Shown here in pieces: positions 1 through 44,183 of a stretch of 44,183 nt of DNA; the stretch's first letter is position 1; each line of letters opens with the position of its first letter. Both the position numbers and the translations under genes were made by a program. The stretch covers positions 1 to 44,183 of the forward strand of contig CAJXNO010000020.1 in the NCBI GenBank assembly GCA_913057205.1, read 5' to 3'. This DNA comes from an uncultured Flavobacteriales bacterium (lineage in GTDB: Bacteria; Bacteroidota; Bacteroidia; Flavobacteriales_G; Salibacteraceae). The notes beneath the pieces were generated by a model. It made no database searches and had not been told where the DNA came from. It worked only from the letters and a program-made list of their open reading frames with translations.

Positions 1-123
1 AGCCGTGCAGACGTAGGGTACATACTCGTGAATTTTAATGAAGAAATCGTCGTTGTAGCTCGCTTCGAAGCAAATCCCTTGCTCGATATGCGAAAGGATC
101 ACATCAAGCTCTAACCTTTGCAT
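1..123 (-). CDS. N-formylglutamate amidohydrolase-like protein, N-terminal fragment (cut by window edge)
   Basis: An open frame of 41 codons starts at an ATG (bases 121-123) and runs without a stop off the left edge. It begins MQRLELDVILSHIEQG and contains FFIKIHEYVPYVCTA. The segment ending EYVPYVCTA resembles, from memory, the start of Bacteroidota N-formylglutamate amidohydrolases, where this stretch leads into the first metal-binding His. The start lies inside the 3' end of gshB in another frame, a 20-base overlap that suggests translational coupling. Such amidohydrolases are often neighbours of a GshB-like ligase in Bacteroidota, which supports the call. Only 41 residues are visible, no catalytic residue is present, and the family call is an inference. 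Confidence 0.55.
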   Translation of the reverse strand, partial: MQRLELDVILSHIEQGICFEASYNDDFFIKIHEYVPYVCTA

Positions 124-1147
124 TTTTCACCGTGAGCTTGTGGGCGAGTTTCCGATTCAATGCCGATTCCTTGGCGATCACGATGTCTTCTACAAAGTCG
201 ATCACCTTCACCTGAAGTTTCGTGCGGTTCAACTTATTGATCCGCGTGATTCCACCGGGACTCAAGACATTCACTTCGATGAGCTTTCCGTTGATCACGT
301 CCAGTCCAACAAAGTAGAGTCCATCCGCCACCAAGCGCGGACCGATCAACTCACAAATGCGCTGCTCTTGTTTCGTCAAGCTGTGTTTGACGGCCGTTCC
401 TCCGGTGTGGATGTTCGATCGTGCCTCGTCTTTTTGAGGAACCCGCTTCATCGCTCCGATGGGCTTGCCATTCAGCATCAAAATACGAACGTCACCTTGC
501 TCGGCGCCTTCCACGTATTCTTGAACGATCACGTACTTCTGGGTTCTGTTCTGTCCGTTGATGTAGAAATCAAGCAGCGAGCTAACGCTGGCAGCTGCCT
601 TACGCTCCAACAAGATCACGCCACTGCCTCCATAGCCGTCGAGTGGCTTCAGAATCATCTTATCGCTCTTTGAGTCGGCGATCACACGTTTGAGGTAATC
701 CTTATTCTTGCTCACATGGGTCTCCGGGATCACACCCTCCTTGCCATGAAACATCGCGGCCGTGTAGAGTTTGTTGTTCGCCTTTCGGATTCCATCCACG
801 TCATTGATGATCAATACCTCGTCCTTGATCGCGTCTAGGAAGTTCAGCATGGTCACATCTACCGGGGGATTGGCACGAAGGAAGATCACGTCAAAGCCAG
901 ACATGGGCAACATTTCCTCGCGGAATTTCACCTGTTTATGAAACTTGACTGGGTCCTTTTGCAGACGCTCGGTCTCCTGGATCATTTTCACAAAGCCGAA
1001 GACATCATTGTTGCGGATCGTAAGATTACTCGGAATCATTATGCCCACATTGTGTCTTCTGATGTACGCTTCATGAATGATGCGAAGCGTGGTATCCGTC
1101 TGAGCCTCAACGCGCTCCCACGGATACATGATAAAACATATGTTCAT
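104..1147 (-). CDS. gshB: Glutathione synthetase-like ATP-grasp ligase
   Basis: A 347-residue cytoplasmic protein of the prokaryotic glutathione synthetase type (ATP-dependent joining of gamma-glutamylcysteine and glycine). It starts MNICFIMYPWERV, followed by the N-terminal substrate domain (FLRANPPVDV near residue 92). The ATP-grasp part has MILKPLDGYGGSGV (near 165-178), VQEYVEGAEQGDVRILML and a metal-binding end FVGLDVINGKLIEVNVLSPGG. Length fits the family. The 3' end overlaps the following amidohydrolase-like start by 20 bases. No GshA is present in the window, so the true substrate may be another peptide-like acceptor; many Bacteroidota carry this gene in a QEGLP-motif/amidohydrolase cluster whose role is not settled. 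The 113 bases upstream hold no gene. Confidence 0.85.
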   Translation of the reverse strand: MNICFIMYPWERVEAQTDTTLRIIHEAYIRRHNVGIMIPSNLTIRNNDVFGFVKMIQETERLQKDPVKFHKQVKFREEMLPMSGFDVIFLRANPPVDVTMLNFLDAIKDEVLIINDVDGIRKANNKLYTAAMFHGKEGVIPETHVSKNKDYLKRVIADSKSDKMILKPLDGYGGSGVILLERKAAASVSSLLDFYINGQNRTQKYVIVQEYVEGAEQGDVRILMLNGKPIGAMKRVPQKDEARSNIHTGGTAVKHSLTKQEQRICELIGPRLVADGLYFVGLDVINGKLIEVNVLSPGGITRINKLNRTKLQVKVIDFVEDIVIAKESALNRKLAHKLTVKNAKVRA

Positions 1148-1260
1148 CTATGCGTGGATACGTGAAAGAAATAAAGTACGCTGTGTGTGTTCGAAAATTT
1201 TTGCAAGATTAATCCAAAATCATAACAAACACCCTAAAAAAGTGTCGATGAGGGTAAAAC

Positions 1261-2019
1261 TTACCCCTTTATTAATGAGATAGTTACATTGTCGTTTTCG
1301 ATCTGGGAGAGCACTTCTAGATCGCCCGCTTCAAAAAGCCGGTCCAGTTCTACCAATGCAACGCTTGGGTCTGCGGGCTTATAGTTAACGTAGTCTACCA
1401 CGCGGATGCCCTCCAATGTGCGTGGATTCGTTGCCGCTCGGAAGCGCATTCCTCCACCATCGGTGTTGTAGGAGTAAGCAAGGTAGTCTACCGTATAATT
1501 CGCAGTATGGATCCAATAGAGAAAGATGTCTTCGTGGTCTTCACCACCGCCTGCTTCATCAAACCACACCTTGATCTTGTAGTAGTCTTCACCCTTGATC
1601 TGCGTTGTGCCTAATAATGCGGCATTCACGGCAGGGTCCTTCAAGCCATGAGGAAGGGAAAAGAAGTAGATCACCGAGTTCACCGATGCCTGGTACTTCT
1701 GGGCCATAGAGTCAGGAATGGAGATCATGGAGTCGTTCAAGAAACGTTGGAAACCGTAGTTGTGGTACTTGTCCATGATCACACTGTCTGCAGCAACATA
1801 GGTGTAACGCCGCATATCGAAGAGTCCATTCGAACGTTTCACAGAATAGCTGTGATCCCTGAAGTCGAAACGGATCTCTGCTTCGTTCATCAAATCCGCC
1901 CCAGCGACGATGAAGGCCTTGTCGATGATCTCGTTTGCCGTGGGTTCATCATCACTATTGCAGGAGGTGGTCAACGCAATCAGGGCGATGATGAAGGTGC
2001 TATAAACAATTGATCTCAT
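1261..2019 (-). CDS. DUF6503 family lipoprotein
   Basis: A 252-residue predicted lipoprotein. The N-terminus has a hydrophobic signal and the lipobox LTTSC with Cys20, followed by NSDDE; acidic residues right after the Cys resemble the Bacteroidota surface-export signal, so an outer-leaflet location is inferred. The body (AEIRFDFRDHSYSVKR, NSVIYFFSLPHGLKDPAVN, GEDYYKIKVWFDEAGGGEDHED, FLYWIH) matches my recollection of DUF6503, a Bacteroidota family of unknown function. It is a single gene between two hairpin/promoter signals. A TAGCTTTG promoter box lies 14 bases upstream of the ATG. No enzymatic role is claimed. Confidence 0.8.
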   Translation of the reverse strand: MRSIVYSTFIIALIALTTSCNSDDEPTANEIIDKAFIVAGADLMNEAEIRFDFRDHSYSVKRSNGLFDMRRYTYVAADSVIMDKYHNYGFQRFLNDSMISIPDSMAQKYQASVNSVIYFFSLPHGLKDPAVNAALLGTTQIKGEDYYKIKVWFDEAGGGEDHEDIFLYWIHTANYTVDYLAYSYNTDGGGMRFRAATNPRTLEGIRVVDYVNYKPADPSVALVELDRLFEAGDLEVLSQIENDNVTISLIKG

Positions 2020-2033
2020 AACCTAAAGACGAA

Positions 2034-2041
2034 CAAAGCTA
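2034..2041 (-). promoter_or_regulatory. Bacteroidota -7 promoter box for the DUF6503 lipoprotein gene
   Basis: Read on the minus strand this is TAGCTTTG, a perfect match to the Bacteroidota TAnnTTTG box, 14 bases before the ATG at 2019. No clear TTG -33 element is visible, because the terminator-like hairpin 2056-2091 occupies that place. Confidence 0.45.
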
Positions 2042-2055
2042 AGCTACATTACACA

Positions 2056-2091
2056 GAAAGCCCGTCTATTCGAGCGAACGGACGGGCTTTC
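2056..2091 (-). terminator. Hairpin downstream of the thioredoxin gene
   Basis: A perfect 11-bp inverted repeat, GAAAGCCCGTC and GACGGGCTTTC, around a 14-base loop, located 29 bases after the thioredoxin stop. The minus-strand 3' side is only mildly T-rich (CTTTCTGTG), so intrinsic termination is likely but not ideal. Confidence 0.55.
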
Positions 2092-2120
2092 AAACCTAAA
2101 CCTACTACCTATGAAAAAAA

Positions 2121-2567
2121 TTACCCTTGTTGCCGGGTCTCAATTACTTTATTTCCCAATGCGATGAATTGTTCCTTGGGGTGATAGCCAACCGCTTTGT
2201 GCACCACGTTTCCATCTCCATCAATGAAGAGGAGGGTGGGATAGGCGGTGACTTTATACTGTTGCGCCAAATTCCTTCCAATGCCTTTTTCCATGTCCAT
2301 CTGGACGTTGATGAAGTTGGCATTGTAAAGCTCGCCGACTTCCTCTATGGGGAAAACGTTGCGCTTGAGCAACTTGCATGGTCCGCACCAAACGGCGTAA
2401 GCGTCCATGAAGATCAGTTTATCTTCAGCTTTTGCCTGCTTCAGTGCTTCTTCCCAAGTACCTTCAAAGAACTCCATGCCTGCACCTGCCTTTGATTTTT
2501 GCTCAACCGGCGTGGCTTGAATGAACATCAAACCGATGAGTGCAGTGATCAATACATAACTTTTCAT
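2121..2567 (-). CDS. Thioredoxin-fold protein with N-terminal signal
   Basis: A 148-residue protein with a hydrophobic N-terminal segment (YVLITALIGLMFIQATP) and a thioredoxin domain. The active site is W-C-G-P-C-K at residues 60-65, preceded by KLIFMDAYAVWC and followed by the cis-proline segment AYPTLLFIDGDG. The layout fits the thioredoxin_7/DUF255-like Bacteroidota group that acts in the periplasm as a thiol reductase or disulfide handler. The segment NVFPIEEVGELYNANFINVQMDMEKG is typical of this group. It stands alone between uvrB and the DUF6503 gene, with a hairpin after it. The exact redox partner cannot be read from the sequence. Confidence 0.85.
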   Translation of the reverse strand: MKSYVLITALIGLMFIQATPVEQKSKAGAGMEFFEGTWEEALKQAKAEDKLIFMDAYAVWCGPCKLLKRNVFPIEEVGELYNANFINVQMDMEKGIGRNLAQQYKVTAYPTLLFIDGDGNVVHKAVGYHPKEQFIALGNKVIETRQQG

Positions 2568-2694
2568 CGTCGCTTATAATTACGTTGGGGACGCAAATTT
2601 GTTGTAGACCTTACGTTTTGTTTACACTTTTTAAGACGAATCACGCCTCACAAACGATGGATTCAAGGTGAGTCTCGATGAAAGTTGTTGAATT

Positions 2695-4719
2695 TCAGGA
2701 CTTTCCTTTCAGCTGTTCTTGCAGGGCAAAGAGTTCGTCTCGATACTGCGCCGCTTGCATGAAGTCGAGCTCTTTAGCGGCTGCTTCCATTTTACGGCGG
2801 GTTTCTTTGATCGCTTTCTCGATCTGTTCGGCAGACATGTAGGCCAGTACCGGATCTGCAGCGATTGCCAATTCACCTGCATCTTCGCTCTTCTCGTAGC
2901 GCTTACCGCGCACACCCGCTTGGGTTTCAATCATGGTGTCTAAACTCTTCTTGATGGCTTGCGGTGTGATGCCGAACTCTTCGTTGTACGCCATCTGCTT
3001 TGCTCGTCGGCGCTCGGTTTCATCCATGGTGCGCTGCATGCTATCGGTGACCTTGTCGGCGTAGAGGATCGCCCTGCCCTCCACGTGCCGTGCCGCTCTA
3101 CCGATGGTTTGGGTAAGTGAGCGATCGCTGCGCAAGAAACCTTCCTTGTCGGCATCTAAGATCGCTACCAGAGACACTTCCGGTAAGTCCAAACCCTCCC
3201 GCAGGAGGTTGATTCCCACCAGCACGTCTACCTTACCCATGCGCAACTCCCTAAGGATCTCCACCCGTTCCATGGTATCGATGTCGGAATGGATGTATCG
3301 GGTCTTGATGTCAAGGTCGATCAGGTACTTGGCGAGTTCCTCTGCCATCCGTTTCGTCAAGGTGGTCACCAATACCCGTTCTTGCTTTTCAATGCGAAGG
3401 CGGACTTCCTCCAACAGGTCATCGATCTGGTTGGCGGTCGGACGTACCTCAATGATTGGGTCTAAGAGTCCGGTCGGACGAATGACCTGCTCGGCCACGA
3501 TACCTTCTGATTGCTGCAATTCGTAGTCGGCGGGGGTTGCACTTACGTAGATGACTTGGTTCTGGAGTCCTTGGAATTCTTCAAATTTCAGTGGACGGTT
3601 ATCCATCGCCGCAGGCAATCGGAACCCGTATTCCACCAAGTTTTCTTTTCGGGAGCGGTCCCCACCGTACATCGCGCTGATCTGTGGAACGGTAACGTGG
3701 CTCTCGTCGATGATCATCAAGTAGTCATCTGGGAAGTAGTCCAACAGACAGAACGGACGGCTACCCGGTAGTCGACCATCAAAGTAGCGTGAGTAGTTCT
3801 CGATGCCGGAGCAATAACCCAGCTCGCGCATCATCTCGAGGTCGTAGTTCACCCGGTCTTCCAATCGTTTGGCTTCAAGGGGTTGGCCACCATCTAAGAA
3901 TTGCTGTACCCGCTCTACCAAGTCATCTTGGATTTGCATCATGGAGCTACGCATGCGCTCCTTGGTGGTAACGAAGATGTTCGCTGGAAAGATCCTGACC
4001 TCTTCCAATTCCTCGATCACCGTATTGTTGAAGGGGTCAATCGATTCGATGAGTTCGATCTCATCGCCAAAAAAGTGAAAGCGGAAGGCATGGTCTGCAT
4101 AGGCAAGATAGACGTCTACGGTATCTCCTTTCACGCGGAAGTTACCACGGCTGAATTCACCCGTAGTCCTGGAATACAAGGATTCCACCAAGCGATGCAG
4201 GAACTTATTCCTACCAACATTTTCCCCTTCGCGTACTTGGATGATATTCTCATAGAAGTCACTTGGGTTTCCCATACCATAGATGCAAGAGACCGAACTC
4301 ACCACGATCACATCTCGTCTGCCGCTCAAGAGGGCAGAGGTGGTGCTCAAACGCAGCTTTTCGATCTCGTCGTTGATGCTGAGGTCTTTCTCGATGTAGA
4401 GGTCAGAGGTTGGGATGTAGGCTTCCGGCTGGTAGTAATCATAGTAGCTCACGAAGTACTCCACCCGGTTCTCAGGAAAGAACTGCTTGAACTCGCCATA
4501 GAGCTGTGCAGCCAAGGTTTTGTTGTGGCTCAAGATCAAGGTTGGACGCTGCGTCTGCTCGATCACATTGGCCATGGTAAAGGTCTTTCCAGAGCCCGTA
4601 ACCCCCAATAAGGTTTGGTGGGGTACGCCTTGTTCTACGCCCTCAACGAGCTGCTTAATCGCAGTCGGTTGATCACCGGTTGGTTGGTAGTCGGATCGGA
4701 TGTGGAAGGAGTTGGCCAT
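2695..4719 (-). CDS. uvrB: Excinuclease ABC subunit B
   Basis: A 674-residue UvrB, the helicase-like damage-verification subunit of nucleotide excision repair, which is loaded by UvrA and recruits UvrC. Walker A is GVTGSGKT at residues 39-46. The DNA-clamping beta-hairpin contains YYDYYQPEAYIP near 92-103. Helicase motifs include MIIDESHVT, YVSATPADYE, GINLLREGLDLPEVSLV and QTIGRAARH. The C-terminal UVR domain that binds UvrC/UvrA is present (AIKETRRKMEAAAKELDF.. AAQYRDEL). Length is normal. uvrA lies 3.3 kb away on the same strand, separated by four unrelated genes, so the two are not co-transcribed. The start MANSFHIRSDYQPTGDQP matches the family. Confidence 0.98.
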   Translation of the reverse strand: MANSFHIRSDYQPTGDQPTAIKQLVEGVEQGVPHQTLLGVTGSGKTFTMANVIEQTQRPTLILSHNKTLAAQLYGEFKQFFPENRVEYFVSYYDYYQPEAYIPTSDLYIEKDLSINDEIEKLRLSTTSALLSGRRDVIVVSSVSCIYGMGNPSDFYENIIQVREGENVGRNKFLHRLVESLYSRTTGEFSRGNFRVKGDTVDVYLAYADHAFRFHFFGDEIELIESIDPFNNTVIEELEEVRIFPANIFVTTKERMRSSMMQIQDDLVERVQQFLDGGQPLEAKRLEDRVNYDLEMMRELGYCSGIENYSRYFDGRLPGSRPFCLLDYFPDDYLMIIDESHVTVPQISAMYGGDRSRKENLVEYGFRLPAAMDNRPLKFEEFQGLQNQVIYVSATPADYELQQSEGIVAEQVIRPTGLLDPIIEVRPTANQIDDLLEEVRLRIEKQERVLVTTLTKRMAEELAKYLIDLDIKTRYIHSDIDTMERVEILRELRMGKVDVLVGINLLREGLDLPEVSLVAILDADKEGFLRSDRSLTQTIGRAARHVEGRAILYADKVTDSMQRTMDETERRRAKQMAYNEEFGITPQAIKKSLDTMIETQAGVRGKRYEKSEDAGELAIAADPVLAYMSAEQIEKAIKETRRKMEAAAKELDFMQAAQYRDELFALQEQLKGKS

Positions 4720-4793
4720 GCTTGATTCTTAGAATGGAATGCTTATTGTTATTTGCAGCTACGCATCTGCTAAACTACTTAAGATTAACACGA

Positions 4794-5576
4794 ATGATAC
4801 GCTTAAGTGCAGTCATTTTCTTGGTTTCCATCCTTGCGTTCTGCTTGCCGCTTCGCATGTCTGCCCAAGATGAGGTTCGGAATTGGGGAAACGACTTTGA
4901 TGGGTTGATTGGTATATCCATCGGACAGGCGGTACCCTTGGGTTCGTTTGCGTCCACCGATGACACGATACAGAGCGGCTATGCGCGCACCGGACGGATG
5001 TGGAATGCGCACATCGAATGCCGTCCTGCCGACTTCCCGATCGGACTAATGCTACGTTACAGTTTACTTCGCTTACCCTTCGATACAGAGGCGCTGTTTC
5101 AATTCTGGGCGATCGCCTTTCCAGCCGTCACCTTCGCACCGAGAAGCAATCCTTGGGAAATCCATTCGACGCAGGCTTCCTTGATCTATCGTACGGAGTT
5201 GATGGATGGTAAAGCAGATCTTTCCTTTGGGGCGGGACTGGGCTTTCATCGCTTCACCCGACCAAAACCGGTGATCGACTACCGGGTAGAACAGGTCTAT
5301 CGCGGCAATACCTATTCCATTCCATGGACCTGGGTGCACGAGCCCTTCACCGATGCGGTGCTCTCCTACAATGCAGTCGTCCGCTTTGGGTACGCCATCA
5401 CTCCGAAACTCACCGCACAGCTCATGCTGGATTACCAGCACTCCAATGTGGTCATAAAGGTCCGCAGTACCTACGAAACCATCTATCTGCCCGATAGGTA
5501 CTTTTATGGTTACTGGGACCTTGAGCATACCATTCAGGTAATTCAAGGCCAGGTCGGACTCAGCTACCGATTCTAA
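4794..5576 (+). CDS. Outer-membrane beta-barrel protein, paralogue A
   Basis: A 260-residue predicted secreted or outer-membrane protein. The ATG at 4794 is chosen because it directly precedes a signal peptide (MIRLSAVIFLVSILAFCLPLRMSAQ); longer readings run into uvrB. The mature part has alternating hydrophobic strands with aromatic ends and finishes in VGLSYRF, a terminal-Phe ending typical of barrels. The segment GISIGQAVPLGSFAS..GYA..G recurs in the gene at 7221, which is therefore a paralogue. It is divergent from uvrB and followed after 54 bases by the small DUF6728 gene. Function is unknown; a porin-like or structural role is only inferred from the fold. Confidence 0.75.
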   Translation: MIRLSAVIFLVSILAFCLPLRMSAQDEVRNWGNDFDGLIGISIGQAVPLGSFASTDDTIQSGYARTGRMWNAHIECRPADFPIGLMLRYSLLRLPFDTEALFQFWAIAFPAVTFAPRSNPWEIHSTQASLIYRTELMDGKADLSFGAGLGFHRFTRPKPVIDYRVEQVYRGNTYSIPWTWVHEPFTDAVLSYNAVVRFGYAITPKLTAQLMLDYQHSNVVIKVRSTYETIYLPDRYFYGYWDLEHTIQVIQGQVGLSYRF

Positions 5577-5630
5577 CGATCAACGAACAATACACCGCTT
5601 CACAGGTTTCATCACCAACAACGCTGACGT

Positions 5631-5795
5631 ATGTTTTTTAAACGACTCCTCACTTATTTGAATCCCCTGACGATGTTCAGGAAGAGTGAAAACAACTTCA
5701 ACCTGCGCATGATGCACGGCATCAATCGCATTTCCATCTTCGTTTTCTTGATCTGCCTGATCGTAATGCTTGTCCGCTACCTGAGCAGAGGCTAG
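5631..5795 (+). CDS. DUF6728 family small membrane protein
   Basis: A 54-residue ORF, ATG at 5631 and TAG at 5793-5795. It reads MFFKRLLTYLNPLTMFRK, then NLRMMHGINRIS and a single membrane helix IFVFLICLIVMLVRYL, ending SRG. The amphipathic N-terminus, the MHGIN motif and one C-terminal helix match the small Bacteroidota DUF6728 family as I recall it. Function is unknown. Its stop codon shares the four bases CTAG (5792-5795) with the stop of the convergent PLP-enzyme gene. Coding status is supported by the family match and by the exact abutment of both stops. Confidence 0.75.
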   Translation: MFFKRLLTYLNPLTMFRKSENNFNLRMMHGINRISIFVFLICLIVMLVRYLSRG

Positions 5796-7057
5796 ACCTG
5801 CTCCAAGGCCTGCTTAATATCGGCGATCAGGTCTGCATGGTTTTCTACACCGATCGATACCCGAACCAAGCTGTCGGTAATACCATAGAGCGCCTTGTCT
5901 TCTGGCGAGAAGTCAGAGTGAGTCATCGTTGCAGGATGCTCTACCAAACTTTCCGTACTACCCAAACTCACGGCCAAGTGCATGAGCTGTAATGCGTTGA
6001 GAAACTTGAAGGCTTCTTTTTCTCCCCCTTTGATCTCAAACGAGATCATCGCTCCAGCCGAGGACAACTGGTTTTTGAAGATGCGGTATTTATCTGGATC
6101 GTCTTTCTCCGTTAAAAAGCCGAGGTAATACACTTTGTTCACCTTCGGATGCGATTGCAGGTATTCCGCCACCAATTGCGCGTTCTGCGCTTGCTCCGTC
6201 ATGCGCACCTTTAATGTTTCTAAGCTTCGCATCAACAACCAGCCCGTCCATGGACCCGCCATGTTCCCCAAGAAAGTACGCAAGGTCTTCACGCGACCGA
6301 TCACTTCCTTGCTGCCCAATACCGCACCAGCGATCACGTCACTGTGTCCGCCGATGTACTTCGTAGCAGAGTAAACAACCAGATCTGCACCATGCTTCAA
6401 CGGATGCTGCCAGAGGGGTCCCATGTAAGTATTGTCAACCGCCAAGTAAACTTTATGCTCATCTGTGGTATAGCGATCTGCCACGTGCTTGCACGCTTCA
6501 ATATCTACCAGGGCATTGGTTGGGTTGGCTGGCGTTTCGATGTAGATCATCTTCACCTTATTTTGGATGCCATGCTCCTCAATGATCTTGGCGATGTTCT
6601 CCTCCGATTCAAAGGCGTGGAAGGCGATGGCATGGATGCCGAAACGCGATAGCACCTCCTTCACGAAATGGTAGGTGCCTCCATATAGCGGATTTGAATA
6701 CAAAACGTAATCCCCCGGGTTCAAGAATTCTAGCATGATGGTGGATATCGCAGACATCCCGCTTTCAAATACCGCACAGTCTTCTGCGTCATCCCAAAGG
6801 GTCAGACGATTCTCAAGGATCTCAAGGTCCGGGTTGTTCAGTCGGCTGTAGATCAAGCCCATCTCCTCTGTAGCTGTCTTTTCCCGCAGTCCATAGGCCA
6901 GCTCAAAAAAGGCCTTTCCCTCTTCTGCGTTCTTGAAAACGAAGGTGGAGGTTTGGAAAATGGGACATTTGATGGCACCCTCTGAGAGTTCTGGCTTGTA
7001 GCCATAAGACATCATCATACTCTCGGGGCGTAGCTTCTTCGGATCGTATTTGCTCAT
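5792..7057 (-). CDS. Cys/Met-metabolism PLP enzyme (cystathionine gamma-synthase / methionine gamma-lyase family)
   Basis: A 421-residue cytoplasmic fold-type I PLP enzyme of the trans-sulfuration family. The PLP-binding lysine is K233 in YSATKYIGGHSD. The phosphate-contacting YSR motif is at 70-72, the substrate-stacking NPLYGGTYHF at 122-131 and the cofactor Asp in VDNTYMGP near 208. The C-terminal half has the family signature HLAVSLGSTESLVEHPATMTHS. It also carries an insertion (LREKTATEEMG) before YSR, which is seen in Bacteroidota members annotated as cystathionine gamma-synthase family proteins. Substrate (cystathionine, methionine or O-acyl-homoserine) cannot be fixed from sequence. 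It is monocistronic, convergent with DUF6728 through a shared CTAG. Confidence 0.9.
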   Translation of the reverse strand: MSKYDPKKLRPESMMMSYGYKPELSEGAIKCPIFQTSTFVFKNAEEGKAFFELAYGLREKTATEEMGLIYSRLNNPDLEILENRLTLWDDAEDCAVFESGMSAISTIMLEFLNPGDYVLYSNPLYGGTYHFVKEVLSRFGIHAIAFHAFESEENIAKIIEEHGIQNKVKMIYIETPANPTNALVDIEACKHVADRYTTDEHKVYLAVDNTYMGPLWQHPLKHGADLVVYSATKYIGGHSDVIAGAVLGSKEVIGRVKTLRTFLGNMAGPWTGWLLMRSLETLKVRMTEQAQNAQLVAEYLQSHPKVNKVYYLGFLTEKDDPDKYRIFKNQLSSAGAMISFEIKGGEKEAFKFLNALQLMHLAVSLGSTESLVEHPATMTHSDFSPEDKALYGITDSLVRVSIGVENHADLIADIKQALEQV

Positions 7058-7220
7058 GTGAATTTGGTTTGTGGTGCAAAGGGAGCAAAATCTAGGGACT
7101 ATCGAAAGGCAAAGTCATTTTGATAGGGCTGTTTTATATCATAAATTGGGAATGCTATAGTTCATTCGTATTTCTCTTCGCTACAAGCGATCGCTCAGAA
7201 AAATCCAGCATCTTTGAACC

Positions 7221-8021
7221 ATGCGAGCCCGCTCCCTTACCATTCTTTGCTTGGGTCTTTGTTTGTTCTCCATAACGGAGGATGCTCATGCTCAGGTGTT
7301 TGACTATGCGGATGATGCGCGTTTAAAGGGGCGGGGGGCTGACTTAGACAAGGATCGATATCGCCCGATTGACGATGCGTTTTTCGGTATGTCGGCGGGT
7401 GTTTCCATACCAATGGGACAGTTTGCTAGCGATGATTTTCGCAATCCTTTTTCCGGCTATGCCGAGAATGGCTTCTACTTCAGTTTGCTCAATGGCTTTC
7501 AGAAATTCGGCCGGCATTTTGGGGTTGGACTCAATTGGCAGCGCTCACAGTATGCTTTCAATAATGACGCCTTTAGTCAGATCTACCAGCGTTTCCTACC
7601 GCAGTTGAGTTTCCAAAGCTGGACGGAAGGAAGCTGGATCATCAACGGCTTTACGGGCAACTTGGTCATCAATGTCCCTCATCGCATCATCGATGTGGAT
7701 GTGCGTGTTGGAGGCGGATTTGGGAGGGTTTTCCGGCCAGAGATCACCTTGGAAGGAACCGATCGAAATACGGGGTTTTTAAGCTACCATTGGGTGCAAG
7801 GACAGAGCATTCAAACCGATGTGATCCTTGGCTTCGGCATGAATGGACGAATCCATTTGGGTAAGACCTTCGACCTCTTGCTTCAGTGGGACTACCAACG
7901 CATGTCTACCACCATGGACATCGATAACCTCTACGCACTCAGCATACAAGAAAGCGAGGAGCTCGATCAGCAGTTCGAGTTGTGCAATATCGGAATCGGC
8001 TTGGGCGTACGGATCGACTAG
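7221..8021 (+). CDS. Outer-membrane beta-barrel protein, paralogue B
   Basis: A 266-residue predicted outer-membrane protein. It starts with a signal peptide (RSLTILCLGLCLFSITEDAHAQ) followed by a short polar linker (DYADDARLKGRGADLDKDRYRPIDDA). The barrel-like part opens with GMSAGVSIPMGQFASDDF..GYAENG, which aligns with the paralogue at 4794 (GISIGQAVPLGSFASTDD..GYARTG). Many strands alternate hydrophobic and polar residues (e.g. HFGVGLNWQRSQYAF, DVDVRVGGGFGRVF, DLLLQWDYQRMSTTM), and it ends IGIGLGVRID. The TAG stop shares CTAG (8018-8021) with the stop of uvrA. Role unknown. Confidence 0.75.
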   Translation: MRARSLTILCLGLCLFSITEDAHAQVFDYADDARLKGRGADLDKDRYRPIDDAFFGMSAGVSIPMGQFASDDFRNPFSGYAENGFYFSLLNGFQKFGRHFGVGLNWQRSQYAFNNDAFSQIYQRFLPQLSFQSWTEGSWIINGFTGNLVINVPHRIIDVDVRVGGGFGRVFRPEITLEGTDRNTGFLSYHWVQGQSIQTDVILGFGMNGRIHLGKTFDLLLQWDYQRMSTTMDIDNLYALSIQESEELDQQFELCNIGIGLGVRID

Positions 8022-10882
8022 CTTCGGCTGTAGTGCCAGTCAAATTCCTTCTTGAGGTGGACCCCGGTATGTGAACCTTCCGTCTTAGCGATGTCTTCTG
8101 GAGTGCCCTGTGCAATGACCTGACCACCATTCTTTCCACCTTCCGGCCCTATATCAATCACATGATCGGCCACCTTGATGATGTCGAGGTTGTGTTCGAT
8201 CACTAACACGGTATTGCCTTGATCGACCAAGGTGTTTAGCACGTCAAGCAGCATGCGGATATCGTCGAAGTGCAGTCCAGTTGTAGGCTCATCTAGGATG
8301 TAGAAGGTCTGGCCCGTGCTCTTTCGCGATAGCTCTGTTGCCAGCTTCACCCGCTGCGCCTCTCCGCCAGATAGGGTGGTGGAGCTTTGTCCAAGTCGTA
8401 CGTAACCCAATCCAACCTCCTGCAAGGTCTTGATGCGTTGGTGGATACTTGGAATGTGTTCGAAAAACTCTACCGCTTGGTTAACAGTCATATCCAATAC
8501 GTCGCTGATTGATTTCCCTTTGTAGCGGATGTCGAGCGTTTCGCGGTTATAGCGCTTGCCGCCACAGGTTTCGCATTCCACGTAAACATCGGGCAGGAAG
8601 TTCATTTCAATGGTCTTCAAACCTGCACCTTGACAGGTCTCGCATCTACCGCCTTTCACGTTGAAGGAGAATCGTCCCGGTTTGTAGCCCCTGATCTTGG
8701 CTTCTGGTAGTTCAGTGAAGAGTTGACGGATATCGGTAAAGACGTTGGTATAGGTCGCCGGATTGGAACGCGGTGTTCGTCCGATCGGCGATTGATCGAT
8801 TTCGATCACCTTGTCTAAGTGCTCCAAGCCCTTGATCTTCTTGTAGGGTAAGGGCTTCTTGTTGGAGTTCGTGAAGTGGGCGGTGAGGATAGGGAAGAGG
8901 ATACCGTTGATCAAGCTGGATTTACCACTACCGCTCACACCGGTTACACAGATGAACTGCCCCAATGGGAAGGATACATCCACATCTTTCAAGTTGTGCC
9001 CGGTTGCTCCGCTCAATTGCAAGGATTTACCCGTGCCTTTTCTGCGTTTTGTTGGAATGGCGATCTCTTCTTCACCAGATAGAAACTTGGCCGTCATGGA
9101 TCCGGATGCCAAGAAGGCTTCCGGACTGCCCTGTGCAACGATTTGTCCACCATGTTCACCTGCCCGCGGACCGATGTCGATGATGTGATCGGCTTCGAGC
9201 ATCATGTCCTTGTCGTGCTCTACTACGAGAACGCTGTTACCGATGTCACGTAGTTCTTGCAAGGCGCTGATCAGTCGGCTGTTGTCGCGCTGATGCAAGC
9301 CGATGCTTGGTTCATCCAAGATGTACAATACCCCAACCAATTGGGAACCGATCTGTGTGGCTAGGCGGATGCGTTGCGCTTCACCGCCGCTCAACGTGCG
9401 TGCACTGCGGTTAAGGGTGAGGTATTCGATGCCCACATCCAACAAGAAGCGGATGCGGCTGCGGATCTCTTTCAGCACCTCTTCCGCAATGACATTCTGC
9501 TTCTCGCTTAGGCGAGATTCGATGTTGCTGAACCAGTCACTCAGCTCGTTCAGTTCCATCGCCGCCAGCTCTGCAATGCTCTTGTCATCGATCTTGAAAT
9601 AGAGGGAAGACTTTTTCAGGCGTGTGCCTTCGCAGGTCTCGCAGGTCACCTTGTTCATGAACGCGGAGGCCCACTTTTGGTAGCTTGCGCTGCTGCCGTC
9701 TTCAAACTGTTCCATGAGAATGTTGGCAACGCCATCAAACTTGATGTCGTATGAACGCGTGATGCCCAAGGTATCGCTCTTCACTTCCAACTGCTCGTTG
9801 GTTCCGTAAAGGATCACGTTCAAGGTCTTCTCATCGATCTCCTCTAATGGAGTGGTGAGTTTGAAGCCATATTTCTCACCCAACAGCTCGATCTGTTTGA
9901 AGATCCAGTTTCGTTTGTATTCGCCTAAAGGCTTCAGTCCACCGCGTTTGATTGATAGCTTCTTGTCTGGAATGATCTTACTGACGTCGATCTGGCGGGT
10001 CTCACCCAGACCGTTGCAGGTCGGACAAGCACCATAAGGTGAATTGAAGGAGAAGAGGTTAGGGGCCGGTTCGTCATAGGAGATGCCGCTGGTCGGACAC
10101 ATCAAGGATCGGCTGAAGTAGCGGATGGTCTTGTCATCATCCTCCAATAACATGAGTTGTCCCTTGCCTTCTTTCAATGCTGTAAGGATTGATTGCTTGA
10201 GGCGATTCAAGTTGCTGTTATCAACCGTAATGCGGTCTACCACCAATTCGATGTCGTGCACCTTGTAGCGGTCTACCTGCATGCGGTGCTTGATCTTTTC
10301 GATGCTGCCATCCACGCGGACGCGCAAGAAGCCTTTGCGGGCTACTTGTTCAAAGAGTTCGCGGTAGTGTCCTTTTCTTCCTTTCACCAAAGGGGAGAGC
10401 AAGGTAATCTCTTTACCCAGGTATTCCTCGCGGATCAGGTCGATGATCTGCTGATCGCTGTAGCGCACCATGCGTTCGCCTGTAACGTAGCTGTAGGCAT
10501 CTGATGCACGAGCATACAGTAGACGAAGAAAGTCGTAGATCTCGGTGATCGTTCCCACGGTGGAGCGCGGATTCTTGTTCACCGTCTTTTGCTCGATGGA
10601 GATGACCGGACTAAGACCATTGATCTTGTCTACGTCTGGTCGTTCTAACCCACCGATGAACTGCCTTGCGTAGGATGAAAAGGTCTCGATGTAACGGCGT
10701 TGGCCCTCTGCGTAGATCGTATCAAACGCCAATGAGGATTTCCCTGAGCCACTCAATCCGGTGATAACCACCAGCTGGTTTCGGGGAATGTTGATGTCAA
10801 TGTCTTTCAGGTTGTGCTCACGCGCACCGAGGATCTCGATGTAGGCTTCATTCAACAGTATGTCCTTCTCCTCCTTCTTCAT
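8018..10882 (-). CDS. uvrA: Excinuclease ABC subunit A
   Basis: A 954-residue UvrA from the ATG at 10882, the damage-sensing ABC ATPase of nucleotide excision repair. The first Walker A is GLSGSGKSS at residues 42-50 and the second is GVSGSGKSSLING. Two ABC signatures (TLSGGEAQRIRLATQIG, TLSGGEAQRVKLATELS), each followed by a Walker B (YILDEP), are present. The C-terminal zinc module is CETCQGAG..CETCGG. The upstream module reads CPTSG..CPTCNG, missing one Cys of the canonical set, a variation I recall in Bacteroidota UvrA. A longer start at 10933 is possible, but MKKEEK at 10882 fits the family better. The start overlaps the lytic transglycosylase gene by 35 bases. Confidence 0.97.
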   Translation of the reverse strand: MKKEEKDILLNEAYIEILGAREHNLKDIDINIPRNQLVVITGLSGSGKSSLAFDTIYAEGQRRYIETFSSYARQFIGGLERPDVDKINGLSPVISIEQKTVNKNPRSTVGTITEIYDFLRLLYARASDAYSYVTGERMVRYSDQQIIDLIREEYLGKEITLLSPLVKGRKGHYRELFEQVARKGFLRVRVDGSIEKIKHRMQVDRYKVHDIELVVDRITVDNSNLNRLKQSILTALKEGKGQLMLLEDDDKTIRYFSRSLMCPTSGISYDEPAPNLFSFNSPYGACPTCNGLGETRQIDVSKIIPDKKLSIKRGGLKPLGEYKRNWIFKQIELLGEKYGFKLTTPLEEIDEKTLNVILYGTNEQLEVKSDTLGITRSYDIKFDGVANILMEQFEDGSSASYQKWASAFMNKVTCETCEGTRLKKSSLYFKIDDKSIAELAAMELNELSDWFSNIESRLSEKQNVIAEEVLKEIRSRIRFLLDVGIEYLTLNRSARTLSGGEAQRIRLATQIGSQLVGVLYILDEPSIGLHQRDNSRLISALQELRDIGNSVLVVEHDKDMMLEADHIIDIGPRAGEHGGQIVAQGSPEAFLASGSMTAKFLSGEEEIAIPTKRRKGTGKSLQLSGATGHNLKDVDVSFPLGQFICVTGVSGSGKSSLINGILFPILTAHFTNSNKKPLPYKKIKGLEHLDKVIEIDQSPIGRTPRSNPATYTNVFTDIRQLFTELPEAKIRGYKPGRFSFNVKGGRCETCQGAGLKTIEMNFLPDVYVECETCGGKRYNRETLDIRYKGKSISDVLDMTVNQAVEFFEHIPSIHQRIKTLQEVGLGYVRLGQSSTTLSGGEAQRVKLATELSRKSTGQTFYILDEPTTGLHFDDIRMLLDVLNTLVDQGNTVLVIEHNLDIIKVADHVIDIGPEGGKNGGQVIAQGTPEDIAKTEGSHTGVHLKKEFDWHYSRS

Positions 10883-11879
10883 GGTTTTCACTTGGGCGTG
10901 AGCGCGCGAAATTAGCAACTTGCTCCTTGTCATTAACCAAGACTTGAGAAAGAGGTTCGGTAGGAATCTTGATCGAATAAGCCGTGCCGGTATTGTTGTC
11001 GAGGTAATTGTCTCGCAGCCATGGGTTGAGGTACTTCAAGGTTTTGTAGTTGATGCCCTCTTGGAAGGCGAATACCACCCAATCGGCAACGCTGGTATCT
11101 ACCCGAAGGGTGTCAAATTTCAACGGACGATAAAGGTCTTCTTCCCGAAATTGAAAACCATAGGATTTCGGGTCGGTCAAGATGGTCTTTGCAGCCATGA
11201 TGCGAAAGATGTAGCGCGCTGTTTCTTCGTTCAACACGAGGTCATAGTAGTTGGTGGCCTGCTGTCGTTCCAGTTGCTTATCCAAACCAGCCATGCCCAT
11301 GTTGTAGGAGGCAGCTGCAAGCGTCCAACTGCCAAAGCGTTCTTTCGCTGACTTTAGGTAAGCACAAGCGGCGTAGGTCGATTTCTCTAGGTGGTAGCGT
11401 TCATCCACAACGCTGTTTACCTCTAGACCTCGTTCTTTCGCCGCATCTTTCATCAATTGCCAAAAGCCCGTAGCACCTGCAGGGGAGACGACGTTGGTCA
11501 GTCCGCTTTCGATCAATGCGAGGTACTTGAAATCGTCTGGAACACCTTCTTCTGCCAAGATCTTTTCAATGGTGGGAAACCAGCGGTAGCTGCGTTTGAT
11601 CAACAATAAGGTTTGGCTTTGCCAGTAGGTATTCACCAAGAGTTCACGATCGAACTTTTCCTTCACGTCGATCAAATTCATGGGCACTTCTTCACCGGCG
11701 AAGGACAGCTCTTCCGGGTGATTCAAGGCGAAGATCTTGTAGTTGTTCTGAAAGTTTTCTTCGAATTTCTCGTTTTCCTTTCCCTCGAAGGTAGAGGCGG
11801 TAAAGAGGGCTAGGGTAGCATAAGCTGCTACCAGTAAGGAAAGGGAAAGCAAGATCGAGGGTAAGAAGCGTTTGATCAT
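10848..11879 (-). CDS. Membrane-anchored lytic murein transglycosylase (MltD/Slt type)
   Basis: A 343-residue protein with an N-terminal membrane/signal segment (FLPSILLSLSLLVAAYATLALF) and a goose-type lysozyme-like SLT domain. The catalytic glutamate is E124 in LALIESGLTN, followed by the substrate groove motifs SPAGATGFWQLM and AAASYNMGMAG..YYDLVLNEETARYIFRI. It cleaves the MurNAc-GlcNAc bond in the periplasm, forming anhydro ends. There is no obvious LysM repeat; the C-terminus is charged (SENHEEGGEGHTVE). The ATG overlaps the stop of the upstream WecA-like gene by 4 bases (ATGA) and its 3' end overlaps uvrA by 35 bases, so these genes are probably translated from one message. Confidence 0.9.
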   Translation of the reverse strand: MIKRFLPSILLSLSLLVAAYATLALFTASTFEGKENEKFEENFQNNYKIFALNHPEELSFAGEEVPMNLIDVKEKFDRELLVNTYWQSQTLLLIKRSYRWFPTIEKILAEEGVPDDFKYLALIESGLTNVVSPAGATGFWQLMKDAAKERGLEVNSVVDERYHLEKSTYAACAYLKSAKERFGSWTLAAASYNMGMAGLDKQLERQQATNYYDLVLNEETARYIFRIMAAKTILTDPKSYGFQFREEDLYRPLKFDTLRVDTSVADWVVFAFQEGINYKTLKYLNPWLRDNYLDNNTGTAYSIKIPTEPLSQVLVNDKEQVANFARSRPSENHEEGGEGHTVE

Positions 11880-12976
11880 GAATGGGAGGGACTATGAAGT
11901 TGTTCGAATTTTTCGCGCGTTCGACGCCATTGCGTTGTGCTGTAGAGTCCAAGGATAACCAGGATGCCGTAGACGCTTTGTACAATGAAAAAGATATCGC
12001 GTTGGTCTTTTGAAACAGATGTGAGCATGCCGATCAGAAAGAGCAAGAGCAAGGAGATCGCGATCATGACAAAGGCCACCTGTCGGTCGCTTAGGCCGGC
12101 ATAGGAAAGGTGATGTGTGGTGTGATCCTTTCCTCCAACAAAGGGAGAAACGCCGCGTCGCAAACGGTTGATGGTCACGGGCATCGAGGCGGCTATGGGT
12201 ATCACAAAGGCGGTACCTACGATCACAAGCTTTGAGTACCAGCTGTGTTCTATGTCGATGTATCCATTGTTCCAGAAGAAGATGATCCCAACGGCAGAAA
12301 GCAATGCTCCGAGCATCTGGCTTCCGGTATCTCCCATGAAGATCTTTGATGGGTTCCAATTGAAGAACAGAAAACCGGTCAACGCCGCTACAACACCGCC
12401 GCAAATGAAACTGTAGAACAGGTTGCCACTGAAAAAGGGCTCTGATGCTACGGCCGCCATGATGAGGATGAAGATGCTGACAATGGTGGTGATGCCATCC
12501 ATATTGTCGGGCATATTGATGGCATTCATCACAGCCACGGTCCAGAAAATGGTAAGCAAGGCATCCGGGATGTATGACTCAAAGAATTCGATGCGGATAT
12601 CAAACAACAAGAGCAGCACACCGCAAATGATCTGAGCGGATAGTTTGAGCCAGGGTACGGTATTGAACGTATCGTCTGCCAACCCAACGAAGAAACCGAT
12701 GGTCACGGTGATCAAGATTCCTAGGTGAATGGCTTCTTCACTGGTCTTGAGGTCTGGGTTGTGAAAGAACAAGTACACCGCATAGCTGATGAGGAAGATG
12801 ATGTAGAAGCTGATGCCACCGATGGCAGGTTTGTAGCTAGCGCTCCAACGTACGCTTTCATCTGGAGCCAGATCTTTGGTGCCCAGTGTATGGGTCCACT
12901 TCAGGAAGATGTAATTTAAAAGCACACTAATGACCGTGAAGATGCTAAAGATCAAGGCCATCGTTGAGAACGTCAT
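11876..12976 (-). CDS. WecA/MraY-type polyprenyl-phosphate sugar-1-phosphate transferase
   Basis: A 366-residue multi-spanning inner-membrane enzyme of glycosyltransferase family 4 in the MraY/WecA superfamily. It moves a HexNAc-1-phosphate from a UDP sugar to undecaprenyl phosphate, the first step of many surface polysaccharides. Motifs are LADD (99-102), NMPDNMDGI (154-162) with the catalytic Asp pair, FMGDTGS (213-219) and the cytoplasmic His motif GKDHTTHHLSY near 285. About ten hydrophobic helices are visible. The context (rfbC, wzc, wza, glycosyltransferase) makes an initiating transferase for a capsule or exopolysaccharide likely. It overlaps the downstream transglycosylase by 4 bases. 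Sugar specificity is not readable. Confidence 0.9.
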   Translation of the reverse strand: MTFSTMALIFSIFTVISVLLNYIFLKWTHTLGTKDLAPDESVRWSASYKPAIGGISFYIIFLISYAVYLFFHNPDLKTSEEAIHLGILITVTIGFFVGLADDTFNTVPWLKLSAQIICGVLLLLFDIRIEFFESYIPDALLTIFWTVAVMNAINMPDNMDGITTIVSIFILIMAAVASEPFFSGNLFYSFICGGVVAALTGFLFFNWNPSKIFMGDTGSQMLGALLSAVGIIFFWNNGYIDIEHSWYSKLVIVGTAFVIPIAASMPVTINRLRRGVSPFVGGKDHTTHHLSYAGLSDRQVAFVMIAISLLLLFLIGMLTSVSKDQRDIFFIVQSVYGILVILGLYSTTQWRRTREKFEQLHSPSHS

Positions 12977-13055
12977 TTCAAGGAATTTACCGCTAAGGTA
13001 GAAAGAGCTTTTGGGGAAGGGTGAACAGGACTTCCCTAGTTACGAACAGCGCCTT

Positions 13056-13598
13056 TTAGAAAGGAGAGGTGAAATCCGCTAGCGCTGGGTGTTTTGTGTC
13101 CTTATTAGAAAGAAAGGGGTCCTTGATTGGCCAATCTATTCCAATGGTAGCATCGTTCCATTTTACACCGATCTCATGGTCGGGTGCGTAGTAGTCGCTG
13201 CACTTGTATTGTACAATGGTTTGATCTTCCAAACAACAGAATCCATGTCCAAAACCTTCAGGGATGAACAGCATCGATTTGTTCTCTGCTGTGAGGTCTA
13301 TTCCGAAGTATTGGCCGTAAGTAGGGGAGTCTTTGCGCAGATCAACAGCTACATCATAAATGCTGCCTTGTACCACACGCAGCAGTTTTGCTTGTGCCTT
13401 GGGGGGCGCTTGAAGGTGGAGTCCGCGGAGCACTCCTCGGTTGCTCATGGACTCATTGTCTTGAACAAAGCGCAGGTTAATACCACGTTCTTCCAAGATG
13501 CTTAATCGAAAGCTCTCGAAAAAATAGCCACGGTCGTCTGAGAAAATCTTTGGCTGAATGATCAGCAGGCCTTGGATCGGGGTTTCTTGTACGGTCAT
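13056..13598 (-). CDS. rfbC: dTDP-4-dehydrorhamnose 3,5-epimerase
   Basis: A 180-residue RmlC-type cupin. It epimerises dTDP-4-keto-6-deoxyglucose at C3 and C5 on the way to dTDP-L-rhamnose. Recognisable motifs are FSDDRGYFFESF (19-30), the catalytic His in RGLHLQ (His61), the KLLRVVQGSIYDVAVDLR core strand and the YKCSDYYAP motif (131-139). Length is normal. The other dTDP-rhamnose genes (rmlA, rmlB, rmlD) are not in this window. The ATG at 13596-13598 overlaps, as ATGA, the TGA that ends the restored wzc frame at 13595-13597, which shows that the wzc tail was once translated up to this gene. Confidence 0.93.
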   Translation of the reverse strand: MTVQETPIQGLLIIQPKIFSDDRGYFFESFRLSILEERGINLRFVQDNESMSNRGVLRGLHLQAPPKAQAKLLRVVQGSIYDVAVDLRKDSPTYGQYFGIDLTAENKSMLFIPEGFGHGFCCLEDQTIVQYKCSDYYAPDHEIGVKWNDATIGIDWPIKDPFLSNKDTKHPALADFTSPF

Positions 13599-13744
13599 TT
13601 GGATTTGGAATGCTTGCGCAAATTTGAAAGAATTCCTGAATCCTCGTCGTCTTCTTCGGTATAATAACCACTACCTGATGAGGTGTAGCCGTATCCGTAA
13701 CCATATCCGTAGCCATACCCGTACCCGTAACCATAGTTGTACCC

Positions 13745-14689
13745 TTAACCTTTGCCGTAGTTTCTGCCATAGCGTGCACGGTCTAGGTTTATACCGTTCA
13801 ATACCACCGAAAGGTGTTTGATCTTGTGCTCTTGGTAGATGCGATTTACGTTGTATACGAAGTTCTTCTTTGAATATTCACTGCGGAAAACCAAGATCGG
13901 ATAATCCGCCAGTTTAAGACTTGAGATACCATCGGTCACCAGTCCAACAGGAGGGTTGTCGATGATGATCACGTTGTACATCTCCTTAAGGGTCTTCAGG
14001 TTTTCTTGCAAGCGACCGTTGATGATCAATTCACTCGGATTGGGTGGAACAGGACCTGCCGTAATGAAGTGGAGTCCGTCTAATTCACTTTTTCGGATGA
14101 TGTCGTTGAGGTCGTCGCGACCACTCCAAAGCGTACTGATTCCGTACTCATTGGAACTATTGAATCCTTTGTAGATCCGCGGCTTACGCATGTCGAGGTC
14201 AAGGATGATTACCTTCTTACCACCGAAGGCGATGATGCCGCCAAGGTTGATGGCCACGAAAGTCGTACCCTCACCACTGATGGTAGAGGTTACTGCAATC
14301 ACTTTTTTGTAGCTTTCGCTATCAAAAAAATCGAGGTTGGTACGCAAACTCCTGAACGCCTCGGCCATGATCGATTTCGGGTACTTGTCGATGATGAGCT
14401 TCGAAAGGGGGATGTTCTTGCTGTACTTAGGAATCACTCCGAGCAGACTGATGCTTGGATTTATCAACCGTGCGAGGTCGCTCACATCGCCGATTTCGTT
14501 GTGAAGGATGTAGTGCGCAGCGACGATCAGCAAACTGATGAAAATGGCGATGGAGAAAGCCGAGAGGTAGATGATCGTACGGTTGGGCGATACGGGCTGG
14601 TTAGGTATGGTGGCGCGTTGAAGAATGCGAGTGTCAGAAACGAACCCCGCTTCGGAGATGGCGTATTCTGTGCGCTTCTCTAAGAGCAT
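13745..14689 (-). CDS. wzc: wzc fragment 3: BY-kinase domain
   Basis: This 314-residue fragment has the second membrane helix (IIYLSAFSIAIFISLLIVAAHYI) and the cytoplasmic kinase. The Walker A segment reads ISGEGTTF, where canonical BY-kinases have GEGKT; the Thr codon is ACG at 14264-14266. Walker A' is VIILDLDMRKPRI and Walker B is NVIIIDNPP. The frame ends RYGRNYGKG at TAA 13745-13747, just before the Tyr-Gly cluster that is the autophosphorylation site in this family. Confidence 0.8.
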   Translation of the reverse strand: MLLEKRTEYAISEAGFVSDTRILQRATIPNQPVSPNRTIIYLSAFSIAIFISLLIVAAHYILHNEIGDVSDLARLINPSISLLGVIPKYSKNIPLSKLIIDKYPKSIMAEAFRSLRTNLDFFDSESYKKVIAVTSTISGEGTTFVAINLGGIIAFGGKKVIILDLDMRKPRIYKGFNSSNEYGISTLWSGRDDLNDIIRKSELDGLHFITAGPVPPNPSELIINGRLQENLKTLKEMYNVIIIDNPPVGLVTDGISSLKLADYPILVFRSEYSKKNFVYNVNRIYQEHKIKHLSVVLNGINLDRARYGRNYGKG

Positions 14690-15125
14690 GGTGTAGTATT
14701 TCTCGTTGGAGTTGTAAACACGCTCTAATCGACATATTCAATCTCCTGAGACGGAAAATCTGTGAAGTTGGCATCGATCTCTTGGATCTTTTGAGCGGTA
14801 GCATCGATGGCATTGGTGAGCTTTTGCTCTGTTGCATCCAAGCTGCGAAGGATGAGGTCTTCTGATTTTCAATCTGTCGATCCAGTAACACGATCACCAG
14901 GTTTTCGCTGGTAGCAGTGGTGAGTTGGTTGTTCCTTCGCTGTACAAGGTCTTGCAATGCGATGATTTGCTTCTCCAACTTGAACTCGAAAACTGATCCA
15001 GCAAGTATCGGCAGCAGTTTATTGATGACGACACCAGTGTTCTCAAGGTCGATGTTCCGCTTGACTTCGCGCAGGATGCCACGCTGAACTTCCAACTTCG
15101 CCAGCTCTTCTTCTAGGTCGTTCAT
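14634..15125 (-). CDS. wzc: wzc fragment 2: periplasmic coiled-coil part
   Basis: Residues MNDLEEELAKLEVQRGIL to LDRQIENQ are genuine Wzc coiled coil. After the base loss near 14861 the fragment leaves frame and its Ser/Met/Arg-rich end has no relation to the family. The true continuation (..IQEIDANFTDFPSQEIEYV) lies in another frame until the third shift near 14732. Confidence 0.7.
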   Translation of the reverse strand: MNDLEEELAKLEVQRGILREVKRNIDLENTGVVINKLLPILAGSVFEFKLEKQIIALQDLVQRRNNQLTTATSENLVIVLLDRQIENQKTSSFAAWMQQSKSSPMPSMLPLKRSKRSMPTSQIFRLRRLNMSIRACLQLQREILHHALREAHRIRHLRSGVRF

Positions 15126-16024
15126 GCGATCCAGGTAGCCTTGAGCGATCTTGTCGCTTTCAGCCGAGCGATTGTCTTTCTTGTATTCTTTGATACGACC
15201 TCCGAGTCTTTCAATCGGCCGTAAACTTCAGATAGCTGACTATCGATGAACTCTTCGGTGATTCTGTCAGCGATCGTGGAAGCCTTTAATCGATTGGTGT
15301 TCTTCACCGTTACCCGCGCGGTTTTCGCAGAACAATTCAAGAGCTTCACCCGGTAGTTGGGGTAAAGCCGGCGCAGGTTATTGAAGTCAGATTTGATCAT
15401 GAAAAAGGACCGGTAATCCTCTTCTGGGTCTTGGTCTAAGGTAGACTGAATGCTGCGGTCCTCGATCATGTAGACCATGTGCGGTGTCTCTACGGTATCA
15501 TTCACTTGGAAATCTGAGGTGAATTCACTGCCGTTCAAAGCATAGGTGATCGTGCCATGCTGTGCATCCTCAAAGTCGATGTAGATTCGTTTATCGTACA
15601 GGTCTGCGTTCAACAGTCTGAATTTCACCTCGTAAGGCGCGTTGCGGAAATGCTCGTGGGTGAGTACCTCGCCCTCATTGTAGTAGCTGTCATACAGCTC
15701 CAACGACTCGATCACACGCTTAAAGAACTCTTCCGAACGGAGCAGTTCTATCTGCTTTGAAATGTCTTGCGATTCATAGATGTTCTCTACATCCAGCAAG
15801 CGATTGGCCTTGTCATCGGTTATGATCTGAATGATCGTTGATGACTCATAAACCGGTTGCGTGAAGTACAAGTAGGTATAGGCGCCACCAAAAGCCAGAG
15901 CAAAAACCAAAAGCATCCAAAGCAAGGACTTCCGAATGGCAACGGTGAGTAGACCCAGATCGAAATCCACGCGGCCGTCTTCATTGCCCATCAGCCTGCC
16001 CGCTGATGGAACTTCTTCTTCCAT
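15122..16024 (-). CDS. wzc: wzc fragment 1: Wzz-like N-terminal part
   Basis: This 300-residue fragment holds the Wzz domain: a cytoplasmic start (MEEEVPSAG), first membrane helix LLWMLLVFALAFGGAYTYLYF, then YESSTIIQIITDD and a long periplasmic region. It starts 2 bases after the exporter gene. The last ~30 residues (VVSKNTRKTIARLKATRSLKATWIA) are out of frame, produced by the base loss near 15201. The apparent ATGA junction with the next ORF is an artefact of that shift. Confidence 0.75.
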   Translation of the reverse strand: MEEEVPSAGRLMGNEDGRVDFDLGLLTVAIRKSLLWMLLVFALAFGGAYTYLYFTQPVYESSTIIQIITDDKANRLLDVENIYESQDISKQIELLRSEEFFKRVIESLELYDSYYNEGEVLTHEHFRNAPYEVKFRLLNADLYDKRIYIDFEDAQHGTITYALNGSEFTSDFQVNDTVETPHMVYMIEDRSIQSTLDQDPEEDYRSFFMIKSDFNNLRRLYPNYRVKLLNCSAKTARVTVKNTNRLKASTIADRITEEFIDSQLSEVYGRLKDSEVVSKNTRKTIARLKATRSLKATWIA

Positions 16025-16026
16025 GC

Positions 16027-16824
16027 TTATCCGCCAGTCGTGTTCTGAAACTGAACGATCAAGAAATAGGTGAGGATCAAAGAAGATACTACGCCCAAGA
16101 CCTGTGAAGTGGTCTGGAGGATCTGTCGACCAGCGAAATACGACGGTTCAACGTAGATGATGTCGTTGGCCCGCACATAATAAAGGTTCGCATCTTTCAA
16201 TCCTTGCGCTGTTGAGAGGTCCAGTTTGAAGATCTGTGGATCGTTGAGATCGCCTCGTACTACCTTGATCTTGTGTGCTTTACCGCCCGTGGAGAGTCCA
16301 CCCGCCAAAGCCAACGCTTCGATCACGGTGGTGTATTCGTTCTGGATTGGAATCACCCTGGCTGCACCTCCGGTACCTGGAAAGACCACCACGCGGCGAT
16401 TGTTCACCTGGAGCATGACAAAAGGCTCATTGTAATAGTTGCTGTACTTGTCTTCCAAATAGGTCTCTGTCGCTTTGAGGTTCATCCCCGCCACTTTCAT
16501 TCGACCGATGATCGGTAAGTTGATGGAGCTGTCTGCCTCGATCAGGTAGGTGAAGCTGTTCTGCGCATTCAGTGCGATGTTGTTGCGTGCACCTTCGTCG
16601 ATCGAGGTAAGGTCGATGATCTTGAAACCCTGGTTGGAGAACAAGCGAAAGTTGATGATGTCTCCAGGTTGCAGGATGTAGTCGTGTGCCGTCGTATCTG
16701 TGGCCTCGGCGTAGGGATACTTTCCCTTTGTACGCAACATGACACTGGGGTCAAAGATTCGGCAACTGCTCAGAAAGCTCGCAACTACCAAGAGAAGGAT
16801 AAGCGATCGGTATGGTCTTAACAT
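16027..16824 (-). CDS. wza: Polysaccharide export lipoprotein (Wza/BexD-like)
   Basis: An outer-membrane polysaccharide export protein. From the ATG at 16824 it has 265 residues and a clean lipoprotein signal (MLRPYRSLILLLVVASFLSSC, Cys21). The poly-export domain begins YILQPGDIINFRLFSNQG, followed by two SLBB-like segments (INLPIIGRMKVAGMNLKATETYLEDKY; GAARVIPIQNEYTTVIEALALAGG) and VRANDIIYVEPS. A hydrophobic helix ends the protein (VLGVVSSLILTYFLIVQF), as in many Bacteroidota versions. An alternative ATG at 16875 adds 17 residues and overlaps the preceding stop as ATGA; that could be the real start through coupling, but the signal peptide favours 16824. wzc follows after 2 bases. Confidence 0.88.
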   Translation of the reverse strand: MLRPYRSLILLLVVASFLSSCRIFDPSVMLRTKGKYPYAEATDTTAHDYILQPGDIINFRLFSNQGFKIIDLTSIDEGARNNIALNAQNSFTYLIEADSSINLPIIGRMKVAGMNLKATETYLEDKYSNYYNEPFVMLQVNNRRVVVFPGTGGAARVIPIQNEYTTVIEALALAGGLSTGGKAHKIKVVRGDLNDPQIFKLDLSTAQGLKDANLYYVRANDIIYVEPSYFAGRQILQTTSQVLGVVSSLILTYFLIVQFQNTTGG

Positions 16825-16871
16825 ATTTGAAAGCACTTTGAAATACAAAGTAAATGATTTTTGTTGCAAGT

Positions 16872-18080
16872 TCATAGGTTTTTTTCTTTCAACAGCTTGA
16901 GGTAGAGCGATTGCATGTCGTCTACTAATCGTTTATAGGAAAAGGATTGATTCACATGCGCTCGTCCAACCTTACCCATGGCGGAGCGCTTCTCAGGTTG
17001 ACCGATCAAGCGGTCCAAATGATCATTGAACACCGCCTGGGCATTTACATCGCACAGGAAGGCAGATCCATTTTCTACCACCATGTCCTCAATGCCTCCT
17101 ACGCGGGTGCTTACAATGGGTTTTGCTGCACTCTGGGCATCGATCATGCTCACTGGGGTGCCCTCGTTCAACGAGGTTAGGGCAACGATGTCCAGTCCGG
17201 CCATCACATCGTCTACCTCTTTGATCCATGATGTAAAACAGAGGGGGCGTAACTCAGAAGGGGCCGTCTTCCACTCGAAGAGGATCTTTGCCTTATCGCA
17301 GTAATGCAGCAGGTCCTGTCTCGACTCCCCATCGCCGATCACAAAGAAGCGTGCGTTTGGGTGCTTTTTCGATAGGGCTTTCACCGCATCCAAGAACATG
17401 TGATGGCGCTTGATCGGTACCAGCCTACCCACAATGCCGATGGCTACATCATCCTTCCTGAGGTTGAAACGGGTTCGAAACCGGTTGCGTTTTTCGGCCT
17501 GATCCACATTGAAGCGTTCCAAGTCAAACCCCAACGGAACTACCTCAACGTGCTTCTTCGGCGCGATCTTATGGACCTCACTCAATTCATACTTCTGAAT
17601 AGCACTGATCGCGATTATACGTGTAGACCGCTTTGCCAACCATTGTTCGATGTTCTTGTAGAACAATGTCTTCAGCTTTCCAAAGTAGGAGTGAAATACG
17701 TGACCGTGAAAGGTGTGCAGCACGATCGGCACGCCCTCATGGATGGCGGCAAGTCTGCCCAAAGCACCAGCCTTGGATGCATGCGTATGCACAATGTGTG
17801 GTTTGAAGGCCTTGATCTGGGCCCGTATTTCTCGGTAAGCACGCAGGTCGCGCATCGGAGAAACAGAGCGTTGCATTTTCGCAACCACTACGGGTTCAAT
17901 CCCTAGGTTTTCCAAGATGAACAATGACGATGCCTCCGAGGCGTCTTTCATACCACCTACCAATCGCGTCTCGAAACGCTCGTCCATGTACGCCGTGAGG
18001 TAGGCCACGTTGAAGGTTGGTCCTCCCAAATTAAAGCGGTTGATGATGCGCAATACCCGTATCTTCTCTCCCTTCTCCAT
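16872..18080 (-). CDS. Glycosyltransferase family 1/4 (GT-B fold)
   Basis: A 402-residue retaining GT-B glycosyltransferase from the ATG at 18080 (MEKGEKIRVLRIINRFNLGGP), chosen because it lies 5 bases after the asnB stop; a start at 18131 would sit inside asnB. The N-terminal acceptor domain has HIVHTHASKAGALGRLAA and HTFHGHVFHSYF. The C-terminal donor domain has IGIVGRLVPIKRHHMFLDAV, FVIGDGESRQDL and the catalytic Glu region TSLNEGTPVSMIDAQSAAKPIVSTRVGG. It probably adds a sugar in assembly of the exopolysaccharide exported by the adjacent Wza/Wzc system. Donor and acceptor cannot be deduced. Confidence 0.9.
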   Translation of the reverse strand: MEKGEKIRVLRIINRFNLGGPTFNVAYLTAYMDERFETRLVGGMKDASEASSLFILENLGIEPVVVAKMQRSVSPMRDLRAYREIRAQIKAFKPHIVHTHASKAGALGRLAAIHEGVPIVLHTFHGHVFHSYFGKLKTLFYKNIEQWLAKRSTRIIAISAIQKYELSEVHKIAPKKHVEVVPLGFDLERFNVDQAEKRNRFRTRFNLRKDDVAIGIVGRLVPIKRHHMFLDAVKALSKKHPNARFFVIGDGESRQDLLHYCDKAKILFEWKTAPSELRPLCFTSWIKEVDDVMAGLDIVALTSLNEGTPVSMIDAQSAAKPIVSTRVGGIEDMVVENGSAFLCDVNAQAVFNDHLDRLIGQPEKRSAMGKVGRAHVNQSFSYKRLVDDMQSLYLKLLKEKNL

Positions 18081-18085
18081 CGTGC

Positions 18086-20014
18086 TTACATGTGTTGCTT
18101 GTACCAGTGTTGAAAGGCCAACAGCGACCAAGCATTCGCAGCGCTGTCGCCCGGATTATTCGAATACAACTTCTTCTTCAATTCATCGATCGCAAAGGCA
18201 TTGAAAAGACCTTGTTCTTGGAGGAAGTCCTTGTCCGCACAGAGCGACTCAAACCGTTCTTTCATCGGACCCTTGAACCACGTGAGTAAAGGCACCTCGA
18301 AGCCTTTTTTCGGACGATCAAAGACACTGCTTGGTAGCAGATCCCGGTAGGTATCTTGTAAGATCTTCTTCTTGGTGAAGGAGTTTACCTTGAACATCAC
18401 CGGCAGACGAAAAGCATGCTGTACCACGAAATGATCGAGCAGGGGAGTGCGGACCTCTAATGCTGACATCATGCTGGTCATATCGACCTTGTAGAGCATG
18501 TCATTGGAGAGCACCATTTGCATGTCGCTCAGCAAAACTTCGTTGAAGGTGCCGTTCTTCTTGATGCTCCGGAGCAGGTGGTCTTTTCGCTTCTTATAGA
18601 CGTGTGCTTCGTCTGAGAGGCGTTGGGTTCGCGGCAACACCTCCTCTTTGATGAGGAAGTTCACCTCCTCTTCCGTCAACATGCCCGCCCAGCGCCAATA
18701 GCGGTCTCTCGGGTTGAGTTGATATCCGTAGCTGAACTTTTGCAATTGCCGGGCAAGGTTTCCCATCCTGCTGTTTCGGGATGCCGGCATCCGATTCCAA
18801 AGCCATCCAAGCTTTCCGATGCTGTGTTCCATCAACTTCGGGTTTCGTAGCCTGAATTCGGCTCCGTGCTTGTGATACCCGCCGAACAACTCATCGCCCC
18901 CATCGCCGCTCAGGGCTACGGTCACGTGCTTTTTAGCATAACGAGAAAGCAAGTACATATTCAACGCTGAAGCATCGGCAAAGGGCTCGTCCATATGATC
19001 AAGAACGGCACTGGCCGACTCCAATAGATCGCTATCGCGCACGTCTAACAGGTGATGCTTGATACCGAGGTGTTTGGCCACTTCCTTCGCGTATCCGCTC
19101 TCATCGTAGTAGGGCTGATCGGGAAACCCGATGCTGAAGGCTTCAATGTCTGGTTTCTCTTCTGCCGCGATGGCGGTGATGATGCTCGAGTCAATGCCTC
19201 CACTCAGAAAGGTGCCCACCGGTACATCTGCGATCAAGCGTTGTTTGATCGAGGCGCGGACGAATCGTTTCAGTACCTTCTGTGCTTCCTTGTAATCGTG
19301 GGCCACGAGCTTTTTCTCTCCCTCGGGCTCGTAAGGAATCTGGTACCAACGCTCCTGTTGTACATCCAGTTTTCCGTCTTTCCATTGCACCATCAGGGAG
19401 CATCCTTGCTCAAGTTTGTAGTGATCCTTTAGGATGGTACTGGGTGCAGGAATGTAGTTGAACTTGAAATAGGTGAAGAGTGAAACCTTATCGATCTCTC
19501 GTTGATATCCCAATGAATGTAAGGCCTTGAGCTCGCTTGAAAAAGCAAAGGTGTCCTCCGTTAAACGGTAGACCAAAGGCTTAATACCAAATCGGTCACG
19601 GGCTACGAACAGACGCTCTTCTTCACGGTCCCACACCGCAAAGGCGAAGAACCCGTTAAGCTTGGACAAGCAAGCTGCACCTTGTTGCATGTACAAGGCC
19701 AAGAGGACTTCCGTATCGCTCGTGGTGTTGAATGAGTATCCGCCTTGTTCGGCTTCTTGCCGCAATGCAGCGTGGTTGTAGATCTCTCCGTTGAAAATGA
19801 TCGCAAAACGTCCTGATGGATCGCTCATCGGTTGGTGTGATCGCGCGTCGAGGTCGATGATGGAGAGGCGGGTATGACCGATGGCCACAGGTGGGGTAAT
19901 CATCACCGCTTGGTGGTCTGGTCCACGATGATCAAGCTGATGCACGGCGTTCTCAAAGCGATCAAACGCCTTGCTACTAGGGTGTAGGTCTACGAGTCCG
20001 AGGATTCCGCACAT
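18086..20014 (-). CDS. asnB: Glutamine-hydrolysing asparagine synthetase
   Basis: A 642-residue class II glutamine amidotransferase plus synthetase. Cys2 (MCGILGLVD) is the nucleophile for glutamine hydrolysis. The N-terminal domain continues with HRGPDH, RLSIIDL, FNGEIYN and SDTEVLL; the PP-loop ATP site is SGGIDSS at 271-277, followed by ALSGDGGDELFGGY. Homologues inside polysaccharide clusters often amidate sugar acids or peptides rather than free aspartate, so its location between a sugar-transfer gene and an arsenosugar-type gene leaves the true acceptor open. It starts 18 bases after the TIGR04282 gene stop and ends 5 bases before the next gene. Confidence 0.93.
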   Translation of the reverse strand: MCGILGLVDLHPSSKAFDRFENAVHQLDHRGPDHQAVMITPPVAIGHTRLSIIDLDARSHQPMSDPSGRFAIIFNGEIYNHAALRQEAEQGGYSFNTTSDTEVLLALYMQQGAACLSKLNGFFAFAVWDREEERLFVARDRFGIKPLVYRLTEDTFAFSSELKALHSLGYQREIDKVSLFTYFKFNYIPAPSTILKDHYKLEQGCSLMVQWKDGKLDVQQERWYQIPYEPEGEKKLVAHDYKEAQKVLKRFVRASIKQRLIADVPVGTFLSGGIDSSIITAIAAEEKPDIEAFSIGFPDQPYYDESGYAKEVAKHLGIKHHLLDVRDSDLLESASAVLDHMDEPFADASALNMYLLSRYAKKHVTVALSGDGGDELFGGYHKHGAEFRLRNPKLMEHSIGKLGWLWNRMPASRNSRMGNLARQLQKFSYGYQLNPRDRYWRWAGMLTEEEVNFLIKEEVLPRTQRLSDEAHVYKKRKDHLLRSIKKNGTFNEVLLSDMQMVLSNDMLYKVDMTSMMSALEVRTPLLDHFVVQHAFRLPVMFKVNSFTKKKILQDTYRDLLPSSVFDRPKKGFEVPLLTWFKGPMKERFESLCADKDFLQEQGLFNAFAIDELKKKLYSNNPGDSAANAWSLLAFQHWYKQHM

Positions 20015-20032
20015 GCCTACAAAAAAGCAGAA

Positions 20033-20656
20033 TTAAAACCAGTCTTCTGACTTCTGTTCCGGGAACTTATCAAGACCATCTAGGTCTTCGATTGTATCGA
20101 TATCGTTCAGGGTCTTAAGCAAGTAGTACTTGGCATCCATCTTCTTCAGGTCTAAAATGGTGTCCATCAGTACATCCGGTGTGCTCCAGGTCTTGTCTTC
20201 AAAGAGGGTCGGTAAGAATTTGCGCATGCCGATCAGGTAGTAGCCACCATCTTTCGCGGGACCCAAGACCACATCATTACTTTCTAAAACGGCAAAAGCT
20301 TCTTTGATCATGTAGGTCTCCAATTCAATGCAATCACTGCCGATTATGATCGCCCGCTGCTTCCCTGCCGCGAAGGCTTCCGCAAAGGCGTTTTGCATTC
20401 GCTCTCCGACATCTTCACCTTGTTGCAGGTGCTTGTCAAAGACCATGTTATCCCACAGGTCATTATTGTTGACGTTTTCCGAGTAGTAGACGCATTTATC
20501 GGCGTTCAAACCCTTGGTCACCTCACGGGTATACAGGAGCATCTTGCGATAGAGCGCGGTTGCTTGCTCGTCGCCAATCGCTTTTGCGAGGCGCGTTTTG
20601 ACCTTTCCCTTTTCGGGGTTTCGGACAAAGATGATGAGTCGATCGTTTTCCGTCAC
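20033..20656 (-). CDS. TIGR04282 / DUF2064 family glycosyltransferase (arsenosugar-associated)
   Basis: A 207-residue single-domain GT-A-like protein. It begins LIIFVRNPEKGKVKTRLAKAIGD, the signature of the DUF2064 family; later motifs are GEDVGERMQNAFAEAF, AIIIGSDCIEL and VVLGPAKDGGYYLIGM. In the TIGRFAM scheme members next to the ArsS radical SAM protein are called arsenosugar biosynthesis glycosyltransferases. It follows arsS by 9 bases, so both are probably on one transcript. The assignment to arsenic metabolism depends on that context; the chemistry of this protein is not proven to my knowledge. Confidence 0.82.
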   Translation of the reverse strand: MTENDRLIIFVRNPEKGKVKTRLAKAIGDEQATALYRKMLLYTREVTKGLNADKCVYYSENVNNNDLWDNMVFDKHLQQGEDVGERMQNAFAEAFAAGKQRAIIIGSDCIELETYMIKEAFAVLESNDVVLGPAKDGGYYLIGMRKFLPTLFEDKTWSTPDVLMDTILDLKKMDAKYYLLKTLNDIDTIEDLDGLDKFPEQKSEDWF

Positions 20657-20665
20657 AGAACAAAG

Positions 20666-21724
20666 TTAAACCAATGTTCCCTGACATGATGAACCTGCGC
20701 CCGCAGTACATCCATAACAGTGTTGGTTCACTACAATCTTCCGTTCTAGAAGCGCTTTGAGGTCGAAATCTCGAATGTGTTTCGGCGCGTCGCCAGCAGT
20801 TGGTAATTCGAGCATCTGGTTGAAGTCGCAATCATACAGTCGGCCATCCCAACCGATCGACAAGGTGTTCGTGCACATCACACCTTCCACTGCAGCTGGA
20901 TTGAACGCTTCCACGAGTTTGTCCATGTAGTCCTCATAATTGTCTGTTCTGATCAAGTATTCCAAGTACCTACTGATGGGGAGGTTGGTGATGCAAAGCA
21001 GTTGATTGAATTGGATATCGAACTGCTCCCGTAATGCGGTCTTGAAATCATGTTCCAATGCGTCTTGAGGAGCAGGTAAAAAGGCACCTACCGGGTTGTA
21101 AACAAGGTCTAAGACCAGTCCGGTTTCGGGCTGACCATAACCCAGGGCGTTCAGGACTTGAAGTGCTTCTATACTTTTTTGAAAAACGCCATTGCCGCGC
21201 TGGCGATCCGTCTTGTCGGCATCATAGAACGGGAGGGAGGATACCACACGCAATCGGTGCTTCGCGAAGAATGCCGGTAAGTTCTTGTACTGTTGGTTCG
21301 CGCGAAGAATGGTGAGGTTAGATCGCACGATGATCTCGTCGACGTGAGGACGCGCTGCTTCGATGAGCCAGCGGAAATTCGGATTCATCTCTGGTGCACC
21401 GCCTGTGAGGTCCAGGGTCTTGATGTCATGCTTGCGTAACACCGCTAAACAGGCCTCCATCGTTTCTTGGTCCATGATCTCCTTCCGATCCGGTCCGGCA
21501 TCAACATGGCAATGCTTGCAGGTCTGGTTGCACATGTAGCCCAAATTCATTTGAAAGATATCCAAGGACTTCGGACGCAATGGCTGCAGTCCGTTTTCTT
21601 GGAGCTTATCTCCAAAGCGTGGAAGCTCACCCGACTCGAATAACCCACCTTCGAGCCATTCGATCTGTTTGGCAGGATCGCTCAGTGGATTGGATTGACG
21701 TTGAAGTGTTTTTAGCAATGACAT
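20666..21724 (-). CDS. arsS: ArsS-type radical SAM / Cys-rich domain protein
   Basis: A 352-residue radical SAM enzyme. The 4Fe-4S cluster motif is CNQTCKHC at residues 65-72, followed by VDAGPDR and the GGAPEMNP motif that binds SAM. The C-terminal Cys-rich domain has CTNTLSIGWDGRLYDCDFNQML and ends CYGCTAGAGSSCQG, both hallmarks of the ArsS family. In cyanobacteria ArsS makes a dimethylarsinoyl-deoxyadenosine precursor of arsenosugars from a methylated arsenic compound and SAM. The ATG begins 1 base after the stop of the AhpD-like gene, so the two are tightly coupled. No ArsM-like methyltransferase is present in the window, so the substrate source must lie elsewhere or the role differs. Confidence 0.9.
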   Translation of the reverse strand: MSLLKTLQRQSNPLSDPAKQIEWLEGGLFESGELPRFGDKLQENGLQPLRPKSLDIFQMNLGYMCNQTCKHCHVDAGPDRKEIMDQETMEACLAVLRKHDIKTLDLTGGAPEMNPNFRWLIEAARPHVDEIIVRSNLTILRANQQYKNLPAFFAKHRLRVVSSLPFYDADKTDRQRGNGVFQKSIEALQVLNALGYGQPETGLVLDLVYNPVGAFLPAPQDALEHDFKTALREQFDIQFNQLLCITNLPISRYLEYLIRTDNYEDYMDKLVEAFNPAAVEGVMCTNTLSIGWDGRLYDCDFNQMLELPTAGDAPKHIRDFDLKALLERKIVVNQHCYGCTAGAGSSCQGTLV

Positions 21725-21725
21725 A

Positions 21726-22058
21726 TCACATCTCTTGCTTGTTCACTTTGTTCATCATCTGAACTCCGTGCACCAAAGAAGCACCACCTCGGATGGCCCC
21801 TGCTACGTGAACGGCCTCCATCATCTGTTCTTTGTTGTAACCGAACTTCATGCTCTCTTCGGTGTAGGCATCAATGCAGTATGGACATTGCACCGCATGC
21901 GAAACCGCGAGCGCAATCAGTGCTTTTTCACGCGCAGTCAAGGCACCTTCTTCAAAGACAGCTCCATACCAGTCGAAGAATTTATCGGCCAGTTCTTTAT
22001 CGAAGTCGGCGATCTTGCCGAATTTCTTGAGGTCTCTTGATTCGTAGTATGATGACAT
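21726..22058 (-). CDS. Arsenosugar-associated peroxidase-like protein (carboxymuconolactone decarboxylase/AhpD fold)
   Basis: A 110-residue all-helical AhpD/CMD-fold protein. The redox motif is CPYCIDAY with Cys58 and Cys61, preceded by REKALIALAVSHAVQ and followed by a Gly/Ala-rich helix (AGAIRGGASLVHGV). Small proteins of this type immediately upstream of ArsS are recognised as arsenosugar biosynthesis-associated peroxidase-like proteins. The start MSSYYESRDLKKFGKI is typical of the group as I recall it. It is the first gene of the long minus-strand run. Whether it reduces a peroxide, an arsenic intermediate or has another thiol role is unknown. Confidence 0.85.
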   Translation of the reverse strand: MSSYYESRDLKKFGKIADFDKELADKFFDWYGAVFEEGALTAREKALIALAVSHAVQCPYCIDAYTEESMKFGYNKEQMMEAVHVAGAIRGGASLVHGVQMMNKVNKQEM

Positions 22059-22188
22059 ATGATGAGTTTTAGGGCTGCAATGTTGGGTTTTCAGACGATC
22101 GGTTTTCGTTTTCCTTACAACTTTTTAGAAAGCGATCATCGCTTGAATTGAAAACGCTTTGGGATGGAATTGTTCGCACATTTGCCGG

Positions 22189-22779
22189 ATGAATTTTTTC
22201 AAGAAACAGTGGGAGGCCTTCAAGCAGAAATCGATCTGGGGTAAACTGAGTGATCTGCTCTTTGTGGCATTGCTCGCCATGTTGATCAACTCAGATGGAC
22301 GCATCTTCTTGCAGCGCATTGTGTTGGAAACCGGCATCTTCGGTTCATTCTACGAGAACGTGGATGAGGAGATCACCCCGGCCAACTGGGACTTTACCTT
22401 TGTTGACCTGGAAGGAAACCCACATCAATTGAGAGAGTTTCGGGGGCGTCCGATCTTCTTGAACTTCTGGGCAACTTGGTGTCCACCATGCAATGCCGAG
22501 ATCCCGAGTATGATTGACTTGATGGCTTCATGCGAGGACCAAGACTTGGCATTCTTGCTGGTAACACGTGAACCGGTGCCTAAGGTCCGTGCCTTCTTAG
22601 CGAAGAAGAATTGGGATATCCCAGTTTACATCGGTCAACTGCTGCCTGCCATGGAGCTCAATTACAGCTCATTACCAACCACCTTCATCATCAATGAGGA
22701 CGGTCGCCTGGTGCATGAATCCACAGGAGCCAAGAAGTGGAATGACGAGGAGATTTTGCAGTATTTCTCTTGTGAGTAG
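22189..22779 (+). CDS. TlpA-like membrane-anchored thioredoxin
   Basis: A 196-residue protein from the ATG at 22189 (a TTG ten codons upstream is less likely). One membrane segment is visible near residues 20-35 (LSDLLFVALLAMLINS), then a TlpA/ResA-like thioredoxin domain. The active site is W-C-P-P-C at 97-101 in FWATWCPPCNAEIPSM, and the cis-Pro segment is SLPTTFIINEDGRLVHE. The CPPC motif suggests a periplasmic thiol reductase, for example in cytochrome c maturation or repair of oxidised thiols. It is divergent from the arsenosugar-type genes and convergent with the acyltransferase gene, with 7 bases between their stops. Confidence 0.88.
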   Translation: MNFFKKQWEAFKQKSIWGKLSDLLFVALLAMLINSDGRIFLQRIVLETGIFGSFYENVDEEITPANWDFTFVDLEGNPHQLREFRGRPIFLNFWATWCPPCNAEIPSMIDLMASCEDQDLAFLLVTREPVPKVRAFLAKKNWDIPVYIGQLLPAMELNYSSLPTTFIINEDGRLVHESTGAKKWNDEEILQYFSCE

Positions 22780-22786
22780 TCGTCTC

Positions 22787-24586
22787 CTAGGCGACCAGGT
22801 TTCGTTCCATCATCGCCTTTTCCAGTGAAGGGTCATTCAACTCCCGCATCAATGAAATGATGGTTTGGCTCGGTACATCGTAAATGTCCAGAACCATCAG
22901 TCCGTCCAATGCATTATTGAACTTCGGATCGGTGTTGAATCCGATCACCTTTGCGTTCTGCTTGATGTAATTCTTGAACAAAACGGGCAGTCGAAGGCCC
23001 ATAGGCTCTATGTCTTCGATCAATTGATCCAGCTTGCTCAGGTCTTGTTGAGATGACCTCAATAGGATGTCGATGTCAACATCCACAGCAGGTACCCTGA
23101 AGTGTTTCTTCGGTTTGATCGATTGGGCCAGATCGGCATCGTAGAAATTCCGCTTCAGAAACTCGATTAAAATGCCTTTAGAGAATCCGGAGAACTGGTT
23201 GCTGATGCTCACCGGTCCGGTCAGGTAGCGGTAGTTCGGGTGTTTCAGGAGGAAGACCAAGATGCCCTTCCACAACAAGAACAGAGGTAGAGGCTTTCGC
23301 TGGTACGACTGCACAATGAAGCTTCTACCCAATTCAAGCGATTCGGAAAGCATAGGGTAGAGTTTCGGACGGATCTTGAAAAGTTGACGGATGTAGAAAC
23401 CCTTGACACCGTATTCTTGCATGATCTCACTGCCTTTTCCGATGCGGTAGCCGCCTACAATGCAGGCAGCATCGCGATCCCAGATGATCAGATGATCGTA
23501 GTAGAGGTCGAATTCATCGATGTCATAGGCTTGATGGGTGCCTTCTCCTTCTGCACGGTAGGTAATCTCTCGCAGTCGACCGATCTCCATCAACGTATGC
23601 GGTAGCTTTTGGCTTGGCGCACAGTAAACGTCGTAGTTGGAAGAACGCAGGAGAAAATGCTTCTTACCCAGTGCTTCGATCTCTGCCTTCACCGTTCCCG
23701 CTGGTGGTGGTTCACCGATGGCTTGGGCTTCTTTTTTCCGCCGCAGCGAATACTGGAAGAAGGGCTTCACCTCCAGTGCGGTTCCTAAGGCGTAGGTCTT
23801 GGAGCGGATGTATCGTCCAAGTTGGTCCAGGTCTTCAAACTGTTTTTGCTCTGATGGCTTGATGGGTTTACCAATGCGTACTTCAATGCGACGATGCTGT
23901 TTATTCATCAGTTCACCTGGCAGGCGTGCAGTGCGCAATAAAGGATTGATCATTCCCAGCAGGTGAAACAACAGGCTGTTGGAACCACCAAAGTAGATCG
24001 GTACGATCGGAACTTCTGCCTTTGCCATGAGTTTGATCGCGCTTTTGTTCCAGGTGGTGTCGGTGATGAATCGTCCGTGGATCGATGATACCTCACCGGC
24101 AGGAAAACAGCCGAGCGCTTTACCTGCCCGAAGATGTGTTAATGCCGCGCGCATGCCAGCCAAGCTTGTTTCTCTAGAAACCCGCTGTTCAAAGGGATTC
24201 ACCGGTAGGAACATCTCGTTCAAGGGTTCAATGCGTTCAAGCAGGTAGTTGGCCAAGACCTTGAAATCAGGCCGGTATGCACCCACCAAGCGCATGAGGA
24301 TCAACCCGTCGATTCCTCCATAGGGGTGGTTGGATACCGTGATGAACGCGCCTTCCTTGGGTAGGTTTTGTAGGTCCTTTTCAGAGATATGAAATTCAAG
24401 GTCGATCTGCTCTAGGATACGATCGATAAAGTCCATAGGCGATTCAGACGCACAGGCGTTGGAGTAGAGGGTGTTGACATCATGGAGCTTCAACAAGCGC
24501 ATTGCGGCGCGGGCAATGTGCTCTGTCTTGAAGCGTTTGAAAGGAAGCGACGCCTGCACCTCCTCGGTGGTGAACAAATGTTTCAT
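22787..24586 (-). CDS. OlsF-like bifunctional acyltransferase (PlsC domain + GNAT/OlsB-like domain)
   Basis: A 599-residue fusion protein from ATG 24586. The N-terminal half is a PlsC-type acyltransferase with NHPYGGIDG (86-94), here with an HX5D spacing seen in the hemolysin-like subgroup, and FPAGEVSS further on. The C-terminal half (from about residue 310) looks like the OlsB/GNAT N-acyltransferase: ITYRAEGEGTHQAYDIDEFDLYYDHLIIWD, IVGGYRIGKG, ELGRSFIVQSYQRKPLPLFLLWKG and HPNYRYLTGPVSIS. Fused OlsA-OlsB proteins make ornithine or glycine aminolipids in Bacteroidota and some Proteobacteria, acylating the amine and then the hydroxyl of a 3-hydroxy fatty acid. The head-group amino acid cannot be predicted. 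Confidence 0.82.
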   Translation of the reverse strand: MKHLFTTEEVQASLPFKRFKTEHIARAAMRLLKLHDVNTLYSNACASESPMDFIDRILEQIDLEFHISEKDLQNLPKEGAFITVSNHPYGGIDGLILMRLVGAYRPDFKVLANYLLERIEPLNEMFLPVNPFEQRVSRETSLAGMRAALTHLRAGKALGCFPAGEVSSIHGRFITDTTWNKSAIKLMAKAEVPIVPIYFGGSNSLLFHLLGMINPLLRTARLPGELMNKQHRRIEVRIGKPIKPSEQKQFEDLDQLGRYIRSKTYALGTALEVKPFFQYSLRRKKEAQAIGEPPPAGTVKAEIEALGKKHFLLRSSNYDVYCAPSQKLPHTLMEIGRLREITYRAEGEGTHQAYDIDEFDLYYDHLIIWDRDAACIVGGYRIGKGSEIMQEYGVKGFYIRQLFKIRPKLYPMLSESLELGRSFIVQSYQRKPLPLFLLWKGILVFLLKHPNYRYLTGPVSISNQFSGFSKGILIEFLKRNFYDADLAQSIKPKKHFRVPAVDVDIDILLRSSQQDLSKLDQLIEDIEPMGLRLPVLFKNYIKQNAKVIGFNTDPKFNNALDGLMVLDIYDVPSQTIISLMRELNDPSLEKAMMERNLVA

Positions 24587-24715
24587 ACACCAACAAAGTT
24601 TGATCAAGCAGCTTAAGTCCTTATGCCAAGTGCATTAAACATCCGTTATGCTATATCGATTATAATGTTTCCCGTTTTAAGTTTTTGGATTTGCTCTGTT
24701 CGCTACATTCGCTCC

Positions 24716-25537
24716 ATGCGATTAACCCTTTCGATTCTTTTCAGCCTTTGCGTTTCCTCCCTCTTTGCACAAGAGTTGAATTGTGTTGCATCCTTTGATG
24801 CCATTTACGCCCGATGGGAGAAGATCACCAATATGCGGTATCACTCGCATAAGACGGAGCGACAAGGAAATGAAACGGATGATGCGCATTTTGATTTCAC
24901 CATTCAACGTAAGCCAATTAAAGTGGCTGGACGAATGCAAGAGAAAGGACATTGGATCTTATATGATCCGGCAAAATCATCGAACGAAGCGCTCTACATC
25001 TCCAATGGTTTTCCTTACACGAATCTGACGCTTGATGTGAACGGGAAGGTTTTTCGTGGAATGAATCACTACACCATTTCCGATGCAGGTTGTGAGTTTG
25101 TATTTGAGATCATCCGCCGCGAATATGAGCGCATTCCTGAGAATTTCACGTGCAGTGTGGTAGAACGCGATGGGCGTAAAGAATGGTTGATCCGAGCAGA
25201 GACCGAGAATTTCACCTTCGTTCCATACACCGGAAAATCGGGTGAGACAGTGTTAGATGTAGCCCACAACAACAGCGTTTCAGCCTATTTGATCCTAGAA
25301 CGGAACGAGGCTTTGTCATCGTACACGGATGATTGCTCTGGTGTTCAACTCATGATTCCATCACACTACGGCAAGATCGTTGAGATCTACTTCGATGCCA
25401 ATCACCTTATGCCAACGCGGATCCAACTATTTGATGAGAAGGGTCGCTTTGAACGCTATGACTATTGCGATTATCGCTTCAACCTAGACCTGGATGAAGA
25501 TTTTTTCACCGAAGACTACCTAGACGACCTCGACTAG
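24716..25537 (+). CDS. Secreted DUF1571-like protein of unknown function
   Basis: A 273-residue predicted exported protein. The ATG at 24716 directly precedes a signal peptide (MRLTLSILFSLCVSSLFAQ). The mature region (MRYHSHKTERQGNETDDAHFDF, ISNGFPYTNLTLDVNGKVFRGMNHYTISDAG, SAYLILERN, VEIYFDANHLMPTRIQLFDEKGRFERYDY) resembles the DUF1571/LolA-like half-barrel proteins of Bacteroidota, which may bind lipid; this is an inference by recall. The end is very acidic (DLDEDFFTEDYLDDLD). The TAG stop shares CTAG (25534-25537) with the convergent neighbour. Confidence 0.6.
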   Translation: MRLTLSILFSLCVSSLFAQELNCVASFDAIYARWEKITNMRYHSHKTERQGNETDDAHFDFTIQRKPIKVAGRMQEKGHWILYDPAKSSNEALYISNGFPYTNLTLDVNGKVFRGMNHYTISDAGCEFVFEIIRREYERIPENFTCSVVERDGRKEWLIRAETENFTFVPYTGKSGETVLDVAHNNSVSAYLILERNEALSSYTDDCSGVQLMIPSHYGKIVEIYFDANHLMPTRIQLFDEKGRFERYDYCDYRFNLDLDEDFFTEDYLDDLD

Positions 25538-26385
25538 AGCTCAAAGGTCTCTGCTTTCAGCAGGTCCCCATCAGAACGCAACTGCACTTCGTAGGCTCCG
25601 CTGGGCCAATGGTCAACACGAAGATCCAAGGGCATTGTATATTGTCCAGGTCCATAGGGCACACCTCGCATCAGCTGATTTACCACCTTACCAGTTGGGT
25701 CAATTACAGCCACTTGCATGACGGTGTAAGTTATGACCTCAAACGGGATCTCGCCATAGACGCGTAGTACACGCGGACTGTACAATTGATCTACGGTTTT
25801 CAAGTGCTCCGTGGTGTACCAGGGCTTCGGTAAATGAAGCAATTCCGACATGAAATCTACCAATGCATTGCTCTCCGCGGTTTTACGATCGATCGCACTC
25901 ATCGGGTGGCAATCGCTGAGCATCCAAACTGCGGCTTGTTGGGTGCCTAGTGGGATGTCTCGGTGAGCATTGAGGTAGTTGGCTGTTTTCATGGTGAACG
26001 GGTCGGTCATTTGTCCGAGGTAGAACCGTGTACCTTCCTGCGGACTGGCATCGCTGCTCTGGTAGCAGAACCCTTGGATGCTGCGTTCCATTTCTTGGGC
26101 GGGAGATAAGGCAATGATCACTTCTTCGGTAAGCAGGATGTCTTGTTGCGTTGCATCCCCAGCTATCAGGAGTCGACCGGGTTCTAAACGCGTTACGAAG
26201 AAGGCGTCGCTGGTGTTGCTTGCATGAACGCGTAAGCAGCGACCTTCATGTCCACCTTTGGCTTGAATCTCGAGTGCAAGGGCTCCGCTTTCCAAAAGGG
26301 ATTCGATGGAGGTGTTGGCCTGTGTGAAGTAGGGGAGGAGTGTCATGTGAAGAACGAGTAATCGATGCAAAGCTTGACGGTTCAT
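25534..26385 (-). CDS. Predicted secreted protein of unknown function
   Basis: A 283-residue protein from ATG 26385 with a signal-like N-terminus (MNRQALHRLLVLHMTLLPYFTQA). I do not recognise a family. The middle holds QQAAVWMLSDCHPMSAIDRKT and a variable N-terminal half of short strands. The last ~75 residues (VITYTVMQVAVIDPTGKVVNQL, GPGQYTMPLDLRVDHWPSGAYEVQLRSDGDLL) look like an Ig-like FlgD/T9SS-CTD-type beta sandwich, as at the end of many Bacteroidota cargo proteins, but the typical YPNP start is missing. A longer start at 26439 is possible. Its stop shares CTAG with the neighbour. Confidence 0.65.
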   Translation of the reverse strand: MNRQALHRLLVLHMTLLPYFTQANTSIESLLESGALALEIQAKGGHEGRCLRVHASNTSDAFFVTRLEPGRLLIAGDATQQDILLTEEVIIALSPAQEMERSIQGFCYQSSDASPQEGTRFYLGQMTDPFTMKTANYLNAHRDIPLGTQQAAVWMLSDCHPMSAIDRKTAESNALVDFMSELLHLPKPWYTTEHLKTVDQLYSPRVLRVYGEIPFEVITYTVMQVAVIDPTGKVVNQLMRGVPYGPGQYTMPLDLRVDHWPSGAYEVQLRSDGDLLKAETFEL

Positions 26386-26517
26386 TAGGGTAAAGTTTGG
26401 TTTATATCGACTCAAACAGAATAAAATTGTGATAAGCATCCATTTTTCGACGAATGATTCGATCTTTTCTACGAGATTGGGCAGAAGGGCTAAGCAAGGA
26501 ATGCCTTCATTTGTAGC

Positions 26518-27051
26518 ATGACATTTAAGCGATTATTCAATCACGCCATGTCGTTCTTCATTCATGGGTACTTGCTGCGTAAGCTCTATTTCACGCAGCG
26601 TGCTGACATGAATGCACTTTCAGAAGCGATGCTGGCCTTCGCGTTGGTTTGGTTGGTCATGTCGATGGTCCTTTTCTTTTTCAAGATCCAATGTCGGGTG
26701 CCTTATCCTGAGCTTTTCGTTCGGATGCGCTCATTTGAGCAATTATCCATTTACAGAAGCATCGGTGTGCCGGTATACCGATGGCTCTTGTTACATAGTC
26801 CATTCCGTTTTGCCAATACGTCCATTTACCTGAAAGAAAAAAGAGGAAAGGCCGCGCTCATGCAATTGCATACCAAGATCCTTGAAGCAGAGTGGGCGCA
26901 CATCATCAACATCGTTCTGATACTCATTGCTATGCTGTTCTACGCTGAGATCCGCTGGTGGTTGTTGTTGTGGAATATGGTCTTTAACGTTTATCCCGTC
27001 TTCTTGCAGCGGTATAATCGGTTGCGCATCAGTCGGATATATACTATTTAG
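26518..27051 (+). CDS. CrtO-like integral membrane acyltransferase family protein
   Basis: A 177-residue membrane protein with two strong hydrophobic regions (SEAMLAFALVWLVMSMVLFFF and INIVLILIAMLFYAEIRWWLLLW). The segment QLSIYRSIGVPVYRWLLLHSPFRFAN, the AEWAH segment and the ending QRYNRLRIS resemble the CrtO-type acyltransferase family, whose staphylococcal founder acylates a glycosylated carotenoid and shares AE..H and QRYNR. No other carotenoid gene is nearby, so the acceptor is unknown and could be another glycolipid. ATG at 26518. It lies 22 bases before the paralogous lipoprotein gene. Confidence 0.6.
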   Translation: MTFKRLFNHAMSFFIHGYLLRKLYFTQRADMNALSEAMLAFALVWLVMSMVLFFFKIQCRVPYPELFVRMRSFEQLSIYRSIGVPVYRWLLLHSPFRFANTSIYLKEKRGKAALMQLHTKILEAEWAHIINIVLILIAMLFYAEIRWWLLLWNMVFNVYPVFLQRYNRLRISRIYTI

Positions 27052-27073
27052 CGTACAATACCGTTGTTTGTCC

Positions 27074-28369
27074 ATGCGAAACCTATTCATGCTATCCAGC
27101 CTCTTGCTGCTTCTTGCTTGCCAAGGCTGTCAGGAGCTCACCCAATCACAGGAGCTTACCCGTACGTTCACCTGCTTTGATGATTACGATCGAATCGATA
27201 TTACTTTGATCGATGAGTCAACCGGTGCGGAGCAGGAATTAATTCCTAGTCCAGCTGGCGTTGTTGATTTCGGTACGCTGAATTTTGGGCATTATGCCGT
27301 CGACATTACTGCCTGGTCTGCAGCGATGGACGAACCCCTTATTCGGCTTCGTCGCTCCTTCTCCGTTCCGATTGATCGTGGTGAAGCGTTGTTGAACTTG
27401 CCTTCTCCTGGACAACTCGTGCGTGCGGTGGGGTCGAATAAGGAATTCCAGCGCTTTGTTGAACTTGAATTGGCGTTTCCGTGTGCCGAAACCGATTGGC
27501 GTTGGTATCACATCGCTAACCATCCGGATTCTGTTTATGTCACCACTACATCTACCCCTTTTGAAGGGAACACGTTGGCGTTGGGTCGTCCGAATTATGA
27601 GCCGTTCTACTTAGGATTAGAAGCATGGACCGATCAAGATGGAAGTGGACGCAGTTTCAGTACACGCTCGGAGGTGATCGAGGTCATTCCGGTGGAGCAA
27701 AACATCGTAGAGTTTCCTTTCAACGTGCTGTTCAACTTTACCATAGACGCTGCGGAAGTACGTTATTTCGCCGTGGAACTTCCAGAGGACAACCTGTACC
27801 GCATCGATTATTTCGACCGTCATAACGGTGATTACGAGGCCGATCAGATCGTATTTTTTGCCCAAGGAGGTTTCGGCGAAGCAAGAAGTGCACCTCCAAG
27901 GGGATATGGAAGGATATTCAATGCTGACGCGGGATTACTTGACCTTAAAGCAGCCGTTGCGGTGCCGGGAACAGGAGGTTCATCCGCGGTAAAGGTCTAT
28001 CCAGCGGTTCCGGACGTAGTTCATGACTTTTCACCTCAGATGACCGTTGCTCTGGACGAACATAATACCCTGCATCACATTCGAACTCAGTTGGATGAAG
28101 GAAGCTATGTTTTCCGAATCACTCCAGCAGCATTTAACCCTGAGATGCCGGTCTATGCTTGGCTCCGTGCGGAGCATCCATTGGTCAATGAGGGCAACAG
28201 CCACTTTGATTTTGGTCGAATCGGTCCGGAATACAACGACGATGACCGTCCCCACACCCGAATCTTTTCAATTACCCAAGCAGGCTATTTTGATATTTAT
28301 CTCCTCACCGGATACAACGGAAGCCCAACAAGTTGTACGTTAGTGTTGAATGATACGGTATTGAATTGA
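27074..28369 (+). CDS. Large lipoprotein, paralogue 1 of a tandem pair
   Basis: A 431-residue predicted lipoprotein from ATG 27074 (longer readings have no signal). The signal is MRNLFMLSSLLLLLAC, with Cys16 or Cys19 as lipidation site. Visible parts are an Ig-like N-terminal sandwich (TFTCFDDYDRIDITLIDE.. VDFGTLNFGHYAVDITAW), a middle part (WYHIANHPDS..PFEGN..PFYLGLEAWTD) and two similar C-terminal beta domains, one with VRYFAVELPEDNLYRIDYFDRH and GYGRIFNAD, the last with YFDIYLLTGYNG. The two C-terminal parts recall pre-peptidase C-terminal (PPC) domains, an inference. A paralogue follows 77 bases downstream. Function unknown. Confidence 0.75.
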   Translation: MRNLFMLSSLLLLLACQGCQELTQSQELTRTFTCFDDYDRIDITLIDESTGAEQELIPSPAGVVDFGTLNFGHYAVDITAWSAAMDEPLIRLRRSFSVPIDRGEALLNLPSPGQLVRAVGSNKEFQRFVELELAFPCAETDWRWYHIANHPDSVYVTTTSTPFEGNTLALGRPNYEPFYLGLEAWTDQDGSGRSFSTRSEVIEVIPVEQNIVEFPFNVLFNFTIDAAEVRYFAVELPEDNLYRIDYFDRHNGDYEADQIVFFAQGGFGEARSAPPRGYGRIFNADAGLLDLKAAVAVPGTGGSSAVKVYPAVPDVVHDFSPQMTVALDEHNTLHHIRTQLDEGSYVFRITPAAFNPEMPVYAWLRAEHPLVNEGNSHFDFGRIGPEYNDDDRPHTRIFSITQAGYFDIYLLTGYNGSPTSCTLVLNDTVLN

Positions 28370-28446
28370 TCGATTCCTCCCAACACTCAGAGGAGTTCGT
28401 TCGTCTTTCGCATAGATAATTTGCTCACCATACGATGATTACTCCT

Positions 28447-28911
28447 ATGAAGCGTTTCCAGCCCGTTTTGCTATCCACCGTTCTGTTGATCGGGGTACTT
28501 TCCTTCTCTGCCTGTCGCTTAGAAGAAACCCAATCCATTTCCATTCCTATTTCGTGTTACAACGATTACGATGAGGTGGAAATTCAACTGACCAACTTAG
28601 ATAACAACGAGGTCCGCGAGCTTGAAGTGAGAAACGGCGTCGTTGACTTCGGTGAATTGGTAAGCGGGAGGTATGAGGTTAACTTGCGTGCATGGCAGGA
28701 TGGCTATGAGTCGGAACGGGTTCGTTTTCACAACAGGTTCAACGTGCCCAATCAAATACCTTCAAGTATTCTGTCGGTTCCTAGGCCTGGAATCATCAAC
28801 AACACAGATTACAGTGTCCAGAATTTCAGAGGCTGGGTCAACCTCGACATGACATTCGATTGTGAACAGCAGCCGGATGTCTTCCAATGGTATCATATCT
28901 CCATCGATTAA
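28447..28911 (+). CDS. Lipoprotein paralogue 2, N-terminal fragment
   Basis: A 154-residue fragment holding the lipoprotein signal (MKRFQPVLLSTVLLIGVLSFSAC), the Ig-like domain (ISCYNDYDEVEIQLTN.. GVVDFGELVSGRYEVNLRAW) and the start of the middle part, ending WYHISID. If translated alone it would be a small surface or periplasmic lipoprotein. Confidence 0.6.
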   Translation: MKRFQPVLLSTVLLIGVLSFSACRLEETQSISIPISCYNDYDEVEIQLTNLDNNEVRELEVRNGVVDFGELVSGRYEVNLRAWQDGYESERVRFHNRFNVPNQIPSSILSVPRPGIINNTDYSVQNFRGWVNLDMTFDCEQQPDVFQWYHISID

Positions 28912-28917
28912 AGCAAA

Positions 28918-29733
28918 GTGTTCACTGAAACAGAGGGTCTTCCATTTGAGGGCAATCAGCTAAGCTTTGAACCGGAATTTGCACAGCCTTTTTACATCGG
29001 TTTTGAGCGCTGGACCGACAATGAGGAGCGCGGCTACACAACCTATTCAGAGGTGATGCTGGTAGACCTGAACAACGGTAATCACCAGAATATTGAACTG
29101 GGCGAGCTGATTGAGTTTGAAATCTTAGAATCCAGTAACATGTACTTCAGCACTCTGATAGAAACTGGAGAGGTGTACAAAGTAGATTTCTATGATCGAG
29201 GCAACAGCAACTATACGGCGGATGCCATTGTCTTTGGCGCGAAGGACTATTTCTCGGAGGGGAGAACGAGTTCACCGCACGGACGCGGTCGAATTTTTCA
29301 AGCGATTGATGAAACCTTGAACCTGCAAGCAGCTCGTGCATTGGAGGGTGCATTTGGCTCCAGCGCCTTGAGCGTATCACCGGTGGAGTCGGCCATTCCC
29401 CTGACTTTTTCAGACTCCATGGACTTCACCTTATCAACCAAGAACACCACTTACGTGGTTGAGACCTACTTGAACCCGGGCATTTACACCTTTCACGCAA
29501 CGCATGATGGCTACAACCCGGAAACGGCTGTAGCTGCCACAATCGTCTTTGAGCATCCACTGGAAAGCGTGGTAGGGGGTAGCTTGATCAACATCGGACC
29601 CGTGGGTAGCTTTGACCCTTACACGGAGACCAGAAAGTTTGCTGTGAACCAGGCAGGCACGATGAAGATCTACTTGCTAACGGGTTACCACGGCGGAGTA
29701 GCGGATTACTCGTGTTCGCTTAGAGCTGATTGA
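28918..29733 (+). CDS. Lipoprotein paralogue 2, C-terminal fragment
   Basis: A 271-residue remainder that would have to start at a GTG six bases after the TAA. It lacks a signal peptide, so independent export is unlikely. It carries PFEGNQLSF, FYIGFERWTD, the PPC-like domain (YKVDFYDRGNSNYTADAIVFGAK) and the IYLLTGYHG ending, all matching paralogue 1. Confidence 0.5.
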   Translation: MFTETEGLPFEGNQLSFEPEFAQPFYIGFERWTDNEERGYTTYSEVMLVDLNNGNHQNIELGELIEFEILESSNMYFSTLIETGEVYKVDFYDRGNSNYTADAIVFGAKDYFSEGRTSSPHGRGRIFQAIDETLNLQAARALEGAFGSSALSVSPVESAIPLTFSDSMDFTLSTKNTTYVVETYLNPGIYTFHATHDGYNPETAVAATIVFEHPLESVVGGSLINIGPVGSFDPYTETRKFAVNQAGTMKIYLLTGYHGGVADYSCSLRAD

Positions 29734-29833
29734 TTTACTTCAAGTGCGGCTTTGAGTAAAGCCTAGACGCTCAGGAGCTAGAGGTGAAGCCGCAGTCTTA
29801 AGTCGCAAGGCTTAGGGGGGGAAGGAGTGTACT

Positions 29834-29978
29834 CTGTCATTTCGAGTGGGCTTCCGCTTCATGCGGAAGGTTGCATCGAGAAAGACAATGCCTTGATGGT
29901 GAAAAGGTGTAGTCGTTATTATCCCTCTGTCGTGCTTCGAGACGTTCACGCCTTTGGCATGGCCCCTTAGCATGACAG
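29834..29978. repeat. MITE-like element with CTGTCAT/ATGACAG ends
   Basis: A 145-base stretch bounded by CTGTCAT (29834-29840) and ATGACAG (29972-29978). Inside are CATTTCGAG, GCATCGAGA and CTTCGAGACG blocks, like the TGTCATTTCGAG-type intergenic repeats that are common in Bacteroidota. No ORF with coding signs lies inside. Termini are short (7 bp), so mobility is only inferred. Confidence 0.5.
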
Positions 29979-29989
29979 CTACAAGAAGG

Positions 29990-30017
29990 GCCAAAAGCCA
30001 GCAGCTAACAGCCAACC
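29990..30017. repeat. Heptanucleotide repeat block A (4 units)
   Basis: Four consecutive 7-base units GCCAAAA, GCCAGCA, GCTAACA and GCCAACC, of the degenerate form GCYANNN. Confidence 0.7.
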
Positions 30018-30160
30018 AATCGTGTTGACCCACCCCCCCGGCCCCCTCCCGGGAGTGGGGGAGAGTGAGAATGAGAATGAGAGTGCGTCCCGATGGCTAC
30101 AGGGAAAGAGCGTGTTATCCCTATTGGGCCTTTTAGAATGAGGTGCATGCAGCTTTTAGC
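30003..30160. repeat. Direct repeat, copy 1 (190-base offset)
   Basis: A ~158-base segment that returns at 30193. It runs from AGCTAACAGCCAACC through a C-rich palindrome (CCCCCTCCCGGGAG), CGTCCCGATGGCTACAGGGA and TTATCCCTATTGGGCC to GCAGCTTTTAGC. Confidence 0.85.
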
Positions 30161-30207
30161 CAGCAGCCAGCAGCCAGTGGCCAACAGCCAAAAGCTAACA
30201 GCCAACC
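30152..30207. repeat. Heptanucleotide repeat block B (8 units)
   Basis: Eight 7-base units in exact phase: GCTTTTA, GCCAGCA, GCCAGCA, GCCAGTG, GCCAACA, GCCAAAA, GCTAACA, GCCAACC. It joins the two copies of the direct repeat. Confidence 0.75.
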
Positions 30208-30336
30208 AATCGTGTTGACCCACCCCCCGGCCCCCTCCCAAGAGGGGGAGAGTGAGAGTACGTCCCGATGGCTACAGGGAAAGAGCGAGTTATCCCTATT
30301 GGGCCTTTTAGAATGAGGCGAATGCAGCTTGTAGCT
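30193..30336. repeat. Direct repeat, copy 2
   Basis: Second copy of the 30003-30160 segment with small indels and substitutions: the C-rich part reads CCCCCTCCCAAGAGGGGG and one GAGAATGA-type repeat is lost, shortening it to ~144 bases. Confidence 0.85.
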
Positions 30337-30354
30337 ATTGGCCAGATGCCAGTT
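30327..30354. repeat. Heptanucleotide repeat block C (4 units)
   Basis: Four units GCTTGTA, GCTATTG, GCCAGAT, GCCAGTT, then GAACGAAGTGAAC and CGAGCGAAGCG. Confidence 0.65.
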
Positions 30355-30390
30355 GAACGAAGTGAACTAACCGAGCGAAGCGCATGAAGA

Positions 30391-30446
30391 GGAATTAGGA
30401 ATTAGGTGCAAGGAACAAGGAGCTAGGAGCTAGGTGAACGAAGTGA
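30391..30446. repeat. Heptanucleotide repeat block D, GGANNNA type (8 units)
   Basis: Eight 7-base units with another core: GGAATTA twice, GGTGCAA, GGAACAA, GGAGCTA twice, GGTGAAC, GAAGTGA. Period is again exactly seven. Confidence 0.7.
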
Positions 30447-30465
30447 AATCCCGCTCTGCGGGAAA

Positions 30466-30542
30466 GCTAGTGGCCAGTAGCCAGAAGCAAGAAGCCAACA
30501 GCCAACAGCCAACAGCCAGAAGCCAGCGGCCAACAGCTAACA
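30466..30542. repeat. Heptanucleotide repeat block E (11 units)
   Basis: Eleven units in unbroken phase, from GCTAGTG and GCCAGTA through three exact GCCAACA to GCTAACA, ending 5 bases before the stop codon of the SpoIIE-type gene. Together with the other repeats it fills the gene-free stretch 29734-30547. Confidence 0.8.
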
Positions 30543-30547
30543 ACCCA

Positions 30548-32305
30548 TCAAACCCTCACGCCGAACACAACAACATCATCGATCTGTTCAAAGCCTTCTG
30601 AAGTCGTTTGGGTATCGTTTTTCCAAGATTCGAAGATGCTTTCGATGATCTCCTTTTGTTCTTGCATGGATTTGCCTTGCTGTTCGAGGATGAGTTGTTT
30701 GAACGGACGGTACTTGAACTTCTTTCCTTTGGGACCGCCGAATTGATCGGCGTAGCCATCGGAGAAGGTGTAGAAGGTGTCGTCTTTTTTCAGTTGAATG
30801 GTGTGATTCACGAAGGGGTGGCGGTCAGCGTATTTGCCGATCGGTTGCTTTTCTGCCTTGATCTCGTAGAGGAGGTGGGTATCGATCTCCATCACCGGTT
30901 CGATGGCTTCACCGTTTACCATGAGTGGAGCGTTTTCACGTTTTCTGATGAACCAAAGCGGGTTCTGGGCGCCAGCATATTCCAAGGTGTTCTTGTCATA
31001 GTCGATCGCACACAAGGCCATATCCATGCCGTCTTTGATCTCTTCTTCACCTTTTTCGAAGGTTTCATCCACCAGCTCGTTCAGCTTGTCTAAGATCTGT
31101 GCAGGTTGACTGAGGTGGAACTCACGAAGCGCTCTGTTCAGTCCATCGTGTCCAACCACGCTCACAAAGGCCCCGGGCACACCGTGACCAGTGCAATCTA
31201 CGGCGGCATACAACACCTTGTTGCCCACTTTTTCCATCCAATAGAAGTCGCCGGAAACAATGTCTTTCGGCTTGAAGATGACGAAGGAGCGTTGCAGGTG
31301 CTCCTTGATGAAGCGATCTGTTGGAAGCAAGGCACGCTGAATACGCTCTGCGTAGCGGATACTGTCGAGGATCTCGCGATTCTTTTCTTCGAGTAAGAGG
31401 TTCTGTTTGGTGATCTTTTCGTTGAGACGAGCCAATTTTTCAGCGTGTTTCTGTTTGAGGCGGTAGCTGTTGAAAATGAAGAATACCACCGCTAACGCCA
31501 GCACCAACAGAATGATGAAAACGATACGCAACTTCCGTTCTGCCTCCAGGCGCTGTTCTTTTTGCTTGACCAACAACTGGGCAAGATCAAGCGAATCGGA
31601 AGCGATCACCAATTTTTCACTCGTAACTACAAGATCTTCCTGCGATTTATCGAGTGAATCCGAGGTCACACTCAGCTTCTCTTGGGTTTCCTTGACCTCT
31701 TTTTGCTTTACTGCAATGGTGCGGTCTTTATGACGGATGGTCGTTTCCTTTTTGTCGATCTCTGCTTCTGCCTCTGCTAACATCCTACTCCATTGCTCTG
31801 CTGAATTTGCTCGTCGTTTCAAGAAGGTTGAGCGCAGCTTGATGTTATCGCTACCGATGAGGTCGGTGTTGATCTCATAGAAAGCTTCATCGCCTTGTTC
31901 AATGATGTTGATCATAGACGTTCGGAAGGGGTAGTTCTCTCCAATGACCAAGCAGTCCTCGTTCTTGAACCGATCGATCAGTCGATCTATGTTGGGAAAG
32001 TCGGTGTGGTGGACGTAGATGATGTTCGCTTTGGATATCTCTTTCGGGTCATTGTACAGCTGAATATTCAGGTTTTTGGCATAGAGTCCGAGCCCCTCCG
32101 AGTTGGCAAGTTGAAGTTCATTGAAAAGTTCTCGGTTCTTTACGATAGCCACATCAAGCGTCGTGATGCTGGTTGGCCACTTCACGTAGATGGCCTTTGT
32201 CATATCATTCATGAAGCGTGCTTTTGCCGATTCATTTTGAGCAAAAGCAGAACCGAACCCCAAAATTCCGAAGCATACCGTCAGGAGGAGCATGCGTGTT
32301 TTCAT
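30548..32305 (-). CDS. YfiR-like sensor fused to SpoIIE-type PP2C phosphatase
   Basis: A 585-residue signalling protein. A signal peptide (MKTRMLLLTVCFGILGFGSAFAQ) leads to a periplasmic YfiR/DUF4154-like domain (residues ~25-165: FMNDMTKAIYVKWP, FRTSMINIIEQGDEAFYEIN). A long coiled coil (~168-258) precedes one membrane helix (260-281), a second coiled coil and a cytoplasmic SpoIIE/PP2C phosphatase: SGDFYWM (351-357) and AAVDCTGHGVPGAFVS (367-382) hold the metal-binding Asp residues, with YTFSDGYADQFGG later. Such proteins dephosphorylate anti-sigma-antagonist proteins. The YfiR part would let a periplasmic signal control it. It is monocistronic in appearance. Partner proteins are not in the window. 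Confidence 0.88.
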   Translation of the reverse strand: MKTRMLLLTVCFGILGFGSAFAQNESAKARFMNDMTKAIYVKWPTSITTLDVAIVKNRELFNELQLANSEGLGLYAKNLNIQLYNDPKEISKANIIYVHHTDFPNIDRLIDRFKNEDCLVIGENYPFRTSMINIIEQGDEAFYEINTDLIGSDNIKLRSTFLKRRANSAEQWSRMLAEAEAEIDKKETTIRHKDRTIAVKQKEVKETQEKLSVTSDSLDKSQEDLVVTSEKLVIASDSLDLAQLLVKQKEQRLEAERKLRIVFIILLVLALAVVFFIFNSYRLKQKHAEKLARLNEKITKQNLLLEEKNREILDSIRYAERIQRALLPTDRFIKEHLQRSFVIFKPKDIVSGDFYWMEKVGNKVLYAAVDCTGHGVPGAFVSVVGHDGLNRALREFHLSQPAQILDKLNELVDETFEKGEEEIKDGMDMALCAIDYDKNTLEYAGAQNPLWFIRKRENAPLMVNGEAIEPVMEIDTHLLYEIKAEKQPIGKYADRHPFVNHTIQLKKDDTFYTFSDGYADQFGGPKGKKFKYRPFKQLILEQQGKSMQEQKEIIESIFESWKNDTQTTSEGFEQIDDVVVFGVRV

Positions 32306-32389
32306 ACCGCTAAGTTCCTCGTAGGTGGGGGGTAAAAAAATGACGTTTCGCAGCTTCTGTCCTGATTGGCTTCAGCCTAGGGTGGTACG

Positions 32390-34213
32390 CTACCGAGAAG
32401 ACTGCAGGGCCTGCGCACGTTGGAAGTATTGCGCTGCACGTTCTCCTTGTCCGAGGGCTTGATATGAAAGCCCTAGGTACTGCTGATAGCTCGCGTTGTT
32501 GGGTGCCAATTGCGCCGCTTGCAGCAGGTATTTGATGGCCTCTTCATGTCGACCGAGCATACCATTAACCGCACCGGCATTGCCCAAGGCATCCACGTAA
32601 TAGGGATTCAGCGCAATCGCTTTTTTATAGCACTCCAGCGCGGCTTCATATTGTTGCGTTGCCACATAGGAACCTGCTAGGTTGTTCCAACCGGCATCAT
32701 CACCCGGTGATCGCTCCAGCACTTCCTCATACCGCCGAATGGCCTCTTGGTGATTGCCGAGGCGGTAGTGCACCAAAGCGATCTGTCCTTTTGCCAGGTT
32801 ATAGTTTGGCTTGATCTCTAAGGCCCGTTCAAAGCTGCGTTTAGCGTCGTTGAGTAAACGTTGCTTTTCTGCAGGATTGCTTGCTTTCATGGCTTTCACC
32901 TTCATCGTTTCCAGCCCAAAGTTGTAATGCGCTTTGCAGGAGGTTTGCAAGACCTCCATGTCGGCAGCGTAGAGGTCATAGCTGCTTTTCCATGCTGGAT
33001 TACGTGCGTACGAAATCGCACCGTAAAGGACCAACAGACCCGCGAGTGCAGCCTTACTAACCATCGCTTGCCTTATCCGAGCAAGCCCGACTCCGAAGGC
33101 TACAGCAAGGGCCAATGATGAAAAGAAGGTGAAACGCTCAGCGAACATGGCTCCGATGATCACAAGGGTGTTGGAGTAGAGTGCCATGGAGATGATGAAG
33201 TATGCGGATAAGAAGGCCCAAATGGATTTGCTTTTCCAGCCTTTTGCAATCAGGAAGATCAAAAGAGCTCCAAGAAGGATTCCGGCCCAGGTATACCCAT
33301 CGCCCAAGCTCCCGGCCTGAATGGTATCATACGCGTATTCATAGGCAAACGGGAGGGGGTAGACCAACTTTTGTACGTACAAGGCAATCAGTTTGAATCC
33401 CGTTAACCAGCGCTCAATAAGTTCGTACTGAACCATGGGGTTGTCTACCGTTGAAGGCGTCAAACTCGCTGTGATTCCTCCCAATACGGCCGCTCGGGTA
33501 ATCAGGTATATCCCGGTTCCTATCAGCAATGGAAGCGATGGTTTTAGCCATGCCTTAGGTGGCATAGACCGGAAAAACCAAAGGCTTAATGGAACGATGG
33601 CAACGAATGAGATCAAACCTTCCTTGGTGAACATACCAGCTGTGAAGAGCAGTCCAGCGTAAAGTAGCTGCTTGGTTTTTTGCTCATCAACATATTGAAG
33701 GATGAGCAACCAGGCCGCAGCACCCAAAAGCAGAGAAAGGATCTCATCGAGGCTTTTGATGTTGGCCACAACTTCGGTGTGTAAGGGGATCACTGCGAAG
33801 ATCAAGGCAGCATACAAGGCGATCTTTTCGTCTTGGAGCAGCGCTCGAAGTAAGAAGAAGAGTACCACGCACAGCAAGCCGTAGAGCAACACGTTGAAGA
33901 TATGCGCAAAGCCCGGACTATTCGGTGCAAGCTGCCATTGCAGCGCAAAGAAACTTAGGGTAAGCGGGCGATACAGTGTCCCGGAATCATTCCAATAACC
34001 ATCCCGGTACGATGTGGTCCAAATATCGCCCAAGCCGCTCAGTCCCGCATTTACGTAACGGTTTTCAGATACCACAGAGATGTCATCGAGTACGTATCCA
34101 TGCTGAAACGTATTGGAGTACACCGCAATCGCAACCGCAAGGATCATCCCGATCTCCTTCCACGGAAGAGCACCCTTCACTGCCTTTGTTTTTTGAGCCT
34201 TTACCCGGACCAT
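32390..34213 (-). CDS. TMTC-like membrane glycosyltransferase with TPR tail
   Basis: A 607-residue inner-membrane protein. After a helix (IGMILAVAIAVYSNTF) comes the loop YVLDDISVV with Asp43-Asp44, a GT-C-type catalytic signature, then FRPLTLSF-like sequence (YRPLTLSFFALQW) typical of TMTC/PMT relatives. About ten further hydrophobic helices follow to residue ~400. The end (about 425-607) consists of TPR repeats such as AKGQIALVHYRLGNHQEAIRRYEEVL and AGAVNGMLGRHEEAIKYLLQAAQLAP. By analogy it transfers a sugar from a lipid carrier to exported proteins; bacterial members are hardly studied. Standing alone, 86 bases before the SpoIIE-type gene. Confidence 0.8.
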   Translation of the reverse strand: MVRVKAQKTKAVKGALPWKEIGMILAVAIAVYSNTFQHGYVLDDISVVSENRYVNAGLSGLGDIWTTSYRDGYWNDSGTLYRPLTLSFFALQWQLAPNSPGFAHIFNVLLYGLLCVVLFFLLRALLQDEKIALYAALIFAVIPLHTEVVANIKSLDEILSLLLGAAAWLLILQYVDEQKTKQLLYAGLLFTAGMFTKEGLISFVAIVPLSLWFFRSMPPKAWLKPSLPLLIGTGIYLITRAAVLGGITASLTPSTVDNPMVQYELIERWLTGFKLIALYVQKLVYPLPFAYEYAYDTIQAGSLGDGYTWAGILLGALLIFLIAKGWKSKSIWAFLSAYFIISMALYSNTLVIIGAMFAERFTFFSSLALAVAFGVGLARIRQAMVSKAALAGLLVLYGAISYARNPAWKSSYDLYAADMEVLQTSCKAHYNFGLETMKVKAMKASNPAEKQRLLNDAKRSFERALEIKPNYNLAKGQIALVHYRLGNHQEAIRRYEEVLERSPGDDAGWNNLAGSYVATQQYEAALECYKKAIALNPYYVDALGNAGAVNGMLGRHEEAIKYLLQAAQLAPNNASYQQYLGLSYQALGQGERAAQYFQRAQALQSSR

Positions 34214-34437
34214 AGGTTTATGTAGAGGGTCTAAAGTAAGAAGTTTGGGGATAGATATTAGCTATCAGCTATCAGCTATCAGCTGTCGGCTATCAGCTGT
34301 CTAAAGTCGCAAGTCACAAGGCTTAAGGGGGGAGCAGTGTGTATAAGTTGCATGTAGCTACGATTAGCAATTCGTCACCAAACTCAATCCCCTCCCAAGA
34401 GGAGAATTTTAATATGGTAACAATGAGAATCTAGTGC
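34214..34437. other. Gene-free stretch with degenerate repeats
   Basis: No credible ORF. It holds a heptanucleotide block (34261-34302), a segment AAAGTCGCAAGTCACAAGGCTTAAGGGGGG-like (34303-34332; similar to 29798-29819) and CCCCTCCCAAGAGGAG, which resembles the C-rich core of the direct repeat at 30193. It is thus made of the same repeat material as 29734-30547. Confidence 0.6.
34261..34302. repeat. Heptanucleotide repeat block F (6 units)
   Basis: Six 7-base units: GCTATCA three times, GCTGTCG, GCTATCA, GCTGTCT. Same GCYANNN-like form as blocks A-E, 4 kb away. Confidence 0.8.
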
Positions 34438-34467
34438 AAAAAAAAAGGCCGGCACAAGGCCGACCTT
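34438..34467 (-). terminator. Intrinsic terminator of the EGF-like lipoprotein gene
   Basis: On the minus strand GGTCGGC and GCCGGCC pair (one G-U) around a 5-base loop, followed by a run of nine T. It lies 24 bases after the stop of the gene at 34491. Confidence 0.85.
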
Positions 34468-34490
34468 CTTCTCAAAGTGAGAAGTATTTC

Positions 34491-35063
34491 TTACTGCTTG
34501 GTCCAAGTTGCAGTACAAGCATCTACGTTACCATCTGGATCAATCACAGAGTAGTTCCAAGACATAGTACCAGCGTCACCGTTGAAAGTACCGCTTCCGC
34601 TTACTTTCCAACCGTCAGAATCTGGCTCTTGCTCAGCGATGGTGATGTTGTCTCCATCTACAGTAGCTTCTACAGAGTTAACGAAGATCGCCCAGAAGTT
34701 GCTGATACGGATCACGTCAGCAGAAGCTGAACCAGCTGTAACAGATACTTCGTAGTTATCTTGTCCTGAAGCAGAACAGTTGTCAGTAACAGCGTATGAA
34801 GCGATCATGTCTTCACGAGACTCAATGGAACAAGCGTCGCCTTCGTAACCAGCTTCGCAATCACATGCTGTACCAGAGAAGGTTCCGTTTACACACTCAA
34901 CGTCACAAGCATCGCCAAAGTAGTTGTCAGCACACTCGCAAACACCTTCAACACAGGTACCGCCGTTGTTACAAACAACATCCTTACACTCGTCAGTACA
35001 AGAAGTAAGGCTAAACGTTGTCGCTCCAACAAGAGCAACAAGGAACAAGTTGATTTTTCTCAT
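34491..35063 (-). CDS. EGF-like domain lipoprotein 1
   Basis: A 190-residue lipoprotein with signal MRKINLFLVALVGATTFSLTSC (Cys22), followed by TDE, an acidic start that suggests surface export. Two or so EGF-like modules follow (ECKDVVCNNGGTCVEGVCECADNYFGDAC; CVNGTFSGTACDCEAGYEGDAC). The last ~120 residues form a Cys-poor beta-rich domain (MIASYAVTDNCSASGQDNYEV .. GTMSWNYSVIDPDGNVDACTATW). Strong signals surround it: a TTG/TATTTTTG promoter and a T9 terminator, and its codons are biased to GAA, GTT, GCT, so high expression is inferred. A related gene lies just upstream. Ligand or role unknown. Confidence 0.85.
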   Translation of the reverse strand: MRKINLFLVALVGATTFSLTSCTDECKDVVCNNGGTCVEGVCECADNYFGDACDVECVNGTFSGTACDCEAGYEGDACSIESREDMIASYAVTDNCSASGQDNYEVSVTAGSASADVIRISNFWAIFVNSVEATVDGDNITIAEQEPDSDGWKVSGSGTFNGDAGTMSWNYSVIDPDGNVDACTATWTKQ

Positions 35064-35089
35064 AATCTAGTAGAATTTGAATTATGCGC

Positions 35090-35121
35090 CAAAAATAAGG
35101 GAATTGCACGTTTGGCGTCAA
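35090..35121 (-). promoter_or_regulatory. Promoter of EGF-like lipoprotein 1
   Basis: Minus strand: TTG (35119-35121), 21 bases, then TATTTTTG (35090-35097), matching the Bacteroidota TTG/TAnnTTTG pattern. The -7 box ends 26 bases before the ATG. Confidence 0.65.
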
Positions 35122-35140
35122 GTACGGACGAACTTCGATC

Positions 35141-35172
35141 AAAAAAAAGCGCTACCCAATGAGGATAGCGCT
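35141..35172 (-). terminator. Intrinsic terminator of EGF-like lipoprotein 2
   Basis: Minus strand AGCGCTATCC pairs with GGGTAGCGCT (10 bp, one G-U) around a 5-base loop, followed by eight T. Confidence 0.87.
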
Positions 35173-35195
35173 CCAATTGATTTGAAATCAAGTAA

Positions 35196-35897
35196 TTAAT
35201 TCGCGCTGTAGTCCAAGTAGCATTCGGTTGAACCTCCGGAAATGCTGCGGATGATCGTTAGGTTGAATCCGCCGTTGACCATAGCAGCAGGTTGATCAGA
35301 TTCAACCGTGAACTGCGTGCCGTTTTCATCCCTAACCTTTTGATTTGGGATGGTCAAACGATTGCCGTCGATGATCAGTCCATATCCTTTGGTATCGCCG
35401 AAACCGGTTAGGTTGGTTATGCCAACATAACTTACATCAATGCCAATGCTGTCAGCCTCTGGGTGCTCCATTGAAGTGATCTCTGATGTCACGGTGCGTT
35501 CAGTACAACCCGTTACATCAACAGAGTACGCACCGATCCAAGCCAGACGCATTTCGTTCGTACATCCGTCTGAGTCCCAGCCAGGGTAACAGTCACAAGA
35601 AGTAGATGAGCTGATGTAACGTCCGTTCTTGCAATAGTTAGCACAGTCTGCTCCTCGGTAGAAAGGTTCACAATCACACTCACCATCTATACAAACACCT
35701 TCGTTGAGGCAGGTCACGTTGTTGGTGACACACTTGTCTTCTACTTCGCAAGAGCTTCCAGAAAAGCCTGCAGGACACTCGCAAGTTCCGTCTTCGCATA
35801 CGCCCCCGTTTAAACAGGTGACGTCTTTGCATTCATTGCAGCTGGTGAGCTGCATCACGGCGAATACCGCGATCACATGGGTAAATAAGTTCTTCAT
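35196..35897 (-). CDS. EGF-like domain lipoprotein 2
   Basis: A 233-residue lipoprotein with signal MKNLFTHVIAVFAVMQLTSC (Cys20) followed by NE. It has two clear EGF-like modules (CKDVTCLNGGVCEDGTCECPAGFSGSSC; CVTNNVTCLNEGVCIDGECDCEPFYRGADC) and a third Cys-rich piece (YCKNGRYISSSTSCDCYPGWDSDGC). A beta-rich C-terminal domain starts LAWIGAYSVDVTGC and ends ECYLDYSAN. The order and the first EGF motif match lipoprotein 1, so the two are tandem paralogues with an added module here. Each has its own terminator, which indicates separate transcription. Role unknown; adhesion or matrix binding is a guess. Confidence 0.83.
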   Translation of the reverse strand: MKNLFTHVIAVFAVMQLTSCNECKDVTCLNGGVCEDGTCECPAGFSGSSCEVEDKCVTNNVTCLNEGVCIDGECDCEPFYRGADCANYCKNGRYISSSTSCDCYPGWDSDGCTNEMRLAWIGAYSVDVTGCTERTVTSEITSMEHPEADSIGIDVSYVGITNLTGFGDTKGYGLIIDGNRLTIPNQKVRDENGTQFTVESDQPAAMVNGGFNLTIIRSISGGSTECYLDYSAN

Positions 35898-36031
35898 ACG
35901 GTTTAGATTTTGTCTGATAAACGCTAAAGCTGCTCATTCGTGGCTGGCATCACAAGACTTTTACGACGAAACCATGAAAATAATAGACGAGGACGATCGT
36001 ATATCTACATTTGACCCCTCATCTTCCGTGC

Positions 36032-38008
36032 ATGAATTTTTACAGAAAATCGCTCACAGACGAAGCCTTGAAAGAGGCCTATCATAAGCTTGTTCTTCCT
36101 CGACAGATCGAGGAAAAGATGCTCATTTACCTGCGACAGGGGAAAATCTCCAAGTGGTTCTCTGGCTATGGACAGGAGGCCATCAGTGTTGGCGCCGCTT
36201 GGTCGATGGATGACGATGAGTACATCCTCACCATGCACCGAAACCTGGGGGTGTTCACTACACGTCAGGTAGCGTTAGATCGACTCTTTGCGCAGTTTCA
36301 AGGTAAAGAAGAAGGCTTCACCAAAGGACGCGACCGTTCCTTTCACTTCGGTGCTCCTGAACATAAGATCGTTGGAATGATCTCTCACCTCGGTCCGCAA
36401 TTGGGCATAGCTGATGGCATTGCGCTTGCTCATCTGCTTGACAAGAATCAGAAGTCTACCTTGGTTTTTACGGGGGATGGTGGTGCGAGCGAAGGTGATT
36501 TTCACGAGGCCCTGAACGTTGCAGCCGTTTGGGACCTTCCGGTGATCTTTTTGGTTGAGAATAACCAATGGGGACTGAGCACTCCGAGCAATGAGCAGTT
36601 CAGGTGCGAGCAGTTCATTGATAAGGGCATCGGTTATGGAATGGAAACCGTGCAGGTTGACGGCAATAACCTGTTAGAGGTTTACCATGCCGTGCAAGAG
36701 ATCAAGGCGTCGCAAAAAGAACGCCCCCGTCCGTTTTTATTGGAATGCATCACCTTCAGGATGCGTGGACATGAAGAGGCGAGCGGCACCAAGTACTACC
36801 CGGAGGGTTTGCAAGATGAATGGGCACAGAAAGATCCTGTGAGCAATTTTGAGCGCTACTTGCTTGAGTTGGGTGTGATGCAGGAGAAAGACTTTGAGCA
36901 GATCAAGAAGCACATGAAGGATGATATTTCCGCTGCTTTTGAACAAGCGCTGACCTATGATCCTGTGCAAGCGAGCATCAGTCGCGAGCTTGACGACCTG
37001 TTTGCAGATGCTCCGAACGAAGTACACGCTCCAAAGGCCGAACGCACTTCTAAACGCTTTGTAGATGCGATTGCAGATGGTTTAAAAACTGCTATGGTTC
37101 GGCACGGTAACTTGGTTTTGATGGGGCAAGACATCGGTGCCTATGGTGGGGTGTTTAAGGTCACAGAAGGCCTCCATGAATCGTTTGGCGGTGATCGCGT
37201 ACGCAATACGCCGTTGTGTGAGTCAGCCATTGTGGGAGCTGGGCTCGGGTTGAGCATTTGTGGGAAGAAAGCAATGGTGGAGATGCAGTTCTCTGATTTC
37301 GTCACGTGTGGCTTCAACCAGATCGCGAATAATCTAGCGAAGATCCACTGGCGTTGGGGCCAACAAGCCGATGTGGTCATACGTATGCCAACTGGAGCTG
37401 GGGTTGGAGCCGGGCCATACCATTCGCAATCTACCGAAGCATGGTTCTTTCACGTTCCAGGGCTTAAGATTCTCTACCCATCAACACCAGAGGATGCCAA
37501 AGGATTGCTGCTCGCTGCATTTGAAGATCCAAACCCCGTATTGTTTTTTGAACACAAGTACCTCTACCGCAGCCTAACGGGCGAAGTGCCCGCTGGATTT
37601 TACACGACGCCCATTGGAAAGGCGCGCCAGGTGAGGGTGGGTGATGATGTCTCCATCATTACATACGGCTTAGGTGTGCAGTGGGCAGAGGCAGCCGCAA
37701 ATGATTACCCGGATCACTCCTTCGATATTTTAGATCTCCGTTCATTGGCACCGCTGGATTGGGATGCCATCGAGGCTTCTGTGAAGCGCACCGGTAAGGT
37801 GATGCTCCTGCACGAAGACACGCTGGTAGGCGGAGTAGGAGCAGAACTCGCTGCACAGATCGCAGAGCATTGCTTTGAATACCTGGATGCACCCATCGCT
37901 CGTTGTGCTAGCCTTGATACGCCCGTTCCTTTTGCCGAAGCATTGGAACAACAATTCTTGGCATCTGCACGCATCAAAGATCAATTACAGAAGCTGCTTG
38001 ATTATTAA
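36032..38008 (+). CDS. Branched-chain-type 2-oxoacid dehydrogenase E1, alpha and beta subunits fused
   Basis: A 658-residue thiamine-diphosphate enzyme from ATG 36032. Residues ~1-330 are the E1-alpha part with the ThDP motif GDGGASEGDFHEALN..NN at 148-178, preceded by HLGPQLGIADGIALA. Residues ~345-658 are the E1-beta part: MGQDIGAYGGVFKVT, NTPLCESAIVGAGLGLS, MEMQFSDF-like sequence VEMQFSDFVTCGFNQI, PTGAGVGAGPYHSQSTEAWFFHVPGLKILYPSTPEDAKG and LEHKYLYR-like FFEHKYLYR. It decarboxylates branched-chain 2-oxoacids and passes the acyl group to an E2 lipoyl protein. One-chain versions are usual in Bacteroidota. E2 and E3 are not in the window. Confidence 0.9.
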   Translation: MNFYRKSLTDEALKEAYHKLVLPRQIEEKMLIYLRQGKISKWFSGYGQEAISVGAAWSMDDDEYILTMHRNLGVFTTRQVALDRLFAQFQGKEEGFTKGRDRSFHFGAPEHKIVGMISHLGPQLGIADGIALAHLLDKNQKSTLVFTGDGGASEGDFHEALNVAAVWDLPVIFLVENNQWGLSTPSNEQFRCEQFIDKGIGYGMETVQVDGNNLLEVYHAVQEIKASQKERPRPFLLECITFRMRGHEEASGTKYYPEGLQDEWAQKDPVSNFERYLLELGVMQEKDFEQIKKHMKDDISAAFEQALTYDPVQASISRELDDLFADAPNEVHAPKAERTSKRFVDAIADGLKTAMVRHGNLVLMGQDIGAYGGVFKVTEGLHESFGGDRVRNTPLCESAIVGAGLGLSICGKKAMVEMQFSDFVTCGFNQIANNLAKIHWRWGQQADVVIRMPTGAGVGAGPYHSQSTEAWFFHVPGLKILYPSTPEDAKGLLLAAFEDPNPVLFFEHKYLYRSLTGEVPAGFYTTPIGKARQVRVGDDVSIITYGLGVQWAEAAANDYPDHSFDILDLRSLAPLDWDAIEASVKRTGKVMLLHEDTLVGGVGAELAAQIAEHCFEYLDAPIARCASLDTPVPFAEALEQQFLASARIKDQLQKLLDY

Positions 38009-38013
38009 TTTTG
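38006..38013 (+). promoter_or_regulatory. Possible -7 box for the DUF4920 gene
   Basis: TAATTTTG matches TAnnTTTG perfectly, 26 bases before the ATG at 38040, and overlaps the TAA stop of the E1 gene. No TTG is seen at the expected distance upstream. Confidence 0.4.
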
Positions 38014-38039
38014 CAGCGCAAAAAGCAAAACCCATTAGC

Positions 38040-38642
38040 ATGAAGAAATTATTTATCGTACCGCTCATGATGCTCGCAGTAGCATGTAGCGGAGAAAAAG
38101 CAAAAGAAGCTGCAACAGAGGCAGTAGAGCAGGAGTCAGAAGAAACAGACAATGAGGTTTCTGTTGCCCTATTTGGCGAAGAAATCACGGAAGACGGTGC
38201 ACAAGACATCAGCAGTGTTGCAGGCAACATGACTGGAAAGGATTCAATGAACGTAAAATTAGCCGGACGTGTGGAGAAGGTCTGCCAAGTGAAAGGCTGC
38301 TGGATGACCATGGCCTACGGTGAAGGCGAATCTATGCGTATTTCGTTCCGCGACTATGGTTTCTTCGTACCAAAGGACATCGATGGTAAGGACGTAGTGG
38401 TTGAAGGTACCGTATATATGGAAACTACCAGTGTAGAAGACCTGAAGCATTTCGCTGAAGACGAAGGCTTATCAGCCGAAGAGATCGCAAATATTACTGA
38501 GCCTGAAACAGCACTCACCTTCGTAGCTGATGGTGTTATTGTGAAGGATTACGCTCCAACCATGCAGGAGGATGCAGGTGAGGCGCATGACCATGATCAC
38601 GACCACGACCACGGTGACCACGACCATGATGACGCAGGCTAA
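38040..38642 (+). CDS. DUF4920 lipoprotein with His/Asp-rich tail
   Basis: A 200-residue predicted lipoprotein from ATG 38040. The signal is MKKLFIVPLMMLAVAC with Cys16, followed by a Glu/Lys/Ala-rich linker (about 17-45). The DUF4920 domain covers ~50-165: VKLAGRVEKVCQVKGCWMTMAYGEGESMRI, DYGFFVPKDIDGKDVVVEGTV. The two Cys in CQVKGC are conserved in the family as I recall. The protein ends in a metal-binding-type tail HDHDHDHDHGDHDHDDAG, which would bind Zn, Ni or Cu. Function is unknown; a periplasmic metal store or sensor is a guess. It ends in a terminator shared with the convergent ndh end. Confidence 0.8.
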   Translation: MKKLFIVPLMMLAVACSGEKAKEAATEAVEQESEETDNEVSVALFGEEITEDGAQDISSVAGNMTGKDSMNVKLAGRVEKVCQVKGCWMTMAYGEGESMRISFRDYGFFVPKDIDGKDVVVEGTVYMETTSVEDLKHFAEDEGLSAEEIANITEPETALTFVADGVIVKDYAPTMQEDAGEAHDHDHDHDHGDHDHDDAG

Positions 38643-38659
38643 AGCCTGAGAAAGAATAC

Positions 38660-39970
38660 TTAATCGGAAGCCCGATCGCCTTGGTTGTCGGGCTTCTGTT
38701 TTATCACCAGTCGCAAGCTCTGGTCAAATGTGATGTAGTTCCACATCCACTCTAAGTAAATCATAAGCTTGTTCTTCACCCCTAGAATCGCCATTAGGTG
38801 CACAAAGAGCCAGAAAACCCACGCAAAGAATCCTTTGAAGTGGAACCAAGGAAGATCAACCACGGCTTTGTTTCTGCCAACTGTAGCCATTGAACCCAGG
38901 TCCTTGTACTTGAGAGGCTTCCATGCTTTTCCTGGCTGATCGCCCTTGAGGTTTTCTACTAACCGATCCGCTTGCTGTATGGCCACTTGAGCTACTTGGG
39001 GATGTCCACGCTCGTGACCTTCACCTTCCATCAGGGCAATATCACCGATGGCAAAGACAGCATCAAGCCCTTTTACTCGGTTGAATGGATCAACGGAGAT
39101 CCGACCATTCGGCGCAATAAGTTGTTCTAGAATTCCCTTCACCGGGTTGCCTTTTATGCCCGCTGCCCAAATCAAGGTTCGGGTTGGATAGCGTTCACCC
39201 TCCTTCGTTTCTGCTATGCGTCCATCATAGGCAGACACCACCGTATGCGATGAGACCTTCACGCCCAAAGATGCTAAGAAGCGCTTTGCCTTTTCTCCTG
39301 ATGCTTCACTCATTCCGTTGAGTAAGCGAGGAGTGCCTTCCAACAAGGCAATTTGCATCCGATCGAAGTCGAGTTCTGGATAATCGCCAGGTAGTACATA
39401 GCGCTTCATTTCGGCCAGTGCTCCTGCTACTTCGGTTCCCGTAGGACCGCCACCTACGATCACCACATTCATCAAGGCATCGATCTCTGAGGGGTCATCG
39501 CTGATCAAGGCATGTTCAAAGCATTGCAACATGTGGTTTCTGAGCAACAAGGCCTCTTGCACGGATTTCATCGGGTAGGCGTGGTGTTCAATGGACCGAT
39601 TGCCGAAGTAATTCGTGTCAGCTCCTGTGGCGATTACCAAATGATCATAACGAACGGAACCGATGCTTGTGTGTACGCGTTTTTCATCTAGGTTGATCCG
39701 CTCAATGTCGGCCATTCTAAAGTGCAGGTTATTGTGCCCATGAAACGCCTTGCGAATCGGGAATGAAATGGAACTCGGCGTCAATCCTGCCGTTGCTACT
39801 TGGTAGAACAAAGGCTGAAACTGGTGAAAGTTATTCTTATCGATCAATACGACTTGATACGGAGAACGCTTCAAACGAGTAGCCAGGCGCATGCCGGCAA
39901 ACCCCGCTCCTAGGATAACAATCCTTGGTTGATCGGTAGTGGGGATGCTTGCTTCCACAAAGGGAAGCAT
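38660..39970 (-). CDS. ndh: Type II NADH:quinone oxidoreductase (NDH-2)
   Basis: A 436-residue FAD enzyme of the NDH-2 family, which passes electrons from NADH to the quinone pool without pumping protons. The FAD Rossmann motif is GAGFAG at residues 21-26 (IVILGAGFAGMRLATRL), then FQPLFYQVATAGLTPSSIS. The NADH site is VVIVGGGPTGTEVAGALAEM, and IWAAGIKGNP and FAIGDIA complete the fold. A C-terminal membrane-binding region (FKGFFAWVFWLFVHLMAILGVKNKLMIYLEWMWNY) is typical. The last codons form part of the + strand terminator hairpin at 38667-38696. Confidence 0.92.
   Translation of the reverse strand: MLPFVEASIPTTDQPRIVILGAGFAGMRLATRLKRSPYQVVLIDKNNFHQFQPLFYQVATAGLTPSSISFPIRKAFHGHNNLHFRMADIERINLDEKRVHTSIGSVRYDHLVIATGADTNYFGNRSIEHHAYPMKSVQEALLLRNHMLQCFEHALISDDPSEIDALMNVVIVGGGPTGTEVAGALAEMKRYVLPGDYPELDFDRMQIALLEGTPRLLNGMSEASGEKAKRFLASLGVKVSSHTVVSAYDGRIAETKEGERYPTRTLIWAAGIKGNPVKGILEQLIAPNGRISVDPFNRVKGLDAVFAIGDIALMEGEGHERGHPQVAQVAIQQADRLVENLKGDQPGKAWKPLKYKDLGSMATVGRNKAVVDLPWFHFKGFFAWVFWLFVHLMAILGVKNKLMIYLEWMWNYITFDQSLRLVIKQKPDNQGDRASD
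38667..38701 (+). terminator. Terminator of the DUF4920 gene, inside the ndh 3' end
   Basis: GAAGCCCGA (38667-38675) pairs with TCGGGCTTC (38688-38696), followed by TGTTTTAT. The hairpin lies within the last codons of the convergent ndh gene. Confidence 0.7.
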
Positions 39971-40000
39971 TTCAATTTCGTAGCAAAGCGATTCTGTACT

Positions 40001-41920
40001 TTATCGATGAATCAGCAAAGGACGCAGCATCAATTCTTCATTTGTTGATATGAAAAGCTGGTAACGACCGGTTGCCAATCCCTCCAATGAGAGCCCTGCT
40101 TCTAGTTCTGTGTTCCAATGGCGCAATTGACGTCCTTGCATATCGGTTAAGCTTACCGCATTCAATTGCAATGTACCATGAGATAAGAAGAGTTCGTTCT
40201 GTGCAGGGTTCGGATAGACGGTGAGCTTCAATTCCTCAGCTTCCCTTGTTCCAAGTCCTATGCCATCTACAAAGGCTTCAACAATCACGTTGCATCCATT
40301 GACATCCGAAACGGTGATGCTGTAGTCACCTTCACAGAGGTCTAACTGTTCTGTTCCCGTTGCGCTTACATCGTGCGACCAAGCGTAGGTGAATCCACCA
40401 TTGCCACCAAGGGCGGTGATGCTGATGCTACCCGTACAGGCGTTTTCTTCTGAATTTACCACATCGACCACGGCATTGATGCTGTCCGGCTCCATCACCT
40501 CGAAGCTCCCTACGTCGGTACAGCCATTGGCATCCGTAACGGTAACCTCAAATACCCCGCTGAGCAGGTTGCTGAGATCTTCTGTGATTTCACCGTTTGA
40601 CCATACGTCGGTGAAAGGTGCAGTTCCTTCTGCTATTTCCAGATCAATGCCTCCTGAAGGAATCCCCGGGCATACCACCGAAGTAACGGTAGAACCATTC
40701 GCATCTATGGTGAGGTTGTCTTCTCCAACGCTAGCGGTGAAACTTTCCACACACCCATTGGCATCCGTTACGGTGACGGTATAACTACTTGCCGCAAGGC
40801 TGTTCAAAATGGCTGTGGTGGCACCGGTATTCCAAGCGTAACTGTGGGGTGAGGCACCGTTCAAAACTTGAACCGTAATGCTGCCGTCAGATTGGTCGCA
40901 GGTCTCCTTGTTAACCAAGAGATCTGCCAGTAGGCCTGAACCTTGCTCCATTACTTCAGTAGAATCTACCGTAGTGCATCCACTGGCGTCTGTGATGGTG
41001 ATGTAATACCACCCAAGTGCAAGGTTTTGGATGAGGCTGTCAGTACTGCCTGTGTTCCAAAGAAAGCTGTAGCCTCCTGCGCCGCCACTCGGCATCACAG
41101 AAGCGCTGCCGCTTCCTCCCGTACAGGTGGAGCCGATCGACATGATATTGCTGGTGATGGGAGTAGGAGAGGGGATGAACAGCGTCGCTACTTCTTCATT
41201 TCCTCCATTGTCGGTGATGGTTACCGTATAGGTGCCAGCACAGACATTCGAGATGCTAGATGCACTTGTGTTGTTCGACCAGTCGAAGGTGTAGGGAGCT
41301 CCTTCACCGCCGCTCAGGTTGGTAAGGCTGATGGCCCCATCGCAGGTATTGAAGCAGCTCGCTGCGGTAATGGCTGTATCAAAAGTGATCAAGTCTAAGG
41401 GATAGATGGTGGTGGACGAAGTGTAGACGTAGTCGCCATTGTTTCCTGAGGCATTGTTTGCGGCATTGCCAACGTAATAGAAGGTAATGGTGTGTTCGTA
41501 GCTCGGAGCTGTCCAGTCAAACGTCCAGGTCCCGGTGAAATTGGCGCCGTTGTGACGAGTGTAAGATCGGCCACTGATGGTGGTGGCGGCACTTCCGGTA
41601 CCATTGCTGAAGGTTCCGCCGTTGGTGTTGTCGTCTCTCAATACGCCGGCCATGAAACCATATTTGGGTACGCTATCATTCACGGTAAGTGAAACACTGT
41701 AAACACTACCGGGGTAGTAATTGTCGGGTACATTCATAGAAACAGAGCCAACGCCAGAATTCAAAGCGAAGGAATTGTGGCAACCCGTTTGACAAGTGCT
41801 GGTACTGAGTGGACTTCCGGTTAAATCAGAATTGAATCCACCGATGGTGTTGCTGTTGAATACGTAAGCACCAAAGATCAGGCAGGCCGAGAAGGTAATG
41901 CGGAGTAGCAGTTTTTCCAT
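40001..41920 (-). CDS. T9SS cargo protein with choice-of-anchor V-like domain and SprB repeats
   Basis: A 639-residue secreted protein. A signal (LLLRITFSACLIFGAYVF) is followed by a Reeler-like 'choice-of-anchor V' domain (~30-180) with the motif STCQTGCH, a C-x3-C-H group. Five SprB-like repeats of 70-90 residues come next, each with an xxxTYTVTVTDANGC-like end: GTYTVTITDNGG, GWYYITITDASGC, SSYTVTVTDANGC, GVFEVTVTDANGC, GDYSITVSDVNGC. The C-terminus is a type A T9SS sorting domain (LTVYPNPAQNELFLS.. LEGLATGRYQLFIS.. RPLLIHR). It is therefore exported to the cell surface by the type IX system; SprB repeats occur in gliding adhesins. Ligand unknown. Confidence 0.9.
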   Translation of the reverse strand: MEKLLLRITFSACLIFGAYVFNSNTIGGFNSDLTGSPLSTSTCQTGCHNSFALNSGVGSVSMNVPDNYYPGSVYSVSLTVNDSVPKYGFMAGVLRDDNTNGGTFSNGTGSAATTISGRSYTRHNGANFTGTWTFDWTAPSYEHTITFYYVGNAANNASGNNGDYVYTSSTTIYPLDLITFDTAITAASCFNTCDGAISLTNLSGGEGAPYTFDWSNNTSASSISNVCAGTYTVTITDNGGNEEVATLFIPSPTPITSNIMSIGSTCTGGSGSASVMPSGGAGGYSFLWNTGSTDSLIQNLALGWYYITITDASGCTTVDSTEVMEQGSGLLADLLVNKETCDQSDGSITVQVLNGASPHSYAWNTGATTAILNSLAASSYTVTVTDANGCVESFTASVGEDNLTIDANGSTVTSVVCPGIPSGGIDLEIAEGTAPFTDVWSNGEITEDLSNLLSGVFEVTVTDANGCTDVGSFEVMEPDSINAVVDVVNSEENACTGSISITALGGNGGFTYAWSHDVSATGTEQLDLCEGDYSITVSDVNGCNVIVEAFVDGIGLGTREAEELKLTVYPNPAQNELFLSHGTLQLNAVSLTDMQGRQLRHWNTELEAGLSLEGLATGRYQLFISTNEELMLRPLLIHR

Positions 41921-41987
41921 AGGTTGATGGAGTGTAGAAGTTGAAGTGGTTTAACTAAAGACGAACAAACGAGAGAAAGGTTGAGTG

Positions 41988-43406
41988 CTACGCTTCCTTG
42001 ATTTTCACCTTAAAGGCGCCCACTGCGATGGTCATGAGGGGAGACAGCAGGCAGAAAAAGCAAAAGGGCCAGTAAACAGCAGTGGCAACACCGAGCACAC
42101 CCGCTTGGGCAGCACCGCAGGTATTCCACGGTACCAGTACAGACGTAACCGTTCCTGCATCCTCTAAGGTGCGGCTCAGGTTAGCCGGATGCAAGCCCTT
42201 CTCTTCGTAAGCTTTTTGGTACATCTTCCCAGGGACTACGATCGCTAGGTATTGATCGCTGGCCGTGAGGTTCATGAATACCGAACTCAGGGCCGTTGTT
42301 CCAACCAAACCAGTCCTGCTCTTTGCCATTTGGAGTAGAAAAGAAGAGATGGCCGTCAGGCAGCCATTGCGCTCCATTACGCCACCAAAGATCATCGCGC
42401 ACACGATTAACCAGATGGTGCCTAGCATGCCCTTCATGCCTCCGGCTGAAAGCAGGTCGGATAGCATAGGATCATCTGAGGGGATGCTGAAATCTGCACC
42501 CAATGAGGTCATCGCCATGGCATAGGCATTTCCATGAATCCCTTCATCCATAAGTTGGCCGATCAGTTCTGTTTGAAAGACAAAGGCATTCAAGACACCC
42601 AAGAGCGATCCAACGGCCAACGCCGGTGCCGCGGGGATTTTCTTCACAATCATGAAGATTACTGCAGCAGGGACGATAAAGAGCAGTGGACTTAGGTTAA
42701 AACGCTCTTCCAACTGCACATTCACCGAGGCGATCTGTTCTGCGTTCAAGGATGCATCGAAGGTGAAACCGATCACCAAGAAGATGACCAGGGTGATCAC
42801 AATACTTGGTACGGTGGTGATGGTCATGTAGCGGATGTGGGTGAAAAGGTCTGTACCCGCTACTGCGGGAGCCAGGTTGGTCGTATCGCTTAAGGGCGAC
42901 ATTTTATCACCGAAGTATGCACCGGAGATGATCGCTCCAGCCACCAAGCCTTCGTTGATGTTCATGGTAGTGCCAATGCCTAAGAGAGCGATCCCAACTG
43001 TAGCGATGGTTCCCCAACTGCTTCCGGTTGCCAGCGAAACAACTGCACTGATGATGCAGGCGGTGAAAAGGAAGTAGTCGGGATTGAGGAGCTTAAGGCC
43101 GTAGTAGATCATGGCTGGCACAATTCCACCAAAAAGCCAGCTGCCAGCGAGCGATCCAATGAGTAACAGTACGATGATCGCAGGTACGGCTTGCTTGATG
43201 TTATCAATAGTGCCGTCCATCAGTGCGCTGAAGGAGTAGCCGTGGGCTCTTCCGATCAGTCCGGCTACTCCGGCGGCTAGCAATAGAGCGAGTTGGTTGG
43301 AGAAGTCTAAGGCGCCATCGCCGAAGACTACCACGTTTAATGCGAGTAGTCCGATCAAGAAGATCAAGGGTAGGAAGGCAATGAGAATGGGGGGCTGCTT
43401 CGGCAT
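41988..43406 (-). CDS. nhaC: NhaC-family Na+/H+ antiporter
   Basis: A 472-residue polytopic membrane protein. The family signatures are TGSSWGTIATVGIALLGIG, GAIISGAYFGDKMSPLSDTTNLAPAVAGTDLFTHIRYM and, near the end, NLTASDQYLAIVVPGKMY and VLVPWNTCGAAQAGVLGVAT. About twelve hydrophobic helices are seen. It exchanges external H+ (or organic acids such as malate in related proteins) for internal Na+. The start MPKQPPILIAFLPLIFLIGLL is usual. It is monocistronic; no regulator is adjacent. Confidence 0.9.
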   Translation of the reverse strand: MPKQPPILIAFLPLIFLIGLLALNVVVFGDGALDFSNQLALLLAAGVAGLIGRAHGYSFSALMDGTIDNIKQAVPAIIVLLLIGSLAGSWLFGGIVPAMIYYGLKLLNPDYFLFTACIISAVVSLATGSSWGTIATVGIALLGIGTTMNINEGLVAGAIISGAYFGDKMSPLSDTTNLAPAVAGTDLFTHIRYMTITTVPSIVITLVIFLVIGFTFDASLNAEQIASVNVQLEERFNLSPLLFIVPAAVIFMIVKKIPAAPALAVGSLLGVLNAFVFQTELIGQLMDEGIHGNAYAMAMTSLGADFSIPSDDPMLSDLLSAGGMKGMLGTIWLIVCAMIFGGVMERNGCLTAISSFLLQMAKSRTGLVGTTALSSVFMNLTASDQYLAIVVPGKMYQKAYEEKGLHPANLSRTLEDAGTVTSVLVPWNTCGAAQAGVLGVATAVYWPFCFFCLLSPLMTIAVGAFKVKIKEA

Positions 43407-43479
43407 GTGACGAAGATGGAAATAATTTCAAAGTAGATGGTTTATTGGGTTGGGTGGAGTTTTGCTTCCGTGTTTTTTA

Positions 43480-43762
43480 ACCACAGAGTGTACAGAGGAG
43501 GCGCGGAGAGCACAGAGGTTTTTTTTACCGCAGAGGTCGCTGAGGAGACACGGAGAGCACAGAGGATTTTTAACCGCAGAGTTCGCGTAGTAAGCGCAGA
43601 GTTCGCAGAGTTTTTTTACCACAGAGTGTACAGAGGAGGCACGGAGGGCATAGAGTTTTTTACCGCAGAGGTCGCTGAGGAGGCGCAAAGGGCGCGGAGA
43701 GTTTTTTACCACAAAGTGCACAGAGGAGGCACGGAGGCACGGAGGTTTTTTAACCGTAGAGG
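43480..43762. repeat. Imperfect ~46-bp tandem array (six units and a stub)
   Basis: Units begin ACCACAGAG or ACCGCAGAG at 43480, 43527, 43573, 43618, 43662 and 43708, with a stub at 43753. Each has the form ACCRCAGAG, ~20 bases, GAGGAGRCRCGGAG, CAGAG and a T-tract of six to eight. Two subtypes (TGTACAGAGG and GTCGCTGAGG) alternate. It fills the space between nhaC and the OmpA-like gene. Confidence 0.85.
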
Positions 43763-43780
43763 CCTGAATTGTTATAAACA

Positions 43781-43810
43781 AAAAAAAAGGCCCCTCAGAT
43801 GAGGAGCCTT
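43781..43810 (-). terminator. Intrinsic terminator of the OmpA-like gene
   Basis: Minus strand AAGGCTCCTC pairs with GAGGGGCCTT around a 4-base loop, followed by a T-run (43781-43788). On the plus strand it is also followed by a T-rich tract and may act both ways. Confidence 0.87.
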
Positions 43811-43832
43811 TCTTTTTTATTGGATAGTGATG

Positions 43833-44183
43833 TTAGTCGAAGATGACTTCCATCTCTACGCGTCTGTTTTGTGCACGACCTTCTGGTGTGCTGTTATCTG
43901 CGATGGGTTGCGTTTCACCGAACCACTTAACGATCAATCGGTCTGCTGGTACACCTCGGCTTTCGAGGTACTTGCCTACTGCCTTTGCACGCTTCTCTGA
44001 GAGTGCAAGGTTGGCTGCATCGCTACCTACGTTGTCGGTGTGTCCTGCGATCTCTAGCTTCCAGTCTTCCTTCTTCACGAGAAGATCGGCCAAACCATTC
44101 AATGATTCATAGGAGCTTGACTTGATCACATCCTTACCGGTTTCGAACTCAAGGTTATCGAATGCAGTGTTCAATACTTCCTG
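43833..44183 (-). CDS. OmpA-family protein, C-terminal part (cut by window edge)
   Basis: The frame is open to the right edge (codons Q, E, V before LNTAFDNLEFETG), so the gene begins outside. 116 codons remain. They hold a full OmpA C-terminal peptidoglycan-binding domain: FETGKDVIKSSSYESLNGLADLL, LEIAGHTDNVGSDAANLALSEKRAKAVGKYLESRGVPADRL and GRAQNRRVEMEVIFD. The Asp and Arg that grip diaminopimelate (TDNVGSD..NRR) are present. Such proteins anchor the outer membrane to the wall. What lies N-terminal (barrel, TPR or lipoprotein) is not visible. A strong terminator follows the stop. Confidence 0.9.
   Translation of the reverse strand, partial: QEVLNTAFDNLEFETGKDVIKSSSYESLNGLADLLVKKEDWKLEIAGHTDNVGSDAANLALSEKRAKAVGKYLESRGVPADRLIVKWFGETQPIADNSTPEGRAQNRRVEMEVIFD

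Follow-up and report, generated by a model that had tools for sequence, protein, structure and literature searches.

We herein report that the wzc gene of an uncultured member of the Salibacteraceae is probably a genuine and fairly recent pseudogene. Five lesions were found in it: three frame breaks, one stop and one changed catalytic residue. The genome analysed (G000) is a 2.83-Mb draft of 68 contigs with a computed completeness of 99.94%, and the window, i.e., the whole 44,183-nucleotide stretch of DNA under study, is its contig C20. The gene lies in a minus-strand operon comprising a radical-SAM gene, a DUF2064 gene, an asnB-like gene, a glycosyltransferase gene, wza, wzc, an rfbC-like gene, a wecA-like gene, a lytic-transglycosylase-like gene and uvrA, where asnB, rfbC, uvrA and transglycosylase are used as labels. 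The sequence-only reading of this DNA had proposed frame changes near 15201, 14861 and 14732 in an otherwise intact operon, and both points agree with our results: translations and tblastn place the breaks at about 15200, 14856-14862 and 14731-14737, and each of the nine other operon genes tested is one open frame in tblastn comparisons with relatives. As an account of the damage that reading was nevertheless incomplete, having missed the in-frame TAA at 13745-13747 and the Walker A threonine. The core order wecA-rfbC-wzc-wza-glycosyltransferase-asnB is kept, within the reach of the contigs, in 11 congeners and four further family members, the sole exception being G011, which has no wzc; the twelfth congener, G002, offers only a 3.5-kb contig at the operon locus.

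Table 1. Features of the wzc locus (window positions)
Feature	Positions	Strand	Evidence
Intact genes of the operon: glycosyltransferase, asnB-like amidotransferase (name presumed), DUF2064	16872..20656	-	
wza (OPX, outer-membrane export), intact	16027..16875	-	PF02563 50.8 bits
wzc piece 1: Wzz domain at the N terminus plus the first membrane helix	15122..16024	-	PF02706 50.8 bits; one hydrophobic helix; frame -2 match to relatives
Frame break 1 (approximate)	15196..15204	-	nearby runs of at most 3
wzc piece 2: periplasmic part, frame -1	14856..15194	-	57-60% identity to G006, G007, G009
Frame break 2 (approximate)	14856..14862	-	longest nearby run is 4
wzc piece 3, frame -3	14734..14856	-	39-66% identity to relatives matching there
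Frame break 3 (approximate)	14731..14737	-	no run of 3 or more nearby
wzc piece 4: GNVR end, second membrane helix, tyrosine-kinase domain, frame -2	13745..14734	-	PF13614 42.6 bits; PF13807 30.5 bits
Walker A lysine codon replaced by threonine (GEGTT for GEGKT)	14264..14266	-	aligned with a lysine of CapB
In-frame TAA ahead of the tyrosine-rich tail	13745..13747	-	frame translation, alignment
Tyrosine-rich tail, recognisable yet downstream of the TAA	13598..13744	-	frame translation, alignment
rfbC-like epimerase, intact; start overlaps the former wzc stop	13056..13598	-	open frame; name presumed
wecA-like initiating sugar-phosphate transferase, open in G000	11876..12976	-	PF00953 95.7 bits

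Frame translations and tblastn with intact relatives resolve Wzc into four collinear pieces in frames -2, -1, -3 and -2. The first departs from the conserved sequence near 15200 and runs into a stop at 15122, while the last scores 150.4 bits against TIGR01007, above the cut-off, and shares about 70% identity with the nearest relatives. Together the three shifts restore the starting frame, but four stops lie between them, hence read-through is impossible. The Walker A lysine is kept in all 27 of the relatives' loci that match the motif pattern (29 were examined, two having no match to the search pattern), whereas G000 carries threonine. Orthologues of the Wzc/PCP-2a tyrosine kinase type (PDB 7nhr, 9i2q) share the Wzz and GNVR domains, two membrane helices, a kinase domain and a tyrosine-rich tail, and the C-terminal piece of G000 matches Wzc and CapB chains. 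The Wzz domain at the N terminus and the GNVR and kinase (AAA_31) domains were all found in G000; in contrast to the PCP-2a kinases, there is no continuous frame, no Walker A lysine and, with the tail encoded behind the stop, no tyrosine-rich tail in the product. The gene thus stands at the same position as its intact orthologues and carries several disabling lesions.

The sequence-only reading had left the choice between loss of the kinase step and poor sequencing. Our analyses favour loss, on the strength of the stop, the changed catalytic residue, breaks away from runs, a low background of frame changes and lesions in sister species, and we consider it unlikely that an assembly or sequencing error local to wzc, such as a low-coverage patch or a mixed-strain consensus, hides a gene that is intact in the cells. 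Such an error would suit a contig from a 68-piece draft that is probably a metagenome-assembled genome; noise is plain in some related drafts (G010 has four of its nine matched operon genes split), and the kinase residues of G000 are mostly still conserved. Against it speak the clean neighbouring genes and the scarcity of frame changes elsewhere. In a census comparing 464 kb of G000 with ORFs from 1.64 Mb of the relatives G009 and G006 (matches at least 45% identical and covering at least 60% of the query, thresholds at which badly decayed genes would be missed), frame changes appeared in only two of the 141 genes checked (167 kb), three in wzc and two in a PD40/OmpA-type gene on contig C8; inner stops numbered nine in the C8 pair to which that gene belongs and one each in two other genes. 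A looser census made before it covered 85 genes and counted four frame changes, wzc accounting for three, as well as 23 stops; the stops fell mostly at the edges of alignments, within the C8 pair or in ORFs unlikely to be genes. Hence, the checked sequence of G000 is low in indels, and other pseudogenes are present in the genome. Outside wzc, about 164.5 kb contained two frame changes, which share a single other pseudogene; at that rate a length of 2.4 kb should hold 0.03, and the probability of three or more is about 4e-6, a figure that ignores that wzc was picked as broken-looking.

The positions of the breaks bear on the same question. None of them falls in a run longer than four bases, and the runs of five, six and seven bases that wzc itself contains are undamaged; thus, the pattern is unlike that of homopolymer errors. 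We therefore rejected both long-read homopolymer error as the main cause and phase variation via a homopolymer, since there is no tract above four bases at any wzc break. Moreover, a local indel problem leaves the stop and the catalytic substitution to be accounted for, as well as the lesions of wzc or wecA in sister species. Some observations tell against decay. Intact Wzc orthologues share 56-70% identity over the whole protein, a range that includes the value for the kinase piece of G000, and codon positions in wzc gave no clear relaxed pattern, with saturated distances and overlapping figures from intact genes. The codon-position counts and the private changes are both uninformative, since even the closest relative of G000 shares no more than 75% amino-acid identity with it. 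At invariant columns, nine of 113 are changed in the wzc kinase compared with 21 of 700 across seven other genes (Fisher p = 0.026), and G000 has the most private changes at invariant kinase columns among 14 rows; since G015, whose gene is open, comes close (7/111), we count this excess as weak.

Further disruptions were seen in the genome. On contig C8 (L063 6598-10742), two adjacent PD40/OmpA-type genes that are open in G009 are clear pseudogenes, with nine inner stops and two frame changes. Within the window, a lipoprotein-like gene (28435-29733) has an in-frame TAA at 28909-28911; its halves share one frame, and the second half is 38% identical to the upstream neighbour (26927-28369).

It is very improbable that wzc now works as two parts, with a PCP devoid of kinase in the N-terminal piece and a stand-alone pseudokinase scaffold in the C-terminal ORF (13745-14689), in the manner of EpsV/EcpK or HfsA/HfsB. 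Such pairs are described in excerpts of PMC12004946, and the C-terminal piece, which has a starting ATG and a membrane helix, resembles their kinase-like domains, which lack catalytic residues or tail, in having a domain devoid of the Walker A lysine and of the tail. Those partners are, however, whole genes paired with a PCP according to the same excerpts, whereas wzc of G000 is fragmented: its two inner pieces are out of frame, hence the second helix and some of the periplasmic domain are missing from the N-terminal piece. The C-terminal piece retains part of GNVR instead of forming a clean domain, its ATG corresponds to an internal position occupied by M or L in relatives, and none of the relatives examined shows the break pattern; a conserved ORF accompanied by an intact PCP was not found. 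Programmed frameshifting that joins the pieces is scarcely credible, even though they follow one another collinearly and the frame is recovered after the third shift, given three events at unlike sites with no long run, the additional stop and lost catalytic lysine, and the single frame of most orthologues.

A genuine pseudogene in G000 accords with what we found in the sister species, where a Wzc kinase is present in 11 of the 12 congeners and absent from G011. In the latter (L053 10841-12394), only the start of wzc followed by the tyrosine-rich tail lies between wza and rfbC, both of which are open; separately from this loss, about 390 inner bases of wecA, roughly a third of the gene, are gone, leaving a 75-base match to the wecA start, a protein match from residue 164 and a frame change near the end. 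In G007, wzc is broken at about 10376 of L034 by a gap of one base in comparison with the near relative G009; the wzc of G009 is intact, and the two proteins are 97% identical over the longer piece. In G003, wecA contains an in-frame stop (L037 8460-8462). In G011, G007 and G003 alike, the remaining operon genes that were tested have open frames. Ten operon genes were surveyed in 11 of the 12 congeners. Four genomes were set aside: G010 as noisy, its frame changes falling in wzc, wza, the glycosyltransferase gene and asnB; G005 because it holds four Ns, its asnB and the tail of its wzc showing frame changes; G008 because it holds 300 Ns, gaps occurring in both wzc and asnB; and G002 as cut by a contig end. 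Stop marks recorded for G015 and G008 lie outside the listed ORFs. In the nine genomes kept (G000, G001, G003, G004, G006, G007, G009, G011 and G012, the last covering six of the ten genes), every lesion is in wzc or wecA. These two genes make up 27% of the ten-gene length, so that chance would give this outcome with a probability of about 0.005 for four genomes, or 0.019 without G000, in a test that was made after seeing the data, that depends on the rows set aside and for which G000 had been picked for its lesion. In a tree built from seven operon genes of 16 genomes, without G002, G000, G007 and G011 stand on separate branches, with a support of only 93/94 for the placement of G000; for both G007 and G011, an intact wzc occurs in a nearer relative. 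If the sequences are right, wzc would have suffered two or more separate hits, probably three, and some close relatives seem to have undergone such gene loss independently. The best reading of these data is that the export kinase and the initiating transferase of the operon have been lost repeatedly in the genus.

No replacement for the kinase was detected in G000. The check for a second wzc that the sequence-only reading had suggested came out negative there: a search with the kinase piece returned one match, and of the three TIGR01007 matches only wzc itself exceeds the cut-off. A second, distant Wzc occurs in five congeners (G004, G005, G006, G007 and G009); none was detected in G000 or G011. 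The CpsB-type phosphatase family has one match each in G000 and G011, and is present in 11 of 13 genomes overall. In G000 and likewise in G011, no Poly_export protein other than Wza was found. In G011, Wza shows 15 private changes in 270 columns, compared with 23 in G003 and 13 in G006; being not relaxed-looking, it fits either retained function or a recent deletion. That Wza is kept after the loss of wzc in G000 and G011 would mean a recent loss or a role of Wza in another system. Contig C3 (L048 6890-10883) encodes, in a row, a Wzx, a 338-aa kinase-less Wzz that is 78-90% identical in 11 of the 12 congeners, and a Wzy-like ligase; a second short Wzz-like protein is encoded on C17, and an N-terminal query against genome contigs found no relative. 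The C3 Wzz has the size of an O-antigen chain-length regulator, a protein that is not known to need Wza. This Wzz is a possible, though weak, candidate partner of Wza. We also considered that, throughout the genus, selection may have acted recurrently against the phospho-regulated Wzc/WecA branch while Wza, as the sole outer-membrane export protein left, was kept and taken over by a tyrosine-kinase-free system, perhaps with the C3 Wzz, and we regard this as improbable. If true, such a takeover of Wza would mean that export evolved from control by phosphorylation to a kinase-free mode.

K540 of E. coli Wzc is, as we take it, the Walker A lysine. According to PMC11986026, K540M serves as an inactive kinase, kinase-null mutants have drastically reduced capsule, and phosphorylation of the tail takes Wzc in and out of an octamer, a cycle that regulates polymerisation and export. 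For wzc of G000 as a pseudogene, we propose that at least one inactivating mutation would have abolished the PCP-2a tyrosine autokinase, after which further single-base losses, the nonsense change and the loss of the Walker A lysine would have accumulated without selection. The Wzy-dependent polymer that needs Wzc would probably no longer reach normal length or be exported, with the rest of the operon kept for now; most likely, the polymer of this operon is either not made or not exported without Wzc. The order of these events, like the loss of the polymer and the freedom of the sequence from error, is something that we infer. The sequence-only reading had spoken of capsule export, and while the loss of the kinase stands, "capsule" is an assumption about the polymer.

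The loss of wzc is a known and ordinary kind of gene loss; what is of interest is its repetition in the genus. Literature searches aimed at this group or its relatives yielded nothing on it, and further searches returned related studies on Klebsiella, Acinetobacter and Myxococcus, among others. In excerpts of one study on Klebsiella (PMC8259999), capsule-locus pseudogenes concern mostly the first steps and rarely wzc, wzx or wzy. The likeness lies in scattered inactivation within otherwise intact loci, with the initiating transferase among the targets; in contrast to the predominance of the first step in those excerpts, wzc is affected here in three genomes and wecA in two. The wzc of G000 offers a well-bounded case of the loss of an export kinase in a lineage of the Flavobacteriales, with apparent parallel losses in sister species. 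It raises the questions of what selects against the polymer, be it phage, predators, cost or drift, and of what role the retained Wza may have in cells without Wzc.
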